From NCBI GenBank assembly GCA_016936255.1, contig JAFGYE010000116.1, forward strand, positions 1 to 64,000: a stretch of DNA of 64,000 nt. Direction: 5' to 3'. This document shows positions 1 through 64,000 of the stretch, in pieces; position 1 is the first letter of the stretch, and each line of letters starts with the position of its first letter. The DNA is from Marinifilaceae bacterium. GTDB taxonomy: Bacteria; Bacteroidota; Bacteroidia; Bacteroidales; Marinifilaceae. The notes below the pieces were generated by a model. The model was not told the DNA's origin and searched no databases. It saw only the letters and a program-made list of their open reading frames with translations. A program made the position numbers and the translations under genes.

Positions 1-84
1 AAATTTCGGCGATCCTGATTCTATGCTCTTTAGGTGAAAAAGGAGGTAATCGTGAGTATAATCCTCCAATATTGGAGAAAAAAA
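1..84. other. Left edge, no gene assigned
   Basis: The first 84 bases lie downstream of the minus-strand regulator gene. One plus-strand frame stays open from base 2 to a TGA at 35-37 and could be the tail of a gene entering from the left, but about eleven residues are too few to identify. A 14-bp palindrome (64-77) precedes the A-run that serves as the terminator tail for the neighbouring gene. Confidence 0.3.
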
Positions 85-109
85 AATATCTGATTAGGAA
101 TCAGATATT
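78..109 (-). terminator. Rho-independent terminator of the sigma-54 activator gene
   Basis: On the minus strand an 11-bp perfect stem (arms 99-109 and 85-95, 3-nt loop) is followed by a T-run (A-run at 78-86 on the plus strand). The stem overlaps the stop codon of the regulator at 108-110. Confidence 0.75.
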
Positions 110-1493
110 AAAGTTCAATTTTATATTTTTTTATTCGCCTATCGAGAGATTGCCACGTAATATTTAGAAGATCGGCAGCTTTAGATTTGTTATTATTAGA
201 TCTTTCCAATGCTTTACGAATGCAATCCATCTCAACCAATTCAAGATCCAGATTTTCATCAGAGGAAAAATTAATCTTTCGTTTTTCTTCTTTTGGATGA
301 GTAAGTTGGAAATGCGATAAACTTAATCGATTCATATCACAAATAATAACAGCTCGTTCAACCATATTTTTCAGCTCCCTCACGTTGCCGGGAAATTCAT
401 AAGAAAGTAATCGTCGAATAACAGCTCCATCAATCTCATTTATGCTTTTCCCCATTACACGGTTAAAATATTTCACAAAATAATCCAGGAGTAAGGGAAT
501 GTCTTCTTTCCTGTTCCTCAAAGGCTCCAAATGGATAATAAAAGAACTAATTCTGTGGTACAAATCCAGACGAAATCCCTTTTCGGAATGAAGTCCTTCT
601 ATATTTTGATTCGTGGCAGCAATGATTCTTGTGTCAAATGGAATTTCGATATTGGAACCAACTTTCATGATTTTCCGATCTTCTAAGACCCTTAAAAATT
701 TGGTTTGAAGATTCAGTTGCATGTCTCCAATTTCATCCAAAAAAAGAGTCCCTTTATTTGCCGCTTCAAACCATCCTACTTTAGATGCGGAAGCTCCGGT
801 AAACGCTCCTTTGGTGTGTCCGAAAAATTCACTTTCAAAAAGTGACTCCGGAATAGCACTGCAATTTACTGCATAAAAATAATTCTCCTTTCTACTGCTT
901 AAATAATGAATGGCTCGAGCTACCAACTCCTTACCCGTTCCACTTTCGCCCGTTATAAGCACCGAAGTATTCTCTGTTTTAGCAACTTTTCCAATGAGGT
1001 TAATTAAATTCTTCATCTGCGGACTATCTCCGATAATTTCGTATCCCATAGCCTTATAAAACTCTTCTGAAATAATAGAATAGTTTCGTTTAACTTCTGA
1101 CAAGCTTTTTTTTAGGTGGACGAACTTTTTTGTTCGTTCGATCGCACTTTCGACGTCACGCAAGCGAAATGGTTTTGTGAAAAAATCTGAGGCTCCCAAA
1201 CGCATCGAATGAATAACAGAATCCATCTCACTGTATCCACTAATCATGATTACTTCGATTTCTGGAAAATCGTGCTTAACTTTTTCCAAAACATTCAAGC
1301 CATTCATTTCAGGCAAATTAACATCAACAATAGCTATATGAATCTCATTTTTATCCATAATATCAAAAGCTTCTGAAGGACTTCCGGCTTTAAATATTCT
1401 AAAATTAGGATCAATTAGAAATTCTTCCAATTCATCACGAACCAGCTTCTCATCATCTAAAATCAATATTCTTAAATTACTTATAGATACCAT
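108..1493 (-). CDS. Sigma-54-dependent response regulator, NtrC family
   Basis: A 461-residue transcription activator. The receiver domain (about 7-120) has the acidic pair D13/D14, phospho-acceptor D57 and K107. The AAA+ domain (about 152-390) carries Walker A GESGTGKE at 182-189, the sigma-54-contacting GAFTGA at 229-234 and Walker B FLDEIGD near 251-257. A Fis-type helix-turn-helix lies at the C-terminus. By family it should be phosphorylated and drive open-complex formation at sigma-54 promoters. It starts 22 bp after the stop of the upstream sensor gene, so the two are probably cotranscribed and functionally paired. The target genes cannot be read from this window. Confidence 0.93.
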   Translation of the reverse strand: MVSISNLRILILDDEKLVRDELEEFLIDPNFRIFKAGSPSEAFDIMDKNEIHIAIVDVNLPEMNGLNVLEKVKHDFPEIEVIMISGYSEMDSVIHSMRLGASDFFTKPFRLRDVESAIERTKKFVHLKKSLSEVKRNYSIISEEFYKAMGYEIIGDSPQMKNLINLIGKVAKTENTSVLITGESGTGKELVARAIHYLSSRKENYFYAVNCSAIPESLFESEFFGHTKGAFTGASASKVGWFEAANKGTLFLDEIGDMQLNLQTKFLRVLEDRKIMKVGSNIEIPFDTRIIAATNQNIEGLHSEKGFRLDLYHRISSFIIHLEPLRNRKEDIPLLLDYFVKYFNRVMGKSINEIDGAVIRRLLSYEFPGNVRELKNMVERAVIICDMNRLSLSHFQLTHPKEEKRKINFSSDENLDLELVEMDCIRKALERSNNNKSKAADLLNITWQSLDRRIKKYKIEL

Positions 1494-1515
1494 ATGAAGT
1501 GGACTTTACTAATGA

Positions 1516-3984
1516 TTAATTATTTTCAAATTTGATTGCTTGTTTTGAATTCTCAAATTCAAAAGGCAATATCAATTTCATTTCGGTAAATTCGTTCTTT
1601 CTGCTGCTAACTGTAATTTGCCCATTCATTTTCTGTACTATTCCTTTACTAATATACAACCCGAGTCCTGAGCCAATACCTGATGGTTTGGTCGTAAAAA
1701 ATGGTTCGAAAATATAATTGAGATTATCAGGATCAATTCCACTGCCATTATCCTTAATTGCTATTACTACATTTTTATTCACTAACTCAGCAGTAATTTT
1801 AATCCATTCAACTTTTCTCTTTGTATTTGAAGATAGATGTCTGTAGTCAATAGATTCGTAAGCATTGTTTAATATATCTACAACAACCTTCTGAAGCTTA
1901 TATTTATTACCTGTTACGTATAAATCATCGGAACATACTTCAAACGAAATCTCGACATTTTTTGTTTTGTATTGTTTCTTAATCAGGCTTATAGAATCAT
2001 TAAGGAGACTCTTTATATCAATTAGCTCTTGGATATTTTCCTTTTGAGAAGAATTGTAAATACCAATTTGTGATAAGTATTTCTTGATACGATCGATGTC
2101 AGTAAATACCTGCGAACATTTTTCCCGGATGTACCCTTCATCAATATTATTCATCGATAAGCGTAGAAGAATATTATCCATAATCATCGAAATTCCAGTT
2201 AAGGGCTGATTAATCTCATTCACCATTGAGCTTGCCATTTTGCCAAGAGATTCAAGCTCCGATTTCTTTAATAATAACTGACGGTGAAAATCATTGATTC
2301 TGAGCTCTTTTTCAACTTTCTCTTTTAGCTTATTCGTTTTATCTTCAAATTCCTGCTCTTGTCGCTTTAAACCAGTTATAATATCCTTATACTCAACAGA
2401 ATTATTTCCAACTTCACCATTTGTAACTATTTCCATCATTATGCCACGCACACCTTTTTTATTATTCACCAAGGTTGAATGAGCCGCCAAAACAATTCGT
2501 TTCAATGCTTGATTTTTGGTAACAATCGACAACAATTCAAATACAAATCCTTTTTTTGAATTTGACAGATTCAATATTTTTTTAATTTTCTTAGTGTCCT
2601 CATCCTTAAAAAACTGAGTGAATTCTATACCCTTAGTGTCTTTTAATTCATGACATTCAAGAAATTTACATGCGTAATCATTCAAATAGCTGATTTGGTT
2701 TTTTTCATTCAACTCAAAAATAGCCTTGTCACTGTATGCATCATTTTCAAGACTTAAACTCTCTTTAAATGTCAACTCCAAAGTTTTTTTCTGAGAAATA
2801 TCTGAAACAAGACCATATAGATTAAATATGTCCTCTAGTTCACGGTATTCACTGTACATCTCAATTTTGAAATGTTTAATTTCTCCATTGTTATAAATAT
2901 ATCGATGTTCAAACTCAATTTTTTGATTTTTTTCGGGCAGATTCAAGAGCATGCGTTCAATTGCCTCCTTATCATCAACATGGGTTTTCAACTTAATTTC
3001 CTCAAAAATATTTTCTTTATCTACAGACGAAATATCATAAATTCGTAAAAACTCATCCGAACCACGAATAATTTTAGAATAAGAATCCCATTCAAAACTT
3101 CCAATTTTGGCTTTCTTTTGAATCTTCCTTAAAACACTCTCTTTCTTAACTAATGAATCTTTTAGTTGCTTTCGTTCCGAAACATCACGGCCAATTGCCA
3201 AATAATGGGTATCATCAAATTCGATCTCCTTATAAATAGTCCATTCCAAACAAACGTTATTTCCCACCGAATTTATGATCTGACCTTCAAAAGTTGTTAG
3301 TTTTTTCTTACCATTCAGCTTCTCAATTCCCTGAATCAATTGCTCTCTCAAAACTAAATTAACAGAAGCCAAAGAATCTTTAGAAATGCCATCTAAAGTA
3401 TAATTGAAAAAATCGGTAAATGCTTTGTTCGCAAATTCCACCCTATGCAAGCTATCCATTTTCAAAATAAGCTCCGATTGCCCCTCCAGAATAGATCGGT
3501 AATTGGATGCAAGATTTCGTAAACGCCCCTCTAACAAATCCTTCTCGTTAAGAGCGAAAGTTAACTTCTTATTCTGTGATTCAACCAATTTCCGATTGGT
3601 ATATAATTCCAAAAAGATATTGATCTTATTAATTAAGATTGCATGATCAAATGGTTTCATAATAAAGTCAACACCACCGCATTTATAGGCCTTTGATTCA
3701 CTTTGTTTATCTAAAAATATTGCTGTTAAAAAAATTATTGGTGTTGATTTATTCACATGACCACTTCGAATTTTTTGAGCAAGTAAAAATCCATCCATCT
3801 GTGGCATTTGAACATCAAGAATGATAAGAGCATATTCCTTATTCTCGATATCCTGCAAAGCTTTTATTGGTGATTGAATTAACTCTAGGTCAACATGCAA
3901 CTTTCCCAACAAGGCTTTTAGTAATTCCAAGTTTTCGGCACGGTCATCAACAATCAATAATTGGGGTGTAAAATCCAATTCCAT
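1516..3984 (-). CDS. Receiver-PAS sensor with degenerate histidine kinase core (H-box His replaced by Asn)
   Basis: An 822-residue cytoplasmic protein with no membrane segment. Order: receiver domain at 1-125 (D13, D14, D57, T87, K110 present), about three PAS-like regions between 165 and 530, a coiled stretch, a HisKA-like dimerisation helix near 575-640 and a HATPase domain to the end. The N-box (ILNNAYES), G1 (DNGSGI), F-box (FEPFFTTKP) and G2 (GSGLGLYISK) are intact. The H-box reads MVNEINQPL where the family has MAHEINQPL, so residue 589 is Asn (codon at 2218-2220). It may therefore act as a phosphatase or ATP-sensing regulator of the adjacent NtrC-like protein rather than an autokinase. 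ATG at 3984 was preferred; an in-frame GTG at 4008 would add eight residues. Confidence 0.88.
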   Translation of the reverse strand: MELDFTPQLLIVDDRAENLELLKALLGKLHVDLELIQSPIKALQDIENKEYALIILDVQMPQMDGFLLAQKIRSGHVNKSTPIIFLTAIFLDKQSESKAYKCGGVDFIMKPFDHAILINKINIFLELYTNRKLVESQNKKLTFALNEKDLLEGRLRNLASNYRSILEGQSELILKMDSLHRVEFANKAFTDFFNYTLDGISKDSLASVNLVLREQLIQGIEKLNGKKKLTTFEGQIINSVGNNVCLEWTIYKEIEFDDTHYLAIGRDVSERKQLKDSLVKKESVLRKIQKKAKIGSFEWDSYSKIIRGSDEFLRIYDISSVDKENIFEEIKLKTHVDDKEAIERMLLNLPEKNQKIEFEHRYIYNNGEIKHFKIEMYSEYRELEDIFNLYGLVSDISQKKTLELTFKESLSLENDAYSDKAIFELNEKNQISYLNDYACKFLECHELKDTKGIEFTQFFKDEDTKKIKKILNLSNSKKGFVFELLSIVTKNQALKRIVLAAHSTLVNNKKGVRGIMMEIVTNGEVGNNSVEYKDIITGLKRQEQEFEDKTNKLKEKVEKELRINDFHRQLLLKKSELESLGKMASSMVNEINQPLTGISMIMDNILLRLSMNNIDEGYIREKCSQVFTDIDRIKKYLSQIGIYNSSQKENIQELIDIKSLLNDSISLIKKQYKTKNVEISFEVCSDDLYVTGNKYKLQKVVVDILNNAYESIDYRHLSSNTKRKVEWIKITAELVNKNVVIAIKDNGSGIDPDNLNYIFEPFFTTKPSGIGSGLGLYISKGIVQKMNGQITVSSRKNEFTEMKLILPFEFENSKQAIKFENN

Positions 3985-4173
3985 AGGTTTCGAGTTAGTG
4001 GCACACACTTTAAAAGAAAAAAAATACCCTCACAGGGCACTATTTATTCCATACTAAGATTGTTTAATCAAAATTAAAGCTAATGCACCAAAAAATCAAC
4101 CTCTTTATGATTAAAGGTAACTTAACGTACTTAGGAATACATATAACAGTGGCTAACTATCCGAAAACGGCTA

Positions 4174-5052
4174 TTAAGAGTTTGATAATTTGCAACTTGA
4201 AAATGAATTAAGAGTAGCGCGTAAAGTTGGGAAATCGAACATAAACCCTGAATTTACAAGGCGTTCAGGAACAACTCTCTGGCCTGAAAGAAGAACATTT
4301 GAACCTTCCCCCAAAAGGACTCTGAGAATTGATGCAGGAACATGAAAAAATGCAGGTCTATTTAAAAAAGAACTAAGTGCTTTGGTATAGTCCCGATTCG
4401 TAATTAATTCAGGAGCTGTTAGATTGTACGTTCCCTCCATTTCTTTATTTAAAATAACATAAGAATAGGCATTAATAAGATCTTTTATATGAATAAACGG
4501 AAATGCTTGATTTCCATTTCCCAACTTACCGCCTAAAGCATACCGAAAAATTGGCAGAGCTTTTGCCAAAGCCCCTCCTTTGTCGCTCAAAACAACACCT
4601 AAGCGAAAAATTACTGTTCGAACAGCTTGTTTTTTTACCTCATTGGCAGCCTTTTCCCAATCAATACAAAGTTCACCTAAGAAATCATTCGAAAATTTTG
4701 TACTATACTCGTTGTGTGTATGTTTGGCGTCGTAAATCCCCACTGCGGAAGTTGAAATAAATAACTTAGGTTTAATTTCCATCAAACCAATTGCATTGCT
4801 CAGATTTTTAGTTGTGGTAATGCGGCTACTACGCAGGATTTGTTTGTTTTTGGGATTCCACCTGCAAATTACAGAAGCACCGGAAAGATGAATAATAACT
4901 TCGCAAGATTTAATAAAACTGCAAAGATCCTGAACATTTCCGTAAAGGAGTTTTCTTGGAATTAAAAGAATATCAGCATTAAAATCACCTCTTAATTTTT
5001 CTGTTAAATGAGAACCAATTAAACCTGATCCCCCGGTAATTCCAATTTTCAT
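4174..5052 (-). CDS. TIGR01777-family NAD(P)-binding epimerase-like protein (YfcH/SulA-like)
   Basis: A 292-residue member of the atypical short-chain dehydrogenase group often called TIGR01777. The N-terminus has the Rossmann motif GITGGSGLIGSHL, followed by the family segments HLSGASVICRW, STSAVGIY and FRLGVVLSDKGGAL. The C-terminal DUF1731-like part contains VPASILRVLLGEGSNVLLSGQRVVPERL. The substrate is unknown for the family. It follows cdaA by only 10 bp and probably ends a folP-cdaA transcription unit. The original cell-division (SulA) label for homologues is not reliable. Length and motifs are normal. Confidence 0.88.
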   Translation of the reverse strand: MKIGITGGSGLIGSHLTEKLRGDFNADILLIPRKLLYGNVQDLCSFIKSCEVIIHLSGASVICRWNPKNKQILRSSRITTTKNLSNAIGLMEIKPKLFISTSAVGIYDAKHTHNEYSTKFSNDFLGELCIDWEKAANEVKKQAVRTVIFRLGVVLSDKGGALAKALPIFRYALGGKLGNGNQAFPFIHIKDLINAYSYVILNKEMEGTYNLTAPELITNRDYTKALSSFLNRPAFFHVPASILRVLLGEGSNVLLSGQRVVPERLVNSGFMFDFPTLRATLNSFSSCKLSNS

Positions 5053-5062
5053 TTCTTTGAAT

Positions 5063-5854
5063 TTAAATGATAAAACTTGAAAAATCTCCCTCCAAAAATT
5101 TTCGTAATTCGTTTGTTGTAATCCTCACCTTAATATTCCCTCCCATAACATACGATATGTTTCCTGTTTCCTCAGAGACTGTTATTACATGAGAGTCGGT
5201 TGCCTGAGTCATTCCAATCGCTGCCCGATGTCTTAATCCGAGGCTGCCCGGAATATTTGTATCATCCGTAACAGGCAATATACATCGTGCTGCAAGTATT
5301 CTATTATTAGCCCAAATAACAGCCCCGTCGTGAAGAGGTGAATTTTTAAAAAAAATAGTTTCCAAAAGGTTTTTTGATACCCTTGCTTTTAAAATTTGTC
5401 CTGTATCCGCATAATTTTGTAAATCCATATTTTTTGCGATTACAATCAGAGCACCAGTTTTCGTTTTTGACATGTGTTCACATGCGCTAACAACTGATCT
5501 GATTTCGATATCCGGAATTCCTCTTTCATCAAGAGCAAACCAATTATTCAAATTAAACTTCTGGCTCACATTATATCTGGTTCCAAGCAAAAGAAGAAAC
5601 CTCCTGATTTCCTGTTGAAATACAATAATTAATGCAATTACCCCCACTCCAATAAACTGCCCAAGAATACTACTTAACAATTCCATATTTAGGGCACGGA
5701 CCAACAACCACATTAGATAAAAAAGAGACAACCCAACAAATATATTGATAGCAACAGTTCCTTTGATTAACATGTAAACCTGATAAAGTAAAAAGGCAAC
5801 CAGTAAAATATCAAGAATATCAAAAAGTCCAAGTGTAATAAATGCTGCGGTCAT
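5063..5854 (-). CDS. cdaA: Diadenylate cyclase CdaA
   Basis: A 263-residue membrane-bound c-di-AMP synthase. Three hydrophobic helices occupy about residues 8-90, followed by a DisA_N-type cyclase domain with the catalytic motifs DGA (176-178) and RHR (208-210, in GLRHRAA). It should condense two ATP into c-di-AMP at the inner face of the cytoplasmic membrane. It sits 54 bp downstream of folP and 10 bp before the epimerase-like gene; folP-cdaA adjacency is common in Bacteroidota. No CdaR or GlmM gene adjoins it, unlike in Firmicutes. Confidence 0.93.
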   Translation of the reverse strand: MTAAFITLGLFDILDILLVAFLLYQVYMLIKGTVAINIFVGLSLFYLMWLLVRALNMELLSSILGQFIGVGVIALIIVFQQEIRRFLLLLGTRYNVSQKFNLNNWFALDERGIPDIEIRSVVSACEHMSKTKTGALIVIAKNMDLQNYADTGQILKARVSKNLLETIFFKNSPLHDGAVIWANNRILAARCILPVTDDTNIPGSLGLRHRAAIGMTQATDSHVITVSEETGNISYVMGGNIKVRITTNELRKFLEGDFSSFII

Positions 5855-5883
5855 TTTTTTTTCTATTAAATTCAGTATGTTAA

Positions 5884-5891
5884 CAAAATTA
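5884..5891 (-). promoter_or_regulatory. Possible -7 box for cdaA
   Basis: CAAAATTA on the plus strand reads TAATTTTG on the minus strand, matching the Bacteroidota TAnnTTTG box, 30 bp before the cdaA start. No well-spaced TTG box was seen upstream, so an independent cdaA promoter is only a possibility. Confidence 0.3.
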
Positions 5892-5908
5892 CAATTTTAT
5901 TGGACATA

Positions 5909-6784
5909 TTACTGCAATGAGGATTTGATCTTTGAATACAGCTTTACGCATTCAACAGCTTCTTTCACATCGTGTACTCTCAGAATATCCGCTCCCTGAT
6001 CCAATGCCATCATATTCAACGCAGTAGTGCCATTCAAACTCGTAGACGGGTCCCCACCTAAAAATTTATAAATCATCGACTTACGCGACACACCAATCAA
6101 TATTGGCAAGTCAAGCTGCTTAAATTCCTGTAAATTAGCTATAATTTCATAATTATGATCCAACGTTTTCCCAAATCCAAAACCGGGATCAATAATAATG
6201 TCTTTGGCTCCGAATTCATTCAAACCTTTAATCTGCGATCGAAAAAAAGCAAGCATGTCATTCACTAAATGATGATAAACCGGATTTTGCTGCATTGTTT
6301 GGGGCGTTCCCTTGATATGCATCATGATATATGGAACTTTTAGTTCTCCAATAACAGAGAACATTTTATCATCCATCGTTCCTCCTGAGATATCATTAAT
6401 AATGCAGGCTCCAAAATCGGTGACAGTTCTTTTAGCTACTTCCGCTCTAAAAGTATCGATAGACAATAAACAATTTGGAAATTCCTTTCGAATACATTCT
6501 ACTGCCGGAAGCATTCTGAGAATTTCTTCCTCAGCTGAAACATCTGCAGCACCAGGACGAGTAGAGTAAGCCCCAAGATCAATAATTTCAGCTCCTTCGG
6601 ACAAAATTTGCTCGCTTCGTTTCAAAATGGCTGTTTTGTTAAGATAAGAACCGCCATCATAAAATGAGTCGGGAGTGAGATTCAGAATCCCCATAACCAA
6701 AGGCTTTTCAAAATTTATTGACCGATCCCCACACTTAATAGAAAGATTATCGCTGTTAAAACAATTTGTTTTGTAATTTTGCAT
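5909..6784 (-). CDS. folP: Dihydropteroate synthase
   Basis: A 291-residue enzyme of folate synthesis that joins p-aminobenzoate to hydroxymethyl-dihydropterin pyrophosphate. The sequence shows the TIM-barrel signatures MGILNLTPDSFYDGG (31-45), a SIDTFRAEVA segment, DIIIDPGFGFGK and GVSRKSM. The ATG at 6784 was chosen; a GTG one codon upstream is less likely. A TACTTTTG box on the minus strand at 6813-6820 could be its promoter. The gene is divergent from the DUF1599 gene. The sequence shows no truncation. Confidence 0.95.
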   Translation of the reverse strand: MQNYKTNCFNSDNLSIKCGDRSINFEKPLVMGILNLTPDSFYDGGSYLNKTAILKRSEQILSEGAEIIDLGAYSTRPGAADVSAEEEILRMLPAVECIRKEFPNCLLSIDTFRAEVAKRTVTDFGACIINDISGGTMDDKMFSVIGELKVPYIMMHIKGTPQTMQQNPVYHHLVNDMLAFFRSQIKGLNEFGAKDIIIDPGFGFGKTLDHNYEIIANLQEFKQLDLPILIGVSRKSMIYKFLGGDPSTSLNGTTALNMMALDQGADILRVHDVKEAVECVKLYSKIKSSLQ

Positions 6785-6883
6785 CACCGTTTTTTTTGAA
6801 CAAATTTCGAAGCAAAAGTAAAATAAAATACCATGTCTTAAGCTATTTTCTTACTTTTACAAAGGAAATTTCTAACACTAATT

Positions 6884-7426
6884 ATGAATAAAACAGACCA
6901 ACAGTACAATTCGATTATTAAAATCTGTACAGATATCTTCACAAAAAAAATGCACGATTACGGGACCGCCTGGAGAATTCTTCGTCCAAGTTCCATAACC
7001 GATCAAATATACATTAAAGCACAGCGGATAAGAAGTCTTGAGATCAAAGGAGTAAGCAAAATAGAGGATAATATCCGGGATGAGTTTATCGGAATTGTAA
7101 ATTATGCCATTATGGGCATTATACAACTGGAACTTGGACCCTCTGAGGAAGAGCTCGCTAATGAAAAAGCTCTTGAGTTGTATTCTAAATATTTTGCTGA
7201 AGCCAAAGAATTAATGGAAGCCAAAAATCACGATTACGATGAAGCTTGGCGAAGCATGAGGGTAAGCTCGTATACAGACTTAATCCTGATGAAAATTAAC
7301 AGAACCAAGCAAATTGAAGATCTGCAAGGGAAAACATTAATATCAGAAGGTATTGATGCCAACTATTTCGATATGATTAACTACGCGGTTTTTGGATTAA
7401 TTAAAATTGAGTTCGAAAACGCCTAA
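6884..7426 (+). CDS. DUF1599 domain protein
   Basis: A 180-residue soluble protein made of two similar halves. Each half has the pattern K.HDYG/DEAWR followed by S..TD.I..K..R; compare MHDYGTAWRILRPSSITDQIYIK in the first half with NHDYDEAWRSMRVSSYTDLILMK in the second (about 80 residues apart). This duplicated module is DUF1599, whose function is not established; the spaced acidic and basic residues resemble nucleotide-binding folds, which is only inference. It begins a run with the DoxX-like gene (16 bp gap) and tpiA, a linkage typical of Bacteroidales. Confidence 0.85.
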   Translation: MNKTDQQYNSIIKICTDIFTKKMHDYGTAWRILRPSSITDQIYIKAQRIRSLEIKGVSKIEDNIRDEFIGIVNYAIMGIIQLELGPSEEELANEKALELYSKYFAEAKELMEAKNHDYDEAWRSMRVSSYTDLILMKINRTKQIEDLQGKTLISEGIDANYFDMINYAVFGLIKIEFENA

Positions 7427-7442
7427 TATGATTCATTGAATT

Positions 7443-8696
7443 ATGAGAGTATTACAATTTGTAAGTCGTCTTTTTGTTGGTCTTATTTTTATCTTCTCCG
7501 GATTTGTAAAAGCTGTTGATCCTATGGGATCTACCTTCAAGTTTACAGATTATTTTCTGGCCTTTGGCACAGATGCTTTAAAAGAGATTGCTTTTCCTCT
7601 TGCAATTCTTTTATCTACTCTCGAATTCACCCTTGGGATGGCCTTGATATTCAACAGCAGAAAAAATATTACCGCATGGTTGGCACTCCTGTTTATGCTT
7701 TTTTTCACCCCTCTTACATTTATTTTAGCAATTCAAAATCCTGTAACCGACTGCGGATGTTTTGGAGATGCATTGGTTCTAAGCAATTGGGAAACGTTCT
7801 GGAAAAACATTGTAATTCTTGCGTTCACTTTAGTGATCTTTTTAAGAAGGAAAAAGGATGAAAATCAGCATCCAATTTGGGAACAAAATTTACTGATTGG
7901 ATTCGCCCTTATTGTTTCCGTATGGATCTCAACCTACTCTTATCGTCATTTGCCTCTTATCGATTTTAGACCGTACCATATCGGCGCCAATATTTCTGAT
8001 GGAATGAGAATTCCGGAGGGAGCTCCCGCTGACGAATACCGAAGTCTTTTTAAGTATCAAAAAGATGGCGTGGTAAAAGAATTTGACGAAACCAATTATC
8101 CATGGCAGGATACAAGCTGGAAATATGTTGATTCTGAGCAAATAAAAATAAAAGAAGGATACACTCCTCCGATTCATGATTTTTCAATCTCGAATGAGAC
8201 AGAAGGAGACATTACCAATATGGTTTTATCCGACAATGGATATACTTTCCTTTTGGTTTCAAAAAACCTTAGTGAAATTAACGAAAGTGCTTTACTAAAA
8301 ATTAAAGAACTTGCATTCTACGCTCTCGGGAACAACATACAGTTTATTGGCCTTACTGCTTCGGGTGAAGATGTTATGCAAGGCTTTAAAACCACTAATG
8401 AGCTGCCTTTTGATTTTTACAACACCGACGAGATTCAATTAAAAACAATCATTCGTTCGAATCCAGGTTTAGTTCTACTCAAAAAAGGAACCATTCTTGA
8501 CAAATGGCATTTCAGAGATTTTCCCGGAACAAATCAGCTTCAAGGCGATCTTGCGGCCTACTCTATTACAAAACATCAAACACTAAATATCAATCTATTT
8601 ATTATTAGTATTACTTCAACTTTGCTATTGCTTCTTGTTCTTTTCAGTTTGATAAGAATACGACTTGCAGAAGCAAAAAACAGATTACGATTATGA
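7443..8696 (+). CDS. BT_3928-type membrane protein with DoxX-like domain
   Basis: A 417-residue inner-membrane protein. The first about 150 residues form four hydrophobic helices of DoxX type ([19 protein letters not shown]) and include the conserved pair DCGCFGD. A large extracytoplasmic part (about 170-375) looks thioredoxin-like in its secondary structure but has no CxxC. A final membrane helix at about 385-405 ends in a basic tail. The family is found beside tpiA in Bacteroidetes and its function is unknown; a redox or quinone-linked role is suggested by DoxX and the cysteine pair. Its stop overlaps the tpiA start (ATGA), which implies translational coupling. Confidence 0.85.
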
Positions 8697-9448
8697 GAAA
8701 GAAAATTGTTGCAGGAAACTGGAAAATGAACAATACACTTGAAGAAGGTATTGTATTGGCGGGACAAATCAATGATTTAGTTGAGAAAACTGAGCTTAAT
8801 GGTGTAGATGTTGTTATTGGTACCCCTTTTATTCACCTAACTGAAGTGAACAAAATTGTTGGCGATAAAATTGGTGTTGCTGCTCAAAACTGTGCCGATG
8901 AAGTTAGCGGAGCCTACACAGGAGAGGTTTCGGCTTCGATGATTAAATCAACAGGCAGTAAATACGTAATTCTAGGTCACTCGGAACGCAGAGAATACTA
9001 TGGCGAAACCAGTGAGAAGTTGGTTAAAAAAGTAGCTCTAAGTCTTGAAAACGGTCTTACTCCAATTTTCTGTTTTGGTGAGGTTTTGGAAGAACGTCAA
9101 TCTGAAAAACATTTTGATGTTGTAAAAAGCCAGATTGCAGAAGGATTATTCAACTTATCAGCTGAAGATTTTGGGAAAGTTGTGTTGGCTTACGAACCAG
9201 TTTGGGCTATTGGAACAGGTGTAACAGCTTCTTCTGCTCAGGCTCAGGAAATGCACGCATTTATTCGTCAGACTTTGGTTGCTCAATATGGTCAGGAAGT
9301 TGCAGATAATACATCTATTCTTTACGGAGGAAGCTGCAAACCTTCCAATGCGAAAGAATTATTCGAAAACCCTGATGTAGACGGAGGTTTAATTGGTGGA
9401 GCTTCTCTTAATGCAGAAGATTTCATGGGAATTATTACTGCTTTTTAA
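8693..9448 (+). CDS. tpiA: Triosephosphate isomerase
   Basis: A 251-residue glycolytic enzyme interconverting dihydroxyacetone phosphate and glyceraldehyde 3-phosphate. N9/K11 (GNWKMN), catalytic H96 (LGHSERR) and E168 ([11 protein letters not shown]) are all present, with the phosphate-gripping GGASL segment near the C-terminus. Length is standard. It overlaps the preceding DoxX-like gene by 4 bp and is followed by a hairpin terminator, so it ends the DUF1599-DoxX-tpiA unit. Confidence 0.97.
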
Positions 9449-9469
9449 TAGCGTAAACACATACGATTA

Positions 9470-9500
9470 AAGCCGATACACCAGTGTCGGCTTTTGTTTT
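9470..9500 (+). terminator. Terminator after tpiA
   Basis: Stem AGCCGA/TCGGCT (9471-9476 with 9487-9492) with further partial pairing inside, followed by a T-rich tract. Confidence 0.65.
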
Positions 9501-9553
9501 TTGATCAGGATTAAATTAACTTGTTACCCATACTATTATTAGACAAATAAAAA

Positions 9554-10396
9554 ATGGATTATATCGAACTGAAATGTCAGATCCAACCTTTCTCTGAAGA
9601 AATTGCAGAAATATTAATTGCAGAACTTGGCGAGTTGGATTACGAGAGTTTTACACAAAGTGAAGATGCTGTTGAAGCATACATACAGGCGCCTCTGTTT
9701 GATATGAAAGAGGTAGAGCAACTTAGCATTAATCAGTTGCCGAATGCTCCTTTTAAATTGAGCTACTCGAACAAAACAATTGCATCTCAGGATTGGAACG
9801 CGCTTTGGGAATCCAATTTCAGTCCGGTTATCATCTCAGATCAGGTAGTGATCAGAGCCTCTTTCCATACCGACACTCCAAAAGTTCCTTACGATATCGT
9901 AATTGATCCAAAAATGTCGTTTGGAACAGGACACCACTCTACCACTTCGTTAATGGTTCAGAGCATTCTTGAATTGGATCTGGAAGGGAAATCAGTCTTG
10001 GATATGGGCTGTGGCACCAGTCTGCTTGCAATTTTGGCATCGAAACGAAACGCTGAAAAAGTAGATGCGATTGATATTGACGAATGGCCTTATACCAACT
10101 CACTGGAAAATATCAAAAACAATAAGGCTGATAATGTATCTGTTTTTTTGGGTGATGCAGCTTTATTGGAAGGAAAACAATATGATGTTGTTTTGGCCAA
10201 CATCAACAGAAACATATTGCTTAACGACATGAAACATTACGTTGCCTGTCTTCCGCAAAACGGAGAATTGGTGATGAGTGGATTTTATACTGAAGATTTA
10301 AAGCACATTAAAGAGGAAGCTGAAAAAAACAATTTAGAATACATCAGCCACAAAGTTGATTTAAATTGGGTTGCTGTTCGTTTCTCAAAAAAGTAA
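9554..10396 (+). CDS. prmA: Ribosomal protein L11 methyltransferase
   Basis: A 280-residue SAM-dependent methyltransferase that by family trimethylates ribosomal protein L11. The N-terminal substrate-recognition part (1-95) precedes the catalytic domain with IDPKMSFGTGHHSTT, the SAM-binding loop VLDMGCGTSLLAI (the family usually has GSG) and the NINRNIL motif that matches the PrmA NPPY-type site. It stands alone between two hairpin terminators. Length is normal. Confidence 0.92.
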   Translation: MDYIELKCQIQPFSEEIAEILIAELGELDYESFTQSEDAVEAYIQAPLFDMKEVEQLSINQLPNAPFKLSYSNKTIASQDWNALWESNFSPVIISDQVVIRASFHTDTPKVPYDIVIDPKMSFGTGHHSTTSLMVQSILELDLEGKSVLDMGCGTSLLAILASKRNAEKVDAIDIDEWPYTNSLENIKNNKADNVSVFLGDAALLEGKQYDVVLANINRNILLNDMKHYVACLPQNGELVMSGFYTEDLKHIKEEAEKNNLEYISHKVDLNWVAVRFSKK

Positions 10397-10409
10397 AATA
10401 CAATATTTT

Positions 10410-10456
10410 GCCGGTATCTGTTATTCTATAAAGAAGACAGAGAACCGGCGTTTTAC
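10410..10456 (+). terminator. Terminator after prmA
   Basis: Outer stem GCCGGT/ACCGGC (10410-10415 with 10444-10449) and inner stem TCTGT/ACAGA (10417-10421 with 10437-10441), followed by GTTTTAC. Confidence 0.55.
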
Positions 10457-10484
10457 TTTTCAGATCCCATCAAATTTGTTAAAT

Positions 10485-10492
10485 TACCTTTG
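10485..10492 (+). promoter_or_regulatory. -7 promoter box before the 1490-residue protein gene
   Basis: TACCTTTG matches TAnnTTTG and lies 33 bp before the ATG. No convincing TTG box at the usual spacing was found. Confidence 0.4.
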
Positions 10493-10524
10493 CAAATATA
10501 TCCATACCCGAAACTTCATTTACA

Positions 10525-13500
10525 ATGAATAAGCTTCTCTTCTCCGTTATTCTTTTTTTGGGAATAATAATTTCAACCCAATCCGTTTTAGCACAAAGTA
10601 TCAAGTCATTTTCTCATGACTCAATCATCTTTCAAGATGATTTTTTGAAGTTCATGGATCATCCAACCAAAAAAAAAGAAAGCAAAGAGTTTAAAGAGCA
10701 ATTCCCCGCCTTCTGGTTTTCGCCGGAAATGACAAAAGACAGACGACAGAACATCTACCAGATATTTGATATTTTCCTGTCGAGAAAAGCAAGATCGTTT
10801 CCTGATTTTTACAACTATTTCGAAACACTGATGTTGTTTCAGCAACAAAATCGTGACAAAAAGGATTATTCCAATTGGGAGAAGGGTTTAATCCATCAGA
10901 TCAGTGATAAAAAGAATAAGTTAAGTGCAACACAAGACTTTCTAATTCAAACACAAAACCTTTTAAAGGATACAATAATAAATGAATCGTACGCTGCCAA
11001 ATGGAAATGTGAGAATGCAAAATTCAAGTTTCTCTTCGATAAAGTACTAAGTATCCAATTCGATCAGGCAGACCTATATTGCATCGCACAACGCGACAGT
11101 TCCTGCATATACAATACAAGCGGAATATATCATCCGTTTGAAAAAATCTGGAATGGAAACAAAGGAAAAGTAACATGGACCAGAGCGGGGAAAAGCGATA
11201 CAGAAGAATACGCTGTATTTGATTCTTACTCTGTTGACACCCAAAAAACATCTTTCCAGGTTGATACTGTCAGCTATTACAACAAAGAACTTTTTGATGA
11301 TAAAATTGAGGGCAGTCTCTCTGAGAAGATGAACTCAGTGAAAGATCCATCTTTGGCAATCTACCCTCGTTTTGAATCCTTCGAAAAAGAAATCGAAATT
11401 AAAAATCTATTCGAAAATCTTAATTACAAGGGAGGTGTTGCCATTCACGGGGCAAAATTTTTGGGAAAAGGAAGTCCCGAAATCCCATCTGTAATAGAGT
11501 TATCCAGACATGATACCTTATTTTTACGGGCACGATCGGAACACTTCTCATTTAACAACAATCGTGTTGTTGGAAAAGATACCGAAATTGAAATCCTGAT
11601 CGACACCTGTCAAATTTATCACCCCGGACTGTTGTTTCAATACTACCCAGACAAAAAAGAAGTTAATTTAATCCGAGAAGGAGAAGGAATTGCCTTGAGT
11701 CCCTACTTCAACACCTATCACAATCTGATTATGGATTTTGGAATGTTGGTATGGAATATGGATGAAAATTTAATGCACTTTGGAAGTATGAAAGGCGCTA
11801 CCAGTCGTCAGGCTCATTTCGAGTCGATGAATTATTTTAGTCTCAACCGATTCATGAAAATTCAGGGCATGGATCAGGAGAATCCGCTGGTTTTACTGCG
11901 TAAATATGCCGATTATTCTTACGTAGAAACATTTACCGCAATGGAATACGCCAACTTCATTAAAAAACCGGTTAACCATGTGCGCCAGCAAATTATTGGC
12001 TTATCGTTTCAAGGCTTCGTAATCTACAATAGAAACACCGATGAAGTTACATTACAACAACGACTTACCGATTACATTAAATCGGGAATGGGACGACAGG
12101 ATTATGACGTAATTCGTTTCACCACGCAAACAGAAAATAATGAAGATGATGCTACTCTTCGAATGGGAAGTTACAATTTGGATATTAACGGTGTTAAACA
12201 CATTGCTGTAAGTGATTCTCAAAATGTGGTGATCTTTCCGAAGCATCAGAAAATAACCCTTAAAAAGAATCGTGATTTCCAGTTCGATGGAAAAATAATG
12301 GCCGGATTACTGGATATGTACGGGAAGGATTTTAATTTCTCTTACGAAAAGTTCAAAATTGACCTCGACCTGATTGACTCTCTGCAAATAAACATTGTAA
12401 CTGATTCACTTTCTAACTATGGCAGAAGATACACAACACAATTGGGAAGTGTATTGGAAAAAATAACAGGAAATTTATTAATTGATGATCCCAACAACAA
12501 GTCGGGATTAAAAAACTACGCGGAATATCCGATTTTTAATAGTTCTGATTCTTGTTTTGTGTACTACGACAGCAAAAAAATACAGGATGGAGCCTATAAA
12601 AAGGAAGAATTCTATTTCAAGGTTGATCCCTACACAATCAACAATATAAACGACTTTAAAAAGGAAGACATTTCGTTAAAAGGAACTTTTGTTTCCGACA
12701 GCATATTCCCAACATTTAGAGAAACTCTAAGCATTAATGATGATAATTCGCTGGGATTCTACCACGTAACGCCTAAAGAAGGATTGCCTGTTTACGGGAA
12801 AGGAACTTTTACTGATAGCATACACCTTTCTAACGAAGGATTAATTGGTGATGGAACACTAAACTACCTTACCTCTATTACAAAATCTGAAAAATTAGTA
12901 TTCAGACCGGAAATTATGACCACTCAGGCCGAAAGTTTCGAATTAAAGGAACTGGCTTCGCATATGAACAATCCTGAGGTAAACGGCGAGAAAATTTTTG
13001 CAACATGGTATCCGTACAAAGAAGAACTTTACGTGAAGAGTACGGCCTTACCTATCGACATGTATAAAAAGCTGGCAACCCTTGCCGGAACGCTGAAAAT
13101 TACTCCAACAGAAATTACCGGACTTGGCAATATGGAATTGGTAAACGCTGAACTTCAATCGGATTATTTTACCTACACGCCTAAAACCATTGTTGCAGAT
13201 ACAGCAATTTTCAAATTAAAAAATACAGATTCGGAAGGTTATGCCTTTGAAAGTAAAGATGTAAAAGCACATATCGACTTTATCAGCAGAACCGGACAGT
13301 TTACAAGCACAACAGAAGGAAGCATCAGCGAGTTCCCATCGAACAAATACATGGCCTACATCAATAGTTTTGCCTGGGAAATGGAACAGCAAGAGCTTCT
13401 ATTTGGAAACGAAGATAAAAACTCACTGGCCGCTTTATGGGATCAGGATAAAATGGAAAGCCTGCCAAAAACAGCTTATAACGAATTTATCTCGACAAGT

Positions 13501-14997
13501 CTGAAACAGGATTCCCTAAGTTTCCTTACCCCATTGGCTCGATACAATTCCATAGACCATACAATTAAAGCAAAATATGTAACAGATCTGGCTGTTGCTG
13601 ATGCAAAAATATATCCCGACAAAGGAGATGTGAACATTGAAGAAGAGGGACAGATACAAACGCTTCGTAACTCGATAGTACTTGCCGACACTCTTAATTC
13701 ATTTCACAACATTTTTAATGCCACCATAAATATTCACAGCAAAAACTCCTATTCCGGATCGGGTAGTTACACCTACCTGGATGCCGAAGAAAATGAGCAG
13801 GAACTGTTTTTTGATGTGATAGATGTCGATAGCCTCGGACAAACTATTGCCATGGGAAATTTGCCGGAAGAAAAATCGTTTAGCTTAAGTCCTGATTTTG
13901 ACTACAAAGGGAAAGTGAGACTGGAAGCACGGGAAAAATCACTTTTCTTTCATGGTCAGACCAAAATTCATAACAAATGCGAAAGCATTGGCGACAAATG
14001 GCTTGATTTCAATTCTCAGATTGACCCGAAAGAAATTTACATCCCTGTTGATTTGCACGTAACCGATGATGAAAGCCTGATGCTTTACAATAGTTTTTTC
14101 TTAACGAATGATTCCATTCATATCTATTCATCATTTTTATCACGCAGAATATTTTACACGGACAACGTGCTATTGGAAGCAAGAGGATTCCTGACCTATA
14201 AGCCGAATTTACAGGCTTATCAAATTGCATCGAAAGACAAATTACAAGATATGGACGCAAGTGGAAGTATCCTTTCGTTCTATCAGGGCAATTGTAATAT
14301 GAGAGGAGAAGGTTTGATTGATTTAGGTGCCGGATTGGGACAAATAAAACAGATTTCAGCCGGTGCTATCGAACACGATTTATCGAGTGATATTGTGACC
14401 CTGGACTTGATCTTTGGTGTTGATTTCTTTATGAATGATCAGGCCATGAAGATTATGGAAACAGCATTTACACAGGCTAATTTAAAACGCACAAACATCA
14501 ACAAACAGAACTACACCAGAAACCTGACTGAAATAATGGGCCGCAAAAGAGCCGAATTAGCCGTGCAGGAAATGGATCTCAACGGCACTTTTAAAACCCT
14601 GCCCAATGAGCTTTTGCATACCCTGTATTTCAATAATCTCGATTTTATCTGGGACAAAGAAGCAAAGGCATATCAATCAATTGGAGAGATTGGAATTGGA
14701 AATATTAACGACAAACAAATTAATAAAAGTGTAAAAGGAAAAATAGAATTGAACAAAAAACGAAGTGGCAACCGTCTTACTATGTATCTTGAAATTGATA
14801 AATCGACATGGTTCTTTTTCGAATATCACCATGGAGTGATGTTTGTAAGATCATCGAACGAGGAATTTAATACCATACTGCACGAAACCAAGGATGACAA
14901 ACGTGAATTTAAAGATCCGTTAAAGAAAAATCCGTATTCGTATATTATCTGCCCCCGTTCACAGAAAACGAAATTCCTAAAACAATTTAATTTGTAG
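10525..14997 (+). CDS. Very large exported protein of unknown function (1490 aa)
   Basis: I do not recognise a named family. A clear signal peptide (about 1-24, ending VLAQ) shows export. The mature part is rich in aromatic and acidic residues and in beta-strand-like stretches. It has no C-terminal sorting domain, no membrane helix and no obvious catalytic motif. Repeating phrases about mid-protein (for example LNYL..I, LAD..., GKGTFTDSIHLSNEGLIGDG) suggest successive beta-solenoid or sandwich units. The C-terminal 200 residues, from about FGVDFFMNDQAMKIMETAF, look like a separate mixed alpha/beta domain. The gene is monocistronic, with a promoter box before it and a 19-bp terminator after it. 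A periplasmic or surface structural role is a guess. Confidence 0.75.
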   Translation: MNKLLFSVILFLGIIISTQSVLAQSIKSFSHDSIIFQDDFLKFMDHPTKKKESKEFKEQFPAFWFSPEMTKDRRQNIYQIFDIFLSRKARSFPDFYNYFETLMLFQQQNRDKKDYSNWEKGLIHQISDKKNKLSATQDFLIQTQNLLKDTIINESYAAKWKCENAKFKFLFDKVLSIQFDQADLYCIAQRDSSCIYNTSGIYHPFEKIWNGNKGKVTWTRAGKSDTEEYAVFDSYSVDTQKTSFQVDTVSYYNKELFDDKIEGSLSEKMNSVKDPSLAIYPRFESFEKEIEIKNLFENLNYKGGVAIHGAKFLGKGSPEIPSVIELSRHDTLFLRARSEHFSFNNNRVVGKDTEIEILIDTCQIYHPGLLFQYYPDKKEVNLIREGEGIALSPYFNTYHNLIMDFGMLVWNMDENLMHFGSMKGATSRQAHFESMNYFSLNRFMKIQGMDQENPLVLLRKYADYSYVETFTAMEYANFIKKPVNHVRQQIIGLSFQGFVIYNRNTDEVTLQQRLTDYIKSGMGRQDYDVIRFTTQTENNEDDATLRMGSYNLDINGVKHIAVSDSQNVVIFPKHQKITLKKNRDFQFDGKIMAGLLDMYGKDFNFSYEKFKIDLDLIDSLQINIVTDSLSNYGRRYTTQLGSVLEKITGNLLIDDPNNKSGLKNYAEYPIFNSSDSCFVYYDSKKIQDGAYKKEEFYFKVDPYTINNINDFKKEDISLKGTFVSDSIFPTFRETLSINDDNSLGFYHVTPKEGLPVYGKGTFTDSIHLSNEGLIGDGTLNYLTSITKSEKLVFRPEIMTTQAESFELKELASHMNNPEVNGEKIFATWYPYKEELYVKSTALPIDMYKKLATLAGTLKITPTEITGLGNMELVNAELQSDYFTYTPKTIVADTAIFKLKNTDSEGYAFESKDVKAHIDFISRTGQFTSTTEGSISEFPSNKYMAYINSFAWEMEQQELLFGNEDKNSLAALWDQDKMESLPKTAYNEFISTSLKQDSLSFLTPLARYNSIDHTIKAKYVTDLAVADAKIYPDKGDVNIEEEGQIQTLRNSIVLADTLNSFHNIFNATINIHSKNSYSGSGSYTYLDAEENEQELFFDVIDVDSLGQTIAMGNLPEEKSFSLSPDFDYKGKVRLEAREKSLFFHGQTKIHNKCESIGDKWLDFNSQIDPKEIYIPVDLHVTDDESLMLYNSFFLTNDSIHIYSSFLSRRIFYTDNVLLEARGFLTYKPNLQAYQIASKDKLQDMDASGSILSFYQGNCNMRGEGLIDLGAGLGQIKQISAGAIEHDLSSDIVTLDLIFGVDFFMNDQAMKIMETAFTQANLKRTNINKQNYTRNLTEIMGRKRAELAVQEMDLNGTFKTLPNELLHTLYFNNLDFIWDKEAKAYQSIGEIGIGNINDKQINKSVKGKIELNKKRSGNRLTMYLEIDKSTWFFFEYHHGVMFVRSSNEEFNTILHETKDDKREFKDPLKKNPYSYIICPRSQKTKFLKQFNL

Positions 14998-15002
14998 TAT
15001 TT

Positions 15003-15044
15003 AATAATATCAGAGGCGCAGCATACTGCGCCTCTGATATTATT
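15003..15044. terminator. Bidirectional terminator, 19-bp perfect stem
   Basis: Arms 15003-15021 and 15026-15044 are perfectly complementary around a 4-nt loop. It separates the convergent 1490-residue gene and the ywbE-like gene. The T-runs are weak on both sides but the stem is the longest in the window. Confidence 0.75.
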
Positions 15045-15049
15045 TTGTG

Positions 15050-15247
15050 CTATTCTATTATCTCCTTAACACGGCCAACCTGCCCATCTTCAAGCATTAC
15101 CTTTATGCCATGTGGATGCAAATGCGAATTGGTTAACAACTTTTTCACAACCCCCTCCGTCAACTTTCCTGATCGCTGATCTGCTTTCAACACAATTTTC
15201 ACCACTAAACCTGGATGAATATCCCCTCTCTTAGTTCCGTCTTTCAT
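15050..15247 (-). CDS. YwbE-family small protein
   Basis: A 65-residue protein of the YwbE family (DUF2196). It contains the signature RGDIHPGLVVKIVLKADQRSGKLTEG followed by H..GIKVMLEDGQVGRV, compatible with a small KOW-like beta fold that could bind RNA; the function is unproven. The ATG at 15247 was chosen because the family starts a few residues before RGDIHPG; an upstream in-frame extension to 15340 has no family support. A TATATTTG box on the minus strand at 15277-15284 sits 30 bp upstream and supports this start. Confidence 0.85.
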   Translation of the reverse strand: MKDGTKRGDIHPGLVVKIVLKADQRSGKLTEGVVKKLLTNSHLHPHGIKVMLEDGQVGRVKEIIE

Positions 15248-15598
15248 TTCATTTTTATTTTGATTTATCGCGATTACAAATATACAGGCTTTTAGAGATT
15301 TTGTATTCTCAATTAAATAAATCGTTAATTCTAAAAACAAGACTTGTTTTTATTTAGTATCAAATTCTACACGATTAATAGTTTAGCCCCGCAAAAGACT
15401 GGAGTAAAATTTCAATTTATACAAGCAAACCAAAACTCTTGTATCTTTTAAAAATCTAATAATTCATGTCTGTTTTTTTTTAGCAAACAAATTGCAGCAA
15501 ACAACACACTAGGTATAAATAATTCAATACTGCAAATTTTTCGTATATTTATATAAACATAACACAAAGCCGATTCTACTTCACAACTAAGCAAAAGA
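15248..15598. other. Intergenic region, divergent promoters
   Basis: AT-rich spacer between the ywbE-like gene and a small membrane protein gene. It contains the minus-strand TATATTTG box at 15277-15284. No small gene, RNA or repeat was recognised in the rest. Confidence 0.4.
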
Positions 15599-16060
15599 AT
15601 GAACACAACAAATCATCAGTCTGTAAAAGCAAGATTCTCATTTAACGGTCACATCTTATTCTCTTACACCAAACTGAGTTTCCAAAAGGATCTCCTCAGT
15701 TTTACTGTGCCCATTATTATTATTCCCATTTTAGTTATTTCAAATGTGCTGAATATTTACAGTGCATATAAGGATGAAGCCCTAAACGAAATGATTGTTT
15801 TCCTTTCCGTCCTCTTAATAAGTTTTGGACTAACAATTATTTCGATATTACAATACAAAAAGGCCAAAGCGATGGATGGGAAGGAATTTGCCTTCCGGGA
15901 TATTAAAATGATCCGCATACGGGAATCAAAAAAGAATGTGAAACTGTCCTTCGAATTTTCCAATGGATTAAAGCATAAAATGTCGATTAAAAAAGACGGT
16001 GCATACATTGATTTTTTGAAGAACCTAAGCTATGCCAACGTAACAATTTCCACAAATTAA
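15599..16060 (+). CDS. Small membrane protein of unknown function
   Basis: A 153-residue protein with no recognised family. Two hydrophobic helices (about 40-60 and 75-95) form a hairpin, and the C-terminal 55 residues are charged and strand-rich (KMIRIRESKKNVKLSFEFSNGLKHKMSIKK), probably cytoplasmic. That layout resembles small two-helix proteins with a PH-like tail, but the similarity is only structural impression. It lies 143 bp before ppk1 in the same orientation, so joint expression is possible but unproven. Confidence 0.6.
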   Translation: MNTTNHQSVKARFSFNGHILFSYTKLSFQKDLLSFTVPIIIIPILVISNVLNIYSAYKDEALNEMIVFLSVLLISFGLTIISILQYKKAKAMDGKEFAFRDIKMIRIRESKKNVKLSFEFSNGLKHKMSIKKDGAYIDFLKNLSYANVTISTN

Positions 16061-16203
16061 AGTTAGCAGATCGAAACTATCATTCGCTGACAAAAAATAC
16101 CAATTCTCCAAATCACCTTGTATTAGCCGAGATTCATTGCCATCAAAACAAAAAAATGATTAATTTTATCTAAGTAGATAAATAGTCCTTAGTCAATCAT
16201 CAT

Positions 16204-18315
16204 ATGCAAAAATATCAATTTCTAAATAGAGATTTAAGTTGGTTATCCTTCAATAAAAGAGTATTACAAGAGGCTTCGAATACAAAATTGCCATTATACG
16301 AAAGAATTAAATTTCTAGCTATATATTCTTCAAACCTTGATGAATTTTATCGCGTGCGCCTGGGTACCTACAAACGGTTTACCGAATTGCCTGCCGAAGA
16401 CAAAGATATTCTGAGAGAGAATCCTGATGCAATATTAAAAAATATCAACGCTGAAGTTGATCGTCAGCAGAATGAATTTGGGAACATTTTTACGCAGGAA
16501 ATTATTCCTGCACTGGAAAAGGAGAATATCATTTTGATACGAGACCAAGACTTGTGCGAAGAACATCATCAGTTTGTAAAAGATTTTTTTCTTGATAATT
16601 TGTTGCCCCATGTTCAACCCATACTATTGTTAAAAAAGCAAATTCAGCCTTTTCTTCAAAATAACGTGATTTATATTGCAGTTAAATTGTTTAAAAAAAG
16701 CAAAAAAGAAGAAGAATCCAGAGCTCCAAGATCCCGTCGTTCAAGATATGCAATTATTAAAGTTCCGAGTCATCGTTTCCCTCGCTTTATTGAATTGCCT
16801 GATAAGGATGGCAAGCACTTTATCATGTTTTTAGACGACATTATTAAATTGCGGATGAAGCTGTTATTTCCAGGTTACAAGATTGATTCAAGCTACAGTT
16901 TTAAGCTTAGCCGGGATGCGGATTTGCTGATTGAAGATGAATATTCGGGCGATTTAATTAAAATGATTGAGAACAGTTTAAAAAAACGGGAAACAGGTTC
17001 TCCTTCCCGTTTTTTATATGATGCCTCGATCCCAAAAGATTTTTTGAAATTTTTAAAAGACTCCTTTAACCTGCAAAACAATGACATGGTTAAGGGGGCA
17101 CGATATCATAATTTTCAGGACTTTTTCGGTTTTCCCAATCCAAAATATCCTGAATTAGAAATAGAATCGTTTCACCCCTTAAAAGTGGAAGATTTACAAG
17201 GCAATAAATCTGTTTTTAAAACCATTCGGCTAAAAGATCAGATTCTTCATTTTCCTTATCAATCGTACGAATATGTAATTCGCTTTTTAAACGAAGCTGC
17301 AGTCGACCCTAAAGTTGTCGAAATTAAAGCAACGCAATATCGGGTTGCTGATAATTCTGCCGTTGTAAATGCATTAATTAATGCCGCTTTAAACGGCAAA
17401 AAGGTGACTGTATTTGTTGAAGTAAAAGCCCGGTTCGATGAAGAAGCCAATCTTAGATCTGCAAATGAAATGCGAAAAGCCGGCGTAAAAATTATTGACA
17501 GTATTCCTGGTCTTAAAGTTCATGCCAAACTAGCTTTGGTATTGCGCAAAGGAGATAAAAAGGATTATGCCTTTTTAAGTACCGGAAATTTTAACGAGAA
17601 AACAGCCAAAATATATTCAGACCATGGTTTACTAACTTCGAATGAAGTAATTATTACTGAACTAAAACAACTCTTTGATTATCTTGAAAATCAAACTGAA
17701 GGATATGAGTTCAGAAAACTTTTGGTTGGACGATTTAACTTGAGAAGAAGCTTAATTGGATTAATTGATCAGGAAATTCAGAATGTAAAAAATGGACATA
17801 AAGGCTATATTATTCTTAAAATGAATGGCCTTCAGGAACGTGATATGATCACTAAATTATATGAAGCCAGTGAAAATGGAGTGAAAATTGACCTCATCAT
17901 TCGGGGAATTTGTTGTCTGAAACCAAATAAAACGTACGCAAAAAACATTCGGATCATTCGTATTGTTGATCAATTTCTGGAGCACGGAAGAATCTTTTAC
18001 TTTCACAATTTGGGTGAAGAGCTTCTGTACCTGTCATCGGCTGATTGGATGAATCGAAATTTGCATCGGCGAATTGAATGTGCTTTCCCTATTCATGATA
18101 AGAAAATAAAAAAAGAACTGATTGATATTTTAAACATACAACTTAAAGATAATGTCAGTGCCCGAATATTGGATGGGAAATTAAATAACTTACCCATTCC
18201 AATCAATGGAAAAGTAAAGAAGATTCAATCGCAAAAGGAAATTTTTGCCTACTTAAACAAAAAAGAAATTGCGAGTAAATCGAGAAAAAACCGTGTAGCA
18301 AAAGATTCAGTTTAA
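16204..18315 (+). CDS. ppk1: Polyphosphate kinase 1
   Basis: A 703-residue enzyme that reversibly polymerises the gamma-phosphate of ATP into polyphosphate. It starts with the family signature FLNRDLSWLSFNKRVLQEA and contains two phospholipase-D-like half-sites. H440 in VHAKLAL is the expected phospho-histidine, and the second site is at LHRRIE (H621). The substrate loop STGNFNEKTAKIYSDHGL follows the first site. The enzyme is slightly longer than E. coli Ppk (688). A sixA-like gene follows after 35 bp. Confidence 0.95.
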   Translation: MQKYQFLNRDLSWLSFNKRVLQEASNTKLPLYERIKFLAIYSSNLDEFYRVRLGTYKRFTELPAEDKDILRENPDAILKNINAEVDRQQNEFGNIFTQEIIPALEKENIILIRDQDLCEEHHQFVKDFFLDNLLPHVQPILLLKKQIQPFLQNNVIYIAVKLFKKSKKEEESRAPRSRRSRYAIIKVPSHRFPRFIELPDKDGKHFIMFLDDIIKLRMKLLFPGYKIDSSYSFKLSRDADLLIEDEYSGDLIKMIENSLKKRETGSPSRFLYDASIPKDFLKFLKDSFNLQNNDMVKGARYHNFQDFFGFPNPKYPELEIESFHPLKVEDLQGNKSVFKTIRLKDQILHFPYQSYEYVIRFLNEAAVDPKVVEIKATQYRVADNSAVVNALINAALNGKKVTVFVEVKARFDEEANLRSANEMRKAGVKIIDSIPGLKVHAKLALVLRKGDKKDYAFLSTGNFNEKTAKIYSDHGLLTSNEVIITELKQLFDYLENQTEGYEFRKLLVGRFNLRRSLIGLIDQEIQNVKNGHKGYIILKMNGLQERDMITKLYEASENGVKIDLIIRGICCLKPNKTYAKNIRIIRIVDQFLEHGRIFYFHNLGEELLYLSSADWMNRNLHRRIECAFPIHDKKIKKELIDILNIQLKDNVSARILDGKLNNLPIPINGKVKKIQSQKEIFAYLNKKEIASKSRKNRVAKDSV

Positions 18316-18350
18316 GATCATATTATTTTAACCCAAACCTTTAAAACCCA

Positions 18351-18857
18351 ATGAAACGACTTATTCTTGTAAGACACGCAAAAACAGAAGTTATTCGATA
18401 CGACATTTCGGATTATCAGCGCAGCTTGGTGAACAGAGGAATAAATGATTCCAAATTGATTGCCAACAAGCTGTTCTTAAAGAATATCATTCCTGACTTG
18501 ATGATTTCGAGTCCGGCCAACAGAGCTATTGAGACTGCTTTGCTGTTTGCTGATGCGCTGCAATACCCAGTTGATGAAATCGAGCAAAATGATGATTTAT
18601 ACGATGGTTTTACAACCAACGAATTTCTCGCTTTACTCGATCAGTTGGGAAAAGAAAATGAAACAGTTATGGTGGTTGGACACAACCCCAGCATTGAATA
18701 TTTAGCCTTTAACCTAACCGAAGAGTTTTATAAGGCTGTTCCAACATGCACAGTTATCGGTATCGATTTTCAGGTTGATGAGTGGGCTGACATTGAAGTA
18801 AGAACAGGAAAACTGGCCTTTTACGAGTACCCAAAGAAATATAAAGAGGCGAAGTAG
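18351..18857 (+). CDS. SixA-type histidine phosphatase
   Basis: A 168-residue histidine phosphatase of the phosphoglycerate-mutase superfamily. The catalytic RHAKTE motif begins at residue 8, with H9 as nucleophile, and the second histidine lies in VVGHNPSIE. Family members remove phosphate from phosphohistidine (SixA) or small molecules. Its position 35 bp after ppk1, an enzyme with a phosphohistidine intermediate, makes a polyphosphate-related role attractive, but this is inference. Confidence 0.88.
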   Translation: MKRLILVRHAKTEVIRYDISDYQRSLVNRGINDSKLIANKLFLKNIIPDLMISSPANRAIETALLFADALQYPVDEIEQNDDLYDGFTTNEFLALLDQLGKENETVMVVGHNPSIEYLAFNLTEEFYKAVPTCTVIGIDFQVDEWADIEVRTGKLAFYEYPKKYKEAK

Positions 18858-18898
18858 GTGAATGTTATTAACAAACTTATAATGATTATAATCGCAAC

Positions 18899-19498
18899 AT
18901 GAAAACGTTCTTCATTTTAGTAATAATTCTAAGCTCGAGAGTATTGGTTTATAGTCAATCCACTGATAGATCATTTAATTTAGTGAGAGATATTGGAAAT
19001 TTCTCCGAATTAATGACGGAATTAGACACATTAGTTGTTTATAGTAATTTTTGCATCTGCGCTGGAGAAGATTATCAAACAGATATTATCACTAAAAACA
19101 ATGATAGCGTTTTTATTCAGGTTTTAATAGACGATGGTATAAAGGGTAAAATGAATTATGAAAAACGTTTATATCTGTATAGCAAATCTGACACCTTGAA
19201 TTTCGAAACCATCTACTCAAAATTACAAAAACGTAATATCCTAAATCATCACGCTAACTTAAGATTTGAAATCGTTCATAATAGAAAAGACACCTTGAAA
19301 CTTTTCACCTATGGATTAATGGATTTTCTTAAAATCTCAAATTATTTATATGAAATAAAAGACCAAATATATTTTGATAAAGAGTATTATAAACCTCTTC
19401 AAATTCCTCAATCGCCCAAAGGATTATCAGATGAAAAAAAATCAGATTCTATAATGATGGAAAGTATTAAAAAGGAAGTACTAAGAATGGCAAATTAG
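18899..19498 (+). CDS. Exported protein of unknown function
   Basis: A 199-residue protein with an N-terminal signal peptide (about 1-20, ending VYSQ). The mature sequence is charged and contains a single Cys pair (FCICAGEDY). No family was recognised. It follows sixA by 41 bp in the same orientation and ends 49 bp from the convergent topB gene. No catalytic motif is visible. Confidence 0.6.
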   Translation: MKTFFILVIILSSRVLVYSQSTDRSFNLVRDIGNFSELMTELDTLVVYSNFCICAGEDYQTDIITKNNDSVFIQVLIDDGIKGKMNYEKRLYLYSKSDTLNFETIYSKLQKRNILNHHANLRFEIVHNRKDTLKLFTYGLMDFLKISNYLYEIKDQIYFDKEYYKPLQIPQSPKGLSDEKKSDSIMMESIKKEVLRMAN

Positions 19499-19547
19499 AA
19501 AAATAACCTCTTACAGATTAACGCAACACTACAAGAAATATTTTCAA

Positions 19548-21905
19548 TTACTGTTTCCCAAAAATTATTTTTCCCTGATTATCCAAAATCAATTTACCAT
19601 CAACAACTTCCTGTGTTTGCGGATCTTTAAAGCCTTTAATCAGAGGCGTTTTTCCCTGAGTTGCCAATGATTTTATTTGGGCTTCGCTGAGTTTTTTCTC
19701 CATAAAAACAAAAGGAACAATAAACCTGCAGCCATTTCGGTAATTGGAGCAACCATAGGCAGCATTCCCCTTTAATAGTGTACCTGTTTTGCAAAGCGGA
19801 CAAGTCCATGATTCTGCTTCCCCGGCTATAAACTCGATACTGAAATCGGGTGTTAAGCCTAATTGTCCATTTTGCTTTTTCCCATCAATTTCGAATCCCT
19901 TAATTTTAGGCGTTATTTTTTTCAGTACCAATGCCTCAACCTGCTTATCGGTTAATTTCTTTCCTTCAAATTCAAAAGGAATAAGAATTTTACATCCATT
20001 TCCCCAATTGGAGCATCCCCAGGCATTATTGCCTTTTAAAATCTTCCCTTCTCCGCATTTAGGACAAATTAATTCCTTCTTGGTTGCTGGTTTTGCCTTT
20101 GCTTTTTTCTTTTCTTTTTCCTTCTCCTCATCAATCACTTCAATTTGACTGATATTTTTCCGCGATTTTACGTCCCAAACAATTCCTACAACCATATTCT
20201 TCAATTCGGCCATAAACTGATTTACTTCGTAGTTGCCCAGCTCAATTTCCCGAAGCTTCTTTTCCCATTGTCCGGTAAGTTCTGCCGATTTTAGCAGTTC
20301 ATTCTGAATCGTATCAATTAACTGAATTCCGGTAACAGTAGCCTCGAGTCGTTTCTTGTCTCTTTTAATGTACTTTCTTTTAAACAGAGTCTCAATAATA
20401 TTCGCCCGGGTGGAAGGACGGCCAATTCCGTTCTCTTTCATTAAATCCCTTAACTCATCATCATCGACCTGTTTGCCGGCGGTTTCCATGGCACGAAGCA
20501 AAGTTGCTTCCGAATAATATTTAGGAGCCTGCGTCTGTTTCTCGGCCAAATCGGGCGTATGTTCTCCACTCTCCCCTTTCACAAAATCAGGAAGAATAAC
20601 TCCATCGCCAATATTACCGTCTTTAGCATATAAAACGCGCCATCCTGGTTCCAAAATCTGTTTCCCGGTTGCTTTAAAATCTATGGTGGTCACCTTTCCC
20701 AAAACGGTGGTATTACTCACTTTACAATCCGGATAGAATACCGAAATAAACCGTCGGGTTACAATATCGTAAACCTGTTTCTCATCATACGACAAAGTCC
20801 CAGGCACAACACCTGTTGGAATAATGGCATGGTGATCGGTCACCTTTTTATCATCAAAAACCTTCTTCGATTTTTTTATTTTGGCTTTTAAAAGAGGCTC
20901 GGTAAATTCGCTAAATGATGTTAGCTTTTGAAGAATTCCCGGAATCTTTTTGTACAAATCATCGGTAAGGTAAGTTGTATCAACTCTTGGGTAAGTGGTT
21001 AGTTTCTTCTCGTACAAACTTTGAATCATTCGCAGCGTATCTTCTGCCGAAAAACCCAGTTTCCGGTTACAATCTACCTGCAATGAGGTTAAATCATATA
21101 ATCTGGGAGGTAATTCTGTTCCACTCTTTTTCTCGACCGATACAATTTCGAATGGTTCCGAATTAATTTTATCAAGAAACTCAATCCCCTGCTCTTTTTG
21201 TTCAAACCGACCATGAGTCGCAGCAAAACTCACATCACGATAAGTGGTTTTTAGTTCCCAATAAGTTTGAGGAATAAAATTATCAATCTCTTTTTGGCGA
21301 TTCACAATCAAAGCCAAAGTAGGTGTTTGCACACGGCCAATTGAAAGTACCGACTTACCATTCGCATATTTAAGTGTGTAAAGTCGTGTTGCATTAATTC
21401 CCAACAGCCAGTCTCCAATGGATCTTGATGATCCAGCAGCGTATAACTTATCAAACTCCTTACTGTCACGTAAATTATTAAAGCCGTCACGAATAGCCTC
21501 TTCCGTTAGAGATGAAATCCAAAGTCGTTTAACAGGCACCTTACACCTAGCTTTGTGCAAAACCCATCGTTGAATCACTTCCCCTTCTATTCCGGCATCA
21601 CCGCAGTTTATCACTTTGGTGGCATTTGCAATTAGCTTTTTAAGAGTGTCAAATTGTTTCTGAACGCCTTTATCAGGAATTACCCGAATTCCAAAACGCG
21701 GAGGAATAATTGGCAAATCGTTTAAATGCCAGTATTTCCAATTAAGATCGTATTCATGAGGTTCTTTCAAGCCACACAGATGACCAAAAGTCCACGATAT
21801 TTGATATCCGTTTCCTTCGTAATATCCATCCTTTTTACTTTTGGCACCTAGTATCAGGGCAATTTCACGTGCTACACTTGGTTTCTCAGCTATACAAACT
21901 ATCAT
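19548..21905 (-). CDS. topB: DNA topoisomerase III (type IA)
   Basis: A 785-residue type IA topoisomerase that decatenates and relaxes DNA through a tyrosine-5'-phosphate intermediate. The N-terminal TOPRIM domain begins IVCIAEKPSVAREIA and includes the acidic motif CGDAGIEGE. The active-site region reads LTTYPRVDTTYLTDD. After the catalytic core come a Lys/Glu-rich linker and two tandem zinc-ribbon repeats of about 85 residues, each with CP.C...G.LLKGN.A.GCSN...GC followed by a strand-rich unit ending GF. The duplication within the tail is clear. Length fits Bacteroidetes TopB. Confidence 0.93.
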   Translation of the reverse strand: MIVCIAEKPSVAREIALILGAKSKKDGYYEGNGYQISWTFGHLCGLKEPHEYDLNWKYWHLNDLPIIPPRFGIRVIPDKGVQKQFDTLKKLIANATKVINCGDAGIEGEVIQRWVLHKARCKVPVKRLWISSLTEEAIRDGFNNLRDSKEFDKLYAAGSSRSIGDWLLGINATRLYTLKYANGKSVLSIGRVQTPTLALIVNRQKEIDNFIPQTYWELKTTYRDVSFAATHGRFEQKEQGIEFLDKINSEPFEIVSVEKKSGTELPPRLYDLTSLQVDCNRKLGFSAEDTLRMIQSLYEKKLTTYPRVDTTYLTDDLYKKIPGILQKLTSFSEFTEPLLKAKIKKSKKVFDDKKVTDHHAIIPTGVVPGTLSYDEKQVYDIVTRRFISVFYPDCKVSNTTVLGKVTTIDFKATGKQILEPGWRVLYAKDGNIGDGVILPDFVKGESGEHTPDLAEKQTQAPKYYSEATLLRAMETAGKQVDDDELRDLMKENGIGRPSTRANIIETLFKRKYIKRDKKRLEATVTGIQLIDTIQNELLKSAELTGQWEKKLREIELGNYEVNQFMAELKNMVVGIVWDVKSRKNISQIEVIDEEKEKEKKKAKAKPATKKELICPKCGEGKILKGNNAWGCSNWGNGCKILIPFEFEGKKLTDKQVEALVLKKITPKIKGFEIDGKKQNGQLGLTPDFSIEFIAGEAESWTCPLCKTGTLLKGNAAYGCSNYRNGCRFIVPFVFMEKKLSEAQIKSLATQGKTPLIKGFKDPQTQEVVDGKLILDNQGKIIFGKQ

Positions 21906-22007
21906 GCTTTACTCCTCTTGTTTTTTAGGCAATATATTCTTGAACATTTTACAAAAAATCAGATTCCTGATTTAAGGAACCAAACAATTTATTCTGTAAT
22001 ATCATTT

Positions 22008-22412
22008 TTATTCATTTCTTTCCCACTTTATCCACTTCTCAACCATCGTGAACAATTCTATTTTTGAAACCGGTTTTAACAGAAAATCGTCCATTCCTGC
22101 TTCCACAGATTTCACATCATCATCAGAAAATGCATTTGCTGTCATAGCAATAATTGGTCTGTCGAACCCATTCTCCCGCAATGCAACAGTTGCCTGATAA
22201 CCATCTACAATAGGCATTTGCAAATCCATAAACACCATCAAAACAGATTCTTTATTTTTCTGATAAAAATCAAGAGCTTCCCGACCATTTTTCACCCAAT
22301 CGGTAGGAATATTATCCATTTCCAACAGACGAGATATAATTTTACCATTCACGAAATCGTCCTCTACCAAGAGTATTCTACCATTATCAAGTTTAGGCTT
22401 TTCTTCGTCCAT
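22008..22412 (-). CDS. Stand-alone response regulator receiver
   Basis: A 134-residue protein consisting only of a CheY-like receiver domain (ILLVEDD, MDLQMPIVDG with the phospho-acceptor Asp, MTANAF, KPVSK). Single receivers of this kind often come from phosphorelays with hybrid kinases; no partner kinase is adjacent. The ATG at 22412 was chosen over a TTG eight codons upstream. It lies 65 bp downstream of the Omp85-type gene and 102 bp upstream of topB on the same strand. Confidence 0.85.
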   Translation of the reverse strand: MDEEKPKLDNGRILLVEDDFVNGKIISRLLEMDNIPTDWVKNGREALDFYQKNKESVLMVFMDLQMPIVDGYQATVALRENGFDRPIIAMTANAFSDDDVKSVEAGMDDFLLKPVSKIELFTMVEKWIKWERNE

Positions 22413-22477
22413 TATTTCAATTTTATTAGTATTCAATGTAAATATGTATTGTTTTATTCAATTATCATATTAAATAA

Positions 22478-25400
22478 CTAAAACAAGTATTTAAATTCGA
22501 TTGAAAGAATATCATCTTCGATTGAATGGCTAAAATTAGCAGTAATTACCATTAATTTATAAGGTGCAAGCCAAATTCCTCCGCCATATCCATGGTGCCA
22601 TTTACTAGAACTCTCATTATCAACCCATACCTTACCAAAATCATTAAAACCCAAAATACCCACTTCACCTCCCAAAAAATAAGATTTAAAACGAGCAATG
22701 CGAAGTCTTAAATCAGTGTTTTGAAATACAATATCATCTCCTGCGAACCGATCCTGACGATATCCTCTTAAATTTGATTTTAAACCTAATTTATTCGCCT
22801 GATAAAATGAATACCCATTACTGTTATGACTGGCACCGGTCCTTACCGCCAATATTGTTCTTTGAGGTCTGCCAAAACTAACATACATTCGCATATCAGT
22901 CTCCATTTTATAAAAATTATCATCATTACTCTCCAATCCTTTATAGTATTTCCAACTGGATAACCAATAAATTCCTCTTGCGGGAAGCACCATATTGTCC
23001 CTTGAATCCCACAAATAATTGATACTAAGTCCTAAATATCTTCTGGTATTAAAATCAGTTAAACGATTTAAATCATTATCTGGATTGGTAAAATCGGTTA
23101 TGAAACGATTTGGTGTGGCTTTCAACTCCAGTTGTTGATAAAATGATCCAATTGAAATAAAATGGTTCTCCCCAACTTGTTGTTTTAATTGTGGATGAAT
23201 AAAAAACTGAGCCATTCTAATCCTATTATAAGCATCATCATCGGTTTTGGATTTTTCTGTTTCATTTCCCAATCCGTAATAGTAGCCCTGAAAATTAGGT
23301 GTATTATAATGAATATCTGCCAGAAAATCAGTTTTTCGAAACACCTGCTTAAACTCACCGGAATATTTTAACTCTACCGATGGATATGCAAATGCATAAT
23401 TAACAATAAATTTATGAAATGATCCATATGGTTCTTTCTTAAACCCCTGGTTTTTAACATTCACACCAGCTCCTAAAACCAAACCATCATCACTAATGAA
23501 ATTAAGGTTGGCACCAGGACTTACAACATTATACTTAAATGCTTTTCTATCGTATGAATTTACTTCAGAACTTTTCCCGAATCTCTTCTTGTAAGCTCCA
23601 TCTCCCTTAACAATAGTTTTTGGTTTGTCGTAAATAAGCAGATTTCGTTTCCCGGTATCTGCCAGTTTAAACTTATCTTTTCCTTTTCCTCCGATAATCC
23701 GAAGTTTCACTCCATTTTTGTTATTTCCATTTACCTTAAACTTATCTTTTCCATCGAGGCCAAAAATTCTCACCTCATTGGTTTCATCCTTGCTAAAAGT
23801 TCTACGAAATAACAGTTCCTTTTTATTCCCTTTACTACTCAACCGATAACTTTCAACAATTAATTTTCCATTTTCAATCCATTTAATTTCAAAACTCTCG
23901 CTATCATTCGTACCTACCACATCAACTTCTTTTGCCAAAAAATTATAAAACTCCTCTGCCAATGCTGGTAACTGATCTCTTCGAGCCTTTAGTTTTTGCG
24001 TAATTTCGTCACCCGAAATTGCATAAACTTCCTGTGGCAAACCTTTAACCGATTCTTGAATAACATCATCGCTTAATTTTCTTTGAAGTTCCTTTGCCAT
24101 TTCAATCCAATCATTTTTATCCTTGGATTGTAAAAAATTTCGATCAAAATAACGGGCATTAAAACCCAGTCCTACCACATTTTCTACAACTGAATCGAAT
24201 GATTGAAATTTAGGCATAGCCCATTTTCTTCGAATCAACCAGGGAATTGCTCCATCGCTAAAGAAAAAAGCCTGATCGCGGTCTCTTGGAATCGGCCTCG
24301 CAATTGTTTTGCCATCTTTTTTGAAGGTTGCCCACCTCCACTGATCATCGTGCCGATCCCAGTCATTTAAAAAGATATCGAATAAACGGGCTCGCAGCAC
24401 AGCAGTTTCATCAATCTGAAGGTCTGAATTTTTGAATCTCTTTTTAAGCAACTTATCTGTTCCTAAAATATCATGAGAGTTCCCAAAATTATCCATATCA
24501 GATACATCGCCGTTGGGACGCTCTTCGAAAAGAAACAATTCATTCTTAAAACCATCCTGATAAATTCCAAAGCGGGGATCATCGGGAACATAAACAATTT
24601 TTGGATTGGTATGATAAACACCTACTGCTTTCGCCATTTTTGGAACAGCTAAAGCTGCATAAGGATAAGATTCGGAAATTCCATCCTGAACAATTTTGGC
24701 AGCAAAGGTTCCTTCCAATCCAGGAGGAATTGCTTTCTCGGTATACTTCTCTACCGAGCGTAACACATATTGTTTCCCATCTTTGGCCTCTAACCTTAAA
24801 GATCTGGTTTGCTGTCCTCCTCCTCTTTTCAAAATTTTCAGTCCACCTTTTTCCGTTGCGATATCAAAAACCGGAACTGTTATAGGCACAGCCCAATCCT
24901 TTCGGTAATTCTGCCCCAAAATTTTCGTTTTTAATCTTCCATCTGTTTCATAAAACGTACTTGCAGCAACAGTTATAGTACTATCCGAATAATCAATCTC
25001 TTTGTATCTGCTAATTAAATCTTCCTTTGTAGGAACATGCTTAGTATATAGTTTTTCCCTAAATGCCAGATGAGGTTCTTTCTCTCCTTCAGCACCCACC
25101 GACCAAAATTCCAGCCAAACCTCATCATTTGAGTAAAAATTAATTCGCGAGAAACCAACCTCACGCATAGCTATATCCATTTTATTTTTATACACGTAGT
25201 CACTCTTGCTCCCCGAACCTGAAACAATAAAAAAGGAATCATCCTTTTTAGCGAATTGCAAGCTGTTATCATGAGCTGCAACAACAACAATGTTATCGTA
25301 TCCCACACCAATTTTTCGAGACATATACCTCATCTGTTTGTAAAAAGGGTAGGCAAAATCCTGCGGCGTTCCAAAAAGTTTCCGATACAATTCTACCGGA

Positions 25401-26092
25401 CCGGGAAAAGCAAAATTTCCTCCATGCTTTCCTGCACTGTAAATAGGATGATGCGTGGCAAATACAATTTTCTTATTCTTATTTCTTTTTATGGCATCAT
25501 TTAATAGAATTAAAAAATCATCATTGCTTTCCAAACCACACTCCGACTCTGGTTTATCTCCCAAGTGTAGCCACCACTGTGAATCCACAATCAGTAAAAC
25601 CACTTCATCCGTTAAGTCAATCTCTACAGGGCCGGGACAACCTCCCGAAGGAAGAAAAACATCTCCCCGATCCAAATAATCCTCTACAAATGTTTCGGTA
25701 TTCTGTATGGCTTCCCATCCATGACGTCGTCCCTCGTTCCATTCTTTTTCGCCCGGAATAAAAACAAGTTGTCCTTTAAAATCCTTTAATGAATTTAACA
25801 ATTTTATTACATCCGAATTCTCTGCGTCTATATCCTCTAATTCATCCTCTAAATATCCTTTCGGGAAAGTGTTGCCTAAAAATACGAGTGTCCCTTTCTG
25901 CCCAACTTCATTCATTTGACCTTTTAGCATGTCGATATTTGAATCAACAATGGCAGCTTCGCCAACATCACCGATAAAAAAAATGGAATGATCGAGCAAT
26001 GTTGATGCAGGAGCTTCCGGCAACTTAGTATTTTGAGCAAATACAGTATTTATTGAAATGAAAACACTGATATATAATAAAATCCTCTTCAT
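22478..26092 (-). CDS. Calcineurin-like phosphoesterase fused to an Omp85-type outer-membrane barrel
   Basis: A 1204-residue exported protein (signal peptide MKRILLYISVFISINTVFAQ, whose ATG at 26092 sets the start). Residues about 30-330 form a metallophosphoesterase domain (FFIGDVGEA, FLGN, ATHHPIYSAGKHGG, VVAAHDN). A middle region contains NDWDRHDDQWRW and IPRDRDQAF, reminiscent of a CotH- or HipA-like kinase site, though the assignment is tentative. The last about 380 residues are beta-barrel sequence with the Omp85 L6-loop-like motif LRGYRQDRFAGDD and a terminal Phe. The protein probably presents a periplasmic or surface phosphoesterase anchored by its own barrel. It ends 65 bp before the receiver gene. 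Confidence 0.85.
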   Translation of the reverse strand: MKRILLYISVFISINTVFAQNTKLPEAPASTLLDHSIFFIGDVGEAAIVDSNIDMLKGQMNEVGQKGTLVFLGNTFPKGYLEDELEDIDAENSDVIKLLNSLKDFKGQLVFIPGEKEWNEGRRHGWEAIQNTETFVEDYLDRGDVFLPSGGCPGPVEIDLTDEVVLLIVDSQWWLHLGDKPESECGLESNDDFLILLNDAIKRNKNKKIVFATHHPIYSAGKHGGNFAFPGPVELYRKLFGTPQDFAYPFYKQMRYMSRKIGVGYDNIVVVAAHDNSLQFAKKDDSFFIVSGSGSKSDYVYKNKMDIAMREVGFSRINFYSNDEVWLEFWSVGAEGEKEPHLAFREKLYTKHVPTKEDLISRYKEIDYSDSTITVAASTFYETDGRLKTKILGQNYRKDWAVPITVPVFDIATEKGGLKILKRGGGQQTRSLRLEAKDGKQYVLRSVEKYTEKAIPPGLEGTFAAKIVQDGISESYPYAALAVPKMAKAVGVYHTNPKIVYVPDDPRFGIYQDGFKNELFLFEERPNGDVSDMDNFGNSHDILGTDKLLKKRFKNSDLQIDETAVLRARLFDIFLNDWDRHDDQWRWATFKKDGKTIARPIPRDRDQAFFFSDGAIPWLIRRKWAMPKFQSFDSVVENVVGLGFNARYFDRNFLQSKDKNDWIEMAKELQRKLSDDVIQESVKGLPQEVYAISGDEITQKLKARRDQLPALAEEFYNFLAKEVDVVGTNDSESFEIKWIENGKLIVESYRLSSKGNKKELLFRRTFSKDETNEVRIFGLDGKDKFKVNGNNKNGVKLRIIGGKGKDKFKLADTGKRNLLIYDKPKTIVKGDGAYKKRFGKSSEVNSYDRKAFKYNVVSPGANLNFISDDGLVLGAGVNVKNQGFKKEPYGSFHKFIVNYAFAYPSVELKYSGEFKQVFRKTDFLADIHYNTPNFQGYYYGLGNETEKSKTDDDAYNRIRMAQFFIHPQLKQQVGENHFISIGSFYQQLELKATPNRFITDFTNPDNDLNRLTDFNTRRYLGLSINYLWDSRDNMVLPARGIYWLSSWKYYKGLESNDDNFYKMETDMRMYVSFGRPQRTILAVRTGASHNSNGYSFYQANKLGLKSNLRGYRQDRFAGDDIVFQNTDLRLRIARFKSYFLGGEVGILGFNDFGKVWVDNESSSKWHHGYGGGIWLAPYKLMVITANFSHSIEDDILSIEFKYLF

Positions 26093-26132
26093 CGTATTAT
26101 TAAAATTTAAGATACATTCATCAAATTGCAAT

Positions 26133-27065
26133 TTATTTACGGTAGCTGAACCGGTAGATATTTGCAGCTCTTCCTTTTCCTTCATTGGAAATATACATAG
26201 TTCCATCAGGAGCAAAACAAATTCCTTCCGGCTGTCTAAATAGCTTGCGTTTCAATTTCACAATAGCCAAAACATCGCCTTGCGGATTAAGCACCAGTAA
26301 TAATTTACCAACAGATCCTAATACATACAAGTTGTTGCTGATGGGATGCATTGCCACAGCCGATGGTTGAAATGTAACATCTCCCTGCGATGGATTAATA
26401 CTTTCCAACAATGTCACAGAAAAGTTTGTATATCCATCAAAATCAAGAATTCTCCTTATTTGTTCCTGATCAATCAAATAGGCCGGACAATCAGATAATT
26501 TATTTGAGTCAAGTGAATACTTATAAATTGCTCTTTTCCCTTTAAAATCATTATTAATGCCGGGTTTTCCTTTGCATGCAACAAGAAGACTATTGCTTTG
26601 GGAATCATAACCTAAACCTTCAGTATCGTTTCCTGCATTTAATTGTGTTTTAATTTTCACAGATAAAATATCCTCACTTTTCATATGATCAACTGCAAAA
26701 ATGTTTCCATCTGACCGCAATACAAAAACCTGATCACCTACAACTTCAATGCCTTCATAATCTCCCGATTTATCAAATACATATTTTTTCGTAATCTCTT
26801 TCTTCTTTAGACTGTACTTGTAAATAATTCCTTTCTCATCGTTCACACAAAGTAAACTGTGATCATTATAATAAGATAATCCTGAAATCTCTCTTAGCTC
26901 ATCTTTCAAATCATATTTCTCATCAGCGTCCATTAAAGAGTAAGGAAATTGATAGGTAGAATCCAATTCATATACCATTTTTAAATCAGCAGATTTCTGC
27001 TTACACGATTCAAAAAAGGCTAGAAAACTTGGAAGAATAATAAAGAAAATTAAAAATCTGTTCAT
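26133..27065 (-). CDS. SdiA-regulated-type beta-propeller lipoprotein
   Basis: A 310-residue predicted lipoprotein: hydrophobic N-terminus with a lipobox-like FFESC (Cys near residue 21). The mature part resembles the SdiA-regulated family, a beta-propeller with phrases such as ELREISGLSYYNDHSLLCVNDEKG, DYEGIEVVGDQVFVLRSDG, GNDTEGLGYD and RQPEGICFAPDGTMYISNEG. Such propellers bind ligands or act as esterase-like or phytase-like enzymes; no catalytic residue was verified. It lies 40 bp upstream of the phosphoesterase-Omp85 gene, so the two are probably cotranscribed and may act on a shared phosphorylated substrate (inference). Confidence 0.8.
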   Translation of the reverse strand: MNRFLIFFIILPSFLAFFESCKQKSADLKMVYELDSTYQFPYSLMDADEKYDLKDELREISGLSYYNDHSLLCVNDEKGIIYKYSLKKKEITKKYVFDKSGDYEGIEVVGDQVFVLRSDGNIFAVDHMKSEDILSVKIKTQLNAGNDTEGLGYDSQSNSLLVACKGKPGINNDFKGKRAIYKYSLDSNKLSDCPAYLIDQEQIRRILDFDGYTNFSVTLLESINPSQGDVTFQPSAVAMHPISNNLYVLGSVGKLLLVLNPQGDVLAIVKLKRKLFRQPEGICFAPDGTMYISNEGKGRAANIYRFSYRK

Positions 27066-27244
27066 TATTTGAAAGTATCTTTTGCGGATTTAATAGGAAC
27101 TTAAAATTACATAAATAAGGCTCAATTCCCAACAAAAAAGAGGAAAGCAAGGCATTATTATAAATTTTTCAAATCGTTTTCCACTATAATGACTATATTT
27201 ATTCATTGCAATTTCATTTAGTCAACATTAGAAAAAAAAGAGAA

Positions 27245-28438
27245 ATGAATATCATCCATGAAGCGGAAACATTTGTTACTAATTTAATCGAAAGTACCCA
27301 CCAACCTATCTTTACCTATCACAATTTGGAACATACTCAAAATGTGGTTAAACAAGCAAAAAAAATCGGGTTGGAAACAGGATTATCTCCCGACGAAATG
27401 GAAAATCTCATTTTAGCAGCCTGGTTTCATGACACCGGTTACTATGAAAACTTTGCTAAACATGAAGAAATAAGCGCTGCACATGCCAGAAAATTTCTCG
27501 AAGAAAAAAATTACCCTGAGGAAAAAATAAAACAAATAACTGAAGCTATTTTACACACAAAGATGCCGCACCTTCCTTGTGATGAAAAAATATGTAATGT
27601 TCTTTGCGATGCCGATTTACACCACTTATCAACAAAGGATTACATAAAAATATCCGAAAAACTGAGAGAAGAAAGAAGTCGAATTCTTCACCACGACATT
27701 CACCCTAAATTGTATTGGGAAGAAACCTTGCGTTTTTTAAAAGATCATCATTATCATACCAATTACGGCAAAAAAACTTTGGCTAAAAAGAAAGAGGTGA
27801 ATTATCAAAAAGTAGTTGAGAAAGTAGCTGGTTTTCAGTCTAAAGAAATAAAGAAACTTACCGAAATGGTAAGCAAACTGGAACAACAAAACATAAAATT
27901 GAAAACTCCGCAGCGTGGCATTGAAACCATGTTTAAAGTAACTTCAAGAAATCAGATTAATTTAAGTTCCATTGCCGATAAAAAAGCCAACTTAATGATC
28001 TCTGTCAATTCAATCATCATCTCGGCCATCTTCTTTATTTTCAAAAATATAATGGATGTTCCTCATTTTATTATCCCTTGTGTTATTCTTTTGATAGTAT
28101 GTTTGTTCACCATTACGTATTCTGTATTGGCAACCCGGCCTATTGTTACGTCAGGAACATTCTCGCAGGAAGACATCAAAAAGAAGAGAGTAAATTTAAT
28201 GTTTTTCGGAAATTTCCATAAAATGGCTCTTACCGATTATTCAGACGCATTAAAAGGAATGATGTCGGATTACGATGACCTGTATGACAGTTTAATAAGA
28301 GACCAATATTTTCTGGGGAAGGTTTTGGGTAGAAAATATCGTTTTTTACGAATTTCCTATACCATATTTATGTTTGGCCTCATCTTTTCTGTTCTAACAT
28401 TTATTCTGGCTGCAATTTACCAACCAATGGTTTGGTAA
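27245..28438 (+). CDS. HD-domain hydrolase fused to a Pycsar-effector-like membrane domain
   Basis: A 397-residue protein. The N-terminal HD domain (about 1-175) has metal-binding H26/H30 (YHNLEH), H62-D63 (WFHDTG) and D122 (CDADLHH), as in cyclic-nucleotide or nucleotide phosphohydrolases. A coiled-coil linker (about 190-225) leads to the C-terminal part (230-397), which matches the Pycsar effector transmembrane family: signature RNQINLSSIADKKANLMISVN, two hydrophobic helices at about 252-295 and a final helix pair near 375-395. Known stand-alone PycTM effectors disrupt the membrane on cCMP or cUMP binding. No cyclase gene is nearby. ATG at 27245 was chosen over an alternative start at 27206. 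Confidence 0.85.
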   Translation: MNIIHEAETFVTNLIESTHQPIFTYHNLEHTQNVVKQAKKIGLETGLSPDEMENLILAAWFHDTGYYENFAKHEEISAAHARKFLEEKNYPEEKIKQITEAILHTKMPHLPCDEKICNVLCDADLHHLSTKDYIKISEKLREERSRILHHDIHPKLYWEETLRFLKDHHYHTNYGKKTLAKKKEVNYQKVVEKVAGFQSKEIKKLTEMVSKLEQQNIKLKTPQRGIETMFKVTSRNQINLSSIADKKANLMISVNSIIISAIFFIFKNIMDVPHFIIPCVILLIVCLFTITYSVLATRPIVTSGTFSQEDIKKKRVNLMFFGNFHKMALTDYSDALKGMMSDYDDLYDSLIRDQYFLGKVLGRKYRFLRISYTIFMFGLIFSVLTFILAAIYQPMVW

Positions 28439-28479
28439 ATTTTTATTTCAAAATAATCCGTGAAAAGAAATACATAAGC

Positions 28480-28487
28480 TAACTTTG
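28480..28487 (+). promoter_or_regulatory. -7 promoter box for rsmE
   Basis: TAACTTTG matches TAnnTTTG and lies 33 bp upstream of the rsmE ATG. No good TTG box was found at the expected distance. Confidence 0.45.
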
Positions 28488-28520
28488 CAACATCATGTTT
28501 TTTATTACTTCTGAAAGCTT

Positions 28521-29222
28521 ATGAACTTATTTTATACACCAGATATCCAAAATCAATTTTATCAATTGGATGAAATTGAATCAAAACATTGCATTAGAGT
28601 ACTTCGGTTAAAAGAAGAAGATATTATTCATCTTATTGATGGCAAGGGCTCTCTTTACAAAGCAAAAATAATTGATGCTCATCCTAAAAGATGCACCGTT
28701 GAGTGCATTGAAACTCAGAAGGAATTTGGGAAACTGAATTACCAGCTGCACATTGCTCTGGCTCCTACAAAAAATATGGATCGAACAGAATGGTTTATGG
28801 AAAAATGCACCGAAATTGGTATTCATGAATTCACTCCTCTTCTATGCCAGCACTCTGAGAGAAAGGTTGTGAAACATGAACGTTTGTTCAAAGTAATTAC
28901 TTCTGCAGTTAAACAATCGCTTAAAGCTTACCATCCAATTTTAAATGAACAAACCAAATTTTCCGATTTGGTAACATCCCCATTCGATGGAGAAAAATAC
29001 ATAGCTCACTGCAACGAAGGTGAAAAAACGCATCTGAAAAACCTTTATCAGGCAAAACAAAATGCATTAATCTTAATTGGCCCGGAAGGTGATTTCAGTA
29101 TTGAGGAAGTAAATCTGGCTAAAGAAAATGGCTTTAAAGAGATCAGTCTGGGAGAAAGCCGCTTGAGAACAGAAACAGCTGGAGTTGTAGCTTGTAATAT
29201 CATTAGTTTAGAAAATCAATAA
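28521..29222 (+). CDS. rsmE: 16S rRNA (uracil-1498-N3)-methyltransferase
   Basis: A 233-residue SPOUT-class methyltransferase. The N-terminal PUA-like part includes HCIRVLRLKEED, and the knotted SAM-binding domain has IALAPTKNMDRTEWFMEKCTEIGI, the QSERK-like motif (QHSERK), LIGPEGDFS and LGESRLRTETA. These are diagnostic for RsmE. It is followed after 7 bp by the DUF4159 gene, indicating an operon. Confidence 0.95.
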   Translation: MNLFYTPDIQNQFYQLDEIESKHCIRVLRLKEEDIIHLIDGKGSLYKAKIIDAHPKRCTVECIETQKEFGKLNYQLHIALAPTKNMDRTEWFMEKCTEIGIHEFTPLLCQHSERKVVKHERLFKVITSAVKQSLKAYHPILNEQTKFSDLVTSPFDGEKYIAHCNEGEKTHLKNLYQAKQNALILIGPEGDFSIEEVNLAKENGFKEISLGESRLRTETAGVVACNIISLENQ

Positions 29223-29229
29223 TAATTTG

Positions 29230-29886
29230 ATGAGTAGAATAATTCATATCGCATTTTTTTTGCTCATTAGCTTGTGCTCCTTTTCACAAAACACATCAGT
29301 TCGAATTGGTTTACTTAAATACAATGGCGGAGGTGATTGGTACGCAAATCCAGGATCACTACCCAATCTCATCGAATTTTGCAATCGCAACAACATTGCA
29401 AACATCTATAAAGATGCCAATATTGTAGAAGTGGGAAGTCCTGAGCTATTCTCCTATCCCTTTGTTCACTTAACCGGGCACGGAAATATTGTTTTGAACA
29501 ATCAGGAAGTTACAAATTTAAGGAAGTACCTTGAAGGTGGAGGCTTTCTTCATGTTGATGACAACTATGGCTTAAATGCCTATTTCAGACGCGAGATAAA
29601 AAAGGTGTTTCCGAACGAAAAACTGATTGAGTTACCCTTTTCTCACCCAATTTATCATCAAGTGTACGAATTCCCAAACGGACTTCCTAAAATACATGAA
29701 CACGATGGGAAAGCACCCCAGGGCTTCGGCATTTTCCACAAAGGCAGATTGGTTTGTTTTTATTCTTACGAAACTGATTTGGGTGATGGCTGGGAAGATC
29801 CTTCTGTTCATAACGATACAGAAATCAATCATCAAAAAGCACTAAAAATGGGTGCAAACATTATTTCCTACTCCTTTAGTAATTAG
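29230..29886 (+). CDS. DUF4159 exported protein
   Basis: A 218-residue protein with a signal peptide (about 1-19, ending SFSQ). The mature domain matches DUF4159: LLKYNGGGDWYANP, YPFVHLTGHGNIVL, LRKYLEGGGFLHVDDNYGLN and DLGDGWEDPSVHND. The fold is thought to be flavodoxin or glutaminase-like; the function is unknown. The ATG at 29230 was chosen over an adjacent TTG. It sits 7 bp after rsmE, the usual pairing in Bacteroidetes. Confidence 0.88.
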   Translation: MSRIIHIAFFLLISLCSFSQNTSVRIGLLKYNGGGDWYANPGSLPNLIEFCNRNNIANIYKDANIVEVGSPELFSYPFVHLTGHGNIVLNNQEVTNLRKYLEGGGFLHVDDNYGLNAYFRREIKKVFPNEKLIELPFSHPIYHQVYEFPNGLPKIHEHDGKAPQGFGIFHKGRLVCFYSYETDLGDGWEDPSVHNDTEINHQKALKMGANIISYSFSN

Positions 29887-30013
29887 AATTATTCTTAATT
29901 ACCTTATTCTCTTACCATAAACAAATCTTCCTCCTCATTTGGTTTGAATTTCCCTTAACAAAATGATATCTTATACTGATATTACATTGTTTTCAGTAAC
30001 TTAAGATATTACT

Positions 30014-31210
30014 ATGGCAAATTCAACGAAAGGAATTATTGGAATTCTAACAGGTGGTGGTGATGTTCCCGGATTAAATCCCGCTATTCGTGCTGTCACA
30101 ATCAGAGCAATAAGGGAAGGGTATCAGGTAATAGGCATTCGCAAAGGCTGGAGAGGCTTAATTGATATTATCCGAGATAAAAAATCAGATAACAGCGAGA
30201 ATTATATTTCATTAAGTGAAGAGCTGGTAAACAAAGTAGGTAGAACTGGCGGCACATTTCTTCACACTTCCAGAGTTAATCCTTCAAAAACCTCAAGAGA
30301 TAGAATTCCAACACATCTAAAAGAAAAATACAACGAAGATGTTAATGATTTAACAGAAGAAGTTCTTGCCAATCTGGCTTTTCTGAACATTGACTATTTA
30401 ATTCCAATTGGAGGTGACGATACTCTTAGTTATGGTGTACGATTGTACAAAGAAGGATTTAAAGTTATTGCCATACCTAAAACTATGGATAACGATGTTC
30501 CCGGAACTGACTACTGTATTGGATTTAGTACATGTATCACACGTACCATTTCATTAACGCACAGCCTAAGAACATCAGCTGGTTCGCATGAAAGATTGCT
30601 GGTGTTGGAAGTTTTCGGCCGTTATGCGGGATTTACAGCAATTTTACCAACACTGGCCGGTGCCGCAAACCGATGTGTAATTCCAGAATACAATTTTGAC
30701 ATAGAACGCTTAACCGAGCTAATGATACAGGACCGCTTCTCAAATCCCAGTCATTATTCGGTTGTGTTAATTTCAGAAGGAGCTAGTTTCTCAGGCGGGG
30801 ATATGATTTTCCAGGATGATGTCAGAGACGATTACGGACATAGAAAATTAGGCGGTATTGGTGACCGTGTATCCGAACACCTGAAACAATTGTCTCCAAA
30901 ATACAACAATTCAAAACCGATTAATGTTATCAATCAAAAGTTAGGTTATCTGGTTCGTTGCGGTGATCCGGATGCTATTGATTCCATAGTTCCTATGGCA
31001 TTTGGAAATCTGGCATTGGATTTAATCATTAAAGGAGTTCACGGCAGATTAATAACACTTCGCAATGGAAGATATGATAATGCTCCGATAGATATTGTTA
31101 CCAGCTCTAAAAAATTGGTGGATGTTGACCGATATTACAATACAGATCGATTAAGACCGAAATACAACAGCTTCGAAATGCAACCATTATTTTTAATGAC
31201 TGGATTGTAA
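30014..31210 (+). CDS. 6-phosphofructokinase with pyrophosphate-type signature
   Basis: A 398-residue phosphofructokinase. Nucleotide or phosphate loop GGGDVPGLNPAIR at 14-26; the diagnostic positions are GGDDT (133-137) and PKTMDND (155-161). ATP enzymes of E. coli type have GGDGS and PGTIDND, with Gly at both switch positions. Asp and Lys at these two positions are the established mark of pyrophosphate-dependent enzymes. It should therefore phosphorylate fructose 6-phosphate with PPi, probably reversibly. Most automated names will call it ATP-dependent. It is monocistronic with a strong terminator. Confidence 0.9.
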   Translation: MANSTKGIIGILTGGGDVPGLNPAIRAVTIRAIREGYQVIGIRKGWRGLIDIIRDKKSDNSENYISLSEELVNKVGRTGGTFLHTSRVNPSKTSRDRIPTHLKEKYNEDVNDLTEEVLANLAFLNIDYLIPIGGDDTLSYGVRLYKEGFKVIAIPKTMDNDVPGTDYCIGFSTCITRTISLTHSLRTSAGSHERLLVLEVFGRYAGFTAILPTLAGAANRCVIPEYNFDIERLTELMIQDRFSNPSHYSVVLISEGASFSGGDMIFQDDVRDDYGHRKLGGIGDRVSEHLKQLSPKYNNSKPINVINQKLGYLVRCGDPDAIDSIVPMAFGNLALDLIIKGVHGRLITLRNGRYDNAPIDIVTSSKKLVDVDRYYNTDRLRPKYNSFEMQPLFLMTGL

Positions 31211-31233
31211 GAAAAAAAAGTTTAGTATATTTG

Positions 31234-31271
31234 GAAACCTTTCTCTAACGAAAGGTTTCTGCTTTTTTTAG
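31234..31271 (+). terminator. Terminator after the phosphofructokinase gene
   Basis: Perfect 10-bp stem (31234-31243 with 31250-31259) with a 6-nt loop, followed by GCTTTTTTT. Confidence 0.8.
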
Positions 31272-31330
31272 AATTCCCTAACCATTTTTGAATCCTCTTC
31301 GAAATTTATTTTTTCACAATTAATTTTATT

Positions 31331-31978
31331 ATGCTGGAATATAATATCTTAGGCATTCAATTACTTGAATGGATTGGCTATGTAGCCTCAGTTTTGGTTT
31401 TGATTTCTTTAACAATGACTTCAATTGTAAAATTGAGATGGTACAATTTGACTGGAGCAATTCTTTTTTCTGCTTACGGATTTTTAATTGGCTCTTTACC
31501 TGTAGGAATCATGAATTTTCTCATTGTCTGTGCAAACCTGTACAATCTGCAGAAAATGTATAAGCGAAAAGAAGACTTTAAAATCATTGAGATAAAAGAA
31601 AATGACGAGCTGTTAACACATTTTCTTGACTTTTATAAAAAGGACATTAAGAGTTTCTTTCCTGATTATAAAATGAGAAAAGGCCAATTGGGAATGTTTG
31701 TACTAAGAGATATGGCAGTTGCAGGAATTTTTATCGGATCCAAAGATCAAACAGAACTAAGAATTGAATTGGATTATGCATTACCTCAGTACCGCGACTT
31801 TAAAGTTGGTGCTTATTTGTACAATCAATTAAGTGATATTTTACAGAAACACGATATCAATTCCGTTTATTTCGACACGGGAATGAATCTAAAATATATG
31901 GAGAAAATGGGATTTGAAGCATCCGATAAAGATGGTAATTCCATCATGCAAAAATCACTAAAAAAATCCTCTTTATAA
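31331..31978 (+). CDS. YgjV-like membrane domain with GNAT-like C-terminal domain
   Basis: A 215-residue protein. Residues 1-80 form three short hydrophobic helices typical of YgjV-like proteins (EWIGYVASVLVLISLTMTS, LRWYNLTGAILFSAYGFLIGSLPVGIMNF). Residues 90-215 look like a GNAT acetyltransferase fold, with LGMFVLRDMAVAGIF, a region DYALPQYRDFKVGAYLYNQL where the acetyl-CoA loop would be, and the terminal YMEKMGFEAS typical of GNAT ends. Substrate unknown. The gene stands alone before a convergent terminator. Confidence 0.72.
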   Translation: MLEYNILGIQLLEWIGYVASVLVLISLTMTSIVKLRWYNLTGAILFSAYGFLIGSLPVGIMNFLIVCANLYNLQKMYKRKEDFKIIEIKENDELLTHFLDFYKKDIKSFFPDYKMRKGQLGMFVLRDMAVAGIFIGSKDQTELRIELDYALPQYRDFKVGAYLYNQLSDILQKHDINSVYFDTGMNLKYMEKMGFEASDKDGNSIMQKSLKKSSL

Positions 31979-31981
31979 CTT

Positions 31982-32019
31982 AAGCCCAAATGTTACATTT
32001 TAACATTTGGGCTTTTTTT
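31982..32019. terminator. Convergent terminator
   Basis: Perfect 14-bp stem (31982-31995 with 32001-32014), 5-nt loop, T-run at 32013-32019. It serves the YgjV/GNAT-like gene and overlaps the stop of the convergent ribbon-helix-helix gene. Confidence 0.8.
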
Positions 32020-32203
32020 ATTCTTCTAATTTGCCGGCATCTTCGGTGCCATTATCTTTTTTCCGTCCTGCTTCATTCAAGGCTTTATTCAAAATCCATT
32101 CAATTTGTCCATTCGTACTACGAAATTCATCAACAGCCCACCTTTCCAACTTTTTGTACATCTCAGGATCAAGACGCAGAACAAATGATTTCTTTTTTGC
32201 CAT
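32018..32203 (-). CDS. Arc-like ribbon-helix-helix protein
   Basis: A 61-residue basic protein. KKKSFVLRLDPEMYKKLERWAVDEFRSTNGQIEWILNKAL is a typical ribbon-helix-helix (Arc/MetJ-like) core: a beta-strand then two helices. It should bind DNA as a dimer. It is 10 bp downstream of the SPFH gene, and this pair recurs in bacteria, so it is more likely a partner or regulator of the SPFH protein than an antitoxin; no toxin gene is present. Confidence 0.85.
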   Translation of the reverse strand: MAKKKSFVLRLDPEMYKKLERWAVDEFRSTNGQIEWILNKALNEAGRKKDNGTEDAGKLEE

Positions 32204-32213
32204 AGTTAATCAA

Positions 32214-33068
32214 TTATTGATACAAAGTTCCGGTATTTACAACAGGAGTTACATCTTTATCGGAACAAAGCACAACCATCAAATTACTGACCATTGTTGC
32301 TTTTTTATCCTCATCAAGATCAACAATGTTTTTTTCTGCCAATTGCTCCAATGCCATATCAACCATACTAACGGCACCTTCAACAATTTTAAAACGTGCA
32401 GCAACCACTGCCGTTGCCTGCTGACGACGCAGCATAGCTCCGGCAATTTCAGAAGCGTATGCAAGGTAGTTAATTCTGGCTTCCATCACTTCAATTCCGG
32501 CAATTTCCAATCGATTAGTCAACTCACTTTCCAACAATTCACTTACATTATTTCCTCCCGAACGCAATGTAATCTCAGCCTGTTCGTCCTCAAAATTATC
32601 ATACGGATACGAACCTGCCATATGTCGAATAGCCGCCTCAGACTGAATATTCACAAAATGTTCGAAGTTATCCACGTCAAAAGCAGCTTTGTAAGTATCA
32701 CGAACTCTCCAAACCAAAACAACTCCAATCATAATTGGATTTCCAATTTTGTCATTCACCTTTATAGGATCACTATCCAAATTCCGGGCTCTCAAACTTA
32801 CTTTCTTTTTTACCATAAACGGATTTACCCAAAAGAATCCATTGGTCATTATGGTTCCTTTATATGCTCCAAACAGCACTAAAACTGAAGTTTCGTTTGG
32901 ATTAACGATTGTAAACCCCGGGATAAAAGCTATTATCAAAGGAATAAAAATAACGAAGAACGGGTTCCTTACCATTACCAATCCCAATATGCCAATTACC
33001 AACATAGCCAGCACAATAAAAACCATTAAAAATCCTGACTTTCCAGAATAACTCTTTTCTTCTCTCAT
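32214..33068 (-). CDS. SPFH/Band 7 membrane protein
   Basis: A 284-residue prohibitin/stomatin-like protein. Two hydrophobic helices near residues 13-50 precede the SPFH domain (FTIVNPNETSVLVLFGAYKGT, SLRARNLDS, NPIMIGVVLVWRVRDTYKAAFDVDNF). The C-terminal part is a helical, coiled-coil-prone region (SELTNRLEIAGIEVMEARINYLAYASEIAGAMLRRQQATAVVAARFKIV). Such proteins form large ring or cage assemblies in membrane microdomains. The ribbon-helix-helix gene follows after 10 bp. Confidence 0.9.
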   Translation of the reverse strand: MREEKSYSGKSGFLMVFIVLAMLVIGILGLVMVRNPFFVIFIPLIIAFIPGFTIVNPNETSVLVLFGAYKGTIMTNGFFWVNPFMVKKKVSLRARNLDSDPIKVNDKIGNPIMIGVVLVWRVRDTYKAAFDVDNFEHFVNIQSEAAIRHMAGSYPYDNFEDEQAEITLRSGGNNVSELLESELTNRLEIAGIEVMEARINYLAYASEIAGAMLRRQQATAVVAARFKIVEGAVSMVDMALEQLAEKNIVDLDEDKKATMVSNLMVVLCSDKDVTPVVNTGTLYQ

Positions 33069-33137
33069 AATAATTTAGTTTGATATCATTTTGATATTAA
33101 ATATACGACTTAATTTTAAATTGAGAAAATTTGAGAC

Positions 33138-33164
33138 AAAAAAACCGGAGTACAAATACTCCGG
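33138..33164 (-). terminator. Terminator of the sigma-factor region
   Basis: Minus-strand stem CCGGAGTA/TACTCCGG (33157-33164 with 33145-33152) followed by a seven-T run (A-run at 33138-33144). It lies just after the stop of the 79-residue gene and upstream of the SPFH gene. Confidence 0.75.
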
Positions 33165-33171
33165 CTATTTC

Positions 33172-33411
33172 TTAATTTAGTGTGATTTCTGTAATATCTG
33201 GAAATTTCAGATTTACATTTTTCGTGGACTGACGAAATCCTAAAATACGATGCAAAAGATTTGATTGAGACTTTACTTTGAATCTGTCCAGATATTCAAC
33301 GAATTCAACAGATTCGAAAACATCTGAATTTGCAATCCGATCCATAAGCGAAATCATTTCTTGTCCTGTATTTTTACGGTCTAAATTTAAAAGAGTATAA
33401 ACATCATTCAT
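33172..33411 (-). CDS. Small protein downstream of the ECF sigma factor
   Basis: A 79-residue soluble protein with no recognised family. It is helical and charged in the first half (LLNLDRKNTGQEMISLMDRIANSDVFESVEFVEYLDRF), with a short basic stretch then a hydrophobic tail. It starts 122 bp after the sigma factor gene and ends at a terminator, where an anti-sigma gene might be expected, but it has no membrane segment or zinc-binding motif. ATG at 33411 was chosen over a TTG two codons upstream. Function unknown. Confidence 0.6.
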   Translation of the reverse strand: MNDVYTLLNLDRKNTGQEMISLMDRIANSDVFESVEFVEYLDRFKVKSQSNLLHRILGFRQSTKNVNLKFPDITEITLN

Positions 33412-33533
33412 AGGCAAATAATTATTTCTATTGTCCTAATTAACGCTTAAAGTTCCCTTTTAGTATCCAGCATCAAAAAAGACTGAAAAACTTAGACCTC
33501 CCAGTCAATTTATTTTTAAATGATATATTCTTA

Positions 33534-34127
33534 CTAAAGAGTTAGACTCATGTTTTTTTCTTCAATTGTTTTCCGCATATTAATTAACGCATATCTCATC
33601 CGCCCCAGAGCGGTATTGATACTAACATCAGTATGCTCGGCAATCTCCTTAAAACTTAGACCTTTATAATGCCGCAAAATTACTACTTCTCTCTGATCAT
33701 CAGGAAGTTCATCAACCAATTTACGAACATCATCATGAATCTGATTTTGAATAAGTTCATCTTCATAGTTGCCTTCACAATATTTAGAAGAATTGAAAAT
33801 ATCCAATTCATAATCATCTTTAGAAAAGGTATTGTTCTGTTTCTCTTTTCTAAAATGATCTATAATTAAATTATGAGCTATTCGCAGCACCCAGGCCAAA
33901 AATTTCCCATTGTCTTGATATTTCCCCATACGGAGCGATCGGATTACCTTAATAAAGGTATCCTGAAATAAATCTTCGGAAAGCTGATGGTTTTTTACGA
34001 TTAGATAGATATAAGTATATACTCTGTCCCTATGCCGGGTTACAAGAGTATCAATGCTATCAGGATTACCATCAATGAATTGCTTAACGAGATCATAATC
34101 GGTAGGATCAATCTTTCTCAATTTCAC
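33534..34127 (-). CDS. ECF-type RNA polymerase sigma factor
   Basis: A 197-residue sigma-70-family factor of the ECF group. Region 2 is visible in DRVYTYIYLIVKNHQLSEDLFQDTFIKVIRSL and FLAWVLRIAHNLIIDHFRK; region 4 in LPDDQREVVILRHYKGLSFKEIAEHTDVSINTALGRMRYAL. The start is a GTG: no in-frame ATG exists before an upstream stop. No anti-sigma gene adjoins, so control may differ from the classical membrane anti-sigma type. Divergent from uvrA with a 194-bp spacer. Confidence 0.92.
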   Translation of the reverse strand: MKLRKIDPTDYDLVKQFIDGNPDSIDTLVTRHRDRVYTYIYLIVKNHQLSEDLFQDTFIKVIRSLRMGKYQDNGKFLAWVLRIAHNLIIDHFRKEKQNNTFSKDDYELDIFNSSKYCEGNYEDELIQNQIHDDVRKLVDELPDDQREVVILRHYKGLSFKEIAEHTDVSINTALGRMRYALINMRKTIEEKNMSLTL

Positions 34128-34236
34128 AGCTATTAATTAAACAGTGTAAAAATTATTCTATAAGCAATGTCTCCTTTTTAATTGATGGTTAATAAATATC
34201 CTTAACAACATGCAATAAACTAATTTTTAATGAGAT

Positions 34237-34266
34237 TTGAAAATGTTTAGAAGTTAAATATCTTTG
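34237..34266 (+). promoter_or_regulatory. uvrA promoter (TTG-N19-TATCTTTG)
   Basis: TTG at 34237-34239 and TATCTTTG at 34259-34266 are separated by 19 bp, matching the Bacteroidota -33/-7 consensus exactly. The start codon of uvrA is 55 bp downstream. Confidence 0.7.
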
Positions 34267-34321
34267 TAGATTCGATTTTAGTAAACTTACAAGAAACCTA
34301 ATCTAGGGTCGAATTACAAAT

Positions 34322-37111
34322 ATGGCAGACAAGAATTTAGAAAAATACATTTATATAAAAGGGGCAAAAGTTCATAATCTAAAGAACATCGACCTTAAGA
34401 TTCCCAGAAATAAGTTTATTGTTATCACAGGGCTATCAGGATCAGGAAAATCATCATTGGCATTTGACACTCTTTACGCCGAAGGGCAACGAAGGTATGT
34501 TGAAAGTTTATCTTCTTATGCAAGACAATTTTTAGGACGAATTGACAAGCCTGAGGTTGATTTTATTAAAGGGATACCTCCTGCCATCGCAATTGAACAG
34601 AAGGTAAATACCCGTAATCCACGCTCAACTGTTGGCACATCAACAGAGATTTACGATTATCTTAAACTTCTTTTCGCAAGAATAGGGAGAACCTACTCGC
34701 CCATTTCAAATACCCTCGTAAAGAGGCACTCCATTACTGATGTTGTGAAGTATATCCTTAGTCAGGAAGAAGGTGTTCCGGTAATTATTTTAGCGGAAAT
34801 GCACAATGGCGACCGAAGTAAAAAAGAGCAGCTGGAAGTTTTATCTCAACAAGGATTTTCAAGAGTTGAAAATAAAGGAGAAATCCATAAGATTTTTGAA
34901 GCAATTGAGAATCCTGGTCTTCTTCAAGATGATGAGCCAATCCATATCGTAATTGATCGAATAAGAGTTTCTTCAGATGAAGATACTCAAAACAGAATAG
35001 CTGATTCCCTGCAAACTGCATTTTACGAAGGAAAAGGTGAATGCCTGCTTTCTATTAATGGAAATACTGATTACCAAGCTTTCTCGAATCGTTTCGAGGC
35101 CGATGGAATTGTATTTGAAGATCCAAATATTCACACATTCAGCTTTAACAATCCACTTGGTGCATGTCCAACCTGTGAAGGCTTTGGAAAGGTAATTGGT
35201 ATTGATGAAGATCTGGTTATCCCAAACAAAACACTAAGCATCTACGACGATGCAGTTGTTTGCTGGAAGGGTGAGAAAATGCAGGAATGGAAAAATAAAT
35301 TAATCTACTCTGCTGATAAATTTAATTTCCCCATTCATCGATCCTATTTTGAATTAAGTGAAGAGGAAAAACTTTTACTTTGGACTGGGAACAAGCATTT
35401 TAAAGGGCTTAATGATTTTTTCAAATATCTGGAAGCAAAACAATATAAGATTCAATACCGGGTTATGTTATCTCGCTATAGAGGAAAAACAGTTTGCCCT
35501 GACTGCAGAGGAACCCGATTAAAGAAAGAAGCCGGCTATGTAAAAGTGAATGATAAAAACATTCAGGATTTGGTGTTAATGCCATTGAATGAGCTCAACG
35601 ATTTTTTTCAGAATTTACATTTGGATAAAACGGATGAGAAAATTGCCAGTCGGTTACTTTTAGATATTAAAAACCGCATTAATTTCTTATCGGATGTTGG
35701 ATTGGGATACCTAACCCTTAATCGATTGTCCAGCAGCCTGTCCGGTGGAGAATCTCAACGAATTAATTTAGCAACGTCATTAGGAAGCAGTCTTGTTGGT
35801 TCCCTATACATTCTGGATGAACCAAGTATCGGACTTCATTCACGGGACACTGAATTGCTCATAAAAGTTTTGAGGGAATTGCGCGATCTAGGAAATACGG
35901 TTATCGTTGTTGAGCACGATGAAGATATAATTTTAGCTGCTGATGAACTTATCGATATCGGGCCATATGCCGGCAGGCTTGGCGGAGAAGTAGTATTCCA
36001 AGGAAATCTTGATCAGTTAAAAGAGTCATCAAAAAGTTTAACTTCTCAATACATATCCCGAAAAATGATGATTCCTGTGCCTGCGGCACGAAAAAAATGG
36101 AATAATTTCATTGAAATAATTGGTGCAAGGGAAAATAATTTAAAAGGTTTAAACATTAAATTTCCTTTAAATATCATGTCGGTAATCACCGGCGTAAGTG
36201 GCTCCGGAAAATCTTCTTTAATCAAGACGATTTTGTATCCGGCCCTAAAGAAACATTACGGTGGATACTCCGACAAAACCGGCCATTTTGATGCCCTTAA
36301 AGGCGATCTCCATCTTATTAAAGATATCGAGTTTGTCGATCAGAATCCAATTGGTAAATCATCCCGATCGAACCCTGTTACCTACTTAAAAGCATATGAC
36401 GAGATCCGAAAATTATTCGCCGATCAAAAAGCATCAAAGTATAGTGGTTTTAAACCTTCACATTTTTCCTTCAATATTGACGGAGGCAGATGTGATGAAT
36501 GTCAGGGTGAAGGAATTATAAAGGTAGAAATGCAGTTTATGGCTGATATTTACCTGCAATGCGAAAGTTGTAAGGGCAAAAGATTTAAAGATGATATCCT
36601 TCAAATTCGATACAATCAAAAAAACATTCATGACGTATTGGAGATGACTGTAAACGAGTCGGTTGAATTCTTTTCCCAGGGTAAAAGTACAACCGAAAAG
36701 AAAATTGTTCAGCGATTACAACCACTGGTTGATGTAGGATTAGGTTACGTAAAATTAGGACAATCATCAAGCACTTTAAGTGGAGGTGAAAGTCAAAGAG
36801 TAAAACTTGCTTCCTTTTTGGCTAAAGAAAAAGCAGAACCTTGCCTATTTGTATTTGATGAACCAACAACAGGCTTGCATTTTCATGATATCCATAAATT
36901 AATGGATGCATTTAATGCCCTTATATCAAGAGGACATACGCTAATTATTATAGAACACAATATGGAAATAATAAAATGTGCTGATTGGTTAATTGATTTA
37001 GGTCCTGAAGGTGGAATTAATGGTGGACAAATTGTTTTTGAGGGAATTCCAGAAGATGCTATTCATTGCACAGAATCCTACACGGGACAATATTTAAAAG
37101 AAAAATTGTAA
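34322..37111 (+). CDS. uvrA: Excinuclease ABC subunit A
   Basis: A 929-residue nucleotide-excision-repair ATPase that locates DNA damage with UvrB. It has two ABC modules: Walker A GLSGSGKSSLAF near residue 38 and GVSGSGKSSLIK in the second half, each with an LSGGESQR signature (SSLSGGESQRINLA, STLSGGESQRVKLA). Zinc-binding pairs are CPTCEGFG, CPDCRG and CDECQGEG/CESCKG. Bacteroidetes often carry two UvrA paralogues; which one this is cannot be settled here. Monocistronic with its own promoter and terminator. Confidence 0.93.
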   Translation: MADKNLEKYIYIKGAKVHNLKNIDLKIPRNKFIVITGLSGSGKSSLAFDTLYAEGQRRYVESLSSYARQFLGRIDKPEVDFIKGIPPAIAIEQKVNTRNPRSTVGTSTEIYDYLKLLFARIGRTYSPISNTLVKRHSITDVVKYILSQEEGVPVIILAEMHNGDRSKKEQLEVLSQQGFSRVENKGEIHKIFEAIENPGLLQDDEPIHIVIDRIRVSSDEDTQNRIADSLQTAFYEGKGECLLSINGNTDYQAFSNRFEADGIVFEDPNIHTFSFNNPLGACPTCEGFGKVIGIDEDLVIPNKTLSIYDDAVVCWKGEKMQEWKNKLIYSADKFNFPIHRSYFELSEEEKLLLWTGNKHFKGLNDFFKYLEAKQYKIQYRVMLSRYRGKTVCPDCRGTRLKKEAGYVKVNDKNIQDLVLMPLNELNDFFQNLHLDKTDEKIASRLLLDIKNRINFLSDVGLGYLTLNRLSSSLSGGESQRINLATSLGSSLVGSLYILDEPSIGLHSRDTELLIKVLRELRDLGNTVIVVEHDEDIILAADELIDIGPYAGRLGGEVVFQGNLDQLKESSKSLTSQYISRKMMIPVPAARKKWNNFIEIIGARENNLKGLNIKFPLNIMSVITGVSGSGKSSLIKTILYPALKKHYGGYSDKTGHFDALKGDLHLIKDIEFVDQNPIGKSSRSNPVTYLKAYDEIRKLFADQKASKYSGFKPSHFSFNIDGGRCDECQGEGIIKVEMQFMADIYLQCESCKGKRFKDDILQIRYNQKNIHDVLEMTVNESVEFFSQGKSTTEKKIVQRLQPLVDVGLGYVKLGQSSSTLSGGESQRVKLASFLAKEKAEPCLFVFDEPTTGLHFHDIHKLMDAFNALISRGHTLIIIEHNMEIIKCADWLIDLGPEGGINGGQIVFEGIPEDAIHCTESYTGQYLKEKL

Positions 37112-37139
37112 AAAAAAGGTTCTTTAGGAACCTTTTTTT
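37111..37139. terminator. Bidirectional terminator after uvrA
   Basis: 12-bp stem (37111-37122 with 37128-37139), 5-nt loop, with an A-run on the left and T-run on the right, so it can work for both uvrA and the convergent 143-residue gene. Confidence 0.85.
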
Positions 37140-37569
37140 ATAATTTTAAACCAAATAAAATAGAGACACAACCACTTTCATGTTGGGATTCTGTATCTTC
37201 TTTTTTGACAAAATCCAAAGATATGATTAGTGTTTTAGCCTCATCCAATTCAAAATCAAAAATATCGGAGTAATTACTTTCCTCATTGTCAAAAATCAGA
37301 TTCAGATCCGAGTCGGTAATTTTAAAATGCATTGTTGGCATATTATCTTCACAACCAACTACTATACGATATTTTTGTCCGCTAAAAAAAACTTTGTGCA
37401 ATTCAACTTCCTCATCTTGATTTAAAACTACACCATTGTAATTGCCATCATGAATGTAATTTTCAAGTTTAGGTTTACAATGCTCTTTTGCAAAATCCCG
37501 ACATTGAGAAAATACAGGATTACCTGAAAAAAAGAATACAAATAAGGTCGACAGTAAATAATATTTCAT
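37138..37569 (-). CDS. Exported protein of unknown function
   Basis: A 143-residue protein with a signal peptide (about 1-21, ending VFSQ). Four cysteines in the mature part (CRDFAKEHCKPK, VVGCED, ESGCVS) could form two disulfides. The strand-rich body (KVFFSGQKYRIVVG, MHFKITDSDLNLIFDNEE, FDFELDEAKTLIISLDF) looks like a small beta-sandwich. No family recognised. It follows the 285-residue lipoprotein gene by 41 bp, suggesting an operon. Confidence 0.65.
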   Translation of the reverse strand: MKYYLLSTLFVFFFSGNPVFSQCRDFAKEHCKPKLENYIHDGNYNGVVLNQDEEVELHKVFFSGQKYRIVVGCEDNMPTMHFKITDSDLNLIFDNEESNYSDIFDFELDEAKTLIISLDFVKKEDTESQHESGCVSILFGLKL

Positions 37570-37610
37570 ATTAAAAATGCTGTATGTGTAACTCTTAAGT
37601 TATTTTCACA

Positions 37611-38468
37611 CTAATGAACTAAATAATCTCTCATATCACCTATTTTAGCAACTAATTTTACAAATCCCAATTCATCAACAGAATCAATAAAATCAGTCCC
37701 CTCTTTCATATCTGAAGCTTTTATACTCATTTCAAATAATATCTCAAGTTCCAAAACATCCTGATAAATGGGTTTAATAATTGGATCTGCCTTATTGTCC
37801 CGCAGGATCGTTTTTACAATCTCAACAGACAATTTTTGATTTAAAATTTGTTTGATTAATTCCTCATGTGACTTCTCTTTTAGGTCAACACTCTGAGTCG
37901 CTATATACAGACACTCCACCCAGCCTCCAATTAGCATCAAAGTAGCCAGTGGATACCTGTCCTGCTCACGTAATTGCTGATTCGATTCCATATAAATCTC
38001 AGATATAATATCAACAATCAGCTCCTTATTTGTCACATTGCTTTCAAGCAAACGAATTTTATCTTGTCCAACTGTTCTGAGTACACCTAACGATTCTGCA
38101 AGACTTCTGGACACATTCAGATACTCAATTGAGATCTGATATTGTTCATTCAAGCTTGCATAGCTTAAATCAGCACAATACACACCTAGTGCTATTGATC
38201 TTGATGGGCTTGTTGAATATCCAGGTAAATTCTCCATATTATTCAACAAATCTGCCCTAAAATGAACTCCTGATTTTTTTATTAATAAAGAAATTTCAAT
38301 TGGGCTGGGAAGTACAAAGAAAATTCTCTTCATCTTTTCCGTATTTTCCTGCATCAACTGATAATCCAACAATTCTCCCCCAGATGCCTGCTCCTTATTT
38401 TTTGATGAAAACAAATTGCATGAATTGAACAGTAGTATAATTCCCAAACTCCAAATAATTTTTCTCAT
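37611..38468 (-). CDS. Predicted lipoprotein of unknown function
   Basis: A 285-residue protein starting MRKIIWSLGIILLFNSC, with a lipoprotein cysteine at residue 17; the ATG at 38468 was chosen because it places the signal sequence correctly. The mature part is strongly helical (GVYCADLSYASLNEQYQISIEYLNVSRSLAESLGV, LATLMLIGGWVECLYIATQ). No family name can be given. It is followed by the 143-residue exported protein gene; both may act in the envelope. Confidence 0.65.
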   Translation of the reverse strand: MRKIIWSLGIILLFNSCNLFSSKNKEQASGGELLDYQLMQENTEKMKRIFFVLPSPIEISLLIKKSGVHFRADLLNNMENLPGYSTSPSRSIALGVYCADLSYASLNEQYQISIEYLNVSRSLAESLGVLRTVGQDKIRLLESNVTNKELIVDIISEIYMESNQQLREQDRYPLATLMLIGGWVECLYIATQSVDLKEKSHEELIKQILNQKLSVEIVKTILRDNKADPIIKPIYQDVLELEILFEMSIKASDMKEGTDFIDSVDELGFVKLVAKIGDMRDYLVH

Positions 38469-38855
38469 TGAACTCATTCTGAAGATTAACATCTTACTTT
38501 CATTGAATTTAAATTACAATTTTCTAAGAAAATAACATCTATTTTTTCAAAAATATTTCACAATACAAAATAAAACGGAAAAGAATATTTTGAATTTAAA
38601 ATTAATGTTCTTTACACAAAACTATTTATCTCCTAACACTCAATATAAAATTATTGTATGATTTCTGCTTATAAAATCAACATATGCAAACACATATTTT
38701 TTATAAAAAAAATGCAATTCAAAGCTGTCCTTTCCTTTATCTTCAATTATTTTGTCCCAATCAATTAGGCTTAAATCAAACTCAGGCTAATTAAAATTCA
38801 GATGACATAGTGAGGCGATAAAACAAATAAAATTTACTAGTTTTACATCGAATAA
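38469..38855. other. Intergenic region, divergent
   Basis: A very AT-rich 387-bp spacer between two divergent genes. I see no RNA gene, repeat, hairpin terminator or clear TAnnTTTG box; it presumably holds both promoters. Confidence 0.35.
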
Positions 38856-39389
38856 ATGAACAATTTAATGAGCAATATTAGCAAAAAAGACTTACACAAC
38901 TCCATAATCTTAGGACTTAGCTCTTTGGATAATAAAGTGGTACTCAATTCAATCAGTCAATTACGGAAAGAAGGAAAACCAGAAGATATCGCACCTCTGT
39001 TAGATCTAATGATTTCTAATTCCGATAAGGAAATACAATTATCAATCCATAATTTTCTTGCAGATCTAAAAAATCAGGATTCGGCTAAAATTATTATAGA
39101 GGCAATCGCTAATAAAAAGTATTTAACAATTAAAAAAATCCTAGTCTCGATTTGCTGGGAAGCCAGTATTGATTTTTCAAAATACATCTCAACTTTTGTT
39201 GATTTGTTAATTGTGTCTGATTTTGAAACTTCCTTTGAAGCATTTACTGTAATCGAAAATCTTACAGAAAAAATATCAGAAGAAAGTAAGCCTGTGGAGA
39301 TGGCGAAACTTAAGGATGCCATTTCAGAAGTATCTCCTGAAAAAAAGGGAATACTTCATGAAGCAATTCATATAATCGATCAACTATAA
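38856..39389 (+). CDS. HEAT-like repeat protein
   Basis: A 177-residue soluble, acidic, all-helical protein. Successive helix pairs such as ILGLSSLDNKVVLNSISQLRKEGKPEDIAPLLDLMIS and NSDKEIQLSIHNFLADLKNQDSAKIIIEAI look like HEAT repeats, suggesting a protein-interaction scaffold. No catalytic residues. Function unknown. It ends at a strong terminator shared with the convergent dihydroorotate-dehydrogenase-like gene. Confidence 0.68.
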   Translation: MNNLMSNISKKDLHNSIILGLSSLDNKVVLNSISQLRKEGKPEDIAPLLDLMISNSDKEIQLSIHNFLADLKNQDSAKIIIEAIANKKYLTIKKILVSICWEASIDFSKYISTFVDLLIVSDFETSFEAFTVIENLTEKISEESKPVEMAKLKDAISEVSPEKKGILHEAIHIIDQL

Positions 39390-39395
39390 GAAAGA

Positions 39396-39426
39396 AAAAG
39401 CCGCTTTTGAAGCGGCTTTTATTTTT
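39396..39426. terminator. Convergent terminator
   Basis: 11-bp stem (39396-39406 with 39410-39420) with a TTG loop and T/A-runs on both sides, between the HEAT-like gene and the minus-strand oxidoreductase gene. Confidence 0.8.
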
Positions 39427-40430
39427 TATATTAAAACGTCCTTTTCATTATTCGAAAAGTACCTCATAAACTGTGCTCTTTCATACAAACCTGGATTCTG
39501 AATGCTTCCATAATTTAAACTGCCACGAAATTCATCAACAGTCTTAAATCCTTTTTTGCTCATCCAACTGGTTATATCTCCCAATATATTGGTAATCTGA
39601 TCGAAACCATGCTCATATACAGTCGAACAAATCTGTACTGTTTTAGCACCTGCCAACAATTGCTTGATTGCAGCCTCACCATTATGAATACCTGTTGAAG
39701 CAGAAATATCGATTCCTTTAATTTTATCAGACAACATACCAACCCAACGAAGAGATTTGCGAATATCACTTGCAGAGCTCAAAACCTCAGCACTTGTAAT
39801 TTTCATTTTCTCAATATCGATATCAGGTTCGTAAAAACGATTAAACAGCACCAATGCATCTGCTCCATCTGCATTTAAACGATTAGCAACAGAAAATAAA
39901 TTGGTGAAATATATTCCAAGCTTCATTGATATTGGAATATGCACTTCCTTTTTAACTGCATTAAATATATTGTAATATAAATTTTCGTATTGTGTAGAAC
40001 TCATGTTTCTATCACTTGGAACGATAAACACATTTAGCTCAATAGCATCTGCGCCGGCTTTTTCAATTTCTTTAGCAAAAGAAGTCCAATCCGATGAAGA
40101 AACACAATTGATACTTGCAATTACAGGAATCGAAACAGCCTTCTTGGCTTCCTTGATAAGAGTCAAATAATTTGAAACAGAATTTCCTTTGATGTAAGTC
40201 TGAATATAATCTTCAGCTTCGGGATAACTCGTATTTGCAGGATCCTTACCAATCAGATTTTTAGCTTCGTTGCTGATTTGTTCTTCGAATAAAGACTTTA
40301 AAACAACTGCTCCAGCCCCTTTCTCTTCAATAATTTTAATTTTTCTTACAGAATTTGTAAGTCCGGAACTGCTGACAATTAAAGGATTCTTTAACTGCAA
40401 TCCCATATAAGTGGTTTCAAGATTAATCAT
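39426..40430 (-). CDS. Dihydroorotate dehydrogenase-like flavoprotein
   Basis: A 334-residue TIM-barrel FMN enzyme resembling class 1 dihydroorotate dehydrogenase (LKNPLIVSSSGLTNSVRKIKIIEEKGAGAVVLKSLF, ASINCVSSSDWTSFAKEIEKAGADAIELNVF, SMKLG, ASTGIHNGEAAIKQLLAGAKTVQICSTVY). It belongs to the group annotated dihydroorotate dehydrogenase-like, which is distinct from true PyrD; the true substrate is unknown. The ATG at 40430 was chosen because homology begins MINLETTYMGL. A TATATTTG box on the minus strand at 40469-40476 may be its promoter. Confidence 0.85.
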   Translation of the reverse strand: MINLETTYMGLQLKNPLIVSSSGLTNSVRKIKIIEEKGAGAVVLKSLFEEQISNEAKNLIGKDPANTSYPEAEDYIQTYIKGNSVSNYLTLIKEAKKAVSIPVIASINCVSSSDWTSFAKEIEKAGADAIELNVFIVPSDRNMSSTQYENLYYNIFNAVKKEVHIPISMKLGIYFTNLFSVANRLNADGADALVLFNRFYEPDIDIEKMKITSAEVLSSASDIRKSLRWVGMLSDKIKGIDISASTGIHNGEAAIKQLLAGAKTVQICSTVYEHGFDQITNILGDITSWMSKKGFKTVDEFRGSLNYGSIQNPGLYERAQFMRYFSNNEKDVLI

Positions 40431-40538
40431 GCTATTTGATTTTTTAATATTTTTCAATCGGTAACGAACAAATATAGTAAATTCAAAAGAGATATTTACA
40501 TCCTTAGTAGTGACTTAAACTATTAAAATCCTCAGAAT

Positions 40539-41204
40539 TTAATATCTCGATCCGAATATTGTACTTCCTACTCTTATCATAGTACTTCCCTCACTTATTG
40601 CCAGCATATAATCATCTGACATTCCCATTGAAATTTCTTTAAATTCTTCTCTATCTGCAAAGAAATCGGATTTTAAACTTTCAAATATGGATTTCAGATT
40701 ACCAAACTCATTTCTAATCTGAACTTCGTTGTTAGTGTATGTAGCCATTCCCATTACACCCACAATCTCAATTGATTTTAATGAATTAAAATCTTCCGAG
40801 GTAAGCAGTTCTTTTGCCTCATCAATAGTAAGACCAAATTTAGTTTCCTCCGAAGCAATATGAAATTGCAGCAAGCATTTAATAACTCTGTTATTCTTCT
40901 CTGCCTGCCTATTAATTTCTTTCAGTAATTTAATACTATCAACAGCATGGATAAGCTGCACGAACGGTGCGATATACTTTACCTTATTGGTCTGAAGATG
41001 ACCAATAAAATGCCATTCTATATCCTTGGGAAGTTCGTGATATTTTTGCGCTAATTCCTGTGGTTTATTTTCACCAAAAATCCGGTATCCACCTTCATAG
41101 GCTTCTATTATATCCTCTTTAGGTTTGGTTTTTGATACTGCTACCAATTTTACGTCAGCAGGAATTTTCGCTAGAATAGTGTTAATTATTTGAGGTATGC
41201 TCAT
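40539..41204 (-). CDS. YggS/PROSC-type PLP-binding protein
   Basis: A 221-residue pyridoxal-phosphate homeostasis protein. The PLP lysine lies in KLVAVSKTKP, with FGENKPQEL, WHFIGHLQTNKVKYI, KFGL and the terminal SMGMSDDYMLAISEGSTMIRVGSTIFG, all diagnostic. The protein buffers PLP and affects amino-acid metabolism; it has no known enzymatic activity. A minus-strand TAATTTTG box at 41234-41241 precedes it. It stands between the two-component pair and the oxidoreductase gene, with spacers of about 72 and 108 bp. Confidence 0.93.
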   Translation of the reverse strand: MSIPQIINTILAKIPADVKLVAVSKTKPKEDIIEAYEGGYRIFGENKPQELAQKYHELPKDIEWHFIGHLQTNKVKYIAPFVQLIHAVDSIKLLKEINRQAEKNNRVIKCLLQFHIASEETKFGLTIDEAKELLTSEDFNSLKSIEIVGVMGMATYTNNEVQIRNEFGNLKSIFESLKSDFFADREEFKEISMGMSDDYMLAISEGSTMIRVGSTIFGSRY

Positions 41205-41276
41205 GGCAAATTGCAGATTTTAAATTTCAGATTCAAAATTACAACTTTTATGGATTTTGATGTGTTGTTTGGGATT

Positions 41277-41969
41277 TTAATTATTTTCTGATAAAATAAA
41301 ACCAACTCCATGCACATTTTCAATTTTTATGGTAGAATCCAATTTTAAGTGCTTCCTTAATTTCGTAATAAAAACATCCAGGCTTCGTCCCATAAAATAA
41401 TCATTCTCGCCCCAAACGTTTACCAGGATATCTTCTCTTCGCAATACGTTGTTTTTATTTTGCAATAGCAGATACAAAACATCACCCTCCTTTTGGGTAA
41501 TACGGGAAACCTCTCCATTTAATGTCAAATTAAGATTTGCATGATCGTATATAAATTTTCCCACTTTAAATATTTGTTCTTTTATTTCGGGTGTTGTGTT
41601 AACACGTTTTAATACAGCATTAATTCTTCGGACTAACTCATCCTCATCAAAAGGTTTCGTGATATAATCATCTCCACCCAAATCAAAACCTTTTAACTTA
41701 TCCTCCTTCAGCGATTTCGCAGTTAAAAAGATAATGGGAACCTCTTGATTAATTTCACGAATCTTTTTCCCCAAAGTAAAACCATCCATTTTTGGCATCA
41801 TGCAATCCAATAAACAAAGGTCAAACTTAGAATTAGAGAAAGACTCGAATCCTTTCTCCCCATCTCGGGCTAAACATACCGAAAAGCCCTCCATTTTTAG
41901 AAATTCATTTAAAACAAGACCTAAATTAGAATCATCCTCAACTAGCAATATATTTTTAGAATTGGTCAT
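41277..41969 (-). CDS. OmpR-family response regulator, RprY-like
   Basis: A 230-residue regulator. The receiver (ILLVEDDSNLG, LCLLDCMMPKMDGF, IFLTAKSLKEDKLKGFDLGGDDYITKPFD) is followed by a winged-helix output domain (ISRITQKEGDVLYLLLQNKNNVLRREDILVNVWGENDYFMGRSLDVFITKLRKHLK). The upstream kinase gene ends 9 bp before it, forming a pair like Bacteroides RprX/RprY, which responds to oxidative and envelope stress. The divergent Lys/Cys-rich gene is a candidate target. Confidence 0.9.
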   Translation of the reverse strand: MTNSKNILLVEDDSNLGLVLNEFLKMEGFSVCLARDGEKGFESFSNSKFDLCLLDCMMPKMDGFTLGKKIREINQEVPIIFLTAKSLKEDKLKGFDLGGDDYITKPFDEDELVRRINAVLKRVNTTPEIKEQIFKVGKFIYDHANLNLTLNGEVSRITQKEGDVLYLLLQNKNNVLRREDILVNVWGENDYFMGRSLDVFITKLRKHLKLDSTIKIENVHGVGFILSENN

Positions 41970-41978
41970 AAAATAATT

Positions 41979-43247
41979 TTAGATTGATGGCAAAACAATA
42001 GTAAAGGTACTGCCAGAGTTTCTTTTGCTCAAAACATTTATTGAACCTTTATGAGAATCAATGATCATTTTTGAATAGGACAAGCCAATACCAAAACCTT
42101 TCACATCATGCAAGTCGCCGGTTGGAGCTCTGTAATATCTATCGAATACATGCTTCTGCTCCTCTTTAGTCATTCCAATTCCCTTATCGGTTACCGCAAT
42201 ATAAAGGTCTCCATTCGTGTTTTTAGTCTCAACTTCTATTTCTGGTTTAGATTCGGAATACTTCACTGCATTATCCAGAAGATTTAACAATACATTCTGC
42301 AGTAAATCTTTATCACCACAAACCATATCATTTTCCGCATTCAGCCTGTACGTTATGGTTCCTTCCCGCTCTGCCAATTGCACGGAAATAAAATCGGAAC
42401 ACTCTTTTAATAAGGAGTGCAAATTTATTTGATCTGAATTTAACTGCAATTCTCCGCGTTCCATACAAGCCAGTTTCAACAACTGATCTACTTGACTTTT
42501 CAAGCGATTATTCTCTGAAAAAATCATGCTTGAATAATGAACAACCTGATCGGGATCTGCATGAATCTTATTTCGTTTTAACATTCCACTGGCCAATGAA
42601 ATTGTTGCCATTGGGGTCTTAAACTCGTGTGCGATATTATTTATTAGATCTGTAGTTCGACCCAAAATTTTTTTGTCATTAATCAATGAAAAAACAGTTA
42701 TCCCGAAAAATGTACAAAGAATTAAGATGAGAATTAATGAGCAAATAAACATACTTCCCATGCTATCCATTAAATTCTTCTCTCTTTTTTGGAAATAGAC
42801 ATTTAATATTGCCTTATCATGACTTAATGCTTTCCGCAAACTATAATAGAAGCATTTACTTTTAGGCTGCTCGTCAGCAGTACTAAGCACTTCGATGGTA
42901 TATGGCGATTGAATCTGATAATTTTTGAATTGCTGATGAATAATAGAATCCAAGCGACTCACCTCCATCTTTAAAAGCTCACTATCCGAAGCATTGTATT
43001 TAGATTTAGACATGCACTCACGCATCTTTTCACAACTTTCCTGATCCTTTGTAAACTCATCAACGGACTCATGCAAGGCCAAACCAACCCGATGATTGAA
43101 TTGCTCTTCATTTAAGCTTCGGGCTCTGCTTATCCATCGAATTTGAATTAAAAGAAGAAGAAGCAGAACAATTATTGATATAACAATAAATATCTGGATT
43201 CTATATATTTTAAATTTTCGAATTGTATTTTTAAACAACAAACTCAT
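41979..43247 (-). CDS. Sensor histidine kinase, RprX-like
   Basis: A 422-residue membrane kinase. Two transmembrane helices (about 15-38 and 168-192) bracket a periplasmic sensor of about 130 residues with a cysteine pair (ESCEKMRECMSK). The HisKA H-box NNIAHEFKTPMATI retains the phospho-accepting His, followed by the N-box (NVLLNLLDNAVKYSES), DKGIGM, FDRYYR and GFGIGLSYSK. It should autophosphorylate and pass phosphate to the adjacent OmpR-type regulator. A TAATTTTG box at 43297-43304 (minus) may be the operon promoter. Confidence 0.92.
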   Translation of the reverse strand: MSLLFKNTIRKFKIYRIQIFIVISIIVLLLLLLIQIRWISRARSLNEEQFNHRVGLALHESVDEFTKDQESCEKMRECMSKSKYNASDSELLKMEVSRLDSIIHQQFKNYQIQSPYTIEVLSTADEQPKSKCFYYSLRKALSHDKAILNVYFQKREKNLMDSMGSMFICSLILILILCTFFGITVFSLINDKKILGRTTDLINNIAHEFKTPMATISLASGMLKRNKIHADPDQVVHYSSMIFSENNRLKSQVDQLLKLACMERGELQLNSDQINLHSLLKECSDFISVQLAEREGTITYRLNAENDMVCGDKDLLQNVLLNLLDNAVKYSESKPEIEVETKNTNGDLYIAVTDKGIGMTKEEQKHVFDRYYRAPTGDLHDVKGFGIGLSYSKMIIDSHKGSINVLSKRNSGSTFTIVLPSI

Positions 43248-43433
43248 AGCCTAATACCCCTCCTTAACATCCTTATTTTATGATCTTTTTACAAGCCAAA
43301 ATTAGTTTAAATTTTAAGAGTTTTTAATGCTTTAACAATTTATTAACAAGAGATAAAAAGATCTTTTACGTTCTTTAGAATACAATTCAAAATAAGACTA
43401 AAACGAATTATATTAACATTTAAATTAAAAAAC

Positions 43434-43790
43434 ATGAAAAAGTTATTATTTGGACTTCTATTTGTATTTGCTGTAAATGTAGTAAGCTTTGCTGCACAAC
43501 CTGCAATTTCAATCATCGATAATGAAATTTCTTTATCTCAGGATCAAGATCAAAAACAGGATCAGGAGAAGAAAAAAGTTGAAAAGAAAAAATGTGAAAA
43601 AAACTGCACAAAAGCCTGTTGCACAAAAGACGCTAAAGCTGAAAAATGTGATAAGGCAAAAAAATGCACAAAGGAAGCCAAAGCAGAAAAGTGTGAAAAA
43701 GACAGTAAAAAATCTTGTTGTACTAAAGAAGCTAAGACAGATACAAAATGCACTAAAGACTGCAAAAAAGAATGTTGTAAGAAATCATAA
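43434..43790 (+). CDS. Secreted Lys/Cys-rich repeat protein
   Basis: A 118-residue protein with a signal peptide (about 1-21, ending SFAA). After a Gln/Asp-rich linker the last 70 residues are almost only Lys, Cys, Glu, Asp, Ala and Thr, with 13 cysteines, several as CC pairs. Imperfect repeats such as CCTKDAKAEKC, CTKEAKAEKC and CCTKEAKTDTKC are visible. The protein could bind metal like a metallothionein or act as a thiol buffer in the periplasm. It is divergent from the RprXY-like pair (186-bp spacer), whose sensor also carries a cysteine pair, so regulation by that system is plausible. Confidence 0.75.
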   Translation: MKKLLFGLLFVFAVNVVSFAAQPAISIIDNEISLSQDQDQKQDQEKKKVEKKKCEKNCTKACCTKDAKAEKCDKAKKCTKEAKAEKCEKDSKKSCCTKEAKTDTKCTKDCKKECCKKS

Positions 43791-43810
43791 GGATATCTTA
43801 GATATTTTTA

Positions 43811-43840
43811 AACCCTTCAAAATAATTGAAGGGTTTTTTT
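43811..43840 (+). terminator. Terminator after the Lys/Cys-rich gene
   Basis: 10-bp stem (43811-43820 with 43826-43835), 5-nt loop, T-run at 43834-43840. Confidence 0.8.
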
Positions 43841-43906
43841 ATGCAGTTTGGTACAATTTATGTTATTATTTACAAGATAATTTAATGGAATATAAATTGT
43901 TTTGCG

Positions 43907-44485
43907 ATGAAAAATCTGTTGTTTTTAGTTATTGGTATTTTCGGTTTTTCCGGTGTATTTTCCCAGAATGTTGAAAGATACATGGAATATCATGATAAAG
44001 GGAGAACGCTTATATTACAGGGAGAATATGAAAAAGCCGTCCTTTACTTAGACACTGCAATTAATATTATGCCATACTATTCCACCATTTTTCAAGATCG
44101 TGGATACGCAAAAATGCAATTAAAGAAATACGCCGAAGCAATTCTTGATTTTGATCATGTGTTGAGCAAAAAACCTTATTTATCGGAAGTACGACTACAA
44201 AGAGGCATGGCACTTTACCACCTAAATCGTTTAAACGAATCAGAATCTGATTTAATCGAAGTCTTAAACAGCAATCCAAATAAAAGCCGGGAGGTAATTA
44301 TTTATCTTGATAACATTCAAAAAGAACGGGAAATAACAGCACAACAAAATTATGATGCGATGCTGCAGTCAATTCGATTTCAAGTCGAAAATGAACGACT
44401 TTACCGGGCTCGCCATCGGGAAGAAGTGATCTGGAATACTGTAGTTCCTTTGGCATTCTGGACTACTGTATTTTTAACCTGGTAA
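43907..44485 (+). CDS. Exported TPR-repeat protein
   Basis: A 192-residue protein with a signal peptide (about 1-20, ending VFSQ) and about three tetratricopeptide repeats (GRTLILQGEYEKAVLYLDTAINIMP, DRGYAKMQLKKYAEAILDFDHVLSKKP, RGMALYHLNRLNESESDLIEVLNSNP). A hydrophobic stretch near the C-terminus (TVVPLAFWTTVFLTW) may be a membrane tail. TPRs mediate protein contacts in the periplasm. Its end overlaps the convergent antiporter gene by 12 bp, with no terminator between. Confidence 0.8.
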   Translation: MKNLLFLVIGIFGFSGVFSQNVERYMEYHDKGRTLILQGEYEKAVLYLDTAINIMPYYSTIFQDRGYAKMQLKKYAEAILDFDHVLSKKPYLSEVRLQRGMALYHLNRLNESESDLIEVLNSNPNKSREVIIYLDNIQKEREITAQQNYDAMLQSIRFQVENERLYRARHREEVIWNTVVPLAFWTTVFLTW

Positions 44486-46492
44486 ATCTAAATCGGTCTT
44501 GATTGACTTTCTTTTGAACGAAATTGATTTCCCCTTAAAACGAGCTTTATTATAACTAGGTAAGTCTGTATCTTCCATTTTTAAACGAACTTTTTCCAGG
44601 CTTTCCACAGAACCAACAACGGTTAGTACATCACCCAATCGAAGTCGTGTATATCCAGTTGAAATCAAGGTGTTATTATTACGTTTGGTAGCCAAAATAA
44701 TAACATCAGTAGGAATTTGCAGATCCCTTAAAGTGATGCCATGCAATTCTTTATTTTGCATTTCAATGTCTACAGTATCCTGATCTTTCTCCATACCAAG
44801 TAACAATGAGGTTGCAATAGGTGATCGCACCAGGTGATCCATTAAGCTTACCATTACAGTAGAGGGTTCAACAATCAGAGCTCCAAGCTCGTGGAACTTG
44901 CTTACATAACTCCTCTCATTTACCCTAACAACCACATCCCGGGTCCCAAAATGCTCGTAAGCTAATTCACAAAACTTAAGATTTTCCTCATCTTGGTTCA
45001 ATAATACTATGGCATCGGCTTTATCCACTTCAAGTCTCTTTAATTCAATCAGACTTAATTCTTTTACATGAGTTACATCTACCCCATGGTATTCCAGCTT
45101 GGCTCTCTCCTCATTACGGGTTACTAATTTAACAACCCAGCCATGTTCCATTAACTGACGTGCTAAAGCAAGTGATTGTCCCTCCAAACCAAAAATAATC
45201 GCTTTTTGAATCTTATTTTCATGCAATAGTTCTTTCTTCTTATGGCTCTCTCCAACCATTAAAATAAACCATTTAAAAAGTGGCGGACCGCATATCTCAT
45301 TGAGTACAATAACTCCAATTAATATAGCTCCAAATTGAGGCCCCCAGTCGGGATATTTCACTGCCACTACCGATACTAATCCAATTGCAACTCCAGCCTG
45401 AGTAACATATGGCATCCACGAAAACCTGTTTATCCTGAACGGATCACCTCCTAAAGTTCCTCCGATAAATGCCCCAATAGCCATACTGATCAGTCTAATT
45501 GCAAAGAACAACAGTGCCACCGCCCATGTTTGAGCTAGAATATCTAAAGAAACTGATGCACCAGTTAGAGTATAAAAAATAATGTAAATAGTTGGAACAA
45601 CCAATTCAATAATTTTAATAAACTCTCTGCGATAGCTTCCAAAATTAACTACAACAAAGCTTCCAATAATACAAATCAACAAAGGTTCGATATACAATTC
45701 AAACCCAAGTAAATTTTGGCTTTCTGCGCCTACGAAATGAGCCAACAAATAAATGCCATATCCCATTACAACGAGAAGAATGGCTTTTTGCATGGTAGGT
45801 ATTCCACGAGCCAAAAGCCAATTAATAGTTTGACCCAGCAAAAAACCGATTAAAATAGAAAGACATAATTCTCCAATTAGAATAACAACTAACCAAATAT
45901 CAAATGGAACTTTAGAAATTAAAGCTCCGGAAATGGCAAAACAAATGGTAAACAAAATGATTACCAGAACATCCTTTATTACGGTAACTCCAATAGCGGT
46001 TTGTGTATATGGCCCTTTCGCCCTCATCTCATTAATTACTGCAATTGCAGATGCCGGAGAGCGGGTAATAAAGATGGTCCCAACAAGCAAAGCAATGGCA
46101 AGTTTCACTTGCCATTCGAGCTGTGCCATAAATGGTAGTCTTCTTGATAAAAAGAAAATCGCGAAAACACTCAAACCAAATGTAAAAAAAAGCTGACTAA
46201 AAGTCATCCATTTAATACTTTTCATCCTTCCCTTCAACTCCTTTAAGTAAAGTTCTGCCCCTGCAGCAAAAGCAATAAAAGCCAAACATATTTCGTTTAT
46301 GAAATGCAGTTGCGTAATGGCCTTTAGCGGGACGAAGTTTAAAATAAATGGTCCTGAGAGAATTCCAATAAAGAGAAGACCTGTTATAATAGGTAATTTA
46401 ACCTTAGGAAAATAACGTGAGATTCTATTTGCAGCAACTGCAACAATTAAAAACCCCATGATTAAAACAAATATTTCCAAATAATTATTCAT
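44474..46492 (-). CDS. CPA2-family cation:proton antiporter with RCK domains
   Basis: A 672-residue transporter. About twelve hydrophobic helices span residues 1-415 (Na+/H+ exchanger type, including FIAFAAGAELYLKELKGR and TRSPASAIAVINEM). A TrkA-N-like domain (about 425-545: KAIIFGLEGQSLALARQLMEHGWVVKLVTR, DAIVLLNQDEEN) and a TrkA-C domain (about 570-640: ITLRDLQIPTDVIILATKRNN, TRLRLGDVLTVVGS) follow. Such proteins exchange K+ or Na+ for H+ under nucleotide control. Given cdaA in this genome, c-di-AMP binding to the TrkA-C part is a testable idea. Confidence 0.9.
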   Translation of the reverse strand: MNNYLEIFVLIMGFLIVAVAANRISRYFPKVKLPIITGLLFIGILSGPFILNFVPLKAITQLHFINEICLAFIAFAAGAELYLKELKGRMKSIKWMTFSQLFFTFGLSVFAIFFLSRRLPFMAQLEWQVKLAIALLVGTIFITRSPASAIAVINEMRAKGPYTQTAIGVTVIKDVLVIILFTICFAISGALISKVPFDIWLVVILIGELCLSILIGFLLGQTINWLLARGIPTMQKAILLVVMGYGIYLLAHFVGAESQNLLGFELYIEPLLICIIGSFVVVNFGSYRREFIKIIELVVPTIYIIFYTLTGASVSLDILAQTWAVALLFFAIRLISMAIGAFIGGTLGGDPFRINRFSWMPYVTQAGVAIGLVSVVAVKYPDWGPQFGAILIGVIVLNEICGPPLFKWFILMVGESHKKKELLHENKIQKAIIFGLEGQSLALARQLMEHGWVVKLVTRNEERAKLEYHGVDVTHVKELSLIELKRLEVDKADAIVLLNQDEENLKFCELAYEHFGTRDVVVRVNERSYVSKFHELGALIVEPSTVMVSLMDHLVRSPIATSLLLGMEKDQDTVDIEMQNKELHGITLRDLQIPTDVIILATKRNNNTLISTGYTRLRLGDVLTVVGSVESLEKVRLKMEDTDLPSYNKARFKGKSISFKRKSIKTDLDLPG

Positions 46493-46904
46493 TCAATTAG
46501 ATTAAGGTTAAAAAGATCGTTTGCATTTGTCTTACTTATTCCAATTTTAAGATACAGAATTATATCAATCAAAGCAACGAGGTAAATTGATTAGCCATTT
46601 ATTTGGAAAAAAAATTAGAGTGCCGATTCATTAAAATAATGCGGATTGATAATGAAAAAACAGGTTTACTACTCTAGTAGTTGCCTCACAAACATTTAAA
46701 TTGTTCATATCCGAACACCAACTGTACGATATCCAACACTATTAAGACTGCATAAAAACAACCCAAGTCCGCTACATTCTGACACACACACAATTACAGC
46801 TAATGGCACAAATCCTGATATATAAAAAGTGTAAAACAAGTATGATTTAATACGAATCATAATTTTATTGAATTAAAAAACAATTAACGAATTAACCAAC
46901 TCAA
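46493..46904. other. Intergenic region, divergent
   Basis: A 412-bp AT-rich spacer between the antiporter gene and a lipoprotein gene. It contains a perfect 14-bp palindrome ACTACTCTAGTAGT near 46670 and a short inverted repeat (ATGATT/AATCAT) near 46840-46860, which could be operator sites. No gene or RNA was recognised. Confidence 0.35.
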
Positions 46905-47870
46905 ATGAAAAACTATTGTTTTATATGGATTTTCCTCTTTCTAGGCATAGAATTAATGTCCTGTTCATTGAGTATGGCTAAGTCATATGAACTTAAAGAA
47001 ATTGAGGATATTCTGAAGGATACCAAAGCCTTGTGTTTGGAAGACAATGGCATGCTTTGGGGAAGAACTCTTGATGTTCCAATTCTTTTGATCGATAAAG
47101 AAAATGGAAGAATCTACTCAAATAAAAATAGCAAGAAGCTAGGTTTAAACCCCTATAATGAAATTTACACCGGTATTCTCCCAAATTTTGTTGATGTGAT
47201 AAAAGGACCAGCCAAAATCGGCAATCAAATTTGGGCCGTTATCCCACTTCCATTGCCTGAAGATAAAATTGAAAAACAATGTATTATTCTTCATGAAGCA
47301 TTTCATTGTGTTCAACCTGAAATGGATTTGAAACCAGAACCTTATAACAACAACCATATGGACGAAATGGAAGCTCGTTTTTGGTTGAAACTGGAGTGGA
47401 AAGCACTTGAACTGGCGCTGCAAAGCGAGGGGGAAAATAAAAAACAAGCAATTACTGATGCGCTCTGTTTTCGACATTACCGCAGAGCTTTGTTTGGCAA
47501 ATGTGACGGCTGTGAGAATCGATTTGAGATTCATGAAGGCATGGCGGAATATACAGCTCAAAAACTATGCAGAAACGATAAAGATTTAAAGATATACTTG
47601 CAAAATAAGCTGCATTCAATGTGGGAATCTCCTTCTTTTGTAAACTGTTTCGCATATTTTTCCGGCCCTGTTTATGCATACCTTCTTGACAAAACAGAAA
47701 CCAACTGGCGAACACACTTAGGTGCCAGAGATGATATCGCAGCAATAGTTCAATCGACCTATGAAATTTCCTTACCATTCGATATTTATATGGAGGCAGA
47801 GGAAAGATCAGTGCTTTATAGTGGAGCCCAAATAATGGGTGAAGAATTAGATCGTGAGCTTGCTTTATAA
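46905..47870 (+). CDS. Predicted lipoprotein with HExxH motif
   Basis: A 321-residue exported protein. The N-terminus has a lipobox (LMSC, Cys20). HEAFH at 130-134, in IILHEAFHCVQPEM, fits a zincin metalloprotease site. A possible third ligand is a Glu in the following HMDEMEARFWLKLEW helix, or the Glu in HEGMAEYTAQK near residue 210, which resembles the E of gluzincins. No family is named with confidence. It may be a periplasmic peptidase; related proteins may lack activity. It is divergent from the antiporter. Confidence 0.72.
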   Translation: MKNYCFIWIFLFLGIELMSCSLSMAKSYELKEIEDILKDTKALCLEDNGMLWGRTLDVPILLIDKENGRIYSNKNSKKLGLNPYNEIYTGILPNFVDVIKGPAKIGNQIWAVIPLPLPEDKIEKQCIILHEAFHCVQPEMDLKPEPYNNNHMDEMEARFWLKLEWKALELALQSEGENKKQAITDALCFRHYRRALFGKCDGCENRFEIHEGMAEYTAQKLCRNDKDLKIYLQNKLHSMWESPSFVNCFAYFSGPVYAYLLDKTETNWRTHLGARDDIAAIVQSTYEISLPFDIYMEAEERSVLYSGAQIMGEELDRELAL

Positions 47871-47904
47871 AACACATAATTAATCTTTTACCATAGATGT
47901 AAAT

Positions 47905-47940
47905 TACTGGGCAGCCAAAATAGCTGCCCAGTAGTTTTCT
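47905..47940 (+). terminator. Terminator after the HExxH lipoprotein gene
   Basis: 11-bp stem (47905-47915 with 47923-47933), 7-nt loop, followed by a short T-tract. Confidence 0.6.
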
Positions 47941-47991
47941 ATTTACTTTGGTTTAGACTTTACGTATCTTTAATTACTAAATGAAAATATC

Positions 47992-48261
47992 ATGGATATA
48001 TTATTGGATCAAGGTTGGAGCGAAATTGACAGTAAATTGGTTAAAAATTATGAACTCCCAAACTTCATTGAGGCGATAAATTTTATAAACTTAGTGGCTT
48101 CAGAAGCTGAAAACATGAATCATCATCCAGATATTAAACTGTACAATTACAAAAATGTACGCCTAATTTTAACCACTCACTCCAAGGGTAAAATCACAAA
48201 AAAAGACATTATCCTTGCCAAAAGCATCGACAAAATATTTGACTCGATGAAAGTCTTTTAG
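47992..48261 (+). CDS. Pterin-4a-carbinolamine dehydratase
   Basis: An 89-residue PCD-fold protein. The active-site signature ENMNHHPDIKLYNYKNV and the segment LILTTHSKGKITKKDI are present. Family members dehydrate 4a-hydroxytetrahydrobiopterin after aromatic amino-acid hydroxylases or serve in molybdopterin or folate-related roles. No phenylalanine hydroxylase is in the window. Its stop overlaps the convergent pheA stop by 3-4 bp, an intimate tail-to-tail arrangement of two genes tied to phenylalanine. Confidence 0.9.
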   Translation: MDILLDQGWSEIDSKLVKNYELPNFIEAINFINLVASEAENMNHHPDIKLYNYKNVRLILTTHSKGKITKKDIILAKSIDKIFDSMKVF

Positions 48262-49097
48262 GTGATCACAATACCTTTGTTATAAGTACCCAATACTTGC
48301 ATTCCTTTCGTATAGTCTGATATTTTATCTAAGGCATTCCTAAACTGCCTTGGCCCCTGAAATTCCAAATCGACATGAAAAAAGTATTGCCAATTGATAC
48401 CCGGAATTGGTAAAGATTGAATCTTCGAAAGATTAATGTTCTCCTTGGCAAAACAATCCAAAATATAAGACAAGCTCCCCGGTTTATGACTGGTACTAAA
48501 GTATAGTGATGCTTTATTGTACCCTCCGTTTGGAACAACATCTTTCTTTCTCTTTAAAACAAAAAAACGGGTTTGATTGTCTTTTATGCTTTCAATTTCC
48601 TCAGCTATAATTTCCAATCCATACAATTCTGCCGGATAATCACCGGCAATAGCTCCCACACCCATCAATTGATTGTTTCTTACATTCTTCGCACTTAAGG
48701 CCGTATCCTCCATTTCCACCAATTTAATATTTGGATGATCGTGAAAGAAAGCACGACACTGATGAATTGCCATTGGATGAGAATGAACCTCTTTTAAATC
48801 TTCAATTTTTTGCCCGGGCAAAGCCATTAAATTTTGCTTAATTCTCAAAAATATCTCCCCTTCAATTACAAGACCGGAATCCTGAAGAAGCCCGTAATTC
48901 TGAAGAATACTTCCGGCAATAGAATTTTCAATCGCCATTATTCCACCATCGCATACCGATTCATCCTGTATTAATTCAACAAGTGTGGCGAAATTACCGG
49001 CAGGAATAATTTCAACATCTTCTCCGTAATAGGCATTGGCAGCCAAATGGTGAAAACACCCCTCAACTCCTTGAATTACAATTTTTCTTTTCTTCAT
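48258..49097 (-). CDS. pheA: Prephenate dehydratase
   Basis: A 279-residue monofunctional prephenate dehydratase converting prephenate to phenylpyruvate for Phe synthesis. The catalytic part (1-185) contains IQGVEGCFHHLAA, the family TRF motif in DNQTRFFVL and ENSIAGSIL. The C-terminal ACT domain (about 195-279; KPGSLSYILDCFAKENINLSKIQSLPI) should bind Phe for feedback inhibition. ATG at 49097 was chosen; an upstream start at 49121 would fall in the leader terminator. No chorismate mutase domain and no linked shikimate genes. The upstream region carries two Phe-rich leader peptides with terminators, so expression is probably controlled by attenuation. Confidence 0.95.
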   Translation of the reverse strand: MKKRKIVIQGVEGCFHHLAANAYYGEDVEIIPAGNFATLVELIQDESVCDGGIMAIENSIAGSILQNYGLLQDSGLVIEGEIFLRIKQNLMALPGQKIEDLKEVHSHPMAIHQCRAFFHDHPNIKLVEMEDTALSAKNVRNNQLMGVGAIAGDYPAELYGLEIIAEEIESIKDNQTRFFVLKRKKDVVPNGGYNKASLYFSTSHKPGSLSYILDCFAKENINLSKIQSLPIPGINWQYFFHVDLEFQGPRQFRNALDKISDYTKGMQVLGTYNKGIVIT

Positions 49098-49120
49098 GGT
49101 TATAGTTAGATTTTGTATCA

Positions 49121-49151
49121 CAAAAAAGAGTCCCGATTAATCAGGACCCTT
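49121..49151 (-). terminator. Attenuator terminator 2, in the pheA leader
   Basis: Minus-strand hairpin with 11 paired positions, including G-U pairs (arms within 49140-49150 and 49127-49137), followed by TTTTTT (A-run at 49122-49127). It lies between leader peptide 2 and the pheA ATG, 24 bp before the start codon. Confidence 0.75.
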
Positions 49152-49188
49152 TGTGAATAATATTACATTTTATTTCATAGGAATCCTG
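49142..49188 (-). promoter_or_regulatory. Candidate antiterminator pairing 2
   Basis: CAGGATTC (49181-49188, inside the leader-2 ORF, downstream of its Phe codons) can pair over 8 positions (two G-U) with GGGTCCTG (49142-49149), the left arm of terminator 2. The two structures are mutually exclusive, as an attenuator requires. Confidence 0.6.
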
Positions 49189-49250
49189 TTCTTCTCTCCG
49201 CTAAAAAAGAAAAAAATAAAAAACCAACTCTTAAAAAATACTGTTTTCAT
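49170..49250 (-). CDS. Phe-rich leader peptide 2 of pheA
   Basis: A 26-codon ORF (ATG at 49250, TAA at 49170-49172), too short for standard gene calling. Eight codons are Phe, arranged FFKSWFFIFFFF at residues 5-16. A ribosome stalled there for lack of charged tRNA-Phe would leave CAGGATTC free to sequester the terminator's left arm. A ribosome reaching the stop would cover it and allow termination. It has an A-rich translation start region like other genes here. Conservation of the peptide was not tested. Confidence 0.65.
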   Translation of the reverse strand: MKTVFFKSWFFIFFFFSGEKNRIPMK

Positions 49251-49272
49251 CTGTTTATAATTTTAAGTTTTT

Positions 49273-49338
49273 GTCAGATGGAACTTACCATATAATCATT
49301 TCCCTGTGTGTAGAAAGCTTTATACATGGACATTTCAT
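49273..49338 (-). repeat. Dispersed leader element, copy A
   Basis: Reading on the minus strand, it begins ATGAAATGTCC, has a central ACACACAGGGAAATGATTAT and ends GGTAAGTTCCATCTGAC. The following A/T-rich stretch leads to the ATG of leader peptide 2. The ends match copies B, C and D. Confidence 0.7.
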
Positions 49339-49375
49339 GTGTTTATAATTTGATTTTTAATTACCATATAGCCTG

Positions 49376-49394
49376 TCCCGAACTTGTTTCGGGA
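49376..49394. repeat. Short inverted repeat between copies A and B
   Basis: TCCCGAA/TTCGGGA (49376-49382 with 49388-49394), 5-nt loop. This GC-richer hairpin resembles common Bacteroidetes interspersed palindromes. Confidence 0.5.
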
Positions 49395-49459
49395 GAACTT
49401 ACCATTCTGAGATAATCATCCCTCTGTGTGTCAAAATCGCTTTGATATGGACGTTTCAT
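49393..49459 (-). repeat. Dispersed leader element, copy B
   Basis: On the minus strand it begins ATGAAACGTCC, has ACACACAGAGGGATGATTAT centrally and ends ATGGTAAGTTC. It is in direct orientation with copy A, about 55 bp upstream of it in the transcript, just after the U-run of attenuator terminator 1. Confidence 0.7.
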
Positions 49460-49465
49460 ATAGTC

Positions 49466-49492
49466 AAAAAAAAAGAGCCCTTACAGAGGCTC
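49466..49492 (-). terminator. Attenuator terminator 1, in the pheA leader
   Basis: Minus-strand hairpin GAGCC/GGCTC (49488-49492 with 49475-49479, plus inner partial pairs) followed by nine T (A-run 49466-49474). The sequence AGAGG at 49518-49522, just after the leader-1 stop, can pair with CCTCT at 49485-49489 of its left side, giving a possible antiterminator. Confidence 0.65.
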
Positions 49493-49523
49493 ATCATCAA
49501 TTAAATAGTACGTGAATCCTCTT

Positions 49524-49577
49524 CTAACAACAACTGCTAAAAAAGAAAAATCGCCCGATATGCATATTATTACTCAT
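49524..49577 (-). CDS. Phe-rich leader peptide 1 of pheA
   Basis: A 17-codon ORF reading MSNNMHIGRFFFFSSCC (ATG at 49577, TAG at 49524-49526). Four consecutive Phe codons lie just before the stop. The DNA around the Phe run and the downstream AGGATTC resembles the corresponding part of leader 2, so the two attenuators probably arose by duplication. Confidence 0.6.
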   Translation of the reverse strand: MSNNMHIGRFFFFSSCC

Positions 49578-49598
49578 ACTTTCTGTACTAATTCTTTT

Positions 49599-49606
49599 CA
49601 AAGGTA
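49599..49606 (-). promoter_or_regulatory. Candidate pheA promoter -7 box
   Basis: TACCTTTG on the minus strand matches TAnnTTTG. It lies 21 bp upstream of the leader-1 ATG, so a transcript from here would contain both leaders. A TTG occurs about 15 bp upstream of the box, closer than usual. Confidence 0.5.
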
Positions 49607-49818
49607 AAAAAATATTTCATACAACCTGAGAATTATCATACTCATGCAGGCAGCAATGCCGTTAAACCTCTCAATGTTATGATATGACTGCTGGTAATTC
49701 TTCTCAATACCTATCTTTTTTATTGATTCTAATTTTTAACAGATCAATAACAACCACCCCTGTACTTTCTCAACCAATAGTAGTATATTTAATACTTCAA
49801 TGTCTTTATATATCGGAA

Positions 49819-50313
49819 ATGAAATTTAGATGCCAATTATTACTACTTAGCTTGCTTATTATTTCAATAAAATCAGTAAGCGCTCAGGAAATTAAATCCC
49901 ACAATTTTAAGGACCTGGAACCTATTCTTCATCATCAGAATGATACCACTTACGTGATTAACTTTTGGGCGATGTGGTGCAAACCATGTGTTGAAGAACT
50001 TCCTGAATTTGAAGATATCCGTAAAGATTATACAGGTAAAAAGGTAAAAGTAATACTGGTTAGTCTCGATTTTGGAAAAAATGTAGAAGAGCGCTTACTC
50101 GGCTTTTTAAAGAAAAAAAATATAAATGCTGAAGTTGTTTTACTCGATGATCCGGATGCAAATAGCTGGATTGGAAAAGTTGATAAAGACTGGGATGGTG
50201 CTCTTCCTGCTACTCTTATCTATAAAAAAGGGATTCGAAAAGTTTTTACCCGTCAGATTTCGTACGACGAATTGGCGGGCTCAATTGATAAATTAAATAA
50301 TCAACCGAATTAA
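49819..50313 (+). CDS. TlpA-like exported thioredoxin-fold protein
   Basis: A 164-residue protein with a signal peptide (about 1-22, ending SVSAQ) and a thioredoxin domain with the redox site WCKPC in VINFWAMWCKPCVEELPEF. The family reduces disulfides or supports cytochrome maturation in the periplasm. The ATG at 49819 was chosen because it yields the signal peptide; the longer open frame from 49684 has none at its start. It precedes a second redoxin by 11 bp, clearly an operon. Confidence 0.88.
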   Translation: MKFRCQLLLLSLLIISIKSVSAQEIKSHNFKDLEPILHHQNDTTYVINFWAMWCKPCVEELPEFEDIRKDYTGKKVKVILVSLDFGKNVEERLLGFLKKKNINAEVVLLDDPDANSWIGKVDKDWDGALPATLIYKKGIRKVFTRQISYDELAGSIDKLNNQPN

Positions 50314-50324
50314 AATTTATAATT

Positions 50325-50924
50325 ATGAAGAAAGTATTGATTTTGGGTCTGTTTATATTGGCCACAATGGGAATACGAGCTCAAGGCTACCAGATAGGCG
50401 ACAAGGCGAAAGACTTTAAACTGAAAAATGTTGATGGGAAACAGATTTCGCTAGCCGATTACAAGGATGCCAAAGGATTCATTGTGATTTTCACATGCAA
50501 TCATTGTCCTTATTCTGTAGCTTATGAAGATCGGATTCTCGAAATTGACAAAAAATACAAGGAAAAAGGATTCCCGGTAATTGCTATCAATCCAAACGAT
50601 CCGGAATTGTACGAAAGCGATTCTTTCGACAATATGATTGTACGGGCAAAGGAAAAAGGATTTACATTCCCTTATCTGATGGATGAAACACAGGAAGTAT
50701 TTAAAAGATTTGGCGCAACCAAAACTCCTCACGTTTTTATTTTAAGCAATAAGAGCGGAGAATACACAGTGGAATATATTGGTGCGATCGATAACAATTA
50801 CAAAGACGCATCTCAGGTTACAAGCAGATATGTTGAGGATGCTGTAGATGCACTCTTACAAAATAAAAAACCAGAAGTTACTTCGACAAAAGCAATTGGT
50901 TGTGGAATTAAAACCAAAGGATAA
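50325..50924 (+). CDS. Exported peroxiredoxin/thioredoxin-like protein
   Basis: A 199-residue protein with a signal peptide (about 1-19, ending IRAQ) and an AhpC/TSA-like redoxin domain: GDKAKDFKLKNVDGKQISLADY, then FTCNHCPYSVAYEDRI with a CNHC redox motif, and cis-Pro in ATKTPHVFIL. This group is annotated thioredoxin-family protein and its partner is unknown. It forms an operon with the TlpA-like gene (11-bp gap), suggesting a periplasmic thiol-reduction pair. A C-terminal GCGIK motif adds a further Cys. Confidence 0.88.
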   Translation: MKKVLILGLFILATMGIRAQGYQIGDKAKDFKLKNVDGKQISLADYKDAKGFIVIFTCNHCPYSVAYEDRILEIDKKYKEKGFPVIAINPNDPELYESDSFDNMIVRAKEKGFTFPYLMDETQEVFKRFGATKTPHVFILSNKSGEYTVEYIGAIDNNYKDASQVTSRYVEDAVDALLQNKKPEVTSTKAIGCGIKTKG

Positions 50925-50940
50925 GGAAATCACCAAGAAA

Positions 50941-50974
50941 AAAGATCCAGACATCAAATGATGCCTGGATCTTT
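50941..50974. terminator. Convergent terminator
   Basis: Long stem (50941-50956 with 50959-50974, one mismatch) between the redoxin gene and the convergent alcohol-dehydrogenase-like gene, followed by CTTTACTAT. Confidence 0.7.
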
Positions 50975-51017
50975 ACTATAATTCAATTGCATTCCAACCT
51001 GCTGAATTGGTTCCTGT

Positions 51018-51965
51018 TTATTCGGCAATTTTTAAAGACAGCTTTCCAACCACCCTGCCCGTTTCACTGTACTGATGAGCCTTGTCAATATCAATTAGAT
51101 CGTAAGATTTATCGATGTAAGTTTTTAAAAGGCCTGCATCAACAAAATCAGCCAATAATTCCAGATCTGCCTTACTTTCCTGTACAAAGATCTTCTTCAT
51201 TTTTTTTGAACTAACCAGATTATGAATAGATCCGAGCAAGAGAATATTGAACGAAGGAAGTGTAGTCACAAAAACCCCACCCCGCTGCAAAATATGTTTT
51301 ACTTTTGAATATTCCTGATTTCCTACTACATCGAAAAAAATGTCATACTCTTCCTGAAGCGAAACAATATCTTGTTCAAAATAGTCAACGACCTGATCGG
51401 CACCTAACTCTTTTGCAAATTGTACATTTCTGTTGCTGCACACCCCTGTAACCTTGCAGTCGTAAGCTTTAGCCAATTGCACAGCAAAAGACCCAACACC
51501 TCCCGAGCAACCATTCACCAAAACACTCATTCCTTTTCGGATATTACCCATGTTCCGAAGTGCCTGCAGTGCTGTTAATCCTGCCAAAGGCAAAGTTGCC
51601 GCCTCTTCAAAATTCATTTTTTGCGGTTTTAATGCCAGATGACATGCAGAAGTAGCTACATATTCAGCATAGGCACCATTCTTTGTAATATCAATTTTTC
51701 CAAAAACCTCATCGCCGACTCTAAAGAACTGAACATTTTTACCAATTTCTACAATTCGGCCAGCAATATCTCCTCCTAATACACAGGGCAGTTTCTTTCT
51801 CATGAATAGTTTCAAACTGCCTTTACGGATTTTCCAATCGACAGGATTGACAGAAGATGCATAAACCTCAACCAGAACCTGATTATGATCTACCTGAGGG
51901 CGAGCAAGATTAGCTATCTCTAATACATCCGGAGCCCCGTACTTTTTCATAACTACCGCTTTCAT
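51018..51965 (-). CDS. Medium-chain NAD(P)-dependent alcohol dehydrogenase/quinone oxidoreductase-like
   Basis: A 315-residue MDR protein of the quinone oxidoreductase type. The GroES-like N-terminal domain (KYGAPDVLEIANLARPQVDHNQVLVEVYASSVNPVDWKIRKG) lacks the zinc ligands of true alcohol dehydrogenases. The Rossmann domain contains VLVNGCSGGVGSFAVQLAKAYDCKVTGVCS. It should reduce quinones or enones with NADPH, but the substrate is unknown. A copy of the dispersed leader element lies just upstream of its ATG. Confidence 0.87.
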   Translation of the reverse strand: MKAVVMKKYGAPDVLEIANLARPQVDHNQVLVEVYASSVNPVDWKIRKGSLKLFMRKKLPCVLGGDIAGRIVEIGKNVQFFRVGDEVFGKIDITKNGAYAEYVATSACHLALKPQKMNFEEAATLPLAGLTALQALRNMGNIRKGMSVLVNGCSGGVGSFAVQLAKAYDCKVTGVCSNRNVQFAKELGADQVVDYFEQDIVSLQEEYDIFFDVVGNQEYSKVKHILQRGGVFVTTLPSFNILLLGSIHNLVSSKKMKKIFVQESKADLELLADFVDAGLLKTYIDKSYDLIDIDKAHQYSETGRVVGKLSLKIAE

Positions 51966-51986
51966 CTGTTTGTATTTTTTATTTTA

Positions 51987-52045
51987 TTACCATGAGTAAA
52001 TAATCATGCCCTGCATGCCGCAACTGCCTTTTATGAACGTTTCAC
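51987..52045 (-). repeat. Dispersed leader element, copy D
   Basis: On the minus strand it begins GTGAAACGTTCATAA, has GCAGGGCATGATTAT centrally and ends CTCATGGTAAT, about 20 bp before the ATG of the alcohol-dehydrogenase-like gene. It is the most diverged copy. Confidence 0.5.
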
Positions 52046-52130
52046 ATCCTGAAAATTTACAATTCAAAACACTTCTAATTAACCCGTTGAGCTTCGTTCA
52101 AGTTACAACAAGTTTCCAATACTTTCAAAG

Positions 52131-52158
52131 AAAAAGGCTCATCCTTAAGGATAAGCCC
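52131..52158 (-). terminator. Terminator after the nitroreductase gene
   Basis: Stem GGCTCATCCTT/AAGGATAAGCC (52136-52146 with 52147-52157, one mismatch, inner pairs opening as the loop) with five T on the minus strand. Confidence 0.6.
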
Positions 52159-52176
52159 AATTGTATAATCTATATC

Positions 52177-52749
52177 TTATTTCATATCGTCCCAATCGCC
52201 GTCAAACAAAATTTTATCCAAAGAACGCCGTTCCCTTTTACTCGATTCCATTTCTCTAATATTTTCGGGTAATTGCATTGGATCGCCTCTATAACCAACA
52301 GCGATCATTGTTACAATATCAAAATCGAAAGGAATTTCGAACATCTCCCGAGCTTTTTCAACACTAAAACCAGCCATTTGATGCATATATAAATCCATAC
52401 TCGTTGCCTGAGCAGACATGTTTCCAATGGCCAAACCCAAATCATGACGCGCATGATGATTTTCTTTTTGATTCTGAGCAAACTTTTTTGCAGCTAGTGT
52501 CAAAATAATCATGGGTGCTGTTTTTACCCACATCTGATTAAACTCTCCCAAACAAGACAACAATTGATCGTATCGCTCCGGGTAATCTTTTGTTGCGTAA
52601 ACAAACCTCCACGGTTGTTCATTAAAACAAGACGCGGCAAATGATGCAGCCTCGAATAATTTTTCAATCTTGGCAGGTTCAATTTCTTTGTCCCCAAAGG
52701 CTCTCGGACTCCATCGTTTGTCTATCAATTCATGAATTTCAGCACTCAT
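52177..52749 (-). CDS. Nitroreductase-family flavoprotein
   Basis: A 190-residue FMN-dependent oxidoreductase. Features: N-terminal DKRWSPRAF (family RRS.R.F), FAASCFNEQPWRFVYATKD for FMN binding, DLGLAIGNMSAQATSMDLYMHQMAGF and the C-terminal MIAVGYRGDP. Such enzymes reduce nitro compounds, enones or quinones with NAD(P)H. Short but within the family range. It has its own terminator and precedes the alcohol-dehydrogenase-like gene on the same strand. Confidence 0.9.
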   Translation of the reverse strand: MSAEIHELIDKRWSPRAFGDKEIEPAKIEKLFEAASFAASCFNEQPWRFVYATKDYPERYDQLLSCLGEFNQMWVKTAPMIILTLAAKKFAQNQKENHHARHDLGLAIGNMSAQATSMDLYMHQMAGFSVEKAREMFEIPFDFDIVTMIAVGYRGDPMQLPENIREMESSKRERRSLDKILFDGDWDDMK

Positions 52750-52889
52750 TGCTCTATCGGTTTATAATGAAAAAATGTCCTTACATCAGTAAAATGGCGA
52801 TACCGGGGTAGGTTTTGGTAAAGAATTACACAGCTTTGAAGATAAGCATATTTTAACAAAAATTAAGGACTTGCTTGTATTTTATTGTC

Positions 52890-52897
52890 TATATTTG
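52890..52897 (+). promoter_or_regulatory. -7 promoter box for the phosphoesterase gene
   Basis: TATATTTG matches TAnnTTTG. A TTG at 52871-52873 is 16 bp upstream of it. The start codon lies 40 bp downstream. Confidence 0.5.
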
Positions 52898-52937
52898 GGC
52901 CTATTTAATAATCAATGAACCACTTATAATAACTTGA

Positions 52938-54203
52938 ATGAAAGCAAGTGTATATTTATTGATTCCTCTGTTACTATTTATGCTGTTGGTAGACATTTAT
53001 ACCTACCGTGGTGTGAAACCTCTGATTGCCAAGATAAAATATTCACCGGCAAGACAATCATTAAGCATCCTGTTTTGGGGTATTTCAGTTTTAGTTTTTG
53101 CTGGTTTTACCCTGTTTATGTTCGGGATTAAGCATGTACAACAATCTGAAACCTATATCTATGTTGGATACCTGGTAGCTGGTTTTTCATTGTTTTATAT
53201 TCCAAAGTTTGTATTTGTACTTTTCGTTCTATTAAAAGATATACTAGGAGCGATTGCAGGAATCATTAATTGGTTCGGGGAGAGAAAGAAAAAAAGTGTA
53301 CCACAATTTAATTCGAAGAGAAAAATGGAGAGATCCGAGTTTTTGTATCAAATGGGATTGATTTTAGCAGCCATTCCGTTTGCATCAATTTTATATGGTG
53401 TAACCAAAGGGAAATTTAACTACAGGGTAATGAGGGAAAAGATCAGCTTCGATCATCTTCCCAAGTCATTTAAAGGGCTCAAAATCGTTCAAATATCCGA
53501 CATGCATCTGGGCAGTTTCAATAAGAATTTTGAGAAAATAACCAAGGCTGTTGAACTGATCAACGAACAAGAACCGGACCTGATTCTATTCACAGGCGAT
53601 TTGGTAAATAACTTTGCCGAAGAAACAGAAGGATGGGCACCGATATTGTCTAAAATGAATGCGAAAATTGGAAAATATTCCATCATGGGGAATCACGACT
53701 ACGGTGATTATTCTTACTGGAAATCACCTGCCGACAAAGCCCAAAATTTACAAACAATTAAAGATTTTCACCACGAAATGGGCTTTAAGCTGCTTCTGAA
53801 CGAATCGGAAACCATATCATTAAATGGTGAAGAAATTGCACTGGTTGGTGTCGAAAACTGGGGTAAACCTCCTTTCCCTCAGCATGGCGATTTACAAAAA
53901 GCCATCAACGGATCGGCCAATCTGCCCTTTAAAATTTTGATGAGTCACGATCCTTCGCATTGGGATGCGCAGGTTTTGGATACTGATATTGCCCTTACCT
54001 TCTCGGGTCATACACATGGAATGCAATTTGGGCTCGAACGGGCAGGCATAAAATGGAGTCCGGTACAGTACAAATATCCCCGCTGGGGCGGATTGTACCA
54101 GCAAGGGAATCAATACCTTTATGTGAATCGTGGTTTTGGTTATATCGGATTCCCCGGCCGGGTTGGTATGCCACCCGAAATTACCTTGGTGGAACTGACC
54201 TAA
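52938..54203 (+). CDS. Membrane-anchored metallophosphoesterase
   Basis: A 421-residue protein. Four hydrophobic helices span about residues 1-150, followed by a calcineurin-like phosphoesterase domain: IVQISDMHLGSF, ILFTGDLVNN, IMGNHDYGDY, ILMSHDPSHWD and LTFSGHTHGMQFG supply all five metal-binding blocks. It resembles the YkuE/YaeI group, which acts on lipid or cell-envelope phosphoesters. The catalytic domain probably faces the periplasm. Transcribed alone, with a -7 box upstream and terminator downstream. Confidence 0.9.
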   Translation: MKASVYLLIPLLLFMLLVDIYTYRGVKPLIAKIKYSPARQSLSILFWGISVLVFAGFTLFMFGIKHVQQSETYIYVGYLVAGFSLFYIPKFVFVLFVLLKDILGAIAGIINWFGERKKKSVPQFNSKRKMERSEFLYQMGLILAAIPFASILYGVTKGKFNYRVMREKISFDHLPKSFKGLKIVQISDMHLGSFNKNFEKITKAVELINEQEPDLILFTGDLVNNFAEETEGWAPILSKMNAKIGKYSIMGNHDYGDYSYWKSPADKAQNLQTIKDFHHEMGFKLLLNESETISLNGEEIALVGVENWGKPPFPQHGDLQKAINGSANLPFKILMSHDPSHWDAQVLDTDIALTFSGHTHGMQFGLERAGIKWSPVQYKYPRWGGLYQQGNQYLYVNRGFGYIGFPGRVGMPPEITLVELT

Positions 54204-54260
54204 CTGAACGCAGACTAACGCGAACACATCTGGTTGTAAACAGATTCTGAAATTATAGAT

Positions 54261-54289
54261 AAGGATGCGCACTTGCGTGTCCTTTTTTT
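54261..54289 (+). terminator. Terminator after the phosphoesterase gene
   Basis: 9-bp stem with two wobble pairs (54261-54269 with 54276-54284), 6-nt loop, followed by seven T. Confidence 0.75.
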
Positions 54290-54300
54290 ATTTTTACACC

Positions 54301-54336
54301 TCATCCCCGGCCCTTCTCCTGATGGTGAAGGAGAAC
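54301..54336. repeat. GC-rich REP-like inverted repeat
   Basis: The run TCATCCCCGGCCCTTCTCC is followed by an inverted copy of its end (TTCTCCT/AGGAGAA, 54314-54320 with 54329-54335). It stands out from the AT-rich surroundings and resembles interspersed palindromes common in this phylum. Confidence 0.5.
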
Positions 54337-54495
54337 AAAACGCGCAAAAAAACCAATGACAATACATTTTTATTTTGTACATTTAACAGACTTAGTGATT
54401 TGATACATTGACAGTTCCAAACACCCCTTATTACATACTGTCAAGATTTTCGGATTACTACCTTCATTTCTTACTACGAACTAAACATTTTTTCT

Positions 54496-54924
54496 ATGAA
54501 CGAATTCAAGAAATTTATAGCCAAAGGAAATGTACTTGAAATGGCTGTCGGTCTGATTATGGCTCTTTACTTTGGTGCCATTGTTAAATCATTGGTAAAT
54601 GATATTATTATGCCTCCGGTAGGAATTGTATTAGGCGGAGTTGATTTCTCTGATCTGAAAATAATTCTGCAGTCGGCTGTTCTGGAATCGGCACCCGGTG
54701 CCGGCGATGCTGTTGGCGAGGTAGCAATTGCTTATGGTTTGTTTATTAATGCAATTATTACCTTCCTGATTGTTGCCTTCGCTATTTTTATGCTTGTAAA
54801 ATCATTCAATAAAATGAAAGAGAAAATGGAAAAGAAAGCAGAAGAAGCACCTGCGGCACCAGCCACTCCAAGCAAAGAGGAAGTACTGTTAACAGAAATA
54901 CGCGATCTGCTAAAAAATAAATAA
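54496..54924 (+). CDS. mscL: Large-conductance mechanosensitive channel
   Basis: A 142-residue channel protein that opens under membrane tension to release solutes in hypo-osmotic shock. N-terminal EFKKFIAKGNVLEMAVGLIMALYFGAIVKSLVNDIIMPPVGIVLGG matches the first helix, followed by a periplasmic loop (VDFSDLKIIL..AYGLFINAIITFLIVAFAIFMLVK) and a cytoplasmic helical tail ending EVLLTEIRDLLKNK. All conserved regions are present. Its own terminator follows. Confidence 0.96.
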   Translation: MNEFKKFIAKGNVLEMAVGLIMALYFGAIVKSLVNDIIMPPVGIVLGGVDFSDLKIILQSAVLESAPGAGDAVGEVAIAYGLFINAIITFLIVAFAIFMLVKSFNKMKEKMEKKAEEAPAAPATPSKEEVLLTEIRDLLKNK

Positions 54925-54930
54925 AACAGA

Positions 54931-54955
54931 AAGGACTCGAAAGAGTCCTTTTTTT
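54931..54955 (+). terminator. Terminator after mscL
   Basis: 8-bp stem AAGGACTC/GAGTCCTT with a GAAA tetraloop (54931-54950) and a T-run. Confidence 0.85.
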
Positions 54956-54986
54956 GATGTTGTGCTTTTAAAATCTTAGTTCTATT

Positions 54987-55046
54987 ATCGGAGGTATACT
55001 ACTCCAACGATCGGAGTACTACTACTCCAGGCATCGGAGTAGTACC
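54987..55046. repeat. Tandem 23-bp palindromic repeat
   Basis: Two full units (54987-55009, 55010-55032) and one partial (55033-55046) each start ATCGGAG and contain an inner palindrome such as GGAGTACTACTACTCC. Units differ at a few bases. Non-coding; function unknown. Confidence 0.75.
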
Positions 55047-55095
55047 AGTCTTATTCTTAAAATAATTATAAGCAGTAAAAATACCACAAAATAAG

Positions 55096-55117
55096 AGCCA
55101 ATTGGTTAGAATTGGCT
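55096..55117 (-). terminator. Possible terminator of the DUF4469 remnant
   Basis: 8-bp stem AGCCAATT/AATTGGCT (55096-55103 with 55110-55117), with a T-rich tract on the minus strand after it. Confidence 0.4.
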
Positions 55118-55175
55118 TTCATTACAATCAATAATAGTTTGTTTGCTGCGGCCTATTTAAAATAACATCAGACAA

Positions 55176-55754
55176 TTAACCAACAGGTAACAAGTCGATT
55201 AACAAGCGTCCCACTTTTATGTTTTTACTGTCTTTTAAAGCAACTCTCACCTCTACCTGAAAACTGCCTGTATTCAAAGTATCGGGTACAAAAAACAACA
55301 ATTCCGATGGTTTGTTTTTCACAACATTACCTGCTTTAGTGGCAGTACCATCACCGGCAATAAAAAAGATTCCCTGATTTTCATCCGCCTCATCGAATTT
55401 TAAAAGCGATCCTTTTAGGGAAGCAATCTGACCCGGACTAAAAGTCTCGTTGATGGCTTTGGTTTTTAAATCGGCGAACTGCTGAATCACCGGCTGTGCC
55501 ACAGATATTTCGACCTTACGCAATTCTATCGAATTAACCGCTTGGGCCAAACGACTGCCTGCATTCAGGTTCAAACGAATGGCGTGACGCTTTTTGTCGA
55601 AACCATCGCTCTCGTTAACAAACACCCCCGAAATACTCGGATACACCTTAAACAACTCGGTGTTTACATTGTTACCACTGGCTGCATTTCCTACCCGCAA
55701 AAGTTGAAGATGCTCGGCCAATGGGTTGCCTGTTTTTTTTGCATCAAATGCACC
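55176..55754 (-). pseudogene. 5'-truncated DUF4469-type gene
   Basis: The open frame from 55754 to 55176 encodes the C-terminal DUF4469 Ig-like part (VNTELFKVYPSISGVFVNE, DGFDKKRHAIRLNLNAG, LKGSLLKFD, GIFFIAGDGT, LLFFVPDTLNTGSFQVEVR). Intact family members carry an N-terminal HU-like DNA-binding domain of 80-100 residues; here it is absent. No ATG lies near the head; the only in-frame start is a TTG at 55721. The frame stops at 55755-55757, exactly where transposase homology starts on the other strand. It appears broken by the adjoining rearrangement. Confidence 0.65.
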
Positions 55755-56220
55755 CTATTTTGTTACCATCTGTACCGCAAACAGGAAACATTTTTTCGGG
55801 CAGGTGCTAAATGGGCTGATGCAATTATCGGAAATCGGAAGAATGACCGAAACCTTTTGGCTGGCCATACCCGAACACTTTCCCTTTGTGCAGCTGGATG
55901 CCTTTGTGGTAATGCCCAACCATGTGCATGGCATAATTGTGATCAACAAAGCTGATGATAGACATTGTAAAGACAGAAAATCTTGTGTCTCCACAGTATC
56001 CACAAAAAACCAATTCGGGCCACAATCCAAAAATCTGGCGTCAATTGTCCGCGGGTTTAAAATTGGGGTGAAAAAATATGCCACCATGCACCAAATCGAA
56101 TTTGCCTGGCAATCTCTTTACCACGATCACATCATCAGAAATGATATCGCCTACCAACGAATACATGATTACATTCTGAACAATCCCGCAAAATGGGAAG
56201 AAGATAAATTTCATAAATAA
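55726..56220 (+). pseudogene. 5'-truncated REP-associated (Y1/HUH) transposase
   Basis: A 164-residue remnant of a REP-associated tyrosine transposase. Homology starts abruptly at about APYFVTICTANRKHFFG (from about 55750) and includes the HUH motif in VMPNHVHGIIV and the C-terminal YHDHIIRNDIAYQRIHDYILNNPAKW. Intact enzymes have about 20-30 more N-terminal residues; here that part is replaced by sequence shared with the DUF4469 remnant. There is no ATG (only a TTG at 55726), so it is probably inactive. Palindromic repeats lie right after its stop. Confidence 0.75.
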
Positions 56221-56223
56221 TAT

Positions 56224-56306
56224 CGTACAGACGCAAGATTTTCAATCTCAACGAGGAAATCTTTCATCTCAACGAAAATCCCGTACAGACGCAAGATCTT
56301 GCGTCT
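56224..56306. repeat. REP-like palindromes beside the transposase remnant
   Basis: CGTACAGACGCAAGAT occurs at 56224-56239 and again at 56282-56297. The second copy forms a perfect 20-bp palindrome AGACGCAAGATCTTGCGTCT (56287-56306). Related half-sites ATCTCAACGA lie between. Such palindromes are the usual substrates of this transposase family. Confidence 0.75.
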
Positions 56307-56318
56307 CAACTGGAATTC

Positions 56319-59300
56319 CTAAAACGCACTCAAAGAAAAGGATATCAGCAAATTCGCAAACATACTGCCCGTTTGATCCTCATATCCGACACGAATTCCC
56401 AAATCGACAGGAGCCGAAAAGCGAAGCACATGCAAGTCGGTACTTAGCTCAGCGCCAAAGGATGTAAATGCCTCTTTATAACTGAACAGATTCTGATTCA
56501 GATCCAAAACCTTTCCTTTCTGATAGCCATAATCGAAAAAAGCATTCATTTTTACCCGTTTAAAGTAAACCAACGGACCCAAATTCCAATCCGGATAAAA
56601 CAGAGGCAATGCATAATCAAATCCTGTCGAGAAAATATCCTCACCATAAATATCCGTCATCCCCCTTGGACTCTTAATCGTATTTGAAAAACGGGAATTG
56701 TAGCTGGATCGGTTTTGATATCCTCCATACAATTTAATGCCATGATGCTTTACAAATCCGGGAAAATACAGATGACTTTCGGCCGACCAGGTTTCTCCCA
56801 GACTGGAATCGCCAAAAGGCGTGTGGCGATAGTTCAATTCCAGTATCTGCGCCCATTGGTACTGCACATCGCGCGGAGCCGTTTTTGCAATGTTATAGGC
56901 AAAAATCTGATACTGCATAATCTCCTGAGAGAAACTGTTATCACCAAAATCGTACTCGCCTAAGCCCAATGAATTTGCTTGTGTTGTAGCCAAAAGCGTA
57001 TATTTTATATTGGCCAGCTTTGCCAAACTATAGGTTAGCTTAGGAATAATGCGCGTTGAATATTTTCCTCCTGAAAGATCGAACGGCAAACTGATGCTAT
57101 TCTCCCATCCCCACTGCTTTAGTTTGCGATACACTAAGATTGTGTCTTTCTGAGGAGGTGATATTCTATTTGCCTCCATCGGAAACTGTGCTTCCTTATT
57201 CCCTACAGTTAGTTTCGAATCGAAAATGGGAAACCATCCCCGATAAGACATGTTCACATAAAACTGTCCGTTTTTATAGCCTTGTTCTTTCTTATACCCT
57301 ACGGTAGTTAACAAAGTACTCAACTTGTTTTGCGAGGCAACAGATACGCCTATATCAGATTCCTGTTCCAGCCCATCGATAAACAGAGGAGCCCAGGAAT
57401 GAAAATTGAACAGATGGCCCAATTTCGAATAGTTCTTCACCTGAAAACGACCCAAATCTGTTGTGTCGGGAGATAACTTTTCACCCAATTGCTCTGATAG
57501 ACTTTCTGCCAATGGAAATACCGCGCAATCGCCCTCCCATTCCTTCCAATTATTGGCTTGGTAATCTGTTTTTACGGGCAAATAGCCATCGGATGTGTAA
57601 TCGGAATAATAAAGTTGATTGCCATTTGCATGAAGATCGCGCGCACCAAACCTCGATGATGTTACCTGATAGATTTTTTTGCTTGATTTATCAAAAGCAA
57701 AAACATTATCGATACCTGTAAAACCGGCTGTAAAAAAGATATGCTTTGGGGTTACCTCTAACTGGGACATTTCCTGTTTCCCTGAAGAAAACAAGCAGGT
57801 TCTGTTTCTGGAATTTAAATCGAGAGATACCAATTGCTTTCCATCTTTATTCAAAAGAATGTATACAATCGAACTATTCCCATCCCACTTGGGTGATAAA
57901 ACAAATTCATCTTTGCCCATAGGGATCCGTTTGCCGGCCAACTGACTCTCTGTGTTGATAATTACCAGGTAATTATCGCCCAGTTCATCTGTTTCAACTG
58001 CTGCAATCAGCTTCCCATCCTCCGAAAAAGCAGGTGCAAACAAGCTATTCCTGTGCTTAAACCTGCTTCTTCTTTTCAATTTGGTATCATAAATTACCAA
58101 AACACTTTTATCGGCTTTTTCCCAACGCAAATGGTCTTTTCTTTCTGACCAAATGAGCTTGCCATTCCGATAATCGAAGCCAGTATTAAAATCATACCCG
58201 GGAACGAAAAGTTTCTCTTGTTTCCCTTCTTTACTGATTCTCTCGAAATATGCAGCATCCGCCAAACCCTCTTTCAGTACAATTACTTCGCCCGATTCAC
58301 TCACATGAGGAAATCGCTTGTTGGTATAGATTTCCTCCCGGTTCGCTGCAAATTCAAAATCGGTAAGATTCAATTGTGCATCTTGAACTTTCCACTCCCA
58401 TTGCAATTCCTTCATGGTATCGTAATACAGCATCAGCTTGCCATCGGCCCTGGTATTTTTCTCTTTTACCTGTGCCCAATCGATATCCTCTACCTTTATT
58501 CCCTGGGCAAGAATCTCTTTTTGCTTTTCGGATAAAGAGGCAAATACGGCATCTCTATTTGCATCCATTCCCTGCTTAATTCCATCAGCAAACCTTGTTA
58601 ATCCCAAAGGTCTTCGCCCAACCCGACTGAGAGTTTTCTCCCAAAGTTGATCCCCATAATGGGTTCTTGCTTTGCCAACCAAATAATAGCCCAACTTGTA
58701 ACGATCGGTGGCATAATCCTGATACGATCCATTGATTGCCTTATCATAGGAATAGTTGCCTTTTTCGATCAATTGAGCACGCAGCTCCTGCTCAAAAAAT
58801 GGCAATCGTCCCCGCCCCGACTCACTTAAGGCTGTTTCGGAACAAACAGCATCACCTTCTAAAAACCATGGAGGTAAATACAGCCCCACCACAACAATGG
58901 TAGACTGCTGACCAAATATATAATTCAAGAAACGAGTAAATCCCTGTTCTATTTTATCCAACTGCAGCACATGCCTGTATTCATGAGTAGTTACATGATC
59001 GATCCAAACCTGAGCATCATTATCGGGCGCAGAGGTATTGTACAATTCCATTCGCTTCGGTGCCCAGGCAACCATCCCATTAGTTGTGGCACTTTGGGTA
59101 TGCACAACAACCGAAAACTTTTTAGCTTGATGTTGGAGATCCTTTCCACCCTTTAAAAGTAAATCCTGAAAAACAGCAGCCATATATCTGGCCTTTTCTT
59201 CGTAAGCTTCAGGAAATATAATTTGAAATTCGTTCGTATTAATTTGTTTCCATCTTATGGAGGCAGGGTCTTGGCCGGTACTAAAATATTGTCCTCTGGC

Positions 59301-59360
59301 AAGGCTGCAGGTTGTTATCAAAAAGAAAAAAACAAAACATATTCTAACAAATTTCATCAT
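56319..59360 (-). CDS. Outer-membrane protein with HExxH peptidase-like and beta-propeller domains
   Basis: A 1013-residue exported protein (signal peptide about 1-23, ending ARGQ). Residues 30-300 resemble a gluzincin: HEYRH at 126-130 with a downstream Glu in WFLEGD (E168). A central region (about 330-620) has repeated TolB/WD40-like propeller strands (VSESGEVIVLKEGLADAAYF, FSEDGKLIAAVETDELGDNYLVI). The last about 330 residues are barrel-like, ending in a phenylalanine-rich LISFSLSAF typical of outer-membrane insertion. It is probably anchored in the outer membrane with a peptidase-like head; activity and substrate are unknown. Confidence 0.82.
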   Translation of the reverse strand: MMKFVRICFVFFFLITTCSLARGQYFSTGQDPASIRWKQINTNEFQIIFPEAYEEKARYMAAVFQDLLLKGGKDLQHQAKKFSVVVHTQSATTNGMVAWAPKRMELYNTSAPDNDAQVWIDHVTTHEYRHVLQLDKIEQGFTRFLNYIFGQQSTIVVVGLYLPPWFLEGDAVCSETALSESGRGRLPFFEQELRAQLIEKGNYSYDKAINGSYQDYATDRYKLGYYLVGKARTHYGDQLWEKTLSRVGRRPLGLTRFADGIKQGMDANRDAVFASLSEKQKEILAQGIKVEDIDWAQVKEKNTRADGKLMLYYDTMKELQWEWKVQDAQLNLTDFEFAANREEIYTNKRFPHVSESGEVIVLKEGLADAAYFERISKEGKQEKLFVPGYDFNTGFDYRNGKLIWSERKDHLRWEKADKSVLVIYDTKLKRRSRFKHRNSLFAPAFSEDGKLIAAVETDELGDNYLVIINTESQLAGKRIPMGKDEFVLSPKWDGNSSIVYILLNKDGKQLVSLDLNSRNRTCLFSSGKQEMSQLEVTPKHIFFTAGFTGIDNVFAFDKSSKKIYQVTSSRFGARDLHANGNQLYYSDYTSDGYLPVKTDYQANNWKEWEGDCAVFPLAESLSEQLGEKLSPDTTDLGRFQVKNYSKLGHLFNFHSWAPLFIDGLEQESDIGVSVASQNKLSTLLTTVGYKKEQGYKNGQFYVNMSYRGWFPIFDSKLTVGNKEAQFPMEANRISPPQKDTILVYRKLKQWGWENSISLPFDLSGGKYSTRIIPKLTYSLAKLANIKYTLLATTQANSLGLGEYDFGDNSFSQEIMQYQIFAYNIAKTAPRDVQYQWAQILELNYRHTPFGDSSLGETWSAESHLYFPGFVKHHGIKLYGGYQNRSSYNSRFSNTIKSPRGMTDIYGEDIFSTGFDYALPLFYPDWNLGPLVYFKRVKMNAFFDYGYQKGKVLDLNQNLFSYKEAFTSFGAELSTDLHVLRFSAPVDLGIRVGYEDQTGSMFANLLISFSLSAF

Positions 59361-59568
59361 ATCAAAAGAGTAATATTCTTGCTTGTACGTTTAAAACAGT
59401 ATCGGGAAAATTTATAATATTGATATATCGGAACAAAACCTCATATACAGAGAACAACAATTAAACTAAATGCCATCAAAACAGCACACGTAAGCTCGCA
59501 ATTCCGAATAAATATTAATTTTATAAGCCACTAAAAATACTTATTTTTAATTGAATATAAACTTCCCT

Positions 59569-60426
59569 ATGAATATCAATCAATATAAAATATCGAAAAA
59601 TATAAGCTTAGCCAAGACAGACACTTTGAAAGAAATTGAAGATGCGAAAGAAAAACTAAAACACATCCGCAGAAAAATCAGCGAATTGCAGGATATAATG
59701 TATGCCCATGGCAAATACAATATGCTTATTTGTCTGCAAGGTATGGACACATCGGGAAAGGATAGTTTGGTTAGAGAAGTATTTAAAGATGTAAACGCAA
59801 GAGGTGTTGTGGTACATAGCTTTAAAACTCCTACTTCAGCTGAATTAAAACATGATTTTTTGTGGCGGCATTACATGGCACTGCCGCAAAGGGGCAAGAT
59901 TTGCGTTTTTAACCGTACCCATTACGAAAATGTTTTGGTTACCAGGGTGCACCCGGAATATATTTTGGGTGAAAACATTCCTTCAGTAACCGGTCTCGAC
60001 GATTTGAACGATGCCTTTTATCACAATCGCATGGAACGGATTGTAAATTTTGAAGAGCACATTGCCGAAAGTGGAACTATCATATTAAAATTCTTTTTAC
60101 ATCTCTCCAAAGAGGAACAGAAAAAGAGATTGTTTCGAAGACTTAGCCGCAAAGAAAAAAACTGGAAGTTTTCAAAAGATGATTTGAAGGAACGAAAGTC
60201 GTGGAGTTCATATCAGGAATGTTACGAAGATGCTATTAATCGTACATCAAAAGATTGTGCTCCCTGGTATGTTGTTCCTGCAGACGACAAGGCAACCGCC
60301 AGGTTGATTGTTGCTGAAACGATACTTCAAAGCCTGCAATCGTTCAAAGACATGGTAGAACCAAGTCTCGACGAGGAAACTTTATCGCATGTAGATGAAT
60401 TTAAAAGGCAACTTGAAAATGATTAA
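59569..60426 (+). CDS. Polyphosphate kinase 2 family protein
   Basis: A 285-residue PPK2 kinase using polyphosphate to phosphorylate nucleotides. Walker A is in CLQGMDTSGKDSLVREVF, Walker B in VFNRTHYENVLVTRVHPEYI, and the lid is RRLSRKEKNWKFSKDDLKER. Length fits a one-domain enzyme. Which class (NDP or NMP kinase) cannot be settled from sequence here. ATG at 59569 was preferred over a TTG at 59551. The next small ORF overlaps its end by 8 bp. Together with ppk1 earlier in the window, the genome encodes both polyphosphate synthesis and use. Confidence 0.9.
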   Translation: MNINQYKISKNISLAKTDTLKEIEDAKEKLKHIRRKISELQDIMYAHGKYNMLICLQGMDTSGKDSLVREVFKDVNARGVVVHSFKTPTSAELKHDFLWRHYMALPQRGKICVFNRTHYENVLVTRVHPEYILGENIPSVTGLDDLNDAFYHNRMERIVNFEEHIAESGTIILKFFLHLSKEEQKKRLFRRLSRKEKNWKFSKDDLKERKSWSSYQECYEDAINRTSKDCAPWYVVPADDKATARLIVAETILQSLQSFKDMVEPSLDEETLSHVDEFKRQLEND

Positions 60427-60619
60427 TGAAGCGAAGCAAGAAGCATTCCCGTTTTTTTTGACTTCAAAAGATACTCTAAATACGGAAATATCGCTGTTGC
60501 AGAAATTAGTAAAACACACGAATCAGGATAAATCTTCTTTTATCTTGATTTTCTGTGCTTGCCTCCTACTTATTGCAGTCATTTTTTTTTGCAGTAAACA
60601 GATTGGATCAGAAGCCTAA
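60419..60619 (+). CDS. Small single-pass membrane protein overlapping ppk2
   Basis: A 66-residue ORF with one hydrophobic helix (SSFILIFCACLLLIAVIFF, about residues 40-58) and a charged N-terminal half. Its ATG lies inside the ppk2 end (8-bp overlap), suggesting translational coupling. No family recognised. It could be a real accessory protein or a fortuitous ORF. Confidence 0.45.
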   Translation: MINEAKQEAFPFFLTSKDTLNTEISLLQKLVKHTNQDKSSFILIFCACLLLIAVIFFCSKQIGSEA

Positions 60620-60702
60620 TTTGATTTGCAAAATTCAATTTCTATGCAGACCTTTGCCTTCCTAAATATGCAAAACAATCAGGTTGTTGCAAACACAAAA
60701 TT

Positions 60703-61482
60703 ATGAGTGAAATAATTATTAAAACTCCGGAGCAAATTGAAGGAATTCGAAAAAGTGCTCAATTGGCCGGAAATACTCTAAAATACATTAGCGATTTCGT
60801 TAAAGAAGGAGTTAGCACAGAATACTTAAATCAATTAATTGAAGAATACATTCGAAATAATGGTGCAATACCTGCGCCTTTAAATTATCATGGTTTTCCA
60901 AAATCATGTTGTATTTCTTTAAATAATGTGATCTGCCACGGTATTCCGGATGAAAAAACCATTCTTAAAAATGGTGATATTTTAAATATTGATGTAACGA
61001 CAATTTTAGATGGTTACTATGGCGATACAAGCTCCATGTTTACTATTGGTGAAATTTCGGAACAAGCGGCAAAACTGGTTGAAGATACCGAGCATGCTTT
61101 GTATTTAGGAATTGAGCAAGTAAAACCTGGCAACTACTTTGGCAATATCGGCTTTATGATTGGGCGCTTTGCCAAAGGAAAAAAATACAGCGTTGTTTAC
61201 GAATTTTGCGGTCATGGTGTTGGCATCGACTTTCACGAAGCGCCTCAGGTTGAACATATAGCGCCTAAAAATTCAGGGCCAAAAATGAAAGCAGGTATGA
61301 TTTTCACCATTGAGCCAATGATTAATTTGGGGAAACCAAGAGCTATTGTTGATGAAAGAGATGGCTGGACAGCCCGTACGATTGATAAGAAGTTATCGGC
61401 TCAATTTGAACATACTGTTTTAGTAACTGAAGATGGATTTGAAATTCTTTCGGATGTAGGTGAATACGATATTTTTAAGTAG
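60703..61482 (+). CDS. map: Type I methionine aminopeptidase
   Basis: A 259-residue enzyme that removes the initiator methionine. The metal ligands appear in NIDVTTILDGYYGDTSSMF (two Asp), GHGVGIDFHEAP (His), FTIEPMI (Glu) and SAQFEHTVLVTEDG (Glu). The length is that of the standard soluble form. Monocistronic, with a strong terminator. Confidence 0.95.
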   Translation: MSEIIIKTPEQIEGIRKSAQLAGNTLKYISDFVKEGVSTEYLNQLIEEYIRNNGAIPAPLNYHGFPKSCCISLNNVICHGIPDEKTILKNGDILNIDVTTILDGYYGDTSSMFTIGEISEQAAKLVEDTEHALYLGIEQVKPGNYFGNIGFMIGRFAKGKKYSVVYEFCGHGVGIDFHEAPQVEHIAPKNSGPKMKAGMIFTIEPMINLGKPRAIVDERDGWTARTIDKKLSAQFEHTVLVTEDGFEILSDVGEYDIFK

Positions 61483-61521
61483 ATATCTGTAAAAGCTTAC
61501 TTCCTGATAAATATCAAAAGA

Positions 61522-61557
61522 AACCGTTTCAAAATCAATTTTGGAACGGTTCTTTTT
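61522..61557 (+). terminator. Terminator after map
   Basis: 14-bp stem (61522-61535 with 61538-61551, one G-U pair) followed by TCTTTTTT. Confidence 0.8.
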
Positions 61558-61614
61558 TGCTTTTTAAAACGTCGATTTAATTGTAATTTCGAGACGTTAA
61601 TTGATATCAGAAAA

Positions 61615-61689
61615 ATGAAACGTCCGTAAGTAAATAATTATCAACTCACAATGGGGGTAATTGTTTGCAAACGGTAAGTTCCATGTGAC
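61615..61689 (+). repeat. Dispersed leader element, copy C
   Basis: Begins ATGAAACGTCC, has a central ACAATGGGGGTAATT and ends GGTAAGTTCCATGTGAC. The following AAAAATCAAATTATAAACAC, shared with the segment just upstream of copy A, leads directly to the ATG of the ispD-like gene at 61714. Confidence 0.65.
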
Positions 61690-61713
61690 AAATAAAAATC
61701 AAATTATAAACAC

Positions 61714-62412
61714 ATGAAAAATGCAGCTGTTATATTGGCCGGAGGAAGCGGAAAACGTATGGGAGGATCATTACCTAAACAATTCCTGATTCTTGGAGAG
61801 AAACCAATCATTCAGCACTCAATCGAAGCGTTTGAAAATCACCCGGATATCGATGAAATATGCATCATTATGCAGGCTGATTTTATTCATGAAGTTGAAT
61901 GCATTGTAAAAGAGAATAACTTCAATAAAGTGAAGCACATTTTGCCTGGAGGCAAAGAAAGAAGTGATTCAAGTCTCGCTGCTATTCATGCATATCAAGA
62001 AGAACAAAATATCAACTTAATCTTTCATGATGCTGTACGCCCCTTTGTTTCAAGTGAAATTATTTCTAATGTAATTCGAGAACTTAATGCTGGAAAATCA
62101 GTTGCTGTTGCCATAACAACTGTTGATACCATTTTTGAAGTTGACGAGAAAAACAAAATTATTTCTGTTCCGCAAAGAAGTTTTTTAAGAAGAGCACAAA
62201 CGCCTCAGGCCTTCCCTTACCATACAATTAAATCAGCTTATGAAATTGCTTTAAAAGATCCTGATTTTGTGGCAACAGATGATTGTGGTGTTGTATTGAA
62301 ATATCTACCAACAGAAGCCATCTACATTGTTGAAGGTGATGAATCCAACATCAAAATTACTTTTGAAGGAGATTTAGTGTTGGGGGAAGAAATCCTAAAA
62401 TCCATAAAATAA
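61714..62412 (+). CDS. IspD/TarI-family cytidylyltransferase
   Basis: A 232-residue CTP-dependent nucleotidyltransferase: LAGGSGKRMGGSLPKQFL (CTP loop), HDAVRPFVS, TVDTIFEVD, RRAQTPQAF and TDDCGVVLKYLP are present. Family choices are 4-diphosphocytidyl-2-C-methyl-erythritol synthase (IspD) or the polyol-phosphate cytidylyltransferase of capsule and teichoic-acid synthesis (TarI, or the N-terminal part of Bcs1). The TDDCGVV wording and the neighbours (TagD-like, SDR, partial transferase) favour the second, but IspD cannot be excluded. A leader element copy ends just before the ATG. Confidence 0.8.
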   Translation: MKNAAVILAGGSGKRMGGSLPKQFLILGEKPIIQHSIEAFENHPDIDEICIIMQADFIHEVECIVKENNFNKVKHILPGGKERSDSSLAAIHAYQEEQNINLIFHDAVRPFVSSEIISNVIRELNAGKSVAVAITTVDTIFEVDEKNKIISVPQRSFLRRAQTPQAFPYHTIKSAYEIALKDPDFVATDDCGVVLKYLPTEAIYIVEGDESNIKITFEGDLVLGEEILKSIK

Positions 62413-62595
62413 TCTTCACTAAACTTCCATTTCATTTAATAATATGTCAGTCTGCTTGACATATTCTTTATTAATCTATTCTAGAAAAAATATCCGCAAA
62501 AAATAAGCTATTTTTAAAATTTACTTAAAAAACAACAATTATAAATCAATCTTTTGATATCAGTATTATTAGATAGATGCACTAAACTAAAACAC

Positions 62596-63066
62596 ATGAA
62601 TAAAGAACGAATTATCGTATATACCTCAGGGACATTCGACATGTTTCACAGTAATCATCTAAAAATGGTTAACTATGCCAAAGCATTAGGTGATATATTG
62701 ATTGTTGGTGTCAGTACTGACGAGCTAGTTAGTTCTTATAAAGCACCTCCAATTGTTCCCTTTGAAGAAAGATTAGCGATTATTGAAGGTATGAAAGCTC
62801 CGGATATGGTTATTCCACAAAGATCACTTGACCATACTGAAATAGTAAAGAAACTTCATATTGACATTTTCGTGGTTGGTGACGACTGGACTGGCAAGTA
62901 CGATTATCTTGAAGACCAAGGAGTAAAAGTTTTTTATTTCCCATATGGTGCGGGAACGAGCAGTACCGTGCTTAAGAAAAAAATATATGACAGCTATTCT
63001 GAAATTAAAAAGAGAATTGATAATCATGGAAATCCTGACATCATAAAAAACTCAAATAACAAGTAG
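62596..63066 (+). CDS. TagD-like cytidylyltransferase
   Basis: A 156-residue nucleotidyltransferase of the glycerol-3-phosphate cytidylyltransferase type. YTSGTFDMFHSNHLKMVNYAKALGD corresponds to the HxGH site, but the third position is Asn (HSNH). VGVSTDELV, FEERLAIIEGMK and VVGDDWTGKYD follow. The C-terminal YGAGTSSTVLKKKI stands where RTEGISTS is usual. It may make CDP-glycerol or a related CDP-polyol. ATG at 62596 was chosen by homology. The SDR gene starts immediately after its stop. Confidence 0.82.
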   Translation: MNKERIIVYTSGTFDMFHSNHLKMVNYAKALGDILIVGVSTDELVSSYKAPPIVPFEERLAIIEGMKAPDMVIPQRSLDHTEIVKKLHIDIFVVGDDWTGKYDYLEDQGVKVFYFPYGAGTSSTVLKKKIYDSYSEIKKRIDNHGNPDIIKNSNNK

Positions 63067-63792
63067 ATGAAATACGCATTCGTGACTGGTTCTACTAAAG
63101 GAATTGGGAAAGCAATTGGCATTAAATTATTACAGAAAGGATATTTTGTAGTTTTTAATTACTATAAATCTGAAAATGGTGCAGAACTTTTAGAAGCCGA
63201 AATCGATGTTCAATATTCCGATTATTATGCGATCCTTAAAGCTGATTTATCTGATTTAAATCAGGTTGAAACAGTTGTGACTAAATTGAAACAACTTCTT
63301 CCTAAAATTGATTTGCTTGTTTTTAATGCAGGTTTAACAGACAGAAATTCTTTCGGTGAAATAAAACAAAAAGATTGGCTTACCGTATTCAATGCTAATG
63401 TAAATGTTCCCTTTTTCTTAATGCAAGAACTATTACCAAGCATTACCAAAGGAGGAAATATTATTTTTATAGGTTCCATGTTAGGCAATATCCCTCATTC
63501 AGTTTCTGTGTCTTATGGAGTTACTAAAAGTGCAATTCATTCTTTGGTTAAAAATATGGTAAAATTTCTTTCAAAAGATAAAATTACAATAAATGCAATT
63601 GCTCCAGGTTTTGTAGATACTGATTGGCAAAAAGAAAAACCAGATTGGCTTCGGGAAAAAATAACTAAAAAGATTGCATTGGAAAGATTTGGACGAACCG
63701 AAGAAATTGCACTATTATGTTATCAAATCACACAAAATAAATACTTAACCGGTCAGGTCATTCAACTTGATGGAGGATACAACTGTGAATAA
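63067..63792 (+). CDS. Short-chain dehydrogenase/reductase (FabG-like)
   Basis: A 241-residue SDR. TGSTKGIGKAI (cofactor loop), NAG, IGSM with the catalytic Ser and YGVTK with the catalytic Tyr and Lys are intact. The C-terminal LTGQVIQLDGGYNCE is classical. FabG-type ketoreductases act on acyl-ACP, but the position directly after a TagD-like gene and near a TarI/IspD-like one suggests reduction of a sugar or polyol phosphate, as in Bcs1 fusions. It starts one base after the TagD-like stop. Confidence 0.88.
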   Translation: MKYAFVTGSTKGIGKAIGIKLLQKGYFVVFNYYKSENGAELLEAEIDVQYSDYYAILKADLSDLNQVETVVTKLKQLLPKIDLLVFNAGLTDRNSFGEIKQKDWLTVFNANVNVPFFLMQELLPSITKGGNIIFIGSMLGNIPHSVSVSYGVTKSAIHSLVKNMVKFLSKDKITINAIAPGFVDTDWQKEKPDWLREKITKKIALERFGRTEEIALLCYQITQNKYLTGQVIQLDGGYNCE

Positions 63793-63815
63793 AAAGAGCA
63801 CTATGTGCTCTTTTT
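63791..63815. terminator. Convergent terminator
   Basis: 11-bp perfect stem (63791-63801 with 63805-63815) with a 3-nt loop and A/T-runs on both sides, between the SDR gene and the convergent partial gene. Confidence 0.85.
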
Positions 63816-63834
63816 ATTGTTGCCTTTCTCAAGA

Positions 63835-64000
63835 TTAATTCTGATTCAATGAATAATTTTTCACTAACAGATCAACCATCCGAACTGATACCTTTCCGTC
63901 AACAGGACCAATGATCTCCTTTGTATATTCTTTTCGTTTCTCATTATTTACTTCCGGATTTTTCAATCCTTCTTCAACTGCCGTTCTTAATTTCTTATAA
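63835..64000 (-). CDS. Partial gene, C-terminus only (possible CDP-glycerol glycerophosphotransferase-like)
   Basis: The last 54 codons of a minus-strand gene entering from the right; its stop is at 63835-63837. The residues include LRTAVEEGLKNPEVNNEKRKEY and IIGPVDGKVSVRMVDLL. The pattern GPxDGKxSxR near the C-terminus is like that of CDP-glycerol-type glycerophosphotransferases, which would fit the neighbouring CDP-polyol genes. The fragment is short and the assignment is tentative. Confidence 0.45.
   Translation of the reverse strand, partial: YKKLRTAVEEGLKNPEVNNEKRKEYTKEIIGPVDGKVSVRMVDLLVKNYSLNQN

Follow-up and report, generated by a model that had tools for sequence, protein, structure and literature searches.

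Two candidate leader-peptide attenuators in series upstream of pheA in Labilibaculum, and related tandem leaders in aromatic operons of Bacteroidota

Leader-peptide attenuation of amino acid genes is textbook knowledge, drawn mainly from Proteobacteria and Actinobacteria. Enterobacterial pheA is preceded by a leader peptide rich in Phe codons, with mutually exclusive antiterminator and terminator structures, and the enzyme it encodes also has a chorismate mutase domain. In other phyla the attenuators of amino acid genes are often T-boxes. For the taxonomic scope of amino acid attenuation, the available portion of PMC4833913 may be compared. The Salmonella mgtCBR leader has two short regulatory ORFs that answer to different signals, ATP and proline; in the portion of that paper available, its authors contrast this leader with the metE leader, which has two terminators, and state that nutrient biosynthesis genes are normally under a single attenuator (PMC3641672). 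Within Bacteroidota, the accessible text on Flavobacterium psychrophilum reports a structured 5' element before pheA that is conserved in other Flavobacteriaceae, a 5' element before hisG, and clues to leader peptides before amino acid operons (PMC9723704), and the accessible text on Bacteroides thetaiotaomicron describes long 5' UTRs with small ORFs reminiscent of attenuation leaders (PMC7366714). We found no description of tandem Phe/Tyr leaders in Bacteroidota in the open-access literature.

During our analysis of a 64,000-nt contig stretch (hereafter the window), we assigned it to Labilibaculum, which we take to be a genus of the Marinifilaceae, Bacteroidales, as its pheA and the L. euxinus gene share 97% identity. 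Sequence comparison and folding indicated that the 5' leader of this pheA very probably carries two full transcription attenuators of the leader-peptide type, one after the other, both served by one promoter. Read 5' to 3' on the minus strand, a box matching TAnnTTTG, presumably the -7 promoter consensus of Bacteroidota, was followed by leader 1, terminator 1, an interspersed repeat, leader 2, terminator 2 and pheA (Table 1). A preliminary description had placed two Phe-rich leader ORFs between the box and pheA, each with a terminator and a competing antiterminator; these are present at the bases it gave, and all of its coordinates for box, leaders, hairpins and pairing segments agreed with the sequence.

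Table 1. Features of the pheA leader region, with positions in the window
Feature	Position	Strand	Evidence or remark
Putative promoter -7 box TACCTTTG, TAnnTTTG type of Bacteroidota	49599..49606	minus	sole TAnnTTTG on this strand within 49091-49640
Leader ORF 1, MSNNMHIGRFFFFSSCC then stop, four consecutive Phe codons	49524..49577	minus	RFFFF core in clade loci
AGAGG, antiterminator segment for attenuator 1, complementary to CCTCT in hairpin 1	49518..49522	minus	sequence, folding
Intrinsic terminator 1, hairpin GAGCCTCTGTAAGGGCTC (49475-49492) and T9 (49466-49474)	49466..49492	minus	-8.1 kcal/mol; kept in relatives
Interspersed repeat unit 1, 121 bp, starting ATGAAACG	49339..49459	minus	absent in L013, L014, L016-L019
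Interspersed repeat unit 2, 88 bp, ending at the leader 2 ATG	49251..49338	minus	repeat matches
Leader ORF 2, MKTVFFKSWFFIFFFFSGEKNRIPMK then stop, eight Phe codons	49170..49250	minus	sequence, alignment of relatives
Antiterminator segment of attenuator 2, CAGGATTC	49181..49188	minus	invariant in 13-sequence alignment
Intrinsic terminator 2, hairpin at about 49126-49151 and T-run to 49121	49121..49151	minus	-14.4 kcal/mol
pheA, prephenate dehydratase, ATG at 49097	48258..49097	minus	PF00800, E 1.6e-51

The end-product codon runs of the two short ORFs (FFFF and FF..FF.FFFF) were conserved, and the aromatic codons of both leaders were for Phe, with one Trp in addition in leader 2. Intrinsic terminators were recognized between leader ORF and gene both by sequence and by folding, and the antiterminator segment of attenuator 2 (49188-49181) could form 8 bp with GGGTCCTG, two of them G-U. 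The leader 2 region and the terminator 2 stretch folded more stably than most shuffles (z -3.33, with 1/200 shuffles as stable, and z -3.00, with 2/200), while the leader 1 region gave z -1.29 (23/200) and the terminator 1 stretch alone z 0.27 (117/200). Folding energy alone was less striking than the excess of called attenuators over shuffled sequences described below. The window pheA is convergent with a gene for pterin-4a-carbinolamine dehydratase, and no aspC, aroG or tyrA was found downstream of it.

The preliminary description had named as its check the presence of Phe codons, hairpins and U-runs at this site in related genomes, and this came out in its favor: both leaders and both terminators were present in all ten clade loci whose upstream sequence was complete (L009-L014 and L016-L019, of which L009 is the window's own; L015 was cut by a contig end). 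L013 was a partial exception, having ATA in place of the leader 2 ATG, with a GTG three codons further, and a weaker second hairpin. Among the most constant positions were the Phe cores and CAGGATTC (alignments, 13/14 collected loci). By eye on the alignment, the AGAGG:CCTCT pairing of attenuator 1 was replaced by AAAGG:CCTTT in L017 and L018, and G-U intermediates of this antiterminator pair were seen, also by eye, in L019, L039 and L041. In L013, L014 and L016-L019 leader 2 started at most about 15 nt after the T-run of terminator 1, leaving no space for a second promoter.

In the window the gates are 209 bp apart, and we realized that this gap (49251-49459), whose nature the preliminary description had not mentioned, is made of two units of an interspersed repeat that begin with ATGAAA and end with TTATAAACAG or TTATAAACAC. 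There were at least 46 matches to this repeat in the window's genome, itself included, a lower bound as the count came from 40 scored candidates; a second site lies inside the window at 61615-61713. Matches were also present in all seven other Labilibaculum genomes searched, with weaker ones in some further Bacteroidales, and we found no description of the family in the open-access literature. A 14-base pattern scan of viral contigs returned 58 stretches. The right end was ATGAA in 30/30 copies read, the repeat query itself having ended in ATGAAA and 45/46 matches reaching its last or last-but-one base. These 30 copies comprised three inner array units and 27 array ends, and the ends opened an ORF of 86 codons or more in 25 cases, leader 2 in one and a 19-codon ORF in one. 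At one of the 25 (L216) the ATG is no gene start but lies within an interrupted gene, at a Met-Lys pair, and the corresponding place is uninterrupted in two genomes (G002 and G005). Repeat-free sites in relatives, for instance before what we take to be a pyrF-like gene (G001, G004), before a gene whose product begins MKKKIAIPV (G004) and within the L216 gene (G002, G005), join exactly at the ATG, which suggests that the repeat inserts at ATGAA(A) and leaves that sequence on both sides. At the pheA locus, the four repeat-occupied genomes carried different units. In this species group the repeat thus parts the gates and puts new sequence, free of any TAnnTTTG box, ahead of leader 2. We had considered the long gap as a part of the design, and ruled this out because it is a repeat insertion and because the sites in L013, L014 and L016-L019 are compact.

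Our searches for pheA gave matches in 68 of 148 genomes from the order and in 102 of 118 from the phylum. We analyzed the 68 order matches, 24 of the phylum matches and nine more family members, giving 101 loci with the window included (100 fetched regions of 105 listed, plus the window); setting aside L119, L153 and L159, which had little upstream sequence, left 98. Attenuators were called as a leader ORF with at least four (or at least five) aromatic codons in eight, followed by an intrinsic terminator at a distance of 20-150 (or 20-140) nt. With at least four of eight, an attenuator was called in 83/98 loci against 11/980 dinucleotide shuffles, and with at least five of eight in 84/98 against 4/980; two attenuators were called in 16/98 and 12/98 loci, respectively, against 0/980 shuffles. 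The same caller run on the real sequences with other residue groups gave 2 to 20 of 98 loci, the 20 being for Lys/Asn/Glu. The union of both callers comprised 101 attenuators, with at least one in 85/98 pheA loci; among the 13 loci called by neither, L144, L168 and L182 had a leader visible by eye. Aromatic runs were nearly all that the leader peptides of the 85 loci had in common. On a contig binned as Calditrichota (L047), a Phe/Tyr leader (MICQITTIRFSYFYFYFFAPNYRGIRRCVAA followed by a stop) and a terminator precede pheA, which indicates either spread beyond Bacteroidota or a misbinned contig.

The two-gate layout is thus wider than the window pheA, occurring in 20/98 pheA loci, five of them added by inspection, as well as before the tyrA-aroG operon described below. 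This tally takes the 16 loci called, minus L155 (where the units overlap), plus L133, L163 and L176-L178, these five all having been two-attenuator calls in a looser first-pass caller; L176-L178 are the same loci as L017-L019, and their first leaders were read from the sequence. L124, L147 and L161 were left out, as their second hairpins were about -7 kcal/mol, even though the looser caller had called two units in each. By sample, tandem units were present in 12/65 loci of the order, 2/24 of the class and phylum and 6/9 of the family, the family sample being enriched for the window's own clade. On a quick maximum-likelihood pheA tree the tandem state required at least 11 changes.

We infer stalling, termination, Phe dependence and multiplied repression by the two gates along the following lines. 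When charged tRNA-Phe is ample, a ribosome would cross the Phe codons to the stop and mask the antiterminator segment; the terminator hairpin would then form. When it is scarce, the ribosome would stall on the Phe codons, and the antiterminator segment would pair with the terminator 5' arm before the 3' arm exists, letting the polymerase continue. RNA polymerase would reach pheA only after passing both gates. The pairing logic is borne out by comparison and folding. The terminator 5' arm paired with its own upstream segment at a mean of -12.5 kcal/mol, against -8.1 (sd 0.24, 2000 permutations) with the segments of other loci; attenuator 1 of the window ranked poorly in this mismatched-arm test (0.66) owing to its short hairpin arm. 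The antiterminator segment began a median of 13 nt past the last aromatic codon, and given the size of its footprint, a ribosome stalled on the aromatic codons ends about where this segment starts.

We folded the nascent RNA as it would be before the terminator 3' arm exists, with the ribosome either on the aromatic codons or at the stop codon. The 5' arm was sequestered by upstream sequence with a mean of 0.78 in the stalled state and 0.15 with the ribosome at the stop, and this switch, an exclusive antiterminator set by ribosome position, was seen in 98/101 attenuators, both window units included, versus 175/505 with a shuffled spacer. Equilibrium folding was mixed, with a terminator gain of more than 0.2 in 41/101 attenuators. 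In the window it switched attenuator 1 (terminator probability 0.07 stalled and 0.95 at the stop) and showed no switch for attenuator 2 (0.94 versus 0.95), which would thus need kinetic antitermination. The leader folding proposed in the preliminary description therefore bore out both units when done on nascent RNA, but only attenuator 1 at equilibrium.

A TAnnTTTG box stood ahead of the first leader in 56/85 loci, compared with 2/85 in a control stretch. Between the gates no such box was found in the 15 tandem loci retained from the caller, the window included, where the spacers were 13-224 nt, so both gates are seemingly on one transcript.

Downstream of pheA, on the same strand and within about 4.5 kb, aspC, aroG or tyrA was present in 75 of the 85 loci with a called leader. 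All 75 had Tyr codons in their called leaders (mean Tyr/(Phe+Tyr) 0.42-0.43), whereas among the ten lone pheA loci, six of the window's clade and four others (L135, L142, L156 and L164), Tyr codons were missing from the called leaders of seven, and the Tyr share averaged 0.04. For L176-L178 the second leader alone was called for this count; the first leader of L177 (L018), MTNYIYTKRFFFFSSRC followed by a stop, has two Tyr codons before its Phe run, and counting it leaves 6/10 lone pheA loci without Tyr. With a cut-off of 0.2 in Tyr share, 12 loci were low, two of them not lone pheA. A tree test of Tyr against operon content found 4/4 independent pairs in agreement in most pairings, which is too few for significance (p 0.125). 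By these comparisons, the codons of the leaders track the content of the operon.

This pattern predicted Tyr leaders at the split-off tyrA-aroG genes of Labilibaculum, and such leaders were found: an aspC-tyrA-aroG-aroB-aroA operon (gene names from similarity) has MKTFSTYFYYFWYFCYPQR and MTDSGLAFRYYYFYFWYNNDRAGCLIPNSK upstream, both ending at a stop and both with a terminator-like hairpin and T-run behind them (read by eye), so that these leaders are tandem as well. Tandem Tyr/Phe/Trp leaders before aspC (L297-L302) were present, in similar form, in 6/6 Labilibaculum genomes read out of eight, and their mix of Tyr, Phe and Trp codons suits an operon with DAHP synthase. The aspC-tyrA-aroG operon and trpE are divergent. 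By eye, trpE in the window's genome (L318, G000:C73:49854-50291) has one Trp leader (MIGMNSKYWWWHNYKLSKPEQR then stop) with a WWW run and then a terminator, and hisG (L309, G000:C72:84370-84834) one His leader (MKFTAIHHHHHYTYQPVS then stop) with an HHHHH run and then a terminator; over the 360 nt inspected both are single, not tandem. Comparison thus gives good support to Phe attenuation by ribosome stalling with two gates on one transcript, as the preliminary description had proposed, through the conservation, the fit of the antiterminators, the one upstream box, the codon-operon match and the sister-operon prediction.

Attenuator 2 could instead be the sole regulator, with attenuator 1 either vestigial or just a partial terminator, uncoupled by the repeat insertion. 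We consider this unlikely: although the hairpin of attenuator 1 is weak (-8.1 kcal/mol), its Phe codons are only four and the 209 bp repeat separates the gates in the window's genome, both Labilibaculum and Marinifilum retain its core, antiterminator and terminator, with the compensatory change in L017 and L018, attenuator 1 is the better switcher of the window's two units in equilibrium folding, and the repeat carries no promoter box. A variant that keeps attenuation at both gates has them respond at different levels of tRNA-Phe charging, given their four and eight Phe codons, so that the response would be graded rather than, as the preliminary description had suggested, sharpened. The window and L174-L178, where leader 1 falls short of leader 2 both in Phe codons and in hairpin strength, are consistent with such grading, but in other tandem loci (e.g., L107, L134 and L141) both leaders have similar aromatic content, and we regard it as possible though doubtful.

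Readings in which the small ORFs do not serve as ribosome-stalling leaders appear much less probable. That they encode functional peptides, the hairpins being ordinary terminators or stability elements, has a precedent in a trans-acting leader peptide, as reported in the available portion of PMC7298713; it is nevertheless highly improbable here, as the peptides of the 85 loci share little but their aromatic runs, and these change with operon content. Least probable of all is a T-box or riboswitch sensing tRNA-Phe or phenylalanine directly. T-boxes are frequent attenuators before amino acid genes in other phyla, but no Rfam family scored above threshold in the window, T-box was absent even from a permissive list for 49090-49620, and the best weak match of the region was Phe_leader (RF01859), at attenuator 2, with 23.6 bits (E 0.13) against a gathering score of 55.

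Two attenuators in series thus remain our preferred reading for the window pheA. More broadly, we lean towards a view in which serial same-signal attenuation recurs in aromatic operons of Bacteroidota, with a second attenuator repeatedly gained or lost at pheA and present also before tyrA-aroG; the leaders would serve as amino-acid "addresses", rewritten as operons split or reshuffle, and two gates would multiply repression. On this view, attenuation lies ahead of pheA in the majority of 98 sampled loci of a further major phylum and takes an unusual two-gate form in about one-fifth of them, and the near absence of Tyr codons from the leader where pheA lies apart from tyrA and aroG amounts to a natural experiment. 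Tandem attenuators with a single signal also offer a testable case for what a second like gate brings, whether lower leak, a steeper response or graded thresholds.

Among the closest described systems, the window pheA shares with the enterobacterial Phe leader a leader of Phe codons and an exclusive antiterminator and terminator before pheA; it differs in having two units in series and in its enzyme, in which only the PDT domain was found, in contrast to the enterobacterial enzyme with its additional chorismate mutase. The hisG and trpE leaders of the window's own genome share the codon run followed by an intrinsic terminator, but are single. With mgtCBR the window pheA shares two regulatory ORFs in one leader, behind one promoter box; to judge from the available text on mgtCBR, it differs in that both gates are for Phe by codon content, not for different signals, and each has its own terminator (PMC3641672). 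The F. psychrophilum text, in the portion available, holds no leader sequence, tandem arrangement or analysis of codons against operons such as was done for the window (PMC9723704), and the B. thetaiotaomicron example, in the portion available, concerns a hypothetical gene that has several small ORFs, and no aromatic operon is named (PMC7366714). We found neither the serial same-signal form nor the operon-matched codons in the open-access literature; leader-peptide attenuation itself is classic, and what appears to be new is its serial, same-signal form.
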